Assembly (NCBI GenBank): GCA_015660855.1
Contig: JACSDG010000056.1
Span: 1 to 46,310, forward strand
Direction: 5' to 3'
DNA: 46,310 nt
From: Magnetococcales bacterium
GTDB taxonomy: Bacteria; Pseudomonadota; Magnetococcia; Magnetococcales; UBA8363
Shown: positions 1 to 46,310 of the stretch, piece after piece
Numbering within the stretch: the first letter of the stretch is position 1
How the letters are laid out: each line of letters starts with the position of its first letter
Made by a program: the position numbers and the translations under genes
The notes under the pieces: generated by a model
Told to the model about the DNA's origin: nothing
Database searches by the model: none
The model's input: the letters and a program-made list of their open reading frames with translations, nothing else

Positions 1-312
1 TTGCTCCAGTGCCCTGACCATATACCGCAATAATTGCCACGCGACAAACCGGTCCGGATAGCTTTTATGATCAATCAAGGCATACAGAAAGGCTTCCTGA
101 CCATGAATGGTTTTCACCCGAAAAAGTCGGTCTGTCAGATATTCCTGGAGTTCCTGATCAACGAACGAGCCAACAACCAACTCCGGGAATTCATCGGACA
201 ACAATTCCGATATCTCAACCGGAAGCCGCTCACGCAGCAGATGTGCCGCCCTTTCTGGATCCGAGAGAAGAATTTTCAAGAAACGATCATGCGGATGGGC
301 GATCTTGCTCAT
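1..312 (-). CDS. Rpn-family (YhgA-like) nuclease/transposase, N-terminal part only
   Basis: The reading frame starts at the ATG at 312 and stays open to the window edge, so the C-terminus is missing. The 104 visible codons begin MSKIAHPHDRFLKILLSDPE and continue with SFVDQELQEYLTDRLFRVKT and an AFLYALIDHKS segment. The order HDRF..LLSDP..A, then D..L..R.TDLLFRV, then a hydrophobic strand ending in (E/D)HK is the usual N-terminus of the Rpn/Transposase_31 family. These are PD-(D/E)XK-type nucleases linked to RecA-independent recombination. The D..L and DHK segments would supply the catalytic acidic residues and lysine. It lies 38 bp downstream of the lipoprotein gene on the same strand. No clear ribosome binding site is visible. 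Confidence 0.75.
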   Translation of the reverse strand, partial: MSKIAHPHDRFLKILLSDPERAAHLLRERLPVEISELLSDEFPELVVGSFVDQELQEYLTDRLFRVKTIHGQEAFLYALIDHKSYPDRFVAWQLLRYMVRALEQ

Positions 313-350
313 AAAAATGCATCAGCCACATGAGGCACTATGAAAACGCC

Positions 351-824
351 CTAACGGGTAAGTGTCAGTTCTAAATTTTTTCGGGATTTTTGCATCAGTT
401 CCATGGCCTGACTCATGGCGCGGCCATGCTTTTTGGACAGTTGCCGCAAAGGATCCAACTTGTCGCGAAATTGCTGAATAACCTTGCGGCGAGCCTGGGG
501 AACATCCTGACCTCCCTTGCTCGCCTGACTCACAGCCTGCTCAATCTCCTGACGCCGGCTTTTCAGAGCCTCATGATAGGCCTGGGTGGCCTTTCGATAA
601 AGCTCACGCTCCTCAACGGCCCGCTGACTGAACCCAATCGCCTTATCCCTCCAATAGGTCGCAGGGAAAAATACCCTTTTGCCCTTGTCCAACAAACCAT
701 CGCCAGCAATCAGCGCATCCGTAACTTCAATGCCTTCGGTACTCCCACAACCAGCCAAAAGCAAAAATGGCAAAACAAACAATAATAAAAGGCTGACCCC
801 CCGGGGTCCGAAAGCGATCGTCAC
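351..824 (-). CDS. Small lipoprotein, function unknown
   Basis: This 157-residue protein has a lipoprotein signal peptide: a hydrophobic run at about residues 10-24 ending in the lipobox LLAGC, with Cys at about 26. It should be lipidated and membrane-anchored after processing by signal peptidase II. The mature part is highly charged and predicted mostly helical (KSRRQEIEQAV, RRKVIQQFRDKLDPLRQL). This suggests a coiled-coil periplasmic or outer-membrane component. It follows the sigma-54 regulator by about 21 bp on the same strand, so it is probably the distal gene of the operon containing two activators and a TPR protein. I do not recognise a specific family. Confidence 0.75.
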   Translation of the reverse strand: MTIAFGPRGVSLLLLFVLPFLLLAGCGSTEGIEVTDALIAGDGLLDKGKRVFFPATYWRDKAIGFSQRAVEERELYRKATQAYHEALKSRRQEIEQAVSQASKGGQDVPQARRKVIQQFRDKLDPLRQLSKKHGRAMSQAMELMQKSRKNLELTLTR

Positions 825-845
825 CGCGAAAACTCAATCACAAAA

Positions 846-2216
846 TTAACGTGTGGCATATTCATTGAGCTTGTTACGCAAGGTGCGAATGGAAATCCCA
901 AGAAGCTCCGCCGCACGCGTACGGTTGCCGTTGACTTCATCCAGAGTTCGATGGATAAGTATCTCTTCCATCTCCCGCACCGTAGTGCCAATAGGCAGAC
1001 GAATGGCCTCGGCGTTTTCCCCAAGGGCAGCAGCAACGTGCGGAGAAGAAGACACAACACCATCTTCGTGAGAAATCAGGTCCGCATCGATCATTAAATC
1101 TGCCGCTTCCACCGCCCGACCTTCCGCCATGAGCAAAGCACGCTGAATCACATTTTCCAACTCGCGAATATTGCCAGGCCAGGAATATTTTTCCATGACA
1201 CTCAAAGCCGATGGAGAAAAAGAAATATCGTTGCGGCCAAGCTCGATGATGAACCGTTTGCGAAAATGGTTGGCCAAAAGCAAAATATCCCCCGGACGCT
1301 TACGCAAGGGAGGCAAAGAAACCGGAAACACGTTGAGCCGATAATAAAGATCCTCACGAAATTTTCCGTCCTCCGCCCACTCCTTCAGATCACGGTTGGT
1401 CGAGGCAACAACCCGGACATCCAACGGCACCGCACCACGCCCCCCCACCGGATCCACTTCACGCTCCTGAAGCACACGCAAAAGCTTGGCCTGAAGATTG
1501 AGCGACATCTCCGAGATTTCATCGAGAAATATCGTTCCCCCGTTGGCCTGCAAAAATTTACCCTTGCGGTCGGTGATGGCCCCGGTAAAAGCACCCTTGG
1601 AGTGCCCAAACAATTCCGATTCCAAAAGATTTTCCGGCAACGCCGCACAGTTCAAAGCAATGAATGCCTGGGAAGAACGATCCGATACCTGGTGCACAAA
1701 ACGCGCAATCAATTCCTTGCCTGTACCACTCTCCCCCTGAATCAATACCGTGGCCTGAGATTTTCCAACACGCCGAATCTGGTTGAGTAATCGTTTCATG
1801 CCCGGATCAGAAGATAACAGGCGACGACCATTGCCCAACTCCGGGTCAAAATAGCGAGCCAGATAATTGTTCAGATGGGTTTTCAGCAGATCGTCCGCAA
1901 CAGGGAGCATCAGATAATCAGCCGCACCCACGCCAATAGCCTCCCTGGCCTCGGTCATGCTCCCCTGAACCGCCGCCGCCAACACCGGCAAACCTCGGTA
2001 AAGAAAAGTGATCTCACGAATCCATTCCAGAGCTTCATTCCCCGATTCCTGGGCAACAATGACCATACCCACATCCGGTCCACCAACCCGGGTTCGGGTA
2101 GCGTCACCAAAAGGCACCAGAAAAGCCCGACATCCCAAAGCATTGATCTGACCCGCCAACCTGTTGAGGGCTGGATTGTCGTGTCCGATCAGGATGATTT
2201 CATTGCGCTCCGTCAT
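846..2216 (-). CDS. Sigma-54-dependent activator with receiver-like N-domain (flagellar type)
   Basis: This 456-residue enhancer-binding protein has three parts. Residues 1-120 form a receiver-like fold. A sigma-54 AAA+ domain follows, with Walker [24 protein letters not shown] (an intact GAFTGA loop that contacts sigma-54), Walker B TIFLDEISEM and the R-finger region FREDLYYRLNVFP. A C-terminal Fis-type helix-turn-helix reads NRTRAAELLGISIRTLRNKL. The phospho-acceptor strand reads PDVGMVIVAQES where a receiver normally has D, so phosphorylation is doubtful, as in FleQ-type regulators. The start chosen is the ATG at 2216, just after the upstream stop at 2222; a frame extension to 2285 would overlap the TPR gene. 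It probably activates the sigma-54 flagellar promoters seen later in the window (inference). Confidence 0.88.
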   Translation of the reverse strand: MTERNEIILIGHDNPALNRLAGQINALGCRAFLVPFGDATRTRVGGPDVGMVIVAQESGNEALEWIREITFLYRGLPVLAAAVQGSMTEAREAIGVGAADYLMLPVADDLLKTHLNNYLARYFDPELGNGRRLLSSDPGMKRLLNQIRRVGKSQATVLIQGESGTGKELIARFVHQVSDRSSQAFIALNCAALPENLLESELFGHSKGAFTGAITDRKGKFLQANGGTIFLDEISEMSLNLQAKLLRVLQEREVDPVGGRGAVPLDVRVVASTNRDLKEWAEDGKFREDLYYRLNVFPVSLPPLRKRPGDILLLANHFRKRFIIELGRNDISFSPSALSVMEKYSWPGNIRELENVIQRALLMAEGRAVEAADLMIDADLISHEDGVVSSSPHVAAALGENAEAIRLPIGTTVREMEEILIHRTLDEVNGNRTRAAELLGISIRTLRNKLNEYATR

Positions 2217-2221
2217 GATGA

Positions 2222-5044
2222 TCACCTGCCGGCTTCCATAGCCATTTCCAATTGAGACGCATTTTCCGTGGATACCTTGGCCCATGATGTCCCAGGAGCC
2301 AGTTCAGCCGCCTGCTTGTAACGCCCCTTGGCCTCCGCAAAATTACCAGCCTTCTGCAGAATGTCCCCAACCCGTATGTTGGCCAGGGCACGAATCTCCT
2401 TGTCGGTGGCTTCATCGGCGACTTTGACAAAAGAATCCAGAGCCTTATCGTCACCTTTCCAAAGTTGAATCACCGAGGCATAGCCGTAATAATCCAAACC
2501 ATCACCCATGGGACGGTTCGCCAAAAGATACTCAAGATATTTCACCGCATGGGGAAAACGCCCACGTCCCAATTCAGCCTTGGCAAGAAAACGCAGGCGT
2601 TGATCCTTGTCACGCCCATCAAGCAATCCCTCCGGCAGGGGATCCAAAAGCAGTTGAACCGCTTCCCATTCGTTGACTGACAGCAAACGATTGGCCTCCG
2701 CCAGTCGCACCCGGGCAACCTCCCGTGTCATGGCCCCACCCAGTTTTCCCTCTTTGCGCGCCGATTGCAACCAATCACCATCGCCCAAGGCTTGTCCCAA
2801 CTGCCGCAAAGCTTCAGCCGCAGGCTCATCCAGATTCTCCAACACAACGAACGATGCCTTGTTGTCACCCAACTGCATGAGAGCCTCCGCAAGAAGAATG
2901 CGGGCTTGGGAAAAATCGGGATTCTGTCGCCAATCCAAACCATAGACCTCCCCCAGAAGTGCCGCCAATTCGGGACGTCCGTCATTCAAAGCCGCTGTCA
3001 TTCCCTCTTCAAGCAACTTTTTTTTCAGTCGGTCAGCACGCCGAACAACCGGCAGGTTCTGGGTCTGGTTGAGCAATTGATTCAGAGTTTCGATACTTTC
3101 GCGAAACTGGCCATCGTTACCCAACAGCTCCGCACGCAAAAGATAGGCCTCGGAAAGGGCGTTCGGCAGGGCGATGGTTTTAATGATTTTATCCAGTTTT
3201 TCCAAACGTTGCTTAAAAGTCAGCTCCCGTTCCATGGATAACTGAAATATTTTCCCCCATACAGCGGCATCGGAACCTGAAAATTGCTTTTGCAAGCGGG
3301 CAAACAGCCTTTTGGATTCCTCAAAACGCTCCTTGGCGATTTCCGGTGTATTCTGGGCTTCCGCCTTGCGGGACAACTGAAAACTGGACTCCGCAGCACG
3401 CAACATGGCCCATGGAGTGATCCGCGCCTGCGTGGGAAAAGCGTCCATAAAGCTCGAATAATACTGGAAAGCTTTGGGATAATCCCCATATTTGTAATAA
3501 AAATCAGCAATTCCCATGAGGCGTCCCGGTTCCATGCCCAGATAACCCAGGTGCTGTGCCGTCAATTGTCCCAGTGCAGCAAAGGTGGCCTCGCGGTCTT
3601 GCTTCATGTCGTGCACGCCGGCGAGCAGGTAAAGAGACAAGGCGGCATGCCCCCCTTGCCCTGCCGTTTGTGTCAGCACCTGTTGCAAATCAGCCTCTGC
3701 ATTCTGGGCAAACTTGGGATCCCCAGGATGGGCTTTGGCCAAGCCAATATTGGTTTTGGCACGTTCCAACCACAGAGGAACCTTCTCCCTGGGCAGATTG
3801 GGATCGGTCATCATGGACAGGGCACTTTCAAAACGACCCGATCCGTTAAGAAGCTGCAATTGCATGAAGCGGTGCTGAGAATAGTTGGGAGAATTCGGAT
3901 GGCGGGCCATGGCCGCTTCCAATTCTCCCAGAAGCCAACCCGGTTTCCAACCCATGCGGCGGGCAAGGTCCAATCTTTTGAAATCGATAACTTCAAGATT
4001 GGGCGTATCGGGAAACGTTTCCAACAAGCTACCCAGATAACCACGGGCTTTGTCGTAACGACGATCTTTTTCAAACCCTTTGGCATTACTCCAAAAATAA
4101 TCCTCTGTGACGGCTTTGTTGACAAGAACCACCGTTTCGCTGGAAGCTTCATAATGCGGAAACAGACGATTCAAGGGTTTGACGATCTCACGTTCCAGGT
4201 CGCTTTCGCGAGCGGCGATGATTTGTTTGGCCTCGCTGCTGCGCCCAATGTCACGCGGGCCAAGGATCTCGACGATAAAATAGCCCGCCTTATCGCTTTT
4301 GTGAAAATAAACGGCGTTGGCCTTTTCGTTCAGCAAAACCTCAAGCTCCGCATGCCCCTCGGGAAATTCATAGACAAAAACATTTTCCACCAAACCTCCC
4401 GGGGCAATCGGACGCCAAGTATCGGCCATGCGGGCCGCTTTCATGTGCACCCGAACGACGGGATTGCTCCCCTTTTCAACACTTTCCCCTATTTCGGTAG
4501 ACCCTGTATGGGAAACGATGAAAAGAGTTCCGTCCCGCCCCGGTAAAAGTTGCCCCTCCTTGATCTGCATGGCGGCTGTGGGATCAGGCTTGGATTCTTC
4601 ATCGATTTCAAATTGATAAACAGACCCGTTAACGGGGTCTTCGGGACCCAGCGTTTCGCGAAAGTTCAGGTTGGGCTTTCTCAGGCCAATGGTGACCCAG
4701 ATCCCCATTTTTTGTTCCGGAATGCTTTGCACGGAAAAAGATTCAACCCACGGAGATTTGGCTATGTTGAGGGCACTCGCTGGAAGGGCCAGAACACCAG
4801 GAACCGTCAACAGCAGCCGGGTAGGCTCCACCATTTCCAGAGTGGGTTTTTGCGCCCCGGGAGGAATGGCAAAAGAAAACTGCTCGCGTTTACCCTGGTT
4901 GACGATGGAATATTTCAGGGCGGTAAAAAAAGCGGCGGCGTCAAAGGCTGGAAAAACCAAAAACACCAACGCGACCACGACGACCAGAAGACTCCGGCAG
5001 TGACGCATCGAGAAAACAAACTTTGGCCTCGTGCTAGGAATCAT
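2222..5044 (-). CDS. Large exported TPR protein
   Basis: This protein has 940 residues from the ATG at 5044, which overlaps the upstream regulator by 11 bp. An internal ATG at 5008 (MRHCRSLLVVVV) directly precedes the signal-peptide-like hydrophobic stretch and is an alternative start. After the likely cleavage at AFDAAAFF, a beta-rich region (about residues 40-270) resembles AMIN-type domains. The rest, about 320-940, is helical with many TPR-like units, such as AYLLRAELLGNDGQFRESIE and NIRVGDILQKAGNFAEAKGR. It is therefore periplasmic or cell-surface and probably a scaffold. Being sandwiched and translationally coupled between two sigma-54 activators suggests a role in flagellar or envelope assembly, but no specific function can be read from the sequence. 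Confidence 0.82.
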   Translation of the reverse strand: MIPSTRPKFVFSMRHCRSLLVVVVALVFLVFPAFDAAAFFTALKYSIVNQGKREQFSFAIPPGAQKPTLEMVEPTRLLLTVPGVLALPASALNIAKSPWVESFSVQSIPEQKMGIWVTIGLRKPNLNFRETLGPEDPVNGSVYQFEIDEESKPDPTAAMQIKEGQLLPGRDGTLFIVSHTGSTEIGESVEKGSNPVVRVHMKAARMADTWRPIAPGGLVENVFVYEFPEGHAELEVLLNEKANAVYFHKSDKAGYFIVEILGPRDIGRSSEAKQIIAARESDLEREIVKPLNRLFPHYEASSETVVLVNKAVTEDYFWSNAKGFEKDRRYDKARGYLGSLLETFPDTPNLEVIDFKRLDLARRMGWKPGWLLGELEAAMARHPNSPNYSQHRFMQLQLLNGSGRFESALSMMTDPNLPREKVPLWLERAKTNIGLAKAHPGDPKFAQNAEADLQQVLTQTAGQGGHAALSLYLLAGVHDMKQDREATFAALGQLTAQHLGYLGMEPGRLMGIADFYYKYGDYPKAFQYYSSFMDAFPTQARITPWAMLRAAESSFQLSRKAEAQNTPEIAKERFEESKRLFARLQKQFSGSDAAVWGKIFQLSMERELTFKQRLEKLDKIIKTIALPNALSEAYLLRAELLGNDGQFRESIETLNQLLNQTQNLPVVRRADRLKKKLLEEGMTAALNDGRPELAALLGEVYGLDWRQNPDFSQARILLAEALMQLGDNKASFVVLENLDEPAAEALRQLGQALGDGDWLQSARKEGKLGGAMTREVARVRLAEANRLLSVNEWEAVQLLLDPLPEGLLDGRDKDQRLRFLAKAELGRGRFPHAVKYLEYLLANRPMGDGLDYYGYASVIQLWKGDDKALDSFVKVADEATDKEIRALANIRVGDILQKAGNFAEAKGRYKQAAELAPGTSWAKVSTENASQLEMAMEAGR

Positions 5045-6044
5045 GCCCGGCCCCCAGAGGTTCCAATCCCTTTTTCTTGATCTTTTCCACCAGCGTGGTA
5101 CGGTTAAGATTCAGCAGTCGGGCCGCCTTGTTTTTGTTCCACCCGGTGGAGTTCAGTGCCGACAGTATCAAATTGTTCTCAAAATTGGCCACTTCGGTAT
5201 TGAAATCAATGCCGTCAACAACGATGGGGTTGTGGACAAAACCGGTTACCGGCATCACGACCCGCTCGCCATCGTCGTCCTGGGCGTCCAGGGTGTCGGA
5301 GTTGTGAAGATTGTCGGGGAGATCTTCAAGCTTGACCTTGCCATCGGCCAGAATGGTCAGCCTTTCAATAAGGTTCTCCAGCTCGCGAACGTTGCCAGGC
5401 CACGGATAACCCTTGAAAAGTTCCATTATTTCGTCATCAATGAAACCCTCGGCGACGGAAATGTCACACTTTTTCAGGAAATATTCCACCAATTGCGGAA
5501 TGTCGGTCACACGATCACGCAGGGGTGGTACACTGATGGGAACGACGTTGAGACGGTAGAATAAATCTTCGCGAAAACGGTTTTGTGAAACCTCCACCTC
5601 CAGATTTTTATGGGTGGCGGTGATAACCCGGACATCAACCTTGATAGATTTAACGGCACCAACCGGTTCCACCATTTTTTCCTGGAGGACTCGCAACATT
5701 TTAACCTGAAGTTTTGGACTCATGTCGCCGATTTCATCAAGAAACAAAGAACCACCGCTGGCGAGCTCAAAGCGTCCGACACGGTTGTGGGCGGCTCCGG
5801 TAAACGAACCCCGGACATGCCCGAACAGTTCGGATTCAAGCAGATCCTCGGGGATGGCCCCGCAGTTGACGGCAATAAAAGGTTGATCGGCGCGGGGCGA
5901 CAGATGATGCAACGCCTTGGCAATCAACTCCTTGCCGGTACCGCTTTCACCGTGGATCAACACGGTGGAGGAAGTCGAGGCAACCTTTTCGATTACCTTG
6001 TACAACTTTTGCATTCTGGGTGATTTGCCGATAATTCCGTACAT
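5034..6044 (-). CDS. Sigma-54 activator without receiver domain (FleQ/FlrA-like)
   Basis: This 336-residue protein begins directly at the AAA+ domain: [20 protein letters not shown], Walker A GESGTGKE, Walker [11 protein letters not shown] and R-finger region [15 protein letters not shown]. It ends with a Fis-type helix-turn-helix ([20 protein letters not shown]) whose RTTLVEK motif is typical of FleQ/FlrA. There is no N-terminal sensory domain, so it should be active whenever it is made unless a partner protein restrains it. The sigma-54-contact loop reads GSFTGA rather than GAFTGA; the Thr and both Gly are kept. It is the first gene of the minus-strand operon, and the 186-bp gap to prmB should hold its promoter. 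I see no clear sigma-54 site there. Confidence 0.88.
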
Positions 6045-6230
6045 GGTGTCAAAAAGGCACTTTCTAAGTTAAGTTCCGGTTTGGTACCAAGGCCCCTGGC
6101 CAGGCGACTGAAGCCTGGATTGTGTCAAAATTCCAACGGCAGAGTACGACAATTAAACCGCATCAACAAGTTGCTTTCTCCAAACGATCCATTTTTTTTA
6201 CGCATCCCGTCGGGTCATCATGGACACACA

Positions 6231-7163
6231 ATGAAGAAAAAGACAACAAAAACACATAATTATCCAAGTCAACACGCCACGATTCTGGATTGGATCCGTT
6301 TTTTGGCACTCCGATTGGCCGATGCAAATCTAAGTTTCGAGAATGGCATGCAAAATCCGTACCATGAGGCCGAATACCTGACCGCCTTCGCTTTCTCCAT
6401 CCCCATGCAATCATTGGATTCTTCCCTGAATACCCGCCCTCCTCCCCATGCCAGGGAACTCATGGAAAAAATCCTCGATCAACGCATCCGCCAAAGATTG
6501 CCCGCCGCCTATATTACCCAGGAAGCTTTTTTTGCCGGACACCGTTTCCGGGTTGACCCACGGGTTTTGATTCCCCGATCCCGGATTGAAAACCTTTTTG
6601 ATGATGCGAACGGTTTCGCAGATTTGGTTTCTTTGCCGGATACGCCGGTGTTGTTGGATTTATGCACCGGCAGTGGCTGTCTGGCCATCGCGCTGGCCTT
6701 GGCTTTTCCCCGGGCGACCCTCCATGCCAGTGATTATTCTTCCCAGGCCCTGGAGGTTGCCCGAATCAATGTTGACCAATTTGCCCTTGCCCATCGGGTT
6801 TCCCTGTTTGAGGCCGATCTTTTCGCAGGGCTGCCGCCAATACGCTACGACATGATCGTTACCAACCCTCCCTATGTTTCCAAGGCCACCCTTGAAAATC
6901 TGCCCAGGGAATATCTGCACGAACCGGCACTGGCTCTGGGAGGGGGGGAGACAGGACTCGATCTGGTGGGGCGTATCCTTCGCCAGGCCAAAGACTTCCT
7001 CACACCCGAGGGCGTTTTAATCTGCGAGGTGGGCGATGAAGGAGAAGAAACATTAATGAACTTGTGGCCCGATTTCCCTGGTGAATGGATTTATTTCCAT
7101 TTTGGTGGTAGTGGTGTGTTTACATTGGAGCCATCTTGCATCCCGGAAAAAATAATGCTTTGA
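6231..7163 (+). CDS. prmB: PrmB, ribosomal protein L3 glutamine N5-methyltransferase
   Basis: This 310-residue S-adenosylmethionine-dependent methyltransferase should methylate a glutamine of ribosomal protein L3 in the cytoplasm. It has a helical N-terminal substrate domain, then the PrmB/PrmC hallmark RVLIPRSRIE, the SAM-binding loop LLDLCTGSGCLAIALA and the catalytic NPPY motif (MIVTNPPYVS). PRSRI is the PrmB form of the stretch that precedes the Rossmann fold. The start at 6231 (MKKKTTKTHN) is preferred because the longer open frame upstream is unlike the family. It is divergently transcribed from the sigma-54 regulator and followed by a hairpin at 7167-7207. Confidence 0.9.
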   Translation: MKKKTTKTHNYPSQHATILDWIRFLALRLADANLSFENGMQNPYHEAEYLTAFAFSIPMQSLDSSLNTRPPPHARELMEKILDQRIRQRLPAAYITQEAFFAGHRFRVDPRVLIPRSRIENLFDDANGFADLVSLPDTPVLLDLCTGSGCLAIALALAFPRATLHASDYSSQALEVARINVDQFALAHRVSLFEADLFAGLPPIRYDMIVTNPPYVSKATLENLPREYLHEPALALGGGETGLDLVGRILRQAKDFLTPEGVLICEVGDEGEETLMNLWPDFPGEWIYFHFGGSGVFTLEPSCIPEKIML

Positions 7164-7166
7164 TCT

Positions 7167-7207
7167 CCGGAAAAGTTCCACATTCAGGAGAGAGAACTTT
7201 TTCCCGG
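7167..7207 (+). terminator. Inverted repeat after prmB, possible terminator
   Basis: CCGGAAAAGTTC and GAACTTTTTCCCGG form 12-bp arms with two single-base bulges around a 15-nt loop. It starts 4 bp after the prmB stop. There is no clean T-run after the second arm, so it is either a weak intrinsic terminator or an mRNA-stabilising hairpin. Confidence 0.4.
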
Positions 7208-7282
7208 CGATGGTTACTCACGCACAAGACCATCCTGCTGGAGAAAAAACGCTTGATCAACACAAGATTTTGGAGAACACCC

Positions 7283-7870
7283 ATGAAAAGGACGACAAGT
7301 TTTCTGGCAATGACGACAGCCGCAGGAATTTTGTTCAGTTCCGGCATGGTTTGGGCTGCCGGTGAGGGCACCCTGGGCGGCATGGTCACTGGAGCCTTGA
7401 TCGGATCGGTGTTTGGGCCTGACAAAAAGGTTCGCACCAAAAACGCCCTGATCGGAGCGGTCGGGGGTGCGCTGATCGGCAGTCAACTTTCCAATGCCTA
7501 TGGGAGTGATACCGGGGGATCCGGGGGGTCTTCCTACGTCCGCTACGATTCCGGGCCACGCTACGTCCAACAGCACACCACCATCGTCGAGCGAGACCCA
7601 TGGATCGAGCATCGCACGACCGTCATAGAACGGGATCCGTGGCAAGACACCGTCGTCGTGTCCCCGATTGATGTCCCGGAAACGGTGATTGTCAGACGGC
7701 CAAAAACCACCCGAATCGTTGTTGTCGAACCCGAGGAAACCCAGACGTACATCCGCACCTATTCGCATGGGGATCACAGAAGGCACGGAGATCACAGAAG
7801 GCATGTAGATCACAGAGGGCATAACGACCAAAGAGAGCACAGATACGTCAATATCAATTCCGCCTACTGA
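7283..7870 (+). CDS. Secreted glycine-zipper protein with His-rich tail repeats
   Basis: This 195-residue protein has a signal peptide (KRTTSFLAMTTAAGILFSSG, cleavage near VWAAG). It is followed by a glycine-zipper two-helix segment (GTLGGMVTGALIGSVFG and NALIGAVGGALIGSQL), which is the usual signature of small outer-membrane or periplasmic glycine-zipper proteins. The middle part is rich in Val, Thr and Arg, with two near-repeats (TTIVERDPWIEHR and TTVIERDPWQDTV). The C-terminus is four copies of a His/Arg/Asp-rich hexapeptide encoded by an 18-bp tandem repeat. The start at 7283 is supported by GGAG eight bases upstream and by the signal peptide. The role is unknown; the tail could bind metal or a polyanion (inference). 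Confidence 0.8.
   Translation: MKRTTSFLAMTTAAGILFSSGMVWAAGEGTLGGMVTGALIGSVFGPDKKVRTKNALIGAVGGALIGSQLSNAYGSDTGGSGGSSYVRYDSGPRYVQQHTTIVERDPWIEHRTTVIERDPWQDTVVVSPIDVPETVIVRRPKTTRIVVVEPEETQTYIRTYSHGDHRRHGDHRRHVDHRGHNDQREHRYVNINSAY
7769..7840 (+). repeat. 18-bp tandem repeat, four copies, inside the glycine-zipper gene
   Basis: Four in-frame 18-bp units run head to tail, sharing the core GATCACAGAAGGCA with increasing divergence to the right. They encode GDHRRH, GDHRRH, VDHRGH and NDQREH. The first two units are nearly identical, which suggests recent slippage or expansion. Confidence 0.9.
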
Positions 7871-7954
7871 CCATTGCGGGGAATCGGGGGGAGAGCATCC
7901 CCCCCCCCCGATAAAGTCAAGGCATTCCCAGTCACCCTCCGCAAAGCCGGGTCG

Positions 7955-10210
7955 ATGAACAGAGCATCCCGACGCCTCCGCGACAAGCTAGCCAAAAAAG
8001 ACACGCAAAAACAACCAGAAAACCAATCTCTCCAACACAATTTCGACCTGGCCCGGCAGCACTACGCCGCCGGACGTTGGCAGGAAGCGGAAACCCTCTG
8101 TCAACGTATCCTGCGACACCATCCCAACCATCCCCAGGTTCTGCATTTTCTCGGGGTGTTATCGCATCAGCAGGGGAAAAACCCACAAGCCCTGCAATGG
8201 ATCACCCAAGCTGTCACCATCGCTCCCGATCTGCCCAAAGCCCTCTACCATTTGGGAATCATCCATCAAGCCCTGGGACATCCCCAGGAGGCTCTGTCCT
8301 GCTATTATCGGGCACGGGAACAGGAACCGGATTGTTTTGAAATTCACAACAATCTGGGGATGACCCTGCAAAACCTTCACCGCCACGAAGAGGCCGCCGC
8401 CTGCTTTGCTCGCGCCCTGGACCTCCAGCCCGATTCCTTTGAAATCACCCTCAACCTTGCCCAGGCACAGCACCTCAGCGGAAAACTGGAAAGTGCGGTC
8501 CATTTTTACCGATTGGCTCTGGAAAAACGCCCTGATCAACCCCACCTGCATCACGCCCTGGGGATGGTATACCTGGATTGGGCCAAACCCGAACCAGCCA
8601 TCACCGCCTTCCGTCATGCCCTTCATCTCAAACCCGACACCCCTGAAACCTGGATCGAACTGGGTCTCGCCCTCCAGCGGGCAGGACGTTGGAATGAGGC
8701 GGAAGAAAGTTTTGCACAAGCGTTGAAATGGCAGCCTATCTTTTTCGACCCCTTGTTCCATTTGGGCAACCTGTTCATGATGACAGGGAGGTTTGCAACA
8801 GCCGTCGATCATTATCGTCGTGCGTTGAAAATCAAAAATCAATCTGTGGAGGCATGGACCAATTTGGGTAGCGCCTATCTTAAACTGGAAAACCTGACCG
8901 AGGCACACGCAAGCTTTGTTCGGGCTTTGCAAATCAATCCCCGGGAACCAGGGATACGCACCAATCTGGGGACGGTACTGCACAAGATGGGTCAAAGCGA
9001 ACAAGCACTGGCGACCTACCGACACGTCTTGTCCATGGCCCCCGATTTTCCCGATGCCCTGTTGAACCTGGGACATGCCGCCCATGAATCGGATCGCCTG
9101 GATGAAGCACAACAAGCCTATGAACGCGCCCTGACGGTTCGCCCCGTCTATCCGGAGGCAATGACCGGGCTTGGCATCGTAGCCCACAAGCGCGGACAAT
9201 TTGCCGCTGCCGTAGATTGGTTTCAATCCGCCTTGAGACAAAAACCCGATTTTGCCACCGCGCATTATAATGAAAGTCTCACACGATTATTGACAGGCGA
9301 TTATAAAAATGGATTTAATCAATATGAATGGCGGTGGCAGACGGAGAGTTTTACAATACCCCCTTTTCCCCAACCTCCATGGGACAGTAAGATAACGGCG
9401 GATCAAACTATTTTACTCCATTGTGAACAGGGCTTTGGCGACAGCATTCAGTTTGTCCGTTATGCCGAGAAGATCCAATCCTTGGGAGGAAAAGTGGCTG
9501 TCTTTTGCCCACCGGAATTGGAACGTTTGTTGCGGACCGCCAACGGCATCAATCATCTGACGTCCAATTCCGACCTGCTGCCCCCCTGTGATTACCAGGT
9601 GCCCTTCATGAGCCTGGCCCACCGGCTGGGGACCACATTGGAAAACATACCCGCTGCGGTACCCTACCTTTGGGCTGAAGATGCGGGGATGGCTTGGTTC
9701 AGGGAGCGTCTGGAAAAACTTCCGGGTTTGAAGGTTGGTCTTGCCTGGCGCGGCAACCCAAAACATGTCAATGATCGCCATCGATCCGTGACACCGGAGG
9801 TCATGGCAGCCTTGTGTGACGTAACGGGGTGCAGTTTTATCAATGTGCAGAAGGATATTACCGCCGATGAGTTGCTGATATTTTCTCACAATGGCAATTT
9901 TTTTGATTTCAGTACCGAGTTGCAAGACTTTGCCGATACGGCGGCGTTATTATCCCAACTGCAACTGGTCATATGCGTCGATACCGCCGTGATCCACCTG
10001 GCAGGGGCCATGGCGCGACCGGGGTGGTTGTTGTTACCTGAAATCGCCGATTGGCGTTGGCTACAGGATCGAACCGATTCCCCATGGTATCCGTCGTTGC
10101 GACTGTTTCGCCAGTCGGGAGACGGTGGTTGGAAGTCCGTTATCGGACAGGTGCGGGCGACATTGGAAACGTGGGTCGCCAAAAAAACTGTGATTTCCAA
10201 TAGATATTAA
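7955..10210 (+). CDS. TPR protein fused to a glycosyltransferase-like C-terminal domain
   Basis: This protein has 751 residues from the ATG at 7955 (MNRASRRLRDKLAKKDTQK). Residues about 35-450 are a run of about twelve TPRs with the canonical W.LG....G...A/A...Y..AL pattern, for example EAWTNLGSAYLKLENLTEAH. Residues about 460-745 resemble the GT-B type domain that follows TPRs in bacterial glycosyltransferase-like proteins, related to heptosyltransferases. Landmarks are LLHCEQGFGDSIQFVRYA near the start and VICVDTAVIHLAGAMARPGW near the end. It is probably cytoplasmic. It starts the glycan-related stretch (GT-C, GT2 and Wzt follow), so protein or polysaccharide glycosylation is likely, but the substrate is unknown. 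Confidence 0.82.
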   Translation: MNRASRRLRDKLAKKDTQKQPENQSLQHNFDLARQHYAAGRWQEAETLCQRILRHHPNHPQVLHFLGVLSHQQGKNPQALQWITQAVTIAPDLPKALYHLGIIHQALGHPQEALSCYYRAREQEPDCFEIHNNLGMTLQNLHRHEEAAACFARALDLQPDSFEITLNLAQAQHLSGKLESAVHFYRLALEKRPDQPHLHHALGMVYLDWAKPEPAITAFRHALHLKPDTPETWIELGLALQRAGRWNEAEESFAQALKWQPIFFDPLFHLGNLFMMTGRFATAVDHYRRALKIKNQSVEAWTNLGSAYLKLENLTEAHASFVRALQINPREPGIRTNLGTVLHKMGQSEQALATYRHVLSMAPDFPDALLNLGHAAHESDRLDEAQQAYERALTVRPVYPEAMTGLGIVAHKRGQFAAAVDWFQSALRQKPDFATAHYNESLTRLLTGDYKNGFNQYEWRWQTESFTIPPFPQPPWDSKITADQTILLHCEQGFGDSIQFVRYAEKIQSLGGKVAVFCPPELERLLRTANGINHLTSNSDLLPPCDYQVPFMSLAHRLGTTLENIPAAVPYLWAEDAGMAWFRERLEKLPGLKVGLAWRGNPKHVNDRHRSVTPEVMAALCDVTGCSFINVQKDITADELLIFSHNGNFFDFSTELQDFADTAALLSQLQLVICVDTAVIHLAGAMARPGWLLLPEIADWRWLQDRTDSPWYPSLRLFRQSGDGGWKSVIGQVRATLETWVAKKTVISNRY

Positions 10211-10237
10211 AAAAGGCAGGCGTCTGTAAAATTTTCA

Positions 10238-10268
10238 ACGTATCGGAAAAATCAAGTTTTGTAAAAAT
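10238..10268 (+). repeat. Solitary left end of the palindromic repeat family
   Basis: ACGTATCGGAAAAATCAAG and the following TTTTGTAAAAAT match the left ends of the full repeats at 15378 and 45482, with a few mismatches. None of the GC-rich hairpin modules follow. It lies between the TPR-glycosyltransferase gene and the next gene, and is probably a decayed or end-only copy. Confidence 0.6.
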
Positions 10269-10310
10269 GATTCAAACCGAATGGTTACGTTTTTTCGCCA
10301 AGGCATCGTG

Positions 10311-11954
10311 ATGGAAAACATATCGAACCACGATAATGGCTATGACCGCCTTTCCCTGCTGATTTTTTTGGCGTTGGGCGTGATCCTGGCCGTAACTTGC
10401 CGAGATTACGGATACAGCTATGACGAATTTTGGCAAAACCGCTACTATGGCAAGGCGGTATTGAGCTTCTACGCCACCCTGGGGCTTGACGACAGAGCCA
10501 CAAACTATCTGGATCTTTATTTTTTCGGCGGACTCTACGATGCCATCGCGGAAGCCTTGGCGTGGCTCCTGCCGTTGGAAGGCCATACAACACGACGCAT
10601 GATCAACGCATTGACCGGCTTCATGGGCTTGGTCGGTGCCTGGAAAACCGGACGCCACATAGCCGGTCCCAGGGCCGGCTTCTGGTCCCTGCTCAACCTG
10701 GCGACAATCCCGGTTTTCTACGGCCACATGTTCATCAACGCCAAAGATATTCCCGTCGCCACCGGAACCATCTGGACCCTCTACTTTCTTATCCGCCTGG
10801 CGGAAAAACCATGGGATGTCCCCAACAGCCTGCTGCTCAAACTCGGCCTAGCCATGGCATTGGCCCTGGGAGTGCGCATCGGCTCGATCATTCTGGTGGG
10901 CTACGCGGGACTGGCATTGATCCTTGGACTGACCATCCAATATCGTCAAAACCCCGGTAGATACACAATCCTGTCCCTCATCCAATCGGCTTCTCTTCCC
11001 CGAATCATCGGTATTCCCCTGTCCGTCGCTTTTGGCCTGATGGCACTTTTCTGGCCCGCATTACTGACAAAACCAGGGGTGCTCGCTGAAGCCATGCAGT
11101 CGGCAATACATCACGCCTGGGGAAGATCCATCCTTTTCAAAGGCGAATACATCCCCGCCACGCATCTTCCCTGGGATTATCTGCCAGTCTACATCGCGGC
11201 AAACCTCCCGGAACTTCTCGCAGTTCTGGCCATCCCTATTCTGATCTGGTCCATGATGGCCTCCATCCAATCCTGGCGACGGCTGGAAGCAAAACTGGCC
11301 ATCGGGCCAATCCTGCTCCTTGTGGCAACACTGTTGCCCCCCCTCATCGTCATTGTCAATCATAACGTCGTCTACGACGGCATGCGCCATGTACTGTTCA
11401 TCGTGCCACCCTTTGCCGTGTTGACGGGAATGGCCTTCGCATCCTTAAGTCAAATCATTGAACGTAATAAGTCTGTTCTCCGGCATGGGCTCACAGCAAC
11501 ATTGATCTTTTATTTTATGCATCACCTGTCCATCATGGTGCAACTGCATCCCTACCAATATACTTTTTATAATGTTTTTTCCGGTGGCATTCCCGATGCG
11601 GCAAGAAGGTTTGAAACCGATTATTGGCTGACTTCCTATCGTGAAGCGGCCTTCAAGATCATGGCCCGAGGACGTGAAATCGCTGAAAAAGAACATGTCG
11701 CGTTTGCTGATCGGCACTTTACGGTAAGCGTGTTTTTTGTGTTCAATAACATCCAGGAGTTCCTGCCGAAAAATTTTTCAGTCACCGACATGGGCAAAAT
11801 TGCCGATCCTGATTTTATCGTCGCCTCATCCCGATGGAATGCCCATCGAAGTTTCCCCAAGGTTCCAATTGTGGATCGTGTCGAACGAATGGGGATGACT
11901 TTCGCCGTCATCCGGTCGCGGTTGCCCCTGACGGTTTCCGAGCACTCAAAATAA
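10311..11954 (+). CDS. Multi-spanning GT-C/PMT-like glycosyltransferase
   Basis: This is a 547-residue integral membrane protein with about ten hydrophobic segments, for example LSLLIFLALGVILAVTC, IIGIPLSVAFGLMALFWPAL and LAIGPILLLVATLLPPLIVI. After the first membrane helix a periplasmic loop reads YGYSYDEFWQNRYYGKAV; the acidic pair there sits where GT-C enzymes keep their catalytic aspartate or glutamate. A second conserved-looking loop is MFINAKDIPVATG. Enzymes of this class transfer sugars from polyprenyl-phosphate donors on the periplasmic side. The GtrB-like GT2 gene starts 12 bp after its stop, so the pair could make and use a lipid-linked sugar (inference). The start at 10311 has AAGG ten bases upstream. 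Confidence 0.72.
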   Translation: MENISNHDNGYDRLSLLIFLALGVILAVTCRDYGYSYDEFWQNRYYGKAVLSFYATLGLDDRATNYLDLYFFGGLYDAIAEALAWLLPLEGHTTRRMINALTGFMGLVGAWKTGRHIAGPRAGFWSLLNLATIPVFYGHMFINAKDIPVATGTIWTLYFLIRLAEKPWDVPNSLLLKLGLAMALALGVRIGSIILVGYAGLALILGLTIQYRQNPGRYTILSLIQSASLPRIIGIPLSVAFGLMALFWPALLTKPGVLAEAMQSAIHHAWGRSILFKGEYIPATHLPWDYLPVYIAANLPELLAVLAIPILIWSMMASIQSWRRLEAKLAIGPILLLVATLLPPLIVIVNHNVVYDGMRHVLFIVPPFAVLTGMAFASLSQIIERNKSVLRHGLTATLIFYFMHHLSIMVQLHPYQYTFYNVFSGGIPDAARRFETDYWLTSYREAAFKIMARGREIAEKEHVAFADRHFTVSVFFVFNNIQEFLPKNFSVTDMGKIADPDFIVASSRWNAHRSFPKVPIVDRVERMGMTFAVIRSRLPLTVSEHSK

Positions 11955-11966
11955 CGGTGCATAAAA

Positions 11967-12950
11967 TTGCGCAAATTTGTCATATTGACCCCCGTGTTCA
12001 ACGATTGGCACTGCCTCCAATCGCTCGTGGAGGAGATCGACGCACTCCCCATCGCCGGTGTCGCATTTCACATCGTCGCCATCAACGATGGCTCCACCAT
12101 CCCTGAAACCCTGGATCGCGAACCCTTGGAGCAGGGCAAAGGTTGCGTTACCGCCGTGGAAACCTGGAATTTGATCTGCAACCTGGGCAATCAGAAAGCC
12201 ATTTCCATGGGCTTGGCCAACCTGGAAAAAAAAGATTGGGACTTCGACGCCGTCATTGTCATGGATTCCGATGGCGAAGATAGCCCACAATCCATTCCGG
12301 AACTGATTCGTTTGCACGACGAGAATCCCCAGGACATATGGGTCTGTAGCCGCATCAACCGTACCGAAAACGTCTCATTCAAGGTCGGTTATTTTTTTTA
12401 CCGCCTTCTCTTTGGCCTGCTTGCCGGCAAGGTGATCAATTTTGGCAACTTCAGCCTGGTCCCCAAAAAACGTCTGCTCAGTCTGGTGACGCGTCCGGAA
12501 CTTTGGCAACATTATCCCGCCGCCATTATTCGCTCCAGAATTCCCTACCACACCATCCCCTCCAACAGGGGGCATCGCTATTGTGGGCAATCGTCGCAAA
12601 ATCTTGGAAATCTTCTGGTGCATGGCCTCAATGGTCTTTCCATTTTTGGCGGAATCATTTACGCCCGCATTTTTTTCTCGTTACTCGCCGTGGGCATCAC
12701 CACCTTGATCGGCATTGGAATCGTCGTATTCATCCGTTATGGGACCGACTTTGCAACCCCAGGATGGGCCACCAACCTTGTCGGGGCCATGTTGATCATC
12801 CTGGGCATGGTATTCTTGTTCATGCTTATGATGTCATTGCAATTTTTAAATATGAACATGAATGTCCAAGTGATTCCCAAGCTGCATTTTAAAGACTATA
12901 TCGTCGAGGGCAGCGTTTTTTTTCGCCGTGACGCAACATGTTTACATTGA
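11967..12950 (+). CDS. GT2 glycosyltransferase, GtrB/DPM1-like, with C-terminal membrane helices
   Basis: This 327-residue family 2 glycosyltransferase has an N-terminal nucleotide-binding strand KFVILTPVFND and a metal-binding DXD region VMDSDGEDSPQSIPEL. The C-terminus has two membrane helices (FFSLLAVGITTLIGIGIVVF and LVGAMLIILGMVFLFMLMMS). This layout matches enzymes that load a sugar onto undecaprenyl or dolichyl phosphate. The only possible start is TTG at 11967, because an in-frame stop (the TAA of the upstream gene) lies five codons before it. Coupling to the GT-C gene suggests that this enzyme makes the lipid-linked donor that GT-C uses. A strong terminator follows at 12997. Confidence 0.85.
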   Translation: MRKFVILTPVFNDWHCLQSLVEEIDALPIAGVAFHIVAINDGSTIPETLDREPLEQGKGCVTAVETWNLICNLGNQKAISMGLANLEKKDWDFDAVIVMDSDGEDSPQSIPELIRLHDENPQDIWVCSRINRTENVSFKVGYFFYRLLFGLLAGKVINFGNFSLVPKKRLLSLVTRPELWQHYPAAIIRSRIPYHTIPSNRGHRYCGQSSQNLGNLLVHGLNGLSIFGGIIYARIFFSLLAVGITTLIGIGIVVFIRYGTDFATPGWATNLVGAMLIILGMVFLFMLMMSLQFLNMNMNVQVIPKLHFKDYIVEGSVFFRRDATCLH

Positions 12951-12996
12951 TGGCATGACCATTGCTTAGAGAAAGGGCATTACCCCTCTCTCTCTC

Positions 12997-13033
12997 TGGC
13001 CCGATGGCAATTGCCGCCGGGCCACTTTTTTTT
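12997..13033 (+). terminator. Intrinsic terminator after the glycosyltransferase genes
   Basis: TGGCCCG pairs with CGGGCCA around an inner GGCAATTGCC palindrome, followed within a base by eight T residues. It lies 47 bp after the GT2 stop and closes this transcription unit. Confidence 0.85.
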
Positions 13034-13103
13034 AATTTGTTTTTACAGTTTTTTTTTATTGAAATAACAATGACTTATTAAAACAACACCGCGACAAACA
13101 GTT

Positions 13104-13313
13104 TCAGGTTTTTTCTGGGTTTGCCGGCGTAGACCCCAGCCAGCACCCGGTTATCAGGTGATAGAGGATGTGACAAATTGTCAAAACAATGACAATGGCC
13201 AACAGAAGACGCAAACTACCGTGGACTGCGACGTAAAGAAGCAGCATCAAAAAAACGGTCAGTGCGTTGATTTTGCGGGATGAACGTATCGATGGGGTCA
13301 TGGTCCTTCTCAT
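13104..13313 (-). CDS. Possible small two-helix membrane protein
   Basis: A 69-codon frame starts at the ATG at 13313 (a longer frame reaches 13400). It encodes a basic N-terminus (MRRTMTPSIRSSRKIN), a long hydrophobic stretch (ALTVFLMLLLYVAVH then LRLLLAIVIVLTICHILYHL) and a short polar tail. This would be a hairpin inner-membrane protein. No homologue is recognised and the ribosome binding site is weak. It occupies most of an otherwise gene-free gap between the terminator and brnT. The alternative is that the whole 13034-13440 stretch is non-coding. Confidence 0.35.
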   Translation of the reverse strand: MRRTMTPSIRSSRKINALTVFLMLLLYVAVHGSLRLLLAIVIVLTICHILYHLITGCWLGSTPANPEKT

Positions 13314-13427
13314 CGGAACATTCACAAAAAACCTTGAGTCCAATGGGCGACATGGTCGCCTGGCCCCAATTTTTAATGCGATTGCCCTGTCGATCATCAT
13401 AATGGTTTATTCCAATTTATCTATAGC

Positions 13428-13438
13428 GTAGCTACAAT
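13428..13438 (+). promoter_or_regulatory. Palindrome and -10-like site just before brnT
   Basis: The 8-bp palindrome GTAGCTAC overlaps a TACAAT hexamer seven to twelve bases before the brnT ATG. BrnA antitoxins repress their own promoter through inverted repeats, so this is a candidate operator. The -10 assignment would leave almost no leader and is uncertain. Confidence 0.35.
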
Positions 13439-13444
13439 GAGCGA

Positions 13445-13729
13445 ATGGACTATGAATGGGATCCTGACAAGGCCACCACCAATCAGGCAAAGCATGGTGT
13501 TGACTTTTGTGTCGCTGAAGGTTTTGAGTGGGACGCCGCCTTGGTATGGGCAGACGTTCGAGGACAATATGGTGAGGTGCGAGAAATTGCCTTTGCCCCT
13601 ATAGATCATCGGTTACACGTCATGGTTTTCACCCTAAGGGGTGAAAAAATTCGGATGATCAGCCTGCGCAAGGCCAATAAACGAGAGGTGGCCGTCTATG
13701 AGCAAGCCTTTAATCGACGGGGAAGGTGA
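13445..13729 (+). CDS. brnT: BrnT-family toxin (type II toxin-antitoxin)
   Basis: This 94-residue protein has the full BrnT pattern: an N-terminal strand YEWDPDKATTNQAKHGVDF, then DVRGQYGEVREIAFA, RLHVMVFT and the C-terminal IRMISLRKANKREVAVYEQA. BrnT is a RelE-fold ribonuclease that halts growth when it is freed from BrnA. The lysine/His region near KHG and the terminal RKANKRE basic cluster, where known catalytic residues lie, are both present, so the toxin looks intact. Its end overlaps brnA by 32 bp, the usual toxin-first order of brnTA operons. This is the only intact one of three such loci in the window. Confidence 0.9.
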   Translation: MDYEWDPDKATTNQAKHGVDFCVAEGFEWDAALVWADVRGQYGEVREIAFAPIDHRLHVMVFTLRGEKIRMISLRKANKREVAVYEQAFNRRGR

Positions 13730-13958
13730 AGTTCGCGAGTTGACATCCTTGGATATGACAATGTTTCGGCCTGTTCATGAGGTTCATCCCGATTTTCCCA
13801 AACGTGTTCGGGTTTCTCAAAAAGATCCAGTCAGGGTTTCTGTCTCGCTGCGCTTAAGTCCTGTGGTGGTAGACTACTTCAAGGCTACAGGAAAAGGCTG
13901 GCAATCTCGTATAGAGGCCATTCTGCTGGAGCATGTGGAAATTCACACAAGCAAGTAA
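13698..13958 (+). CDS. brnA: BrnA-family antitoxin
   Basis: This 86-residue antitoxin overlaps brnT. The N-terminal half (DGEGEVRELTSLDMTMFRPV) is the usual toxin-wrapping BrnA region. The C-terminal half (VSVSLRLSPVVVDYFKATGK and GWQSRIEAIL) is the ribbon-helix-helix dimer that binds the operator and represses the operon. It closely resembles the second antitoxin at 45886-46176 in layout (GEGEVREL versus EEGEVREL, and GWQSR in both), so the two loci are paralogous and their partners might cross-react (inference). Confidence 0.9.
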   Translation: MSKPLIDGEGEVRELTSLDMTMFRPVHEVHPDFPKRVRVSQKDPVRVSVSLRLSPVVVDYFKATGKGWQSRIEAILLEHVEIHTSK

Positions 13959-14114
13959 TTATCTTATGGAAAACATCCGCAGGGTCGGGATGTCTCCACG
14001 CTTTTCCCTGGTTTTTTGTCGATGCCGGGTCTAGTCTTGCATGCTTGCGGTACTCGCCAAACCTGCTATTGACAGGTGGGGACGGGTGTTTGGCCTATCC
14101 AGCAAGAGGTTGGC

Positions 14115-15374
14115 ATGTCCGAAGATGTCCTGATCCACGGGGAAAACGTCCATAAAAAATTTTGCCTCGACCTGAAAAGATCGCTTTGGTATGGCATGAC
14201 CGATGTGAGTCGTGAACTGGTCGGGAGAAGACGCCCGTCGGAGCTGCGCCGGGATGAATTCTGGGCGGTCCGGGATGCCAGCTTTCGTATCAAAAGGGGA
14301 GAAATCTGCGGCCTGGTCGGACCCAACGGTTCCGGCAAAACGACCCTTTTGCGTCTGATCAACGGCTTGATCAAACCGGATCGCGGCAAAATAACCATTC
14401 GCGGTCGGGTCGGTGCCCTGATCCAATTGGGGGCCGGGTTCAGTCCCATCCTGAGCGGTCGGGAAAATATTTATATCAACGCCGCCATCCTGGGATTGTC
14501 CCGCCAGGAAATCAACAGCCGGATGGAAGAGATCATCGAATTTGCCGACATCGGTGATTTTCTCAACACCCCGGTGCGCAATTACAGTTCCGGCATGCGC
14601 GCCCGCCTCGGATTCGCCGTAGCCATCCACATGTCCCCCGATGTCCTCCTGGTTGACGAAGTCCTTTCGGTTGGCGACATGGTCTTTCGCAATAAAGCCC
14701 TGGACCGAATGCACAGACTGGCCAAGTCCGGCGTCGCCGTCGTCTTTGTCTCGCACAATCTGTCCCAGGTGGATCGATTGTGCACCACCGCCATGTACCT
14801 TGAAAAAGGAAAGTTAAAACATGTTGGTTCCACCATGGATGTCATCTCCCGCTACGCAGCCGCCAGTTCCGGCGTCCACGAAAAAGGGATCATCCACCAC
14901 CCCGGTTCCCAGGAATACATCTGGATCCACGAAGCCCAAATTTTAAACGCACAAGGTGAGGTCAACGCAATCATCCGTAACGGCGAGGCCATGACCCTGC
15001 GTTTGATCCTTGAAGTCCGCCAATTTTTGCAACACCCCCACTTTACCTTCATGGCCGAACCCATCCACGGCTACATCACCGCAGCCTCGTTCAGCATGCC
15101 GGGGAACCTCGACCACCGGCCATCCCTCACGCCAGGCACACATACCATCGACCTTAAAGTGGACCACATACCCCTGATGCCGGGTCAATACCGCCTGCGC
15201 CTGTCCGTGACCGGCAAAGACAACGTCCAACTCTGGGGTCGGGTAACCAATCTGGCCCTTCTCCTCGTCAGCCCAAAAATCGGCAGCATGGAAACGGCCG
15301 GAGATAACTCCATCTGGACCCTGGTGACAACAGAGATGCATACCGTAGCATCTCCCATTCCCCCCTGCACATGA
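14115..15374 (+). CDS. Wzt-like polysaccharide export ABC ATPase
   Basis: This 419-residue ATPase belongs to the O-antigen/teichoic-acid exporter group. It has Walker A VGPNGSGKTT, Q-loop LGAGFSPILSGREN, signature YSSGMRARLGFA, Walker B DVLLVDEVLSVGD and H-loop FVSHN. Residues about 270-419 form a beta-rich tail like the Wzt C-terminal domain that recognises the modified glycan end. Its membrane partner Wzm is not in the window, so it must be encoded elsewhere or this gene is an orphan. The start at 14115 has AGAGG at a good distance (14105-14109). The stop at 15372 lies just before a full-length palindromic repeat. Confidence 0.87.
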   Translation: MSEDVLIHGENVHKKFCLDLKRSLWYGMTDVSRELVGRRRPSELRRDEFWAVRDASFRIKRGEICGLVGPNGSGKTTLLRLINGLIKPDRGKITIRGRVGALIQLGAGFSPILSGRENIYINAAILGLSRQEINSRMEEIIEFADIGDFLNTPVRNYSSGMRARLGFAVAIHMSPDVLLVDEVLSVGDMVFRNKALDRMHRLAKSGVAVVFVSHNLSQVDRLCTTAMYLEKGKLKHVGSTMDVISRYAAASSGVHEKGIIHHPGSQEYIWIHEAQILNAQGEVNAIIRNGEAMTLRLILEVRQFLQHPHFTFMAEPIHGYITAASFSMPGNLDHRPSLTPGTHTIDLKVDHIPLMPGQYRLRLSVTGKDNVQLWGRVTNLALLLVSPKIGSMETAGDNSIWTLVTTEMHTVASPIPPCT

Positions 15375-15377
15375 TGC

Positions 15378-15557
15378 ACGTATCGGAAAAACAAAGTTTG
15401 GCAAAAATTTTTGCGGGGGTCCGGGGGGGATCATCCCCCCCGGCGGAGGTTTGGAGGCAGAGCCTCCAAGGTTTTGATTTTACTGCCCCCCAAGGGGGGT
15501 CTAGGGGCGCAGCCCCAGGGTTTTGATTTTGTTTTTTTGCCCGAAGGGCATCATGTT
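15378..15557 (+). repeat. Palindromic repeat copy 1 (full length)
   Basis: This 180-bp intergenic element lies between the converging wzt and hsp20 genes. Left to right it holds the AT-rich end ACGTATCGG..AAAGTTTGG and then five GC-rich hairpins: GGGGGGATcATCCCCCC type, TTGGAGGC..GCCTCCAA, CCCCCC-TT-GGGGGG, GGGGC-TGC-GCCCC, and the terminal GCCCgaaGGGC followed by ATCATGTT. T-runs separate the modules, so it could act as a terminator in both directions. Confidence 0.85.
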
Positions 15558-15610
15558 CTTTTTCCGAAACTAAAGACAGGGCATGGGGCAATCTCCCCCT
15601 TTCATGCCGA

Positions 15611-16048
15611 TCAGTGAACCTGGACCTGGATCGCCCGTGGCTTCGCCTCCTCCAGCTTGGGCAAGACCACCTCCAAAACACCATTTTTATAAGACGCTTC
15701 AATCCGGGTCACGTCCGTGGTGTTGCTCAGTTGAAACGTGCGACTGAAACGACCAAAAGGTCTCTCCACCCGCTGATAGCTTTCCTTGTGCGCCTCATCA
15801 TCAAACCTGCGCTCCCCAGAAAGGGTCAGGCGACCATTATCCACGTTGACCTTGATATCCTTCTGCTCCATGCCGGGAACATCCGCTTTGATGACAATCT
15901 TGTTTTCATCCTCGCGAATATCAACCCGCAAAGGCCATTGCGTCATCTGGCCCACCGCATCATCCAAATCACGCTCAAACAACCGGTTGATTTCATTTTG
16001 CAACACGCGGAAATTACGGAAAGGATCGTAGCTGACAAGTGTAGACAT
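15611..16048 (-). CDS. Hsp20/alpha-crystallin small heat-shock protein
   Basis: This is a 145-residue ATP-independent holdase chaperone. A short N-arm (MSTLVSYDPFRNFRVLQNEI) precedes the alpha-crystallin domain, which runs from about residue 37 (WPLRVDIREDENKIVIKADV) through PGMEQKDIKVNVDNGRLTLS to the hallmark ASYKNGVLEVVLPK. A C-terminal tail follows, with a partial I-X-I/V motif (RAIQVQV) used for oligomer assembly. AAGAGG lies 7-8 bases before the ATG. A sigma-32-like promoter lies about 75-100 bp upstream. The gene is flanked by repeat copy 1 and by a decayed toxin-antitoxin locus. Confidence 0.95.
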   Translation of the reverse strand: MSTLVSYDPFRNFRVLQNEINRLFERDLDDAVGQMTQWPLRVDIREDENKIVIKADVPGMEQKDIKVNVDNGRLTLSGERRFDDEAHKESYQRVERPFGRFSRTFQLSNTTDVTRIEASYKNGVLEVVLPKLEEAKPRAIQVQVH

Positions 16049-16119
16049 TTTGCACCTCTTGATATGGAAAACGTTTTTGTCTATCGCGGACCGTAACCAA
16101 CCTCCGCCTTACACCGACA

Positions 16120-16147
16120 AGATAGGAAACGTTTGACGACTTTCAAG
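16120..16147 (-). promoter_or_regulatory. Sigma-32-type heat-shock promoter of hsp20
   Basis: On the minus strand CTTGAAA (16147-16141) is followed after 13 bases by TCCTATCT (16127-16120). This fits the heat-shock consensus CTTGAAA, N13-15, CCCCATNT with two mismatches in the -10 box. It points at hsp20 with a leader of about 65 nt. Confidence 0.65.
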
Positions 16148-16288
16148 AGGAACCAAGAAAGAAATTTGCAGCACCAACCTTATGCCCCTGCCGATCACCG
16201 ACCCACAGCTGAGGAAAAATCCGGCAGCAAAATGGTCTTTTGGAAACCGAATGAATTTGGATCCTGGCGTATATTATGATAATATGCT

Positions 16289-16357
16289 TTGGTAATCGAT
16301 TATGAGCGCATCGTTGGATTTGATTGGGATCATTGCACCGAAAGGAGCGAACTCGTT
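16289..16357 (+). pseudogene. Remnant of a BrnT-type toxin, N-terminus only
   Basis: The first 15 or so codons (VIDYERIVGFDWDHC) match the usual start of longer BrnT toxins, which read roughly IDYERIVGFDWD before the KHG motif. Everything after this is missing: within about ten codons the frame runs into AAAGGAG and the start of the antitoxin at 16358. In intact loci the antitoxin ribosome binding site lies inside the end of the toxin gene, so about 70 codons appear to have been lost by internal deletion. Confidence 0.6.
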
Positions 16358-16536
16358 ATGAGCAGAAAGCCTGAGATCCCCCCCACATTCGGAAACCAAA
16401 GAAGAGGAACGGAAATTCTGGGAATCACACGACTCGTCCGATTATATGGACTGGGATCGGTCAAAACGTGTCCGTTTTCCAAATTTAAAGCCCTCTACGA
16501 AATCCATTTCCTTACGGCTCCCAGTGGCAATGCTTA
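16358..16536 (+). pseudogene. Frameshifted and truncated CopG-type antitoxin
   Basis: Translation starts MSRKPEIPPTFGN. One extra A in the run at 16398-16400 then throws it out of frame. In the corrected frame it continues QEEERKFWESHDSSDYMDWD and RSKRVRFPNLKPSTKSISLR, followed by LPVAML, which is the core of CopG/BrnA-like antitoxins that partner BrnT. The gene is cut off exactly where repeat copy 2 begins at 16537; the rest of the ribbon-helix-helix domain is absent. AAAGGAG at 16341-16347 is its old ribosome binding site. It is a dead gene in this assembly, with both a point indel and an element junction. Confidence 0.8.
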
Positions 16537-16676
16537 AACATGATGCCCTTCGGGCAAAAAATCAAAGTCAAAAACAGTGAAGAGATCTTTTTGTTTTCGT
16601 TAGCAAAAAACAACCTTGAGGTGCTGCCCCAAACCCCGCCGGGGAGGATGATCCCCTCCCGGACCACCGCAATAGT
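16537..16676 (+). repeat. Palindromic repeat copy 2 (reverse, diverged)
   Basis: This copy is in the opposite orientation to copy 1. It begins AACATGATGCCCTTCGGGC, loses the middle hairpins (replaced by an AT-rich stretch), and keeps the GAGGTGCTGCCCC and CGGGGAGGATGATCCCCTCC hairpins before ending at CGCAATA. Its left end is fused to the antitoxin remnant. The 165 bp from here to 16842 hold no gene that I can support. Confidence 0.75.
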
Positions 16677-16841
16677 TTCAACCTAAAAAAAAGGGGGGGG
16701 ACTGAATGGTTACGAACGACGTGGCGTTGGAAATGAAAACCTTTGACCGGGGAAAAAGAATTGGTGCAGTATGTGCGAGATTGATGTTCGTGTGACATGA
16801 TCTTCTTATTAGCAACCAAACATTCCTTAATGGGGCTATAA

Positions 16842-17048
16842 ATGCCAACTTTTGTAGGTGTCGAGAATTCCGATTTTGATCCAGTGGCGTATGCGCGGCT
16901 GACACAGGACAATCTCGGACCGCAGGAAATCTCAACTGCTGATATCCTGGATGGATGGCGCAACATAAGAGACGATCTGTTATCCGAAGATTTTGTTGAA
17001 TCGGTTAAAAAGTCCCCGATGTTTGTCAGTACCAGGAGTGGTAAATGA
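16842..17048 (+). CDS. Small protein of unknown function, first gene of a two-gene unit
   Basis: This 68-residue acidic protein (MPTFVGVENSDFDPVAYARL, then STADILDGWRNIRDDLLSED) overlaps the next gene by four bases (ATGA). I recognise no family. The size, composition and tight coupling to a larger, basic partner resemble toxin-antitoxin or accessory modules, but no known toxin motif is seen. It sits between two palindromic repeats in a patch of decayed toxin-antitoxin DNA, consistent with acquired DNA. The ribosome binding site is weak. Confidence 0.55.
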   Translation: MPTFVGVENSDFDPVAYARLTQDNLGPQEISTADILDGWRNIRDDLLSEDFVESVKKSPMFVSTRSGK

Positions 17049-17476
17049 AGTTGAAGATAGGCGAACTTGTATGGAGGACTATTTTCGATGAAGTGGTCGG
17101 GGACATCGAGAGAAAGTTTGGTCTGTGTCTTATTGTCGACCAGGATGTTGTCGATGAACTTACCGCCAAGACACAAACAACTTTAGCTTCCTACGGACTC
17201 CATCTGCCTAACGAAGCCAAAATCGCAGGTCACCTTTCGTTCTGGATCAGGAGACTTAAACCAATCAGTCACTGTGAGAAATCGGAAAGGAAGTGGCTTG
17301 CGATCAACGAGGCGGTCGGACTTTACGTTGGCATCTCGTTGTGTGAGAAGTTTTCTGAAAAGAAGTTCAGAAAACCTTCCCGAAGGATAATGCTTGACTG
17401 GATAACCAGCATGCGTGTCAACTCTCACTCTCCGCAAGGCACAGCACTCGCTTTTGAAGTGCTTACTGAAGTTTGA
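17045..17476 (+). CDS. Hypothetical protein, second gene of the two-gene unit
   Basis: This 143-residue, Lys-rich protein begins MKLKIGELVWRTIFDEVVGD and ends SPQGTALAFEVLTEV. It appears mostly helical, with a central stretch HLSFWIRRLKPISHCEKSER and a hydrophobic AINEAVGLYVGISLCEKF. It overlaps the upstream 68-residue gene by four bases and stops 9 bp before repeat copy 3. I recognise no family. The pair may be a self-contained accessory unit (inference). Confidence 0.6.
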   Translation: MKLKIGELVWRTIFDEVVGDIERKFGLCLIVDQDVVDELTAKTQTTLASYGLHLPNEAKIAGHLSFWIRRLKPISHCEKSERKWLAINEAVGLYVGISLCEKFSEKKFRKPSRRIMLDWITSMRVNSHSPQGTALAFEVLTEV

Positions 17477-17484
17477 GCCTCTCA

Positions 17485-17647
17485 GCATGATGCCCTGCGG
17501 GCAAGAAAACCAAAACCCTGGGGCTGCGCCCCTAGACCCCCCTTGGGGGGCAGTAAAATCAAAATCAAAGTCAAAAGAAAAACCTTGGGGGCTTTGCCCC
17601 CAAACCCCCACCGGGGGGGATGATCCCCCCCGGACCCCCGCAATATT
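17485..17647 (-). repeat. Palindromic repeat copy 3 (full core, reverse)
   Basis: Reading on the plus strand: GCATGATGCCCTGCGGGC, the GGGGCTGCGCCCC, CCCCCCTTGGGGGG, TTGGGGGCTTTGCCCCCAA and CCGGGGGGGATGATCCCCCC modules, then CGCAATATTG. It separates the converging unknown unit and flagellar operon. The right part (17571-17647) is translated as the end of the fliT-like gene. Confidence 0.85.
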
Positions 17648-17936
17648 GTAACTTACGGTTTTGCGCCCGGAGCTGCTCGGCGACTTCCATTTTGTGCAAC
17701 CCCAAAACAGCACTGATCTGCGGCAAACGCTCCACCAGAATTTGCAGACGTGGCTTGAGGAAGGGATCGCGCACCACCTGCCTGCGCATGGACTCCTCCG
17801 ACAAAGCATCCAACTGCGCCGTCACCTGATGCCAATCACGGTCCAAACTTTCAAGCTCCGAAGATTCCAGTTCCTGGGGAACCTCAAGACGATTGAAAAT
17901 GGCTTCCAGTTGCGTAAGAATCTTTTCCATGGTCAT
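17571..17936 (-). CDS. FliT-like flagellar protein with a repeat-derived C-terminus
   Basis: This small helical protein of 121 residues (MTMEKILTQLEAIFNRLEVP then SLDRDWHQVTAQLDAL) directly follows two fliS genes. FliT-type chaperones of the FliD cap and other FliT-like proteins occupy that position, so the call rests on size, helix content and place. Its ATG at 17936 shares its A with the fliS stop codon, so translation is coupled. From about residue 97 onward the chain reads YCGGPGGIIPPGGGLGAKPP and ends RFFF: this tail is encoded by repeat copy 3 and has the low-complexity Gly/Pro look of translated palindromes. The native stop has evidently been lost. Confidence 0.6.
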   Translation of the reverse strand: MTMEKILTQLEAIFNRLEVPQELESSELESLDRDWHQVTAQLDALSEESMRRQVVRDPFLKPRLQILVERLPQISAVLGLHKMEVAEQLRAQNRKLQYCGGPGGIIPPGGGLGAKPPRFFF

Positions 17937-18385
17937 CAATAGGATCCGCCAGCCAAACGTCGTGTGGGTGGTCCGGCCAGAGTCGGGGCCGGAGCTGCTG
18001 CCGCCGCTGCCTGCCCTTGCACCTGCCTTACCGCATCGCGCCAACCCTCAAGCAAAGTGCTCAAATTTTTAATGACAATCCGAATCTGCTCCATGTCCTG
18101 CTTGATGTTGGCCTCCGTCAGCCGGTCGAGCATGTAGCCATAAAGCTCGAACAACTGTATTGCCAAATCACCGCCTTTTTGAAAATCCAGGGTGGCCTGC
18201 AACTCGGCCACAATGGCCAACCCCCGGCGCAAAAACATTTTGTGCTCGCTCAGATTTTTGGCCTCTTTCTCCTTGATGGCGCGTTCCAAAAACCGAATCG
18301 CCCCCTCATAAAGAAGAATGAGCAAATCCTCCCGAGAAGCCGTATTGGCCTGCGAAGTCTTGTAACGTTTCAAACCGTAGGACAT
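17936..18385 (-). CDS. fliS: FliS flagellin chaperone (copy 2)
   Basis: This 149-residue export chaperone binds the C-terminal helices of flagellin and keeps it monomeric in the cytoplasm. The FliS core is clear: YKTSQANTASREDLLILLYE, GAIRFLERAIKEKE, an LQATLDFQKGGDLAIQLFEL segment and YGYMLDRLTEANIKQD. An unusual Ala/Pro-rich tail (QGQAAAAAAPAPTLAGPP) extends past the normal end. GAGG lies about 12 bases before the ATG. It follows the other fliS by 18 bp. Two copies fit the presence of two flagellins, perhaps one chaperone each (inference). Confidence 0.92.
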   Translation of the reverse strand: MSYGLKRYKTSQANTASREDLLILLYEGAIRFLERAIKEKEAKNLSEHKMFLRRGLAIVAELQATLDFQKGGDLAIQLFELYGYMLDRLTEANIKQDMEQIRIVIKNLSTLLEGWRDAVRQVQGQAAAAAAPAPTLAGPPTRRLAGGSY

Positions 18386-18403
18386 GATGTTTGGCCTCGA
18401 TGA

Positions 18404-18775
18404 TCAGGAAATAACCAATGGCCGGGCACCACGCCATCCTTCAAGCAATATCTCCAACTGCTCCACCACCCGCTGGATATAGTCAGACTCGTGCGTCAAA
18501 CTCGACTGCGTCAGACTTTCCAGCATGAAGGAGTAAAGATCGTTCAACTGGGTGGGTACCTGCCCCCCCTGCCCATAATCCAGCGTACCCTGAAAATGCT
18601 CAATGATCTTTTGTCCCCGGCCCAGGCGATCTTTGAAATCATCAATCCGCCCATCGTCACACGCCTCTGAGGCCTGTTGCAAAAATCGAATGCAGCCTTC
18701 GTAAAGTTGAATAAGGATATCCAGCCCCGAGGCAACAGTCGGGCTCTCCTGACTTTTAGCCAATGGCATGTTCAT
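18404..18775 (-). CDS. fliS: FliS flagellin chaperone (copy 1)
   Basis: This 123-residue FliS paralogue has the conserved DILIQLYEGCIRFLQQASEA and IIEHFQGTLDYGQGGQVPTQ, followed by LNDLYSFMLESLTQSSLTHE. It is more diverged than copy 2 and lacks the Ala/Pro tail. The start could be 18775 or the ATG two codons in (MPLAKS). It lies 155 bp downstream of fliD, in the group served by the sigma-28 promoter at 21094. Confidence 0.9.
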   Translation of the reverse strand: MNMPLAKSQESPTVASGLDILIQLYEGCIRFLQQASEACDDGRIDDFKDRLGRGQKIIEHFQGTLDYGQGGQVPTQLNDLYSFMLESLTQSSLTHESDYIQRVVEQLEILLEGWRGARPLVIS

Positions 18776-18930
18776 CGGATGTGCTCACTTTAGTAATCAG
18801 GTTGCGGTTGTCTAAAAAAACCCCCGTGACAAAAAACATCGGCCTGATCCCGAAGGTCAAGTCGAGCATTCGCAGGTGAAAAACTTAAAAACATCAAGCA
18901 AAAAAGATGCCAAAGAAACAAGTCTGTTCC

Positions 18931-20721
18931 CTACCTGAGCTTGCCCAGTGCCGAAGTCAATGCGCTACCCTGACTGTTCATACTGTTAACCAATTGCTCC
19001 AGGTTGGCAAACTTTTTCGTCAACCGCTCCCTTATCTTCTCCAGCCGGGTTTGTTCACGCTCGATACTCTTCTCCAGACTGGTAATGCGTGCATCGGCAC
19101 TTTCCTTAACCCCGGTCAACGAACCATTGGTGCTGTTGGTAATGTTATCCAGCAAGTCGTCGATCCGGTGGGCCAGACCGGCATTGTTCCCGGTGCCCAC
19201 ATCGTTCTGAGTATTGGTAAACAGGTTGGACAAAACGTTGAAATTGGTCGAAAGAGCCGTGTCCAGATTGCTGCTGTCAAAACTGATCTTGCCGGTTTTC
19301 TGGTCGGTCCGCAGTCCCAACTCCGCCAAAATGGAAAACGGACTCAATTGGCTACCCGAAGAGTCGTCCTTGTGGGTGGCGGTATTCAATTCGTTACGCA
19401 ATTGGGAAATAATACTGCGGGCCAAAGTCGAACCGGAAAGAGACCCCGTCTTGTTCTCGTTGATGTAGTTGATGACATCATTAAATGCCGTCGTAAACGA
19501 ATTCAGGGTTGTTTTCAATGTGTCCGTATCGTCGGTGACCGTGACGGTAAGGGGGGTCGATGTGGTTTCCTTCAGGGTCATGGTGACCCCGGGCAACACA
19601 TCTTCCACGGTGTTGCTGGTGCTGTAAATATTGCCCAACCCATCCACCTTGATCTTGGCATCGAGACCAATATTGGACTGAAAAGATCCCCATGACGTAC
19701 CCAGAGTCGTGGCTCCGGCATCAAAAGTTATGCCTGAAACTATATTTGAAATCGGATTCAGATACGAAGTGGTGCCATCCGAACTGCCATCGATGACCAG
19801 GCGGCTTTGCGCGCCATCGTTGACCGCGCTGGCTTTGAGTCCTGCCCTGTTCAAAGCGTTAATTTTATCCGCAATTGACGACAGAGTGTCACCGGCAGCC
19901 GTCGTGATGGTTACATTATACAAGGCTGTGCTGTTTTGATAATCAAATGTCAGCGTCTGTCCCACAGCGTCAACAACAGAACTGCTACCAACGGCAGAGG
20001 AACCTGTAAGGACTGCGGTGTTGCCCGCCACTGCCCCAGTATCCCAGGTCACATCACTGGTATCCCAAGTCATGTTAACGCTAAAATTTTCCAGGCGAGG
20101 CGTTCCCGTAGTGCCATCCGAATTACGATTTTGGGCCCCCTGGTCCTTGGCGGTAAGAACCAGGCGATAGCTGGATCCATCGTACAGGACGCTGGCACTG
20201 ACACCTTTATCGTCGCCGTAGTTGAAATTGCTGATTTTGGTGGAAATATCGGCCAGGGTATCATCCTGGGCGATACCAAAATCGTTGGCACCTGTACCCG
20301 TACCGTAGGAGATACCGTTGTAATCGAAATTTAATGTTGGAGCGGCACTACTGATCTTATCGGAAGTGTCGGTTACGCCTGCGGCAAGCATCAGCGTCTG
20401 GCTGCTGGCCAAACGCGACACCTCAACGCTGTGCGTACCTGCCACCGCATTGTACGAAGCACTCGCGGACACCTTGTCGGTATCGGAACTGGTGGCGGAA
20501 TGGGGCGACCAGGAAGATTCGCTCTGCAAAGTACTGGCCGTGCTGGAAAGGGCCGAAAGCTTGGACCCAAGTTCGGTCAAAGACGTTTTCTGCTTGGTGG
20601 CGGCTGTTTTGTCGGACTTTAAGATGTTCAGACGCCTTTGCTCAACCTGCATCAGTTGATCAACCATGTCCGACGGCAATCCGCTGGCCAACCCTCCAAA
20701 AGTTACGTTGCCAATAGCCAT
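18931..20721 (-). CDS. fliD: FliD, flagellar hook-associated protein 2 (filament cap)
   Basis: This 596-residue cap protein sits at the filament tip and promotes flagellin polymerisation outside the cell. The N-terminus FGGLASGLPSDMVDQLMQVE and the C-terminal coiled coil (ITSLEKSIEREQTRLEKIRE, then RLTKKFANLEQLVNSMNS) are the two conserved ends of FliD. A Ser/Thr-rich variable region lies between them. There is no Cys, as is usual for exported filament proteins. It is the second gene of the sigma-28 group, 36 bp after the 96-residue gene. Confidence 0.95.
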   Translation of the reverse strand: MAIGNVTFGGLASGLPSDMVDQLMQVEQRRLNILKSDKTAATKQKTSLTELGSKLSALSSTASTLQSESSWSPHSATSSDTDKVSASASYNAVAGTHSVEVSRLASSQTLMLAAGVTDTSDKISSAAPTLNFDYNGISYGTGTGANDFGIAQDDTLADISTKISNFNYGDDKGVSASVLYDGSSYRLVLTAKDQGAQNRNSDGTTGTPRLENFSVNMTWDTSDVTWDTGAVAGNTAVLTGSSAVGSSSVVDAVGQTLTFDYQNSTALYNVTITTAAGDTLSSIADKINALNRAGLKASAVNDGAQSRLVIDGSSDGTTSYLNPISNIVSGITFDAGATTLGTSWGSFQSNIGLDAKIKVDGLGNIYSTSNTVEDVLPGVTMTLKETTSTPLTVTVTDDTDTLKTTLNSFTTAFNDVINYINENKTGSLSGSTLARSIISQLRNELNTATHKDDSSGSQLSPFSILAELGLRTDQKTGKISFDSSNLDTALSTNFNVLSNLFTNTQNDVGTGNNAGLAHRIDDLLDNITNSTNGSLTGVKESADARITSLEKSIEREQTRLEKIRERLTKKFANLEQLVNSMNSQGSALTSALGKLR

Positions 20722-20757
20722 TTGATCCTCCTTATCACCATCTCTCTCACGCCAGGC

Positions 20758-21048
20758 TTAAACGCACCGGTCGTACAACACATCTTCCAACACGCGCACC
20801 CTCTGCAACAGATCCTGCATTTGCTCACCACACAGACGGCTTATTTCAATATCATTCCCGGCGTCTGTCACCTTCACCGGCGTGTCCTGCACCACATCAT
20901 CCAAACTCAACACCAAGGATGATATCGAGTTCAAAGATTCGTTGGCCTGACGCACCAGGGACTCCAAACCGGACAGCTCATCGCAAGAAAAAACAACCTC
21001 CGGCCGTGCCTGACCATCCTGCCCAATAGTAATCATCGTCTCACACAT
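20758..21048 (-). CDS. Small flagellar-locus protein of unknown function
   Basis: This 96-residue acidic protein starts MCETMITIGQDGQARPEVVF and is followed by a helical part (LESLVRQANESLNSISSLVL and CGEQMQDLLQRVRVLEDVLY). GGGGA lies before the ATG. It is the first gene after the sigma-28 promoter and is followed by fliD, so it should be a late flagellar product. It does not match FlaG or FlgN in any way that I can see. With three cysteines it is unlikely to be an exported filament part; a cytoplasmic chaperone or regulator is more likely (inference). Confidence 0.65.
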   Translation of the reverse strand: MCETMITIGQDGQARPEVVFSCDELSGLESLVRQANESLNSISSLVLSLDDVVQDTPVKVTDAGNDIEISRLCGEQMQDLLQRVRVLEDVLYDRCV

Positions 21049-21093
21049 GGCTGGTTCCCCACCTCCCAGCCGAAATCATCTCTCCCCCACTAC

Positions 21094-21120
21094 TTATCGG
21101 ACGATTCCGGCGAAACTTTC
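21094..21120 (-). promoter_or_regulatory. Sigma-28 (FliA) promoter of the fliD-fliS group
   Basis: On the minus strand GAAAGTTT (21120-21113) is followed after 11 bases by TCCGATAA (21101-21094). The FliA consensus is TAAAGTTT, N11, GCCGATAA, so the match is close to perfect with exact spacing. The start of transcription should lie near 21086, about 38 bp before the 96-residue gene. It lies between the short flagellin gene and that gene. Confidence 0.88.
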
Positions 21121-21126
21121 GTCAAA

Positions 21127-21975
21127 TTATCCCAATAACTGCAAAGCCAACTGGGGCTGCTGATTGGCTTGGGCCAAAACAGCGGTTCCCGCCTGCTGCA
21201 AAATGGCATTGCGCGTCAAAGTCGCAGTCTCTGCGGCAATATCGGCGTCCATGATGCGTGAACGGGCGGCCGACATGTTTTCGACCACATTGGAAAGGTT
21301 GGCAATCACCGCCTCGAACCGGTTTTGCACCGCGCCAAGATTGGAGCGAATGTCGCTGACACTTCCCAAGGCCAGGTCAATCTTGGCCAGAGCCGACTGC
21401 GCCCTTGAAGCCGTTGTAATGTCAACGGAGTAGGTCTTGATGGCCGTGCCGCTCAATCTCCCAAGTCCCAATTTTGACATATTGGCATTGTTGATCGAAA
21501 CCTTGATCGTTTGTCCAGCGTCCTTGCCTACCTGGAAGGCTGCTCCAACGACACTTCCATTCAAAACGCCCCGGTCGTTGAATTTGACATCCGCCGAGAT
21601 CCGTTGAATTTCCGCGATCAATTGCTTCACTTCCTTGTTCAGATCGCCACGGTCATTGTCCGTGTTGGTCGCATTGGCTGCCTGCACCGCCAGCTCGCGA
21701 ATCCGTTGCAACGAATTGGTGGTCTCCTCCAGGGCACCCTCGGCCACCTGCGACAGGGAAATCCCGTCGTTGGCGTTGCGAACCGCCTGGGTCAAACCAC
21801 GAATCTGCGAGGTCATGCGTTGCGAAATCGCCATCCCCGCCGCATCATCCTTGGCAGAGTTGACCCGCAGGCCCGAAGCCAAACGGGCAAACGTTTTCCC
21901 AAGGGCGTTGGTGGAACGATCCAGATTTCGTTGGGCGTTTAACGAAGCGACGTTGGTATTGATAAAAAGCGGCAT
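21127..21975 (-). CDS. Flagellin, short form
   Basis: This 282-residue flagellin consists of little more than the conserved D0/D1 helices. The N-terminal part runs [20 protein letters not shown] through [20 protein letters not shown], and the C-terminal part [20 protein letters not shown] through the terminal [14 protein letters not shown]. There is only a small central segment and no Cys. It is secreted through the flagellar type III system after FliS binding. GGGGA precedes the ATG. The 306-bp leader up to fliW carries hairpins that may bind CsrA. Unlike the fliD group, no sigma-28 site is seen before it, so it is probably transcribed together with fliW. Confidence 0.95.
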   Translation of the reverse strand: MPLFINTNVASLNAQRNLDRSTNALGKTFARLASGLRVNSAKDDAAGMAISQRMTSQIRGLTQAVRNANDGISLSQVAEGALEETTNSLQRIRELAVQAANATNTDNDRGDLNKEVKQLIAEIQRISADVKFNDRGVLNGSVVGAAFQVGKDAGQTIKVSINNANMSKLGLGRLSGTAIKTYSVDITTASRAQSALAKIDLALGSVSDIRSNLGAVQNRFEAVIANLSNVVENMSAARSRIMDADIAAETATLTRNAILQQAGTAVLAQANQQPQLALQLLG

Positions 21976-21992
21976 GGTTCATTCCCCTTTGT

Positions 21993-22009
21993 CTGGGATC
22001 CACTCCCAG
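21993..22009 (-). promoter_or_regulatory. Leader hairpin with GGA loop before the short flagellin (CsrA-type site)
   Basis: In the mRNA CTGGGA-GTGGA-TCCCAG forms a 6-bp stem with GGA in the loop, about 18 bases before the start codon and next to the Shine-Dalgarno GGGGA. GGA in a hairpin loop close to the ribosome site is the pattern CsrA binds. Confidence 0.5.
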
Positions 22010-22079
22010 TCCAACCCTTGACGGGCCAGTTTTATATTGCTGACGAAGCCGGGCCTCTTGCCCGCCATTCTTTTTCTTC

Positions 22080-22098
22080 CCCCAATCATCCTTTGGGG
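22080..22098 (-). promoter_or_regulatory. Second leader hairpin, loop AGGATGA (CsrA-like)
   Basis: In the mRNA CCCCAA-AGGATGA-TTGGGG forms a perfect 6-bp stem; flanking TT/AA can extend it with one bulged base. The loop with its flanks, CAAAGGATGAT, is close to the CsrA consensus ACARGGAUGU. It lies 105-125 bases before the flagellin start, giving a two-site leader together with 21993-22009. Confidence 0.55.
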
Positions 22099-22282
22099 AA
22101 AACCCTGGAGATGGAACTCTGTCGTACCGCCTAAGCGTTCGATTCAACGAGGCTGCCCGTACCGTACATCAACCCCGAAGCCCAAGTTCCCTCCACCGGG
22201 AGGTCACTCCATCTGTCTCTTGTCCTATGACTAATTTACAAAAACAATGTTCACGTCTTTATGTTTTTTTAATTCCCCTCCT

Positions 22283-22774
22283 TCAAACAGCCATCATCAT
22301 GGGTTTACGCATTTCATTCATCGCCTGTTCCCGTGCCTGTGCCTTGTACTCCTTGGGAATCAAAGGTTGGCGTGGCGAATATTGGCCGAGCAAAATCTGT
22401 CTGCCCAGACGGGTTTTGGTATTGACCACCACCGGACCCGCCAGGTTGGTGCGCATATCCTCGGGATGCCCTTCGGGAATCGTCACCAACGTGAACATTT
22501 CAATATCTTCACTCTTTTGCAGCTTGATGGCCTCGGCATCCTCGTCGGCGATCTCAAACTCCAGGTCGGAGAAAAAATCAAACGGATTGACGACGATAAA
22601 GGAAATCTCCGGCTCATCCACCGACTGCAACCAAAAGAATGATGAATCATCCGAGTAGGGAAACATGATATAACGCCTACTCATGGGAAACCCCAACAAG
22701 CCATCCTCCACCTGGATGATGTCGTCAGCATCAAAACTCAGGGTTCCGAAACGGGTGCCATGAACCTCCATCAT
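22283..22774 (-). CDS. fliW: FliW, flagellin assembly factor (copy 1)
   Basis: This 163-residue protein has the FliW signature [59 protein letters not shown] and [11 protein letters not shown]. FliW binds flagellin and, when free, sequesters CsrA, so it lifts the block on flagellin translation. The start at 22774 (MMEVHGTRFG) is preferred over 22798 because AGGGAG lies six bases before it and the second FliW starts MEIHGTRFG. It is followed by the short flagellin gene, whose leader carries possible CsrA sites. No csrA gene is in the window. Confidence 0.93.
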   Translation of the reverse strand: MMEVHGTRFGTLSFDADDIIQVEDGLLGFPMSRRYIMFPYSDDSSFFWLQSVDEPEISFIVVNPFDFFSDLEFEIADEDAEAIKLQKSEDIEMFTLVTIPEGHPEDMRTNLAGPVVVNTKTRLGRQILLGQYSPRQPLIPKEYKAQAREQAMNEMRKPMMMAV

Positions 22775-22973
22775 CGTCTTCTCCCTGTCATTGGGCACCT
22801 CGTCGTCGATTGCTACGGGCAGAAACTTTTAAAATCCCAACCCGATACTTCGAGGATCCCATCAGTTAAACATTTTGTTCATTCCTGGCCTGAAGCCAAA
22901 TTCCATATACGTTCTATCTATTCTTTAAAAAATGTGCCGCGACCACCTTGACCCAACCATCCTGACAGACTTA

Positions 22974-22990
22974 TTGCACCAACCGTGCCA
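22974..22990 (-). promoter_or_regulatory. Sigma-54-type promoter upstream of fliW copy 1
   Basis: On the minus strand TGGCACGGTTGGTGCAA matches TGGCAC-N5-TTGCA with one mismatch in the -12 box and has the exact GG-N10-GC spacing. It would give a long leader of about 190 nt to fliW. The two sigma-54 activators at the left of the window are candidate partners. Confidence 0.65.
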
Positions 22991-23107
22991 ACAAATTTCT
23001 CTTGTATTTCCCCACCTTTGCTCCCCTCCTCCCTTCATCCAACCTGCCAAGGAGGTAATTGTTGCCCACCCTCCCGGCAAACTTTGATCCCGATGGCCTT
23101 GGCCGGA

Positions 23108-23145
23108 AGTCCGCTTGCCTTTGGAGTGGGGTGGCAAGACGGACT
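23108..23145 (-). terminator. Strong hairpin after the long flagellin gene
   Basis: AGTCCG-CTTGCC pairs with GGCAAG-a-CGGACT: 12 bp with one bulged base around a 13-nt loop. It lies 18 bases after the stop of the long flagellin gene. No T-run follows on the minus strand, so mRNA stabilisation or factor-assisted termination is as likely as intrinsic termination. Confidence 0.5.
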
Positions 23146-23162
23146 CCCCTTAGGCCTCATCC

Positions 23163-25208
23163 TTAACCAAGAAGTTGCAGTGCCAGCTGCGGCTGTTGAT
23201 TGGCCTGGGCAAGAATCGCCGTCCCCGCCTGCTGCATGATGGCCAACTTGGTTAAATTGGCGGTTTCCTCGGCGACATCGGCATCAAGAATCCGCGAGCG
23301 AGCGGCGGAAACATTTTCCACCACGTTGGACAGATTCTTGATATTGGCTTCAAACCGATTTTGAATCGCACCCAGTTCAGCCCGTGTTGCCGACACCCGA
23401 TCAATGGCCTCCTTGACGATGGCGATCATCCGGGCTGCGGCTTCCTGTCCCGCCAACGGCGGATTGGTAGAATCGGTGGTCGGAGGGTTGAACGGCAACG
23501 TCGGATCGGTCGGAACCGAATTGCCGGTGATGTCCACCAGAGGTACCGGGGGAAACTTGTTGGCCCCAGAGGTATCGATAAGCCAGGAAGGGACGGTTAC
23601 ATATTCCCCACCCGTAGGTTGCGAAGCCGCCGATACCGCCGCATCACGCGCACCCAAAACCAGGGCCATGTTTTTTCCAGCCGTCGTGGCCTGGGCTACC
23701 GTTCCACCCGGCTTGGCCGCCGCCAAACCGGCAGCCGCGATAATCTTGGCCTGGGAAAGAGTCAGTTTTTTGGACTGGTCGGCAGACACCGCCGACTCGG
23801 CAACCGTTTCAATGTCCTTGTTTTGACTGATGGCAGCATCAAACGCCTTGATAACCAGTATGATGTTTCCCACCGGGACATCGGCAACACTGGTCCCCTT
23901 CGTCACGGCGTTATCCACCACATCCGCCGGAGCCGCGACATTGAGGGTAATGGCCCCATTGGTCGTCCCAGCCAAGGCGGTGTAAGCGGTGGGAACGTTT
24001 TCGGAAGCGGTATAACTGCGGGTCGCCTCGTAGGTAGCCGCAGCCAGAACCCGTGCCTGATCGGAATCCATGGTTGGATCGGTAGGTTTCACCGTGGCTT
24101 CGGCCACCCAGGCGGCGATGATATTGGCCTTTTTACCAGCCCCCCCCGTCAGTTTGGTCGCACCATCGTTGTTGCGGCCAAAAGCGGCTAGTGCCGCAGA
24201 AGCCAGCCCCGTCGCATCGGTACCGGTCACAAGGGCATTGGCCGTAGTAATGTCGGTAGCAATTTGGGTGGCGGTCTTGCCGTCGGCGATACCGTTGCTG
24301 ATGGCGGTGTTAATCGTAGCGTCCGGAGCCCCTAAAAGCTTGGTCACGATGGTGGTTGCCGTTTGATCGACAGTGGCACCATCGGCAATCCCTGCTGCCA
24401 AAGAGCTGACAACGCCAGTACCGCTGATCACGGCCGCTTCAACTGCGGTTTTCACTGTTGTGACATTTTTATTGTCAATGGCGGTCAGCATGTTGCTGGC
24501 CACACTCGTGCTCAACGTCGTCGAAGGGGGCTTTCCCAAGGTGTTGGCATTGGCCAATGTACCCACCATCTTTGCCGCCTTGGAGCTGAACAGCTTGGAA
24601 CCCTCCAGTTGTTGCGCCGGTGCCTTGATGGTCAACCCCTTGATTTTTGGATTGTTGACACTCTCCTTGTTGTTGGGATCGGCCAGTTTGGGGATCGCCA
24701 ACAATTTCTCGGCGCGGGCATCGGCCAGAGTGACCACAATGGTCTGGCTCTCCTGGGCACCCACTTGAAAAACCAAAGGATCGGTCTGGCCATTCAGCAT
24801 GGGCCAACCGTTGAACTCGGTCTCATTGGCCACACGCTCGATTTCCGACAACAGTTGCGAAACTTCCTGTTGCAAACTTTCACGGTCCTGAGGACTGTTG
24901 GTGGCGTTGGCGGCCTGCACCGACAGTTCGTTGATGCGCTGGAGCATGTTGGAATGCTCTTGCAGGGCACCCTCAGCCACCTGCGAGACAGAAATGCCAT
25001 CGTTGGCATTGCGTACGGCCTGAGACAAACCGCGAATTTGCGATGTCATGCGGTTGCTGATGGCGAGACCGGCGGCATCATCGCCGGCGGTGTTGATGCG
25101 CAGGCCAGAAGAAAGCCTTGCGAAAACTTTGTTCAGATCTCCCGTCGAACCCAACAAATTGCGCTGGGCATTGAGGGAGGCGATATTGGTATTAATGTAG
25201 AGTGGCAT
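23163..25208 (-). CDS. Flagellin, long form with large central insert
   Basis: This 681-residue flagellin has conserved ends: [20 protein letters not shown] through [20 protein letters not shown] at the N-terminus, and [20 protein letters not shown] to [14 protein letters not shown] at the C-terminus. About 400 central residues (about 170-590) are rich in Ala, Thr, Gly and Val and lack Cys and Trp over most of their length. They contain related units such as [20 protein letters not shown] and [20 protein letters not shown]. This insert would be exposed on the filament surface. It is preceded by its own fliW by 43 bp, with AGAGGAAA before the ATG. Confidence 0.94.
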
Positions 25209-25251
25209 GACAGTTTCCTCTCGATACTTTCCTGTTGACCCCCTTGGGAGG

Positions 25252-25791
25252 TCATCCGGCCGCAGCGACTTTCAGCGACTTGTTTTTTTCCGACGGACGC
25301 GTACGGTTGCGCGCCCCCCTGTTCACTGGTTTTTTCCGACCCGACTCAAGCAAATATTTGGCCCGCAATTCCTTGGGAATCAGCGGCTGTCTTGGAGAAA
25401 GCTCCTTGATCAATATCTGCCTGCCTTTACGATTGTCGGTGTTCACGACGACCGGACCCGCCAGATTGGTGCGCATCTCCTCGGGCCGACCTTCGGGAAT
25501 GGTCACCAGTGAGAAAACCTCGACATCATCACTGCGCTCCAATCCCAAATATTTCGCGTCTTCGTCCTGAATGGAAAACTCCAAATCGGCGAAAAAATCG
25601 AACGGATTGACCACGATGAAAGCAATCTCGGGTTCATCCACCGACTGCAACCAGAAAAATGAGGAATCCTGACCGTAAGGAAACAACAAAAACTTTTTGC
25701 TTAAAGGAAACCCCAACAGACCATCTTCGATGGTGATGATCTCACTTCCCTCGAACTCCAGTACCCCAAACCGGGTTCCATGAATTTCCAT
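25252..25791 (-). CDS. fliW: FliW, flagellin assembly factor (copy 2)
   Basis: This 179-residue FliW starts [20 protein letters not shown] and keeps [60 protein letters not shown] and [14 protein letters not shown]. It carries an extra basic tail ([20 protein letters not shown]) that copy 1 lacks. The start at 25791 fits TGGAG at the right distance; the frame extends to 25809 but without a site. It lies 24 bp after flgL and 43 bp before the long flagellin gene, so it probably serves that flagellin. Confidence 0.93.
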
Positions 25792-25815
25792 GTTTATTCT
25801 CCACTCCAAAAGATA

Positions 25816-27006
25816 CTACCGAATAAAATCGATTAACGATGTATTGAGAATCTGGCGTTCAGATATGGTCATCACCTGCATCGCCTGAGTTGTTTGTTCT
25901 AACGTTGACATCACTTCAAGAATGTCCGCCTCGACGTTGGTTGCTTTGGCTTCTTCCAGGGCCAATTCGTCGATTTCCAAAGTCTTTCCAACCGCATCCA
26001 CCTGGGTTACCCGCACCCCGGTCACCGCCTGCAAATCCGAAACCTGCGCCCGCCCCTCCTGGAGACGTCCCAACAGAAAGGAAACCTCATCCGGATCGGC
26101 CCGCAGCAAAGCCCCGCGCAACGATGCGACCGCCCCCAAAACATTGACGTTGCGTCCCACCGACCCCGTTCCCTCAAGCAGCTCCTGGGCATTGACATTC
26201 CCCGGAAGCGTTTGACCGTTCAGCACCTTGATGGGCCGGTCAGCAGCACCCCCCTGATATTTGGGAACCACTTCAAAGTAGAAAACATCACCCGGATTGG
26301 GATTCGCGCCCATGGTCATCTTGATGCCATTCCCCAGATTCAGAACGGGGGGGGTACCTTCCGGGCTTGCAGTTGCACCTTTTATGCCATTCACATCAAC
26401 TTCGTACTTTCCTGAGGCGGCCATAAAGGTGACTTTGACGCTGACGGGTAAATCGTTGACACTGTGATCATCCGCCACACTGGCCGTAATCCCGGCCTGG
26501 GCCGCCATCTGCGGTCCCCGCCCATCGGTCCGCACCCGTACCGAGGTGGCTTGCAAATTTTTGGAATCATAGGGTGCCCGCGTCCGGCTGCCCCCAAAAA
26601 TCGGAATCTCATCCAGATCGGAATTGACGCTTTTAAGAATATCCAGATAAATGGCCTTGGCATTTTCTGCCGTCGCCTTCATGATCTCCGGATCCCCACC
26701 CACGGAACTGTTGGACATTTTCAGTGCCAAATCCTTGCTTTCCAACATGCGCTCGTGAATCTGGTTGACATGGCTATCGGCCAGGTTCAACCGTTGCGAA
26801 GCAAACTCGGTCGTCTTTTTAAGGCTCTGCACTCCGGTCAAATCGGCGGAAAACAACATGTGCCGGTAAATTCCAGTCGGGTCATCCGAGGGGCGATTGG
26901 TTCGGTTGCCGGTCAGCGAACTTTCCTGAATCTTGAGGATGTCCTGCTGTTGTGACTGCAAGGCACTGGTTCCGGCCTTGAACATCATATTGTGGGTAAC
27001 GCGCAT
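25816..27006 (-). CDS. flgL: FlgL, flagellar hook-associated protein 3
   Basis: This 396-residue hook-filament junction protein begins MRVTHNMMFKAGTSALQSQQ and continues with a flagellin-like N-terminal helix (LTGNRTNRPSDDPTGIYRHM). It ends with EEAKATNVEADILEVMSTLE, then QTTQAMQVMTISERQILNTS and LIDFIR, a good FlgL/flagellin D0 match. It follows flgK by 20 bp in the operon driven by the sigma-54-type promoter at 28861. It is exported through the flagellar type III apparatus. Confidence 0.95.
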   Translation of the reverse strand: MRVTHNMMFKAGTSALQSQQQDILKIQESSLTGNRTNRPSDDPTGIYRHMLFSADLTGVQSLKKTTEFASQRLNLADSHVNQIHERMLESKDLALKMSNSSVGGDPEIMKATAENAKAIYLDILKSVNSDLDEIPIFGGSRTRAPYDSKNLQATSVRVRTDGRGPQMAAQAGITASVADDHSVNDLPVSVKVTFMAASGKYEVDVNGIKGATASPEGTPPVLNLGNGIKMTMGANPNPGDVFYFEVVPKYQGGAADRPIKVLNGQTLPGNVNAQELLEGTGSVGRNVNVLGAVASLRGALLRADPDEVSFLLGRLQEGRAQVSDLQAVTGVRVTQVDAVGKTLEIDELALEEAKATNVEADILEVMSTLEQTTQAMQVMTISERQILNTSLIDFIR

Positions 27007-27026
27007 GTTCTTCCCCTTGCCTACGA

Positions 27027-28802
27027 CTAAACCATGGAAATCAATGTTTGCAGCAATTCATCCGCCACGTTGACCATCTTGCTTGAAGCCTGAAAAGCCC
27101 GTTGGTAGCGAATGAGATCCGTCAATTCCTCTTCCAGTGAGACCCCAGAGATGGATTCGCGCATGGTGCCGATAAAATCCTGGGCCGACTTTTGCGCGAC
27201 TAAGCTTTCCTTATCCTGGTTGATCAGCGACCCCAGGTTGCCCGTCAGCGTGGCATAATGGCTCGTCAGGGAGGCGGTTTGATCATCAATTTTAAACTTG
27301 GTGGTCCGTAGATTCCCCAGGGCAATGGCCCCCTGGCTGTTGCCATCATCGAACGTTGCCTTGGTGGGAGAGGTTTCGTTGTCAACACCAAATCGGGCCA
27401 TACCGACCAGCTTGGAATCGGCCAGCAAACTTTTGCCGACCTGGATCGTCTCCGCCCCCGAACCCGAAAACATCCCCCCCAAACCCAGGGCGGCCAGAAT
27501 ACCGCTCGTATCTTTGAGTACTCCGAAGACCCCTCCCTTTTTGGCAGGGGTAATCTTCAAATACCGTTTGTCGCCTTCGGTAACGAACTCGGCGTCCACA
27601 GCGTCGGAAGCATCAATGGCCTCCTTGATTTGCCTGATGGACATGTCACTCGTAATGGTCACCGGTTTGGAGACGGTCAAAGCGTCAGTGGAATCTCCGG
27701 AAGCAAAGGTGATGGTCCCATTGACCACCCGACTCAAATCCACAGGGGCTTTCTGGTAGGCCTTATTTTTTTCGTTGGTCACCACATCTTTTATGGCCGT
27801 TTCCAGATCCCGCCCCAAAGAGATGGACCCCTGCAGGGATTTGGCCATGGATGGGTTCACCGACTGGCTGTGAACACGGTTGACCTGCCAGCGCAATTCA
27901 TCGGTGATGGCCTCCAACCGGGTCAAAAATCCTTTTTTGCCATGGATGACATCGTCGCGAATCTCCAAGAGACCGCGCAGTTTGCCCCCACGGATGCGAT
28001 CACTGGCACCAAATTCCCGTTTGTTGATCTCGATACCCAGAAAACCGTTCTCGTCACTCTTCGGGCTGCGCTCCAAGGTGGCGGCGAACACCGGATCGGC
28101 AAGAATTTCCTGCCCCCTGGAAGTCATGACCCGCAATCCATCCTGCTCCATGGGCAGCGTTTGAATATCGATCAACTCCCCAAGCTCCAGGACCATCTGC
28201 CGACGCTGATCCTTGAGATCCAGGGCGGGATGGGAATTTTCATTGGCCACAATGGTCCGGTTAACGTCCTGGATGGCCCGCAAACGGGTATTGATGTCCT
28301 GCATGACCACGTTAATCTCTTTGTCCACCGGCATGGTCATTTCGGTCAAAGACTGGTGCATCTTCTGGATGGTACGGGCCAGAGCATCCGCCTCGACCAC
28401 CAATTCTTCACGGCCTACGGGATTGGTCGGATTGTCGGCCAGGGCATCGGCTGCGGAAAAAAAAGCCTCCAGACGATGGGAAAAACCTTCACCATCCATA
28501 TCGTTGAACACATCTTCGACCATGCTCAGATAGTGGCTGCGGGTTTCAAGACGCCCAAGTTCCCCCGTTCCAAGCTCCATGCGACGATCCACCAACTGGT
28601 CAAAATTTCTGGTGATGTCCCCCAGCTTGACCCCGGCCCCACCCGAATCCTGCTTGTTGCCCGCAGAGCTTTCCTGTTGGACAACCTGTCGTGAATATCC
28701 AGGGGTGTTGACGTTGCTGACGTTGTGGGAAACGGTCTGCAACGAACCCTGGGAGACAAAAATCCCCTGTTTGGAAATATTGAGCAGGTTGTTGATGGAC
28801 AT
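27027..28802 (-). CDS. flgK: FlgK, flagellar hook-associated protein 1
   Basis: This 591-residue protein joins hook and filament. It carries the N-terminal motif SLQTVSHNVSNVNTPGYSRQ (shared by rod and hook proteins) and the C-terminal SGVSLEEELTDLIRYQRAFQ with ASSKMVNVADELLQTLISMV. Both are FlgK hallmarks, and the length is typical. It is the first gene of the minus-strand filament locus. A sigma-54-type promoter starts about 60 bp upstream. Confidence 0.96.
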   Translation of the reverse strand: MSINNLLNISKQGIFVSQGSLQTVSHNVSNVNTPGYSRQVVQQESSAGNKQDSGGAGVKLGDITRNFDQLVDRRMELGTGELGRLETRSHYLSMVEDVFNDMDGEGFSHRLEAFFSAADALADNPTNPVGREELVVEADALARTIQKMHQSLTEMTMPVDKEINVVMQDINTRLRAIQDVNRTIVANENSHPALDLKDQRRQMVLELGELIDIQTLPMEQDGLRVMTSRGQEILADPVFAATLERSPKSDENGFLGIEINKREFGASDRIRGGKLRGLLEIRDDVIHGKKGFLTRLEAITDELRWQVNRVHSQSVNPSMAKSLQGSISLGRDLETAIKDVVTNEKNKAYQKAPVDLSRVVNGTITFASGDSTDALTVSKPVTITSDMSIRQIKEAIDASDAVDAEFVTEGDKRYLKITPAKKGGVFGVLKDTSGILAALGLGGMFSGSGAETIQVGKSLLADSKLVGMARFGVDNETSPTKATFDDGNSQGAIALGNLRTTKFKIDDQTASLTSHYATLTGNLGSLINQDKESLVAQKSAQDFIGTMRESISGVSLEEELTDLIRYQRAFQASSKMVNVADELLQTLISMV

Positions 28803-29201
28803 AAAACTGGTTCCTCAATCGTAGGAAGGTGCCGAAGGAAACACCGTTGCCAAGCTACAATGCAGCAGTCATGCCAGTTAATCGCACCGTTTCCCTTCCT
28901 CCCTTTATCCATTTTTACATTTTATAAGTTTTTGTTATTATGTGATATTTTTAATAGACACTCGGCCAGGCACACCATAAATTCAAGACAAACCCACCGA
29001 AAGCAAGAATCATACCATAGTCATTATATTCCTTGTCGGGCAAATTCCCCCCCCTTCCTCCAACCCATGCGGCAAATGTTACCGTTCCCCTCAGCCAAAC
29101 CGTTTGCCTCTGCTCCAGGGTGACGAAACCATACCTGCATGGTAGAGTCCTGCACTCCCATAACCCAACCGCAACCCCCAATCCTTCACCCCCCGGATTC
29201 C
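28803..29201. other. Divergent intergenic region between flgK and suhB
   Basis: These 399 bp hold no gene that I can support. On the minus strand they contain the sigma-54-type promoter of flgK (28861-28876). On the plus strand an AT-rich stretch contains TTTACA (28914-28919), a 16-bp spacer and TATTAT (28936-28941), a possible sigma-70 promoter for suhB with a long leader. Confidence 0.5.
28861..28876 (-). promoter_or_regulatory. Sigma-54-type promoter of flgK-flgL-fliW-flagellin
   Basis: On the minus strand TGGCATGACTGCTGCA matches TGGCAY-N5-TTGCA with one mismatch, and GG and GC are exactly ten bases apart. The transcription start would fall near 28850, about 48 bp before the flgK ATG. 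This is a very natural position for a promoter of this class. Confidence 0.72.
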
Positions 29202-29993
29202 ATGAATACTTCTCCACACATGAACGTCATCATCCGCGCCGCCCGTGCCGCAGGCCGCGAAGCCATGATGTTTTTCACACGCCGTCATGAACTCACTGTT
29301 GAATCAAAAGGAAAAAACGATTTTGTAACCCTGGCCGACACCACCGTCGAAAAAGAAATCATCCGGCATCTGCACAAGGCCTACCCGCAATACGGCGTCA
29401 TCGCCGAAGAGAGTAGTCGCAAACAGATTCCGCCTGGGTGGCGTTGGATCGTGGATCCCATCGACGGAACCACCAACTTTATCCACGGACTCCCCCATTT
29501 TGCCATTTCCATCGCCTTGGCCAACGATGCCGAAATCCACGCCGCTGCCGTTTTCAACCCCGCCAGCGATGAATTGTTTTCCGCAGAACGTGGTCGCGGA
29601 GCTTTTCTCAATGGCCAACGCATCCGTTCAACCCAAAACCATCGGTTGGACCAATGTCTCCTGGCTACCGGATTTCCTGTCAACAAGCCTGCGATTGTCC
29701 ATCGCCACATGCAGACCGTGGAAGAATTGCTCGTCGGCTCCAGGGGAATACGCCGAATGGGAAGTGCCGCCCTGGACCTTGCCTTTGTCGCGGCAGGACG
29801 CTACGACGGCTTTTGGGAACCAGCTCTGCATCCCTGGGATATTGCCGCTGGGGTACTCCTGGTCACCGAGGCGGGCGGGATGGTTACCGATTTTGTGGGG
29901 ACAAAAAAATTTCTGGACTCCGGCAATGTCCTGGCGGCATCACCGCAGATACATCGCATCCTGCTGGAAACCATTCAACCCGCCTGGGCCTGA
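29202..29993 (+). CDS. suhB: SuhB-type inositol monophosphatase family protein
   Basis: This 263-residue metal-dependent phosphatase has both family signatures: WRWIVDPIDGTTNFIHGLPH (metal ligands in DPIDGT) and WDIAAGVLLVTEAGGMVTDF. The acidic metal ligand of EESS (GVIAEESSR) is also present. It hydrolyses inositol-1-phosphate or a related sugar phosphate; SuhB in enterics also has a role in rRNA transcription. The start at 29202 (MNTSPHMNVIIRAARAAGRE) fits family length; the ATG at 29220 is the alternative. It is a single gene, divergent from flgK. Confidence 0.93.
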   Translation: MNTSPHMNVIIRAARAAGREAMMFFTRRHELTVESKGKNDFVTLADTTVEKEIIRHLHKAYPQYGVIAEESSRKQIPPGWRWIVDPIDGTTNFIHGLPHFAISIALANDAEIHAAAVFNPASDELFSAERGRGAFLNGQRIRSTQNHRLDQCLLATGFPVNKPAIVHRHMQTVEELLVGSRGIRRMGSAALDLAFVAAGRYDGFWEPALHPWDIAAGVLLVTEAGGMVTDFVGTKKFLDSGNVLAASPQIHRILLETIQPAWA

Positions 29994-30223
29994 AATGGTC
30001 ATGGAAAATGGGATTGATCCATGCGCAGACCATGTAAAGATTTCCCTGACTTCTTGAAAAATTTTCTGGCTGGAGTCATGATTGTTCCCAGCCCCGTTCA
30101 TTTTCCAAAAAAACAATCGGGGGCAAACCGCTGGTCCATCGATGGCCTCCATGAATCGTTTCCGAGTCGCCATACCTAAATGAAAACCGGCACCAGGCGC
30201 ATCCATTAACGGCCAGGTTTGGC

Positions 30224-32575
30224 ATGCAATCCACCGTAACACACTATCGCACTCTGCTGGTTTCCGGATGGATGGCCCTCCTAATTGGCCTTGGAGGCGT
30301 TGTCCTGTCCGTTCTGTTGGCGCGTATTCTGGATGCGACGGGTCACCCAGCCATCCCCAAAATCCTTCTTTCATCCCTGTTCGTGGCAACCATGGGGGGG
30401 GTGATGACGTGGGTGGCCATTCATCAACGTCAAGGGATAACAAAAAAACCACACACTTTAGATACTCAAGACCAGGATCGCTGTGATGCCGTCTTTCAAT
30501 GGCAACATGCCCTAGATCCAGGTGACGAGGCGGGCATTCAGGCCATTACAAAGATCCACAGCTCCGCAGTCAGGGCCTTGGCGGGTTCGTTGTATCAAAA
30601 ACCCGTAAAAACGTTCAAACTGGTCAACATTCCCCGCACTCAAGCGGAAAACTATGGTCGCCAATTGATCGCTTGCGGCATTGTCTGCACCATCGGGCCG
30701 GCCAGAAGCGATCCCATATCCCCCGCAAACCCGATCCAGCATACTTTCGCCCGCATTCCCAAAAATCCGGCATGGTTCACCCTTTCGGTAACCCTTCTGG
30801 CCTTGCTGGGAGTCGTCTGGCCCCTTTTGTTTCCCTCCTGGATCCATCCAACCATGGAGGAAACCAGACAGGACCCTCTGTCACTCCACCCAGCCAGGCT
30901 TGTCCCCATCCCCCAGCCTGTCGTCCCGTCCCTCAATAAATCGGACAAGCCCGTAGAACAACAACGATTGATCGCCAGTCTTGCCCTGCTCGACCTGCCC
31001 TTCAAGGATATGGCTGACAAACGTAATCAGGCGGTCGAGGCCTTGAACAAAAACAATTTCAAAGAGGCGGAGCAACTCCTCTCTCATGCTGTTACCATGA
31101 TCCGCGAGGAAAACGAATCCTCCCCACTTAAAGACGACAGCTTGTCCACCCGTGCTGCCGATCTTTTGGGATCCTTGGGCGAACTGCAACTGATGCAATC
31201 CAAACCAGCCAAAGCGGCGCACTATTTTTCCCAGGCGATCCAGTTGGCCCCTTTCCCGGAACAACGTACTCTTTTTCTGCAACAACAAGGTGATGCCCTC
31301 TATCAGGCAGGTGATATCCAACAAGCCGAAATTGTCTTGCTGGAATCGGTATTAACGGCCAAAACCGAGGTTGGTCCAAAGCATCCGCAAACCGTTTCCT
31401 CACTCTCAAGCCTCGGGCTTTTCTACGAATCCCAGGGACTCCATGAAAAAGCGGAACCTGTCCTGAGCGAATCTTTGGCCATCCAGGAAGAAATCCACGG
31501 CGTTGGAAACATTAAAACGGCCGATACCCTTGAAAACCTTGCAACCGTCATGGCCAATCAAAACCGCTTTGAAGAAGCCCTGGCCCTTGAAAAACAAGCT
31601 CTGAGGATCAAAGAAACACTCCTGGGTCCCAACGACGCCAGCCTGACTGTCAACCTGGATAGCCTTACCAGTATTTTTCTGAAGGATGGGCGACTTGAAG
31701 AGGCCGATGAAGCTTACCAGCGCGCCATGGATATCCGCGCCCTGACGCAAAACGCCCATTCCACGCAAGAAGAAACCAAAAAAACCGCCGTATCCGGAGT
31801 CGAGCAGCCGAACAACCCACCACAGGCAACAACGTCGAAAAAACTTCCCCCCCCGATCCCCGGGACACAATCTCCCCCCTCCCCAGTCCCAGCCCCAATC
31901 CCAGAAGTCCCGACGCAAGACAGAACCCCTCCCCAGCAGTCGCCAGCAGTAAATAATCCGGACACGATAACATCAAGTCTCAATGGGCTGGCCTCGCGAT
32001 ACTATAGTGAAGGCCAATATGAAAAAGCCCTGGATCTTTTCAAACGTTCACTGGACGAAAAAATGGCATCCCTGGGTGAAAACAACCCCACCGTGGCCAC
32101 CGGCATGAATAACCTAGCCTCCATCCTCGCCAGTCTCGGTCGCTACGACGAAGCGGTCCCACTGTTTGAAAAATCATTGAAAATAAAACAGGACACCTTG
32201 CCAACCAACGACATGTCCATCGCCACCGGCATGAAAAATCTCGCGGCCATCTACAGCAGCCAGAGCCGATTCAAGGAAGCCGAGCAATTGCAGGTCCGAA
32301 CACTGGATATTCACCAACACAATCTGGGTATGAATCATCCAGAAGTGGCCTCCAGTCTGAATAATCTGGCGCGAACCTACGACCAGCAAGGTCGTTACGG
32401 TGAGGCCGAACCTCTTTATCGCAGAAGCCTGGCCATCTTCGCCCTGGTCTCGCCGGCAAGTCAGGCGCATGTATCGGTCATACTGCAAAACTATGCCAGT
32501 CTGCTCAGAAAAATGAACCGACCTTTTGATGCCGAAACCATCGAAACCCAACTACGCAAACTCCAAACCCATTGA
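30224..32575 (+). CDS. Membrane-anchored kinesin-light-chain-type TPR protein
   Basis: This 783-residue protein has two membrane helices at about residues 12-63 (ALLIGLGGVVLSVLLARI and ILLSSLFVATMGGVMTWVAI). A middle segment follows (DAVFQWQHALDPGDEAGIQA), then a third helix at about 185-205 (FTLSVTLLALLGVVWPLLF). TPR repeats of the kinesin light chain type come next, as two blocks. The first is AETVLLESVL-like (QAEIVLLESVLTAKTEVGPK) and the second GNNPTVATGMNNLA-like (EVASSLNNLARTYDQQGRYG). The blocks are separated by a Pro/Ser/Thr-rich linker (PPPIPGTQSPPSPVPAPIPE). It is probably a membrane scaffold for protein complexes. AGG lies about 8 bases before the ATG. The partner is unknown. Confidence 0.8.
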   Translation: MQSTVTHYRTLLVSGWMALLIGLGGVVLSVLLARILDATGHPAIPKILLSSLFVATMGGVMTWVAIHQRQGITKKPHTLDTQDQDRCDAVFQWQHALDPGDEAGIQAITKIHSSAVRALAGSLYQKPVKTFKLVNIPRTQAENYGRQLIACGIVCTIGPARSDPISPANPIQHTFARIPKNPAWFTLSVTLLALLGVVWPLLFPSWIHPTMEETRQDPLSLHPARLVPIPQPVVPSLNKSDKPVEQQRLIASLALLDLPFKDMADKRNQAVEALNKNNFKEAEQLLSHAVTMIREENESSPLKDDSLSTRAADLLGSLGELQLMQSKPAKAAHYFSQAIQLAPFPEQRTLFLQQQGDALYQAGDIQQAEIVLLESVLTAKTEVGPKHPQTVSSLSSLGLFYESQGLHEKAEPVLSESLAIQEEIHGVGNIKTADTLENLATVMANQNRFEEALALEKQALRIKETLLGPNDASLTVNLDSLTSIFLKDGRLEEADEAYQRAMDIRALTQNAHSTQEETKKTAVSGVEQPNNPPQATTSKKLPPPIPGTQSPPSPVPAPIPEVPTQDRTPPQQSPAVNNPDTITSSLNGLASRYYSEGQYEKALDLFKRSLDEKMASLGENNPTVATGMNNLASILASLGRYDEAVPLFEKSLKIKQDTLPTNDMSIATGMKNLAAIYSSQSRFKEAEQLQVRTLDIHQHNLGMNHPEVASSLNNLARTYDQQGRYGEAEPLYRRSLAIFALVSPASQAHVSVILQNYASLLRKMNRPFDAETIETQLRKLQTH

Positions 32576-32973
32576 AACACCACTGCAAACCCCCAAACTC
32601 CCGATCCAAATCTATTTCGGTCCAGTTCATGCAAATGCGTTCATTACTCCCACATCCGGGTTGATCGGAGCGGGTGGTTTGCATCCCAATCAATGGCGGG
32701 AAACAATCCAAAGATCCAATTGTCAATTGGTTAATTTAAAACAAAAAATAATCCATACAACAATGGACAAATCATTCATGGAACAAGCTCTGTCTTCCGA
32801 TAAATCAAAGACGATCCGTGGCTGAACAGGGCAGATTTTTGCTGTGTTTCCGTGCCGGGCTGCAACTTTTTCCAGATGACCCGCCACAACTCACTTGAAG
32901 TATCGGGCCATATGGGCCGAACATCGGGTCTGGAAGCCATTTTTGTAACAAATCAGAAAATCCGGAGTTGGCA

Positions 32974-33050
32974 ATGGTACAATCGCGCAAAGCAGGCAAA
33001 CCCGAGTTAACGAGGGTTTTGTCTTTGACCGTCGCGGAAACTTGTACCAT
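32974..33050. repeat. Nested inverted repeat, 77 bp
   Basis: Four pairs nest in order: ATGGTACAA with TTGTACCAT (outermost), CGCG with CGCG, CAAAG with CTTTG, and AAACCC with GGGTTT, around the loop GAGTTAACGA. About 24 base pairs could form with small internal loops. It lies in a non-coding gap; it is a candidate structured RNA, MITE-like remnant or recombination site. Confidence 0.6.
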
Positions 33051-33164
33051 GGATCGAAAATCAGGGCTTGTTTTTGGCAGCAAAGAATATGTGAATTTCC
33101 ATAATCTTGGGAGATATGGGTTTACAAAGCGTTACCCAGGTCAAACTGTGTTATCACATTTTTA

Positions 33165-33192
33165 TTGTCTTTTCAATGGGTTCATGTATAGT
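33165..33192 (+). promoter_or_regulatory. Sigma-70-like promoter for the giant repeat protein gene
   Basis: TTGTCT (33165-33170), a 16-bp spacer and TATAGT (33187-33192) lie about 92 bp before the ATG of the giant gene. The match to TTGACA/TATAAT is fair. Confidence 0.45.
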
Positions 33193-33283
33193 CGGATCAT
33201 CCCTTTATTTTCGCCGGTGTGGCAGGAGAGTCCATGTCTGCAGTGCCATTTCTGATTAATCATCGGTAACCTGATTCAGGGCG

Positions 33284-36200
33284 ATGGGTGTGGGCAAAAG
33301 TTTGACAAAATTCATGATGGTTGCGTTGGTCTTTCTGGCCATCGCCCAGATTCCGGCCCCTGTGTTTGCCGGACCCGCAGCCGTGTCCGCCGTTTCCCCG
33401 TCTGGAACCGTCAACACGCAAACGCCTACCTATGTCTGGACCGCAGAAAGCCTGGCAAGCAGTTACCGCCTCGTCGTCTTGAACGTGAAAAAGATGACCT
33501 TTCTGGACGAATGGTACACCAAGGCCGAAACCAACTGTTCCGGGGGGACCGGCAATTGTTCGCTCACGCCATCCACAACCCTTCCTTCCGGAAATTATAC
33601 CTGGTACGCCCTCGCCAACAATGGGGTTGCCAAAGCACTCTCTCCCATGAGTTTTTCGGTGGTGCCAGTCACCCTGTCTCCCGGCTATCCCAACGGACAA
33701 TTGACTGCCGCTCCCAGCGCGTTCAGTTGGAGTGCGGTTGCCGGAAGCACCAACTATCTTTTGACATTGACCAAAACGGGTGAAACACCAATCACCAAAT
33801 GGGTCTCTGCGGTCGGAGCCAGTTGTTCGAGTGGCTCCGGAACGTGCAGTACCTCCATTTTCACGACCTTCACTAACGGGACCTATTCCTGGACGATCAA
33901 ACCTTTCACCAGCACCTTGCAGGCGGTGTCAACCTCCGCAACCTTTACCCTGACGGCGGCGACGACCACCCCCTTAATCGTGTCGCCCACGGGTACCGTA
34001 ACAACCAACACTCCGACCTACACCTGGAATGCCGAAGCGAGTGCCACCGAGTACGTTTTTCGCGTGGCAACCAACAGCGGCCTGGTTTTGTACAGCGCAT
34101 CGCTAACACCGACAACAGCCGGTTGCCCCGCCGGGACCGGAACCTGTTCGACAACCCCGGCAGTCACCCTTCCTTCCGGAATCATTAAATGGTCGATTGC
34201 GGTGCTGCCCTCCAAAAACAGCGGGGAGGCCACCATAACCGTTCCCACCCCGACGCTGGGGACACCCACTCCCAAAACACCCACGGGAACCGTGGCCAAC
34301 CTGACCCCCAGTTTTTCCTGGAGTGCCGTACAAGGGGCCACCCATTATCGCATCAAAGTTACCGACGCCACCGCAGACGTGGTCCTTGATACCACTTACA
34401 CCGCCGCCAACGCCGCCTGTTCCAGCGGTTCCGGCACCTGCACGGTATCACCGGGGACTACGCTTGCGACTGGAAACGGTTATTGGACCATCATGGCGCA
34501 GAACACCACCAACAGCACCCAAAGTGCCGAATCGAGTCGCCTGACCTTTACCATTACGTCTCCAGCGACAGCCCCAGGGATCCCAACTCCAGTGGCCCCC
34601 ACAGGAGCAGTCACATCTCTGACCCCGACGTTTTCCTGGAATGCAACCAGCAACGCCAACACTTATCTGGTCCGGGTCACCGACGCCAGTGCCGCAACCG
34701 TGACCCGTGTGGTTTCATCCGTTACCGCAGGTTGTCCTTCATCCAGTGGCACCTGTACCACCACTTTTCCCAATCCATTCGTCGCCGGCAGCGGTTCCTG
34801 GACCGTTCAAGCTTATAGTTCCGAAACCAATCTTACCGGAACCATTTCCAGCAGCTTGAGTTTCACCTTGAGTGCCCCCTCCACGGCATCCGCGCTGCTG
34901 GTATCGCCCCTCGGCACCTTGACGACCAACACCCCAACCTATACCTGGAACGCCGAAGCCGGAGCCACCGGGTATATTCTGAAAGTGACAACCAACAGTG
35001 GTCTGGTCCTGCACTACGACAACATGACCCCCACGGCAGCCGGCTGCGCCGCTGGCACCGGAACCTGTTCGGTAACCCCTGCCGTGACGCTGCCCTCCGG
35101 AATCATCAAATGGTCGGTATCGGTGACTCCGTCCAAAACCACCGGCGAAGCGACTGTCACAGTTCCGGTACCGGCACTGAGTACCCCTGCCCCGGTTGCC
35201 CCCAAAGGAACCGTCGCCGGCCTGACGCCCAGTTTTTCCTGGAGTGCCGTCCAAGGGGCGACCCATTATCGTTTGCGGACCACCGACGCCAGCAATCTTT
35301 TGGTTATCGACCAAACTTACAGCGTGGCCACGGCTTCCTGTTCCAGTGGTAGCGGCACCTGCTCGATTTCGCCGGGAACGACATTGGCCGAGGGTAACGG
35401 CTACTGGACCATCATGGCACTCAACACCACCAACAACACCCAAAGTGCCGAATCCGGTCGCCTGAACTTCACCATCACCCCAGCGGCCACAGCCCCAGGA
35501 ACCCCGACTCTGGTTTCACCCACAGGGGCCGTGACCTCCCTGACGCCCACGTTTACCTGGAATGCCACCAGTGCCGCCGACAATTATATCGTCAAGGTAA
35601 CCGACGCCAGCACAGCAACGGTCACCCGAATCGTTTCCGCCACCCAGGCCGGTTGTGTATCATCCAGTGGCACCTGTACCACACAGTTTCCCAACCCTTT
35701 TATCGCCGGTGCCGGTTCCTGGACCGTTCAGGCTTTCAGCTCCGTCAGCAATCTTACCGGCACGGTTTCCGCAAGCATGTCCTTCACACTCAGTGCCGAA
35801 GTAACAAGCAACATACTGGTATCGCCTTCGGGAAATATCTATGAAAAAAGCCCGACTCTGACCTGGAACGCCGTCGCCGGTGCCACCCAATACATGGTCA
35901 AAATTTTAACAACCCATGCCATCCAAAAAACCTATCTTAACCAGATCTACACCATTGCCGAGGCGGGTTGTGCCAGCGGAACCGGGCAATGTTCGGTGAC
36001 GCCATCGGTGCAACTGGATGTGGGGAATTATGTCTGGTCGGTGGGAACAATGCCGACGGTGCGCGTTTATCAACAAAACTTCACCGTGCTCCAAGGGGCG
36101 ATTTCCCTTTCATCAAGCACCTTGGTTGAAAATACGTCCACCCCCGTCAAGGTGGGAACCCTCTCCTTCAGCGATAGTTCCACCGTAACGTACAGTCTCA

Positions 36201-38272
36201 CGGGAGGCGTCGATTATGCCTCCTTCGAGATCACAAATTCCAACGAGCTTTGGGTCAAGTCGGGAGTGACGTTAAACTACGAAAGCAAGACCGTTCTGGG
36301 CGTTCAGATCACGGGAGGGGGGACAACACAACCTTTCACCATCCAAATCACCGATGTCAATGAAGCCCCCACCAATATAACCCTGTCGGCATCATCCGTA
36401 GATGAAAACAGGGACACGACAAGCAACCTAGCAGTAGCAACACTAAGTGCCACCGATCCCGACCTGACAGCGGCGTTCCTGAGTCCTGTCTTTTCCATCA
36501 CCGGGGGGGCAGACCAGGCCAAGTTTGCCATCAATGGCAGCACCCTGGAACTGAAAACGGGAACGGTTTTGGATTATGAGGCCATGACCACCCCTTCCTT
36601 TCAAGTACAACTCAAAGTAACCGATGGCGGCAGTCTTGAGTATACCAAGGATGTCACCATCGCAGTCAATAATGTCAACGAGGTCCCGACAGCCGTATTG
36701 CTTTCGGCGGCGTCCGTCAACGAAAACACCGATACCACCAGCAATGCCACCATTGCCATTTTATCCGCAGTGGATCCCGATGCCGGGGATACGTTCACCT
36801 ACAGCGTCACCGGGGGAACGGACCAGGCCAAGTTTGTCATCAGCGGTGCCAATCTGCAACTCAAGGCGGGGACGGCGTTGAATTATGAGGCCATGTCCAC
36901 GCCCAGCTTAAGCCTAACAATTACCGCCACCGATGCCGGAGGGTTGGCCCTGGCCAAAAGTTTCACCCTGGCGGTCAACGATGTCAACGAAGCCCCGACG
37001 GACATCAGTTTGAGTCCCGGTATCATTTACAGCAACGTCGATAATTCCGTCGATATGGACGCAGGAACCTTGACCGTCACCGATCCGGACGCCGGCAATA
37101 CCCATACCTGCACCGTCTCGGGAGGGACCGACCAGGCCAGTTTCAAGATCACCGGTGCCGTACTGCAATTGAAGGCGGGGACCGTCTTGAATCTCAGTAC
37201 CCAACCGACTTATTCCGTCCAAGTCACCTGTGCCGATGCCGGAAGTTTGTCGTTTGCGAAAACTTTGACCGTCACCTTGCAGGCCATCAACCGTTCCATC
37301 ACCCTGGCCAATCCATCCATCAATGAGAACACCAGCACCACCTCCGATGTCAGTTTGGGGACATTGATTGCGGTGGGCAACCAAGCCTTTTCCCTATCCG
37401 GCGGTGCCGATCAAAATTCATTCACACTGGTGGGAAGCCAGTTGTACATCAAGGCGGGTACGACGCTCAATTATGAAGCCAAATCCAGTTACGTCGTAGA
37501 AATTTCCAATACCGACGCCCTTGGGGCCTACAGTGCCACCCTGACCATCGCCGTCAACGATCTCAACGAGGTCCCCACCAACATCAGCCTGAGCAACAGT
37601 GTCCTTCCTTTCATTGCCCGCCCCACCAATGCCGCAGTCGGGACTCTGAGTACCACCGATCCAGACAGCAACGAAAGCTTTACCTATTCCCTTTCCAACA
37701 GCCTTGGCGGACGGTTCGCCATACTGGGGGATCAACTGCTGGTAGTGGAAACCGACACCCCGGTCCATGGCATCTTTGACCTAACGATCCGGGTTACCGA
37801 CAAAGGCAGCTTGACCTTTGATAAAACTTTTTCGATTACCGTGGTGGGATTTTCGGTGGAATCCATTCCCGACACGCCAAACGTTTCTGCGATGTTGTCC
37901 ACCTCGCGGGCCACCTATGCCAACATTTACAACAATCTGGTATCTGCCCAGACGGGTCAGCAGATTGTTGTCTCGGAAGAGGAGTTTGAAAATTTGGCAT
38001 TGGGCAAAGCGGCACAACAATTGACCGATCTGGGGGCGTTCAGCCAAGCCATCACCGATTTCATATACAAATTTGACATTCAGATCACCACCAGCCTGAT
38101 CACTGTGACCCTCAAGGTTCGCGCCTGTCGGCCACGACCCGTAGCGCAGCCCAGTCTGTTCTGGACCTTTTGGCTCCCTATGCGTCGGGTTATACCTTGG
38201 GTGTGCGAATGCGGATCAAACCGGTTGTCAGCGGTATCAATATTACCCTGGATACCGGTTCCTCCTACGTAG
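33284..38272 (+). CDS. Giant secreted protein with Fn3-like and cadherin-like repeats
   Basis: This frame encodes 1662 residues, with a signal peptide (SLTKFMMVALVFLAIAQIPA, cleavage near PVFAG). Residues about 35-935 hold nine beta-sandwich modules that open with a (P/S)TYTWNA or (P/S)FSWSA strand. Each carries a short Cys loop C-x3-(T/S)G-x-C such as CSSGSGTC, at about residues 85, 181, 281, 379, 483, 588, 686, 790 and 896. Residues about 937-1523 hold six cadherin-like modules (VNEAPTNI, VDPDAGDTFTYSVTGGTDQA). It is a surface adhesin or matrix protein. The last 50 residues here are out of frame: a -1 shift near 38112-38126 disconnects the true C-terminus, which follows at 38125-38670. The frame is complete with no other breaks, so sequencing error or recent mutation are both possible. 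Confidence 0.85.
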   Translation: MGVGKSLTKFMMVALVFLAIAQIPAPVFAGPAAVSAVSPSGTVNTQTPTYVWTAESLASSYRLVVLNVKKMTFLDEWYTKAETNCSGGTGNCSLTPSTTLPSGNYTWYALANNGVAKALSPMSFSVVPVTLSPGYPNGQLTAAPSAFSWSAVAGSTNYLLTLTKTGETPITKWVSAVGASCSSGSGTCSTSIFTTFTNGTYSWTIKPFTSTLQAVSTSATFTLTAATTTPLIVSPTGTVTTNTPTYTWNAEASATEYVFRVATNSGLVLYSASLTPTTAGCPAGTGTCSTTPAVTLPSGIIKWSIAVLPSKNSGEATITVPTPTLGTPTPKTPTGTVANLTPSFSWSAVQGATHYRIKVTDATADVVLDTTYTAANAACSSGSGTCTVSPGTTLATGNGYWTIMAQNTTNSTQSAESSRLTFTITSPATAPGIPTPVAPTGAVTSLTPTFSWNATSNANTYLVRVTDASAATVTRVVSSVTAGCPSSSGTCTTTFPNPFVAGSGSWTVQAYSSETNLTGTISSSLSFTLSAPSTASALLVSPLGTLTTNTPTYTWNAEAGATGYILKVTTNSGLVLHYDNMTPTAAGCAAGTGTCSVTPAVTLPSGIIKWSVSVTPSKTTGEATVTVPVPALSTPAPVAPKGTVAGLTPSFSWSAVQGATHYRLRTTDASNLLVIDQTYSVATASCSSGSGTCSISPGTTLAEGNGYWTIMALNTTNNTQSAESGRLNFTITPAATAPGTPTLVSPTGAVTSLTPTFTWNATSAADNYIVKVTDASTATVTRIVSATQAGCVSSSGTCTTQFPNPFIAGAGSWTVQAFSSVSNLTGTVSASMSFTLSAEVTSNILVSPSGNIYEKSPTLTWNAVAGATQYMVKILTTHAIQKTYLNQIYTIAEAGCASGTGQCSVTPSVQLDVGNYVWSVGTMPTVRVYQQNFTVLQGAISLSSSTLVENTSTPVKVGTLSFSDSSTVTYSLTGGVDYASFEITNSNELWVKSGVTLNYESKTVLGVQITGGGTTQPFTIQITDVNEAPTNITLSASSVDENRDTTSNLAVATLSATDPDLTAAFLSPVFSITGGADQAKFAINGSTLELKTGTVLDYEAMTTPSFQVQLKVTDGGSLEYTKDVTIAVNNVNEVPTAVLLSAASVNENTDTTSNATIAILSAVDPDAGDTFTYSVTGGTDQAKFVISGANLQLKAGTALNYEAMSTPSLSLTITATDAGGLALAKSFTLAVNDVNEAPTDISLSPGIIYSNVDNSVDMDAGTLTVTDPDAGNTHTCTVSGGTDQASFKITGAVLQLKAGTVLNLSTQPTYSVQVTCADAGSLSFAKTLTVTLQAINRSITLANPSINENTSTTSDVSLGTLIAVGNQAFSLSGGADQNSFTLVGSQLYIKAGTTLNYEAKSSYVVEISNTDALGAYSATLTIAVNDLNEVPTNISLSNSVLPFIARPTNAAVGTLSTTDPDSNESFTYSLSNSLGGRFAILGDQLLVVETDTPVHGIFDLTIRVTDKGSLTFDKTFSITVVGFSVESIPDTPNVSAMLSTSRATYANIYNNLVSAQTGQQIVVSEEEFENLALGKAAQQLTDLGAFSQAITDFIYKFDIQITTSLITVTLKVRACRPRPVAQPSLFWTFWLPMRRVIPWVCECGSNRLSAVSILPWIPVPPT
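33980..35818 (+). repeat. 921-bp tandem duplication inside the giant gene
   Basis: The three-module block at 33980-34900 is repeated at 34901-35818, in frame, with a period of 921 bp (307 codons) and then 918 bp. Each block reads NTPTYTWNAEA, LTPSFSWSAVQGATHYR, LTPTFSWNATS in order. The similarity at DNA level (for example AGTTTTTCCTGGAGTGCCGT in both) points to a duplication of a finished three-module unit. Confidence 0.85.
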
Positions 38273-38670
38273 ATTTTGTCGATGAATCCGATTATGTGCC
38301 CACCCTATCCATAGGCATGGGAACCTTGATTTCCACCTATAACGACACGGTCAACGCCCTGGCCAGTAACGATGCCCTGGCCTTTTTCCTTGGTGGCGGT
38401 GCGCGTCCCCCGGTCCATTTTCTCAAGGAATCTTTGGGAAGTGCCAACAAAGCGGAATTCGTGAACCAATCCAATGTCGGGCTCAATCTGGATTCCGGGG
38501 CCTCGCGTGCCACAAGCACCCTGGCTGACCGCAGCACCCAGGGGGGATTGTTGATTCCATTGACACAGCGTGTGGATTATTATTTCCCTGGGCTGATTTC
38601 TGCCATCACCCTGCAAAACAATACCGTGACGCTGACACGAAGCAGCTTGACCATTCCCCCGGCGAATTGA
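38125..38670 (+). pseudogene. Detached C-terminal part of the giant secreted protein
   Basis: This open frame is offset by -1 from the giant gene and starts LSATTRSAAQSVLDLLAPYA, reading through GYTLGVRMRIKPVVSGINIT to a stop at 38670. Its first ATG is internal, at 38170, and has no ribosome site. Frame A ends in a nonsense-looking tail (RACRPRPVAQPSLFWTFWLP), whereas this frame keeps plausible composition, so it is the natural continuation. The stop of this frame upstream is at 38074, so the indel lies between there and about 38126. Joined, the protein would have about 1795 residues. It could be translated as a separate 166-residue protein from 38170, but that is less likely. Confidence 0.7.
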
Positions 38671-38704
38671 CCCCCACCCCGAGCGGAACGTGACCATTCA
38701 GTTG

Positions 38705-38832
38705 AACATGATGCCCTTCGGGCAAAAAAACAGAATCAAAACCCTGGGGCTGCGCCCCTAGACCCCCCTTGGGGGGCAGTAAAATCAAAATCAAAGTCAA
38801 AAGAAAAACCTTGGAGGCTCTGCCTCCAAACC
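38705..38832 (-). repeat. Palindromic repeat copy 4 (truncated)
   Basis: Starts AACATGATGCCCTTCGGGC and keeps the GGGGCTGCGCCCC, CCCCCCTTGGGGGG and TTGGAGGCTCTGCCTCCAA modules, then stops. The CCGGGGGGGATGATCC module and the AT-rich end are missing. It lies between the converging giant gene and the response-regulator gene. Confidence 0.85.
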
Positions 38833-38881
38833 TTTCAAAGATCGGAAAAAAAGGGTTTCGCTCCCCCAGAAGGACATCGAT

Positions 38882-40864
38882 TCAAAATCGATTCATCAAA
38901 TCGGGGATCCACAAAACCCGATCATCACTGGAGCAGATCATTCCGGCAATGGGGCCGTCCTGGGAGATGACAAAGGCGACAACCCCCGGATAAGCCCCTA
39001 CCAGATTAACGGCTGAGGCATGACGGGTACCATATTTTTCCAGATCCACATCCACCGTGTCGGCTCCGTGGTCGTCCAGGCAATAGAGAGTCCGGCCACG
39101 CCAGCGTTGCGATGAAAGCATGGTGCCAAAGGAAAGGGGGCGCAGGCGGTGCGAAAGAATCAAGGCCCCATCCACCCGACTCAAATGGGCCAACCTTTTG
39201 GCATGGAAAAGCACCCGTCTTGCCATCTCACGAATTTCTTTGCGTTTTTTCTTATTTTTTATAGGCTCCTCCAGACGACTGGCACAATAACCTCCCAACA
39301 ATCTGGAAGCGTCGGTGGCATTGGTAAAACGATACCTGGTAACCAGAGAAAGGACGGTACGATGATCGTCGTTATCGGGCACCCAGATGACAATACCACC
39401 AAAACCACCCCGGCCAATTTCCACCAACAATCTTTGGATAAAATTACGATATCGACTCCAATAATTTTCCCCAAACTGGTTGAATTCCGGATGATTGCGG
39501 ACCGTCTTGAACAAAGCCTGGCCAATGAGGCTGGTTTCAAAGGAGCTGTTGCCAGGGAGAGAAAAATGGCCGGCGTGAAAACGCGCCAATACCCGACTGC
39601 CCCAGGAAACCACCAGGGATCCCGCCCGATTGGAATAGACCGATAAAAAATTGTCCGGCGGGGCGTGATGGATCATGGGATACAAACGCGGCCCATCGCC
39701 ATCTTCCTGAAACACCGCCCCCCAAATTTCCAAATTGCGTGGATCTCCTTTTTGCGGACAAACGGCCAGCACCGTGTTTTCCGGGTCAAATCCACGGGCC
39801 AGTTTGACCAGGGCGTCGATGGTGAAAGGTTGGCTTTTTTCCAATTCGAGGGTTTGATATTCAATTTTTTTTCTACGCATGGTGCCGATGGGAAAACTAC
39901 GATCCATAAGCAAAACATTAGGCATGACCGGACGGTCTTCCTCGCGATTCAACCCAGCGAGGAAAACCGTTTCCATCAACGAGCGGATATGCAGCTTGGA
40001 AACCCGCATCAGGTCTTCGCCACTGACATCACTGAGGAGCGAGGTGATTCGTTCGATAATGCGGTTGTCGAAAAGGGCCGTCCCCTCCAGACCGCCCATG
40101 AACCGCGCCCGTTCGCCCAGGTCGCGCATGACGGCCGAAAAAAAAGGCTTCCCCGGGATTTGCCATGCGGCCAAAGATATTTCCATGGGGAAGGTTTCCC
40201 CGTTCTGACGCAACCCCACGCATTCAACCGTTTCCCCCCGTTCCCGCAGATACCCCAGTTCCACCGCATGAAAAAAAGCGTGTTCAAATTCTCTACGCCG
40301 CCCTTCGGGCATCAACAGGGCAAAGGACAAACCCATGATCTGGTGTGAGGCATAACCAAACAACGATTCGGCCCCCTTGTTCCAAAATTGAATCAACCCT
40401 TTTCCATCCATGGAAATAATGGCTTCGGTCGTGGAATCGGTGATATTCCGAAAGCGTTTTTCGCTGTTTCGCAGGTGCAGCATGGAACTGCTGCGTTCCA
40501 GAATCAGGCGGATGCGTTGTTTGAGCACCGGCCAGCGAATGGGTTTGGTAACGTATTCTTCGGCTCCCGCCGCAAAGGCACGATCCACCGAATCATCATC
40601 GTCCAACCCGGTAATCATGACGATGGGGATGTCACTTCCCCCTTCCAAAGCTTTCATGGAGGCGCAGGTTTGGAAACCGTCAAGGCCAGGGAGATTGGCA
40701 TCCAGCAACACCAGATCCGGCATCATATTGCCAAACCGTTCCAGTGCCTGATTGCCATCTTCGGCTTCCAAAATATCGTAGCCTTCGCGGACCAATCTGT
40801 GGCGCAGGAAAAGGCGGATGTCGGGATCATCATCCACGACCAAAATAAGGTTTTTCTTTACCAT
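38882..40864 (-). CDS. Response regulator with PAS and DisA-like (DAC-like) domain
   Basis: This protein has 660 residues from the ATG at 40864. Residues about 5-120 are a complete receiver domain: acidic pocket VVDDDPD, phospho-acceptor Asp55 in DLVLLDANLPG, MITG and TKP. Residues about 130-255 are a PAS domain (FRNITDSTTEAIISMDGKGL). A middle region of unknown type follows. The last 100 residues read VDGALILSHRL then VDLEKYGTRHASAVNLVGAY and VVAFVISQDG, which is the order of the DGA and GTRHR motifs in DisA-type diadenylate cyclases. The second Arg of the RHR motif is Ala here, so ligand binding or weak synthase activity are both possible. A longer frame to 41005 exists. It is divergent from the carbonic anhydrase gene. 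Confidence 0.82.
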   Translation of the reverse strand: MVKKNLILVVDDDPDIRLFLRHRLVREGYDILEAEDGNQALERFGNMMPDLVLLDANLPGLDGFQTCASMKALEGGSDIPIVMITGLDDDDSVDRAFAAGAEEYVTKPIRWPVLKQRIRLILERSSSMLHLRNSEKRFRNITDSTTEAIISMDGKGLIQFWNKGAESLFGYASHQIMGLSFALLMPEGRRREFEHAFFHAVELGYLRERGETVECVGLRQNGETFPMEISLAAWQIPGKPFFSAVMRDLGERARFMGGLEGTALFDNRIIERITSLLSDVSGEDLMRVSKLHIRSLMETVFLAGLNREEDRPVMPNVLLMDRSFPIGTMRRKKIEYQTLELEKSQPFTIDALVKLARGFDPENTVLAVCPQKGDPRNLEIWGAVFQEDGDGPRLYPMIHHAPPDNFLSVYSNRAGSLVVSWGSRVLARFHAGHFSLPGNSSFETSLIGQALFKTVRNHPEFNQFGENYWSRYRNFIQRLLVEIGRGGFGGIVIWVPDNDDHRTVLSLVTRYRFTNATDASRLLGGYCASRLEEPIKNKKKRKEIREMARRVLFHAKRLAHLSRVDGALILSHRLRPLSFGTMLSSQRWRGRTLYCLDDHGADTVDVDLEKYGTRHASAVNLVGAYPGVVAFVISQDGPIAGMICSSDDRVLWIPDLMNRF

Positions 40865-40997
40865 GGGGTCCAAGCAATCCAATGGGTTTAAACGGTCCTT
40901 GACTTTCAAGACGAGGACACGATAAGGATGGGTGTCGTTGACGAAGGAAAAGCGCAATGCCCCAATCCAGAAAAATCTGTCCAGACCGGAGATTACA

Positions 40998-41540
40998 TTG
41001 GCCATTTACCCATTGGAAGGGGTATTCCCCCAAATTCACCCCCAAGCGTTCATTCATCCGGAAGCGGTGATCATTGGACGTGTCCGCATCGGTGCTTTTT
41101 CGTCGGTCTGGCCTGGTGTCGTCATTCGCGGCGATGTCAACGATATTGAGATTGGCGAAAGGACCAATATTCAGGATGGGTGCGTCCTTCACGTCACCAA
41201 AGGAACCCCGGAACGTCCGGACGGTTCTTGCTTGATCCTGGGAAACCGCATCACCATAGGTCACAGAGTGACCCTGCACGCCTGTACATTGATGGATGAT
41301 GTCATGATTGGCATCGGGGCCATTATTTTGGATCGTGTGGTTGTGCATCAGGCGGCTATGGTAGGGGCAGGCGGTTTGGTGGCACCGGGGAAACAAATTG
41401 GTGCCAGAGAACTGTGGCTGGGAAGTCCCGCCAAAAAGGTGCGCGACAGAACCGACGATGAAATCAAAGCCAGTGCCGGCATCATGGAGCACTACACCAT
41501 CCTGGCCGGCAAACATCAAGGCAGCCTGACTGCGGTCTAG
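40998..41540 (+). CDS. Gamma-class carbonic anhydrase family protein
   Basis: This 180-residue left-handed beta-helix protein has hexapeptide repeats (IIGRVRIGAFSSVWPGVVIR, GDVNDIEIGERTNIQDGCVL). The three zinc-ligand histidines are visible in VLHVTKG, TIGHRV and TLHACTL, so a metal site is likely. It should interconvert carbon dioxide and bicarbonate, although many bacterial members have other small-molecule roles. The TTG at 40998 is chosen because GGAG lies six bases before it and the length is typical; the frame is open back to a GTG at 40932. The kinase gene starts 12 bp after its stop. Confidence 0.85.
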   Translation: MAIYPLEGVFPQIHPQAFIHPEAVIIGRVRIGAFSSVWPGVVIRGDVNDIEIGERTNIQDGCVLHVTKGTPERPDGSCLILGNRITIGHRVTLHACTLMDDVMIGIGAIILDRVVVHQAAMVGAGGLVAPGKQIGARELWLGSPAKKVRDRTDDEIKASAGIMEHYTILAGKHQGSLTAV

Positions 41541-41552
41541 AAGGAAACCCTG

Positions 41553-42380
41553 TTGCCCAACGTTGGCCCCCCTCGCCGCATGGGTGGATGGCAGCTCCAT
41601 ACCTTGATTGCACGCAGTATTTCCGGGTCGGTCTGGGCCGGTCTGGATATCCAGACCGGGCAAACGGTTGCCGTCAAACTTTTCAACCGTCCCCCCATCG
41701 CCGTGGCCGTGCCTGGAACGACCACAGACCATCCCTGGGAATTTCTCTCCGGTTTGAACCACCCCGGCATCGTTAAGATATTGAGTCATGGTTGTGAAAA
41801 CGGCCAGCATTACGCGGTCATGGAGTTTTCGACGCAGGGCAATTTAAAAAACACCTTGTTTCCAGGTCAAAAGCAAACCATTTTTCATGCGGTGATTTGG
41901 ACCCGGCAAATTCTTGCGGCTTTGGATCATCTGCATCAACAGGGATATGTCCACCTGGACATCAAACCGGAAAATATTTTGCTGTTTCCAGACGATTGCG
42001 TAAAAATTTGCGATTTTGGCCTGATGCGTCCCATCGCGGCACCGGCATCGGTCCCCATGGGAACCCCCGGTTTCATGTCCCCTGAGCAGATCATGGGACA
42101 ATCGTTGGATCGTAGGAGCGATCTTTTTTCCCTGGGAGCCGTTTTCTATCGTTGGCTCACGGGTTATCCCGCTTTTGTGGGCAACAGCACCAATGAACTT
42201 CTCCACCATACCTTGTTGTCCACTCCGCCCTGGCCATCCCACATCCACCCCGACATTCCTCAATCCCTTTCGCATTGCGTCATGCGCGCCCTGGAAAAAC
42301 GCCCAAGTCGCCGCTTTGTCGATGCTTCAAGTTTTATACAGACCATTGACGAATCGTCAATTCATGGCTGTGAAAAATAA
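41553..42380 (+). CDS. Hanks-type serine/threonine protein kinase (non-RD)
   Basis: This 275-residue single-domain kinase begins at a TTG supported by AAGGA seven bases before it. It has Lys of VAVKLF (ATP binding), catalytic loop YVHLDIKPENILL, DFG (ICDFGLMRP), activation segment GTPGFMSPEQIMG, and the conserved DLFSLGAVFYRWLTGYPAF. The catalytic loop has HLD where most have HRD, so activation does not depend on that Arg. The glycine loop (IARSISGSVWAG) is degenerate. No sensor or membrane helix follows, so it is cytoplasmic and its signal comes from another protein. It is 12 bp from the carbonic anhydrase gene, so the two are probably co-transcribed. Confidence 0.88.
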   Translation: MPNVGPPRRMGGWQLHTLIARSISGSVWAGLDIQTGQTVAVKLFNRPPIAVAVPGTTTDHPWEFLSGLNHPGIVKILSHGCENGQHYAVMEFSTQGNLKNTLFPGQKQTIFHAVIWTRQILAALDHLHQQGYVHLDIKPENILLFPDDCVKICDFGLMRPIAAPASVPMGTPGFMSPEQIMGQSLDRRSDLFSLGAVFYRWLTGYPAFVGNSTNELLHHTLLSTPPWPSHIHPDIPQSLSHCVMRALEKRPSRRFVDASSFIQTIDESSIHGCEK

Positions 42381-42742
42381 TTTTGAAAAAAAATCAGGTG
42401 ATGAAAAAGCAATCCGTTCCAGACATGCCGAGTCTATCATGACAGAAACCTATAAAAATATTCATTTAATTTAGCATCCATCCGGATGACCCCGTTAAAA
42501 AAAAACTCCTCATAATTTTATTTTATTTTCGATAATAATTTCTGATTTTACCTTTACCTGCTGCGGGGCTATCTTCCTTTCAGAGACAACTTATAAGAAA
42601 GCGAAAAGAAAAATAAAGACAAGTCTCGTGATGTGCATGGTTCACCAGCGGCAGACAATTTTTTACAAACAGATTCAGGCAGTCGTCTCATGGAACCGTG
42701 GGGATACCACGGGCGGTTCTACCTTCGCCAGAGTCAAAAACA
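42381..42742. other. Intergenic AT-rich region between kinase and PilZ gene
   Basis: These 362 bp contain no supportable gene. They are AT-rich (GATAAT at 42531-42536, runs of A and T around 42497-42540) and should hold the promoter of the PilZ-like gene. I see no confident -35 element or terminator. Confidence 0.5.
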
Positions 42743-43072
42743 ATGAATAAACCAAGAATTCCTGTACAAGTTACCGCCGAATTGCATTTTCCCTTTCCCG
42801 ACAATCTGGTTTTTCGCGGTATTACCGGCAATATCAGCATGACCGGAGCCAAGATTAACCGGCCTGAGCACAGCCCCGACACGCCATCGGTGGCGGTGGA
42901 TACTCCGCTCATCAAACTGTTCATTGACGATCACGTCAACCCTGTCGTGATTTCGTTGCCTTGCGATTTGGTCCGCAGTCACCGCACCGGCTTCGGGGTC
43001 CAGTTTTTGTTGGAAAAGATGGACCCGTTCATCGCTGTGGGCGACTATTATGAACATTGGCAGACGAATTGA
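42743..43072 (+). CDS. PilZ-domain-like protein
   Basis: This 109-residue protein starts MNKPRIPVQVTAELHFPFPD. Strands follow with GITGNISMTGAKI, the PilZ core (D/N-x-S-x-x-G), and a closing LVRSHRTGFGVQFLLE. PilZ domains bind cyclic di-GMP with RxxxR and DxSxxG. Here the first motif is RIPVQ, lacking the second Arg, and the Asp is Asn, so c-di-GMP binding may be weak or lost. The frame also extends upstream to a GTG at 42698, but the Met at 42743 is the natural PilZ start. Confidence 0.65.
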   Translation: MNKPRIPVQVTAELHFPFPDNLVFRGITGNISMTGAKINRPEHSPDTPSVAVDTPLIKLFIDDHVNPVVISLPCDLVRSHRTGFGVQFLLEKMDPFIAVGDYYEHWQTN

Positions 43073-43199
43073 TCGGGACGAAGCGAGTTTTCATGGGTGG
43101 CATGGACTTTCGTAGTGCACAGGCTTGTGTTTGGAGATGGGACTGCGTACATTGCTCCGATCCGGGGATACATGGTTTGGATTCCTAGAGGAGGAAACA

Positions 43200-43766
43200 A
43201 TGACCACCATCGCAGAAAAGATTGCTCAATCGTTTGGTAACAACTACGGCCTGTTTAGTTCTCCCGAATCGGGAAATCTTGTTGACGTTTGTGCGCATCA
43301 GGCAATAAAAAACGTCGAAGAATTTGGCAAGAGAAAGTTTGTCTTCACCGACGATTCGGCCATTGGCATGGGGGATGGACAATGGTTTGTCGGTTATGCC
43401 GACTGCTTTTGCAACGCAGGTGTGGGTCATCACCCACAGTGTCCCGGTAGTCAAAAACCACCGCCGCAACCAACCGCCCCGCCCCCTGCGGCCCCAAAGC
43501 AGGAAGCATCGGTCAGCCCTTTCACCATTCATATTCTGGGTAAGGAAAATCGCAAGGTTGCGGTGGATGGCAGTCAGCACAAGGCGCGCGTGGATGCACG
43601 CGCCTTGTTGACCAAGGACAAGCGTGCAACCTACGCCTTCATCTTTGACCACAAGGGTGAAATCACCGATGCCTATGAGAGGACCGTCTCTGCGGGAGAA
43701 GTTAAAATCAAGAAAGTCGATCCTAAAAAGCTCTTGGATACGGTGCGGGCGACGTTGAAGGGATAA
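43200..43766 (+). CDS. Hypothetical protein with Cys/His cluster and Pro-rich linker
   Basis: This 188-residue protein begins MTTIAEKIAQSFGNNYGLFS. It carries the cluster DCFCNAGVGHHPQCPG at about residues 68-83, with three Cys and two His, which could bind a metal or a cofactor. A Pro-rich linker follows (PPPQPTAPPPAAPKQEA), then a folded C-terminal part (FTIHILGKENRKVAVDGSQH, RATYAFIFDHKGEITDAYER). I recognise no family. AGAGGAGG lies seven bases before the ATG, one of the strongest ribosome sites in the window, so good expression is likely. It stands alone between the PilZ gene and the fumarase gene. Confidence 0.75.
   Translation: MTTIAEKIAQSFGNNYGLFSSPESGNLVDVCAHQAIKNVEEFGKRKFVFTDDSAIGMGDGQWFVGYADCFCNAGVGHHPQCPGSQKPPPQPTAPPPAAPKQEASVSPFTIHILGKENRKVAVDGSQHKARVDARALLTKDKRATYAFIFDHKGEITDAYERTVSAGEVKIKKVDPKKLLDTVRATLKG
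43580..43607 (+). repeat. Palindrome inside the Cys/His-cluster gene
   Basis: CAAGGCGCG and CGCGCCTTG form 9-bp perfect arms, extended by CGTG and CACG with a two-base bulge, around GATG. It lies within the coding region and encodes HKARVDARALL. It may be an incidental result of codon use or a regulatory mRNA hairpin. Confidence 0.6.
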
Positions 43767-43795
43767 GGATGATACGTGACTGGGCTTGTTGACAA

Positions 43796-43833
43796 TTGCA
43801 TCATGGGCGACAATTGCCTATAAGATGATGCAA
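43796..43833 (+). promoter_or_regulatory. Promoter of the fumarase gene, bracketed by an inverted repeat
   Basis: TTGCAT (43796-43801), a 17-bp spacer and TATAAG (43819-43824) form a sigma-70-type promoter. A 9-bp inverted repeat, TTGCATCAT (43796-43804) and ATGATGCAA (43825-43833), lies over the -35 box and just after the -10 box. A shorter direct repeat GACAATTGC occurs at 43791 and 43809. This looks like an operator for a repressor or activator of fumarase. Confidence 0.6.
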
Positions 43834-43865
43834 CCCAGTAACCGGCCTTTGCTAGGAGTTCGCCC

Positions 43866-45476
43866 ATGCCTGAATTTCAGTATGCCCCCGTTTTGAATCC
43901 TGGACCCGGGGACACCGAATATCGCCTGCTCACCAAAAATCACGTCTCCACTGGTCATTTTGAAGGACAGGAGATCGTCAAAATCGATCCTGCGGGACTC
44001 TCTGAGTTGGCAGCGACAGCCATGCGGGATGTCTCCCATTTGCTCAGAACCAGTCATTTGCAACAATTGAGAAACATCCTCGACGATAAAGAAGCCTCGG
44101 CCAATGATCGTTATGTCGCATTGGAACTGTTGAAAAATGCCAATATAGCCGCAGGCATGGTATTGCCAAGCTGTCAGGATACCGGGACCGCAACGGTGGT
44201 TGCCAAGAAAGGGTCCAGAGTATGGACTGGAGGGAGTGACCAGAAAGCCATCAGCCAGGGAATTTTCAAAACCTATACCGAAACCAATCTGCGCTATTCC
44301 CAGGTGGCCCCGTTAAACATGTACGATGAAAAAAATACCGGGACCAATCTTCCAGCACAGATCGACATTGAAGCGGTTGACGGAGACACCTATAAATTTT
44401 TGTTCATGGCCAAAGGTGGCGGTTCGGCCAACAAAACCTATTTATTCCAGGAGACCAAGGCTCTGTTGACCCCGGACAAGCTCAAAGCTTTTGTACGGGA
44501 AAAGATTATGGGATTGGGAACCTCGGCCTGTCCACCGTATCATCTGGCCTTTGTGGTGGGGGGGACATCTCCGGAAATGACCCTTAAAACAGTCAAACTG
44601 GCCTCGGCCCGCTATTTGGACGACCTGCCTTCACAGGGGGATGGTTTGGGTGGGGCCTTGCGTGATCGGGAGACGGAAGCAGAAATTCTTAAAATGGCCA
44701 GAGAACTTGGCCTGGGGGCACAGTTTGGCGGCAAATATTTTGCGCACGATGTGCGCGTAATCCGCTTGCCACGCCATGGGGCATCGTGTCCGGTGGGTCT
44801 GGGGGTTTCCTGCTCGGCGGACCGCAACGTTTTGGCCAAGATCAATCGGGATGGCATTTGGCTGGAATCGCTGGAGCGTGATCCTGCCCGTTTTCTCCCG
44901 GAAATGGATGAAAAAGCGATGAGTGGGGAGGTGGTGCATTTGGATTTGAACCAACCCATGTCGGCCATCCGGGCGCAATTGGGAAAATATCCAGTCAAGA
45001 CCCGGGTTATGCTGAAGGGATCCATTGTGGTCGCACGCGACATTGCCCACGCCAAGATTCAGCAACGGCTGGATTCGGGGCAAGGAATGCCCGACTATTT
45101 TAAAAACAATATCGTTTATTACGCAGGCCCCGCCAAAACCCCACAAGGAATGGCCTCGGGAGCTTTCGGGCCGACAACAGCCGGGCGCATGGACAGCTAC
45201 GTGGACGCCTTCCAAAAGGCGGGGGGATCTTTTGTGATGCTCGCCAAGGGCAACCGGTCCCCAGCGGTCACCCAGGCATGCAAAGACAACGGCGGCTTTT
45301 ATCTCGGTTCCATCGGCGGTGCCGCCGCCCGTCTGGCTCAGGATTGCATCCGCAAAGTTGAAGTCATCGATTATCCAGAGTTGGGCATGGAAGCCATCTA
45401 TAGGATCGAAGTCGTTGACTTTCCGGCGTTCATCATTGTTGATGACAAGGGCAACGATTTTTTCAAGCAGCTCTGA
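43866..45476 (+). CDS. Class I (iron-sulfur) fumarate hydratase
   Basis: This 536-residue enzyme interconverts fumarate and L-malate in the TCA cycle and resembles FumA/FumB of enterics. It is a fused two-domain class I enzyme. The N-terminal alpha domain carries [23 protein letters not shown] and [14 protein letters not shown]; each gives a Cys that could bind the 4Fe-4S cluster. The C-terminal beta domain holds [33 protein letters not shown] and [20 protein letters not shown], which are substrate-binding regions. AGGAG lies eight bases before the ATG. A promoter with an inverted repeat lies upstream and repeat copy 5 lies directly downstream. Confidence 0.97.
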
Positions 45477-45481
45477 TCTTA

Positions 45482-45685
45482 ACGTATCGGGAAAACAAAG
45501 TTTGGCAAAAATTATTGCGGGGGGCCGGGGGGGATCATCCCCCCCGGCGGAGGTTTGGAGGCAGAGCCTCCAAGGTTTTGTTTTTTATTTTGACTTTGAT
45601 TTTGATTTTACAGCCCCCCAAGGGGGGTCTAGGGGCGCAGCCCCAGGGTTTTGATTTTGTTTTTTTGCCCGCAGGGCATCATGTT
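45482..45685 (+). repeat. Palindromic repeat copy 5 (longest)
   Basis: This copy has the same orientation and module order as copy 1: ACGTATCGG end, CCGGGGGGGATCATCCCCCC, TTGGAGGC..GCCTCCAA, a longer AT-rich spacer, CCCCCC-AA-GGGGGG type, GGGGCGCAGCCCC, then GCCCGCAGGGCATCATGTT. It starts 5 bp after the fumarase stop and ends inside the truncated brnT. Confidence 0.85.
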
Positions 45686-45914
45686 CTTGTCTTTTGCGGA
45701 TGTGGTCAGGTTTGATTTCAGCACGGCGCATTTCATGGTTGACACCCGCCATGCTTACGGGGAGGCTCGTCATGTTGCGGTTGGATATTTAAATCTCCGC
45801 CTGCATGTGCTGTGTTTCGTTGAAACAATGAATGGCATTCGAGTCATCAGTTTTCGCAGAGCCAATTCACGGGAGGCAAAACGCCATGGTAAACCGCAAA
45901 CCATTGACGGATGA
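45686..45914 (+). pseudogene. brnT: BrnT toxin with its N-terminus replaced by a repeat
   Basis: The frame is open through the repeat but homology starts only at the junction: SFADVVRFDFSTAHFMVDTR, HAYGEARHVAVGYLNLRLHV and the C-terminal IRVISFRRANSREAKRHGKP. All match the second two-thirds of BrnT. The first 25-30 residues, including the WD/KHG strand with its catalytic part, are missing. The toxin is therefore almost surely inactive. The last 29 bases overlap brnA, as in an intact operon. Confidence 0.82.
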
Positions 45915-46176
45915 AGAGGGAGAGGTACGTGAACTAACCGCAAAAGATTTTCACCATTTTCAACCAGCGAAGGCGTTATCACCATCGCTTGCGCACAAGC
46001 TGGGCGTGCGTGGCCCGCAGAAAAGCCCCACCAAAGAACGCATTACCATCCGCATTTCGCGTGATGTCTTGGAAGTGTTTCGGGCTACGGGCAGCGGTTG
46101 GCAGTCGCGTGTTGACGATGTTCTCAAGGATTGGGTTGCCACCCATGTCTCTTCTGGTCGGCAGATAGTGCCATAG
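45886..46176 (+). CDS. brnA: BrnA-family antitoxin (orphaned)
   Basis: This antitoxin has 96 residues from the ATG at 45886, which has GGGAGG nine bases upstream. It starts MVNRKPLTDEEGEVRELTAK and ends with the ribbon-helix-helix part ERITIRISRDVLEVFRATGS, GWQSRVDDVLKDWVA. All family features are present, so it should still fold and bind DNA. Its partner toxin is truncated, so it is an orphan that may act on the intact BrnT at 13445 or simply regulate DNA (inference). Repeat copy 6 begins four bases after its stop. Confidence 0.9.
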   Translation: MVNRKPLTDEEGEVRELTAKDFHHFQPAKALSPSLAHKLGVRGPQKSPTKERITIRISRDVLEVFRATGSGWQSRVDDVLKDWVATHVSSGRQIVP

Positions 46177-46179
46177 CTA

Positions 46180-46257
46180 AACATGATGCCCTGCGGGCGT
46201 AAAGTCAAAATCAAAACCTTGGGGCGCTGCCCCAAACCCCGCCGGGGGGGATGATCC
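46180..46257 (-). repeat. Palindromic repeat copy 6 (partial)
   Basis: Reads AACATGATGCCCTGCGGGC, then GGGGCGCTGCCCC, then GCCGGGGGGGATGATCC, and is broken off in that last hairpin. The CCCCCCTTGGGGGG module is absent. The remaining 53 bp to the window end hold no feature that I can support. Confidence 0.8.
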
Positions 46258-46310
46258 GTAGAGTAGAGCACAGGCGCGGTGTCTTTCAACCCGTTTCCAG
46301 CACCCCCTCA

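Follow-up and report, generated by a model that had tools for sequence, protein, structure and literature searches.

The gene on the minus strand at 38882..40864 of the Magnetococcales DNA analysed here (the window, 46,310 nucleotides in all) encodes a 660-residue response regulator whose C-terminal motifs recall those of diadenylate cyclases (DACs). It raises the question of whether a phosphorylated receiver in this lineage governs the synthesis of cyclic di-AMP (c-di-AMP). We put at about 0.62 the probability that the protein is a response regulator with a divergent diadenylate cyclase output, controlled through its receiver (REC) and PAS domains, and one of three paralogues.

The open reading frame and Pfam matches give the domain order REC, PAS, DACNV and a C-terminal DAC-like domain. 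The frame upstream of the ATG at 40864 stays open to 41005; the start is placed at that ATG because six close orthologues from Magnetococcales MAGs (80-85% identical) share it, and because an earlier start would run the gene into the divergent one at 40932. The receiver (residues 7-119, 40508..40846, minus strand, as for all parts of this gene; PF00072, 93.1 bits) has the acidic pocket D11-D12-D13, the phosphorylation site D55 (codon 40700-40702), T85 and K107-P108, and all of these residues are invariant in 21/21 full-length REC relatives. It is followed by a PAS domain (residues 137-247, 40124..40456; PF00989, 43.4 bits). A preliminary description, made from the sequence alone, had reported a receiver with a complete phosphorylation site and a PAS domain after it, and the Pfam matches agree on both. 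The DACNV "probable sensor" domain (residues 292-384, 39713..39991), absent from that description, scores 47.4 bits with PF21751, above the curated cut-off of 27; its Pfam name ties the family to DAC proteins, and a DAC-type domain does follow it here, in a divergent sense. Profile and single-sequence searches of the PDB with the 660-residue protein matched the PAS domain of FixL alone. Heme binding by this FixL-like PAS was considered and set aside, as the FixL heme His was unmatched in an alignment inspected by eye.

The DAC-like domain spans approximately residues 465-660 (38885..39472). Within it, GGIVI (489-493, 39386..39400) is a weak match to the GALI motif of DACs, DGA occupies residues 565-567 (39164..39172), GTRHA (612-616, 39017..39031) corresponds to canonical GxRHR without the second Arg, and SQD (634-636, 38957..38965) is the equivalent of the SEE motif, which serves ATP phosphates and metal. 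The DGA and YGTRHASA segments pointed out earlier are thus confirmed, the latter at residues 611-618.

On the minus strand the gene is isolated. Its upstream neighbours, conserved beside the orthologues as well, encode a hexapeptide-repeat protein, a Ser/Thr kinase, a PilZ protein and a fumarase; the hexapeptide-repeat protein is the product of the divergent gene at 40932 and resembles gamma carbonic anhydrase. No histidine kinase was found among the ten larger neighbouring ORFs scanned. Elsewhere in the window, the giant repeat protein encoded at 33284-38272 (plus strand) has a last stretch of about 60 residues that looks out of frame, and an ORF in another frame at 38170-38670 (plus strand) seems to continue it, so that a frameshift at about 38150-38210, real or a sequencing error, is probable. 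The region 21130-25809 (minus strand) holds two apparent flagellin genes in one cluster, each with its own FliW-like gene.

The Pfam model for the DAC domain (PF02457, DAC / DisA_N) matches the C-terminal domain below its curated cut-off of 27, with 12.8 bits for the full protein, 14.2 for the core and 15.2 in the genome scan. A sub-threshold match of this kind was present in 32/32 diverse family members scanned, where PF02457 was the sole family besides DACNV to recur, and a weak DAC match was found in 41/48 Magnetococcia genomes, mostly within the DACNV protein itself. Comparison by hhalign of a profile built from 54 family members with canonical DACs gave a score of 42.3 and a probability of 84, with the DGA, GTRH and SQD/SEE segments all aligned between the two; the maximum for 60 column-shuffled profiles was 21.0, and the reversed control scored 12.4. 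A bridge to recognized DACs is provided by a DACND-DACNH-DAC protein, L132, from a Candidatus Tectomicrobia genome. Its DAC domain scores 49.7 bits, over the cut-off, and it too is without the second Arg of the RHR motif (GARYNSA). The family aligns with L132 colinearly over 274 columns (E 5.5e-8 as a single comparison), and L132 in turn finds CdaA weakly in a PDB search (E 0.03). The pattern DGA...GxRHxxA...S[EQDH][DE] occurred in 81 of the 3,799 ORFs of at least 100 residues in the fetched DNA; it is not a chance pattern, because all 81 are either members of this DAC-like family or canonical DACs. AlphaFold2 models from a 7-sequence alignment were of low confidence (pLDDT 34.5 for the 399-residue core, 36.7 for the 216-residue DAC part).

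Judged by these profile and motif comparisons, the C-terminal domain of the 660-residue protein is related to DAC. We call it divergent DAC-like, rather than a standard DAC, because it falls below the Pfam cut-off and lacks the full RHR motif. The contrary explanation, that the domain is unrelated to DAC and the motifs coincide by accident, seems to us very improbable: it is in keeping with the sub-threshold PF02457 score and with a search of PDB sequences by the family profile, which returned no DAC chain and just chance matches such as SEC13, but the shuffle and reversal controls, the 32/32 matches, the L132 bridge and the association with DACNV speak against it. The earlier proposal of a DAC-like domain at the C-terminus of a response regulator is accordingly upheld by the PF02457 matches, hhalign and L132. 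The DisA_N profile search proposed with it gave a match under the cut-off.

The residues expected to matter for catalysis are conserved throughout the family. D565, R614, H615, S634 and the acidic D636 are each found in 54/54 relatives, bare single-copy members included, as are the Ala of DGA and the Gly of GTRH; the Gly of DGA is kept in 53/54 and T613 in 44/54. None of the 54 has the second Arg of RHR: position 616 is N, A, T, G, S or I and never R or K, so the family motif is GxRHxxA in place of GxRHRxA. GALI is matched weakly, by GG[TIA][IV]I, with T, I or A for the Leu that contacts adenine. The Ser and acid of the SEE-type site are preserved as S634 and D636, with Asp replacing Glu. The Arg-to-Ser spacing is 20 residues, against 19-20 in the canonical DACs whose SEE site was located. 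Compared with CdaA, the DAC segment has insertions of about 16-30 residues. Among orthologues, dN/dS is lowest in the DAC-like part (0.025-0.049, compared with 0.046-0.144 for REC), values that are rough because dS is near saturation; on this rough measure, purifying selection on the protein is strongest in the DAC-like domain.

In CdaA of L. monocytogenes, numbered from residue 100, the side chains at the ATP site are L31, D71, T102, R103, H104, S122 and E124; this list of ATP contacts omits the second RHR Arg (PMC7288161). Equivalents here are D565, T613, R614, H615, S634 and D636. Mutations D172A (the DGA Asp) and R203A (the first RHR Arg) abolish activity of L. interrogans CdaA, and S222A leaves about half (PMC12974146). 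Replacement of RHR by AAA abolishes activity of the M. tuberculosis enzyme (PMC3328451), which leaves the second Arg's own role unsettled because all three residues were replaced together; our literature search found no single mutant of that Arg.

The genomic setting was surveyed in 48 Magnetococcia genomes and 350 from other Pseudomonadota. DACNV was found in 43/48 of the former vs 0/350 of the latter, and 7TMR-HDED, a marker of PgpH, scored over its cut-off in 46/48 vs 1/350. The phosphodiesterase search recommended in the preliminary description was positive in the source genome, which encodes a PgpH-type protein (7TMR-HDED, 7TM and HD) flanked by phoH and ybeY. No canonical DAC over the cut-off was found in the source genome, and none in the 48 Magnetococcia genomes. 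Three DAC loci in the class score over threshold: two belong to another divergent family, and one is a DACNV-DAC protein that passes solely when neighbours in frame are counted. Elsewhere in Pseudomonadota, over-threshold DACs occur in 73/350 genomes, 69 of them within one family-level group, and the single PgpH-positive genome outside the class had no DAC match. A large family-level group of other Pseudomonadota (f18, e.g. L147-L150) has canonical CdaA-type DACs (GTRHRAA) and no 7TMR-HDED, the reverse of the situation in Magnetococcia. Searches for a c-di-AMP riboswitch and for the CdAMP_rec receptor found neither in Magnetococcia.

PgpH enzymes are c-di-AMP phosphodiesterases, and for this reason the class probably makes c-di-AMP. 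Because nearly all members have PgpH and none has a standard synthase, the DACNV-DAC family is probably the missing synthase, the best candidate for the class's source of c-di-AMP. The co-occurrence of DACNV and PgpH is confined to one clade and may therefore represent one historical event. A second DAC-like family (333 residues, GGRHDSS...VVSQDGPVSW; contig C51 of the source genome, L104:4328-5326, minus strand) was set aside as an alternative source, since it is present in just 3/48 Magnetococcia. The family is sporadic, and its C51 gene adjoins an AAA ATPase and a 500-residue protein without a Pfam match, possibly in a defence island; PADLOC gave no match for the DAC-like protein itself. 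The statement in the preliminary description that c-di-AMP signalling is uncommon in proteobacteria is in line with published work (PMC10745434), yet DACs over threshold occur in the 73/350 genomes counted above.

The preliminary description took the Ala at the second Arg of RHR as a possible sign of a sensor rather than a synthase. The substitution itself is real and family-wide, as the absence of that Arg from every relative shows, and a receiver-controlled DAC-like protein was correctly recognized; the step from Ala to sensor is not favoured. A nucleotide sensor would bind ATP or c-di-AMP without catalysis and combine phosphorylation with nucleotide level. We consider this unlikely, though the likeliest of the alternatives. 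The incomplete RHR, the weak GALI and the sub-threshold Pfam score are all compatible with it, and three paralogues per genome in the genus allow for non-catalytic members. Against it, the missing Arg is no listed ATP contact (PMC7288161), and the Asp, Arg, His, Ser and metal-site acid never vary, even in bare single-copy members; they include residues required in L. interrogans CdaA. The class's PgpH would, moreover, be left with no other synthase to supply its substrate, there being no canonical cyclase. Less likely still, and in our view improbable, is an enzyme with the DAC fold, cyclase or nucleotidyltransferase, whose product is something else: a linear, mixed or different cyclic nucleotide. 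The altered adenine-contact position in GALI and the inserts in the DAC segment would suit such an enzyme, but the PgpH present is of the standard kind, whose known substrate is c-di-AMP.

The paralogues offer a view of how a DAC-like output may have come under receiver control. In most Magnetococcia genomes DACNV-DAC occurs bare, as a protein of about 415-450 residues, and forms with REC-PAS or GAF in front of DACNV-DAC occur in the source genus and a few other genera. The source genome has two REC-PAS forms, the window gene and one on contig C164 (40% identical), and one GAF form on contig C148. In a quick, unrooted tree of 54 cores, with some long branches, the 27 sequences of REC form make up one side of a branch with SH-aLRT of 100, and two label changes suffice to explain the distribution. 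This topology suggests a single origin of the REC clade. The simplest interpretation is that REC was gained, which is not proved because the root of the tree was not inferred. No relatives were found in viral contigs or plasmids. In three genomes of two other families (L139, L141 and L142), the bare gene lies by eye between dsrA-like and ABC-transporter permease-like genes.

For the favoured reading, a response regulator with a divergent cyclase output, we propose the following sequence of events. A partner histidine kinase would phosphorylate D55, and the resulting change in REC, modulated by a PAS ligand and by DACNV, would pass to the C-terminal DAC-like domains, activating rather than inhibiting them. 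These would pair face to face and convert ATP to c-di-AMP, which the class-wide PgpH would degrade. The ancestral form would be the bare DACNV-DAC protein, probably the class's c-di-AMP source, which may have been duplicated in this lineage, with REC-PAS inputs added in two paralogues and a GAF input in one. We lean, by a small measure, toward the broader proposal that the c-di-AMP cycle of Magnetococcia is complete and relies on a divergent DAC family that lacks the second RHR arginine, and that one lineage has placed it under two-component control as an analogue of PleD/WspR.

c-di-AMP is usually described as a messenger of Gram-positive bacteria, cyanobacteria and deltaproteobacteria, its synthases being controlled by membrane partners or by DNA. 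If our reading is true, a receiver-controlled DAC would tie two-component signalling straight to c-di-AMP, in the way that PleD ties it to c-di-GMP, and the link would lie in a class of magnetotactic bacteria. The second RHR arginine would be dispensable, and profile-based surveys would therefore overlook functional cyclases. A literature search found no c-di-AMP work on Magnetococcia and no REC-DAC protein; Galperin 2023 (J Bacteriol 205:e0002323), which is said to define DACNV (PF21751), lay outside that search.

Among known systems, the closest in architecture are the DACNV-DAC proteins, in which an over-threshold DACNV likewise precedes a C-terminal DAC-type domain; the 660-residue protein adds REC and PAS in front, and its DAC-like domain has diverged beyond the reach of the Pfam DAC model. 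L132 shares the colinear DACNV/DACNH-type domain plus DAC and the missing second Arg, but it begins with DACND, and its DAC scores over the Pfam cut-off where that of the 660-residue protein is sub-threshold. CdaA/DacA enzymes, such as CdaA of L. monocytogenes, have the same order of DGA, GxRH and Ser plus acid, with near-identical Arg-to-Ser spacing. Our protein differs from them in having REC-PAS-DACNV instead of an N-terminal membrane domain, in lacking the second RHR Arg, and in carrying inserts between the GALI, DGA and GxRH segments. DisA also has the DAC-type motifs and shares with our protein the sequence ISQ at the place of VSEE in CdaA; the DAC of DisA is N-terminal, whereas the DAC-like domain here is C-terminal, with no HhH match and no middle linker domain. 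The closest parallel in regulation would be the REC-GGDEF proteins of the PleD/WspR type, in which a phosphorylated receiver governs synthesis of a second messenger. Their output is GGDEF, producing c-di-GMP, whereas the output here is DAC-like, with c-di-AMP as its predicted product, and the two share no output fold.
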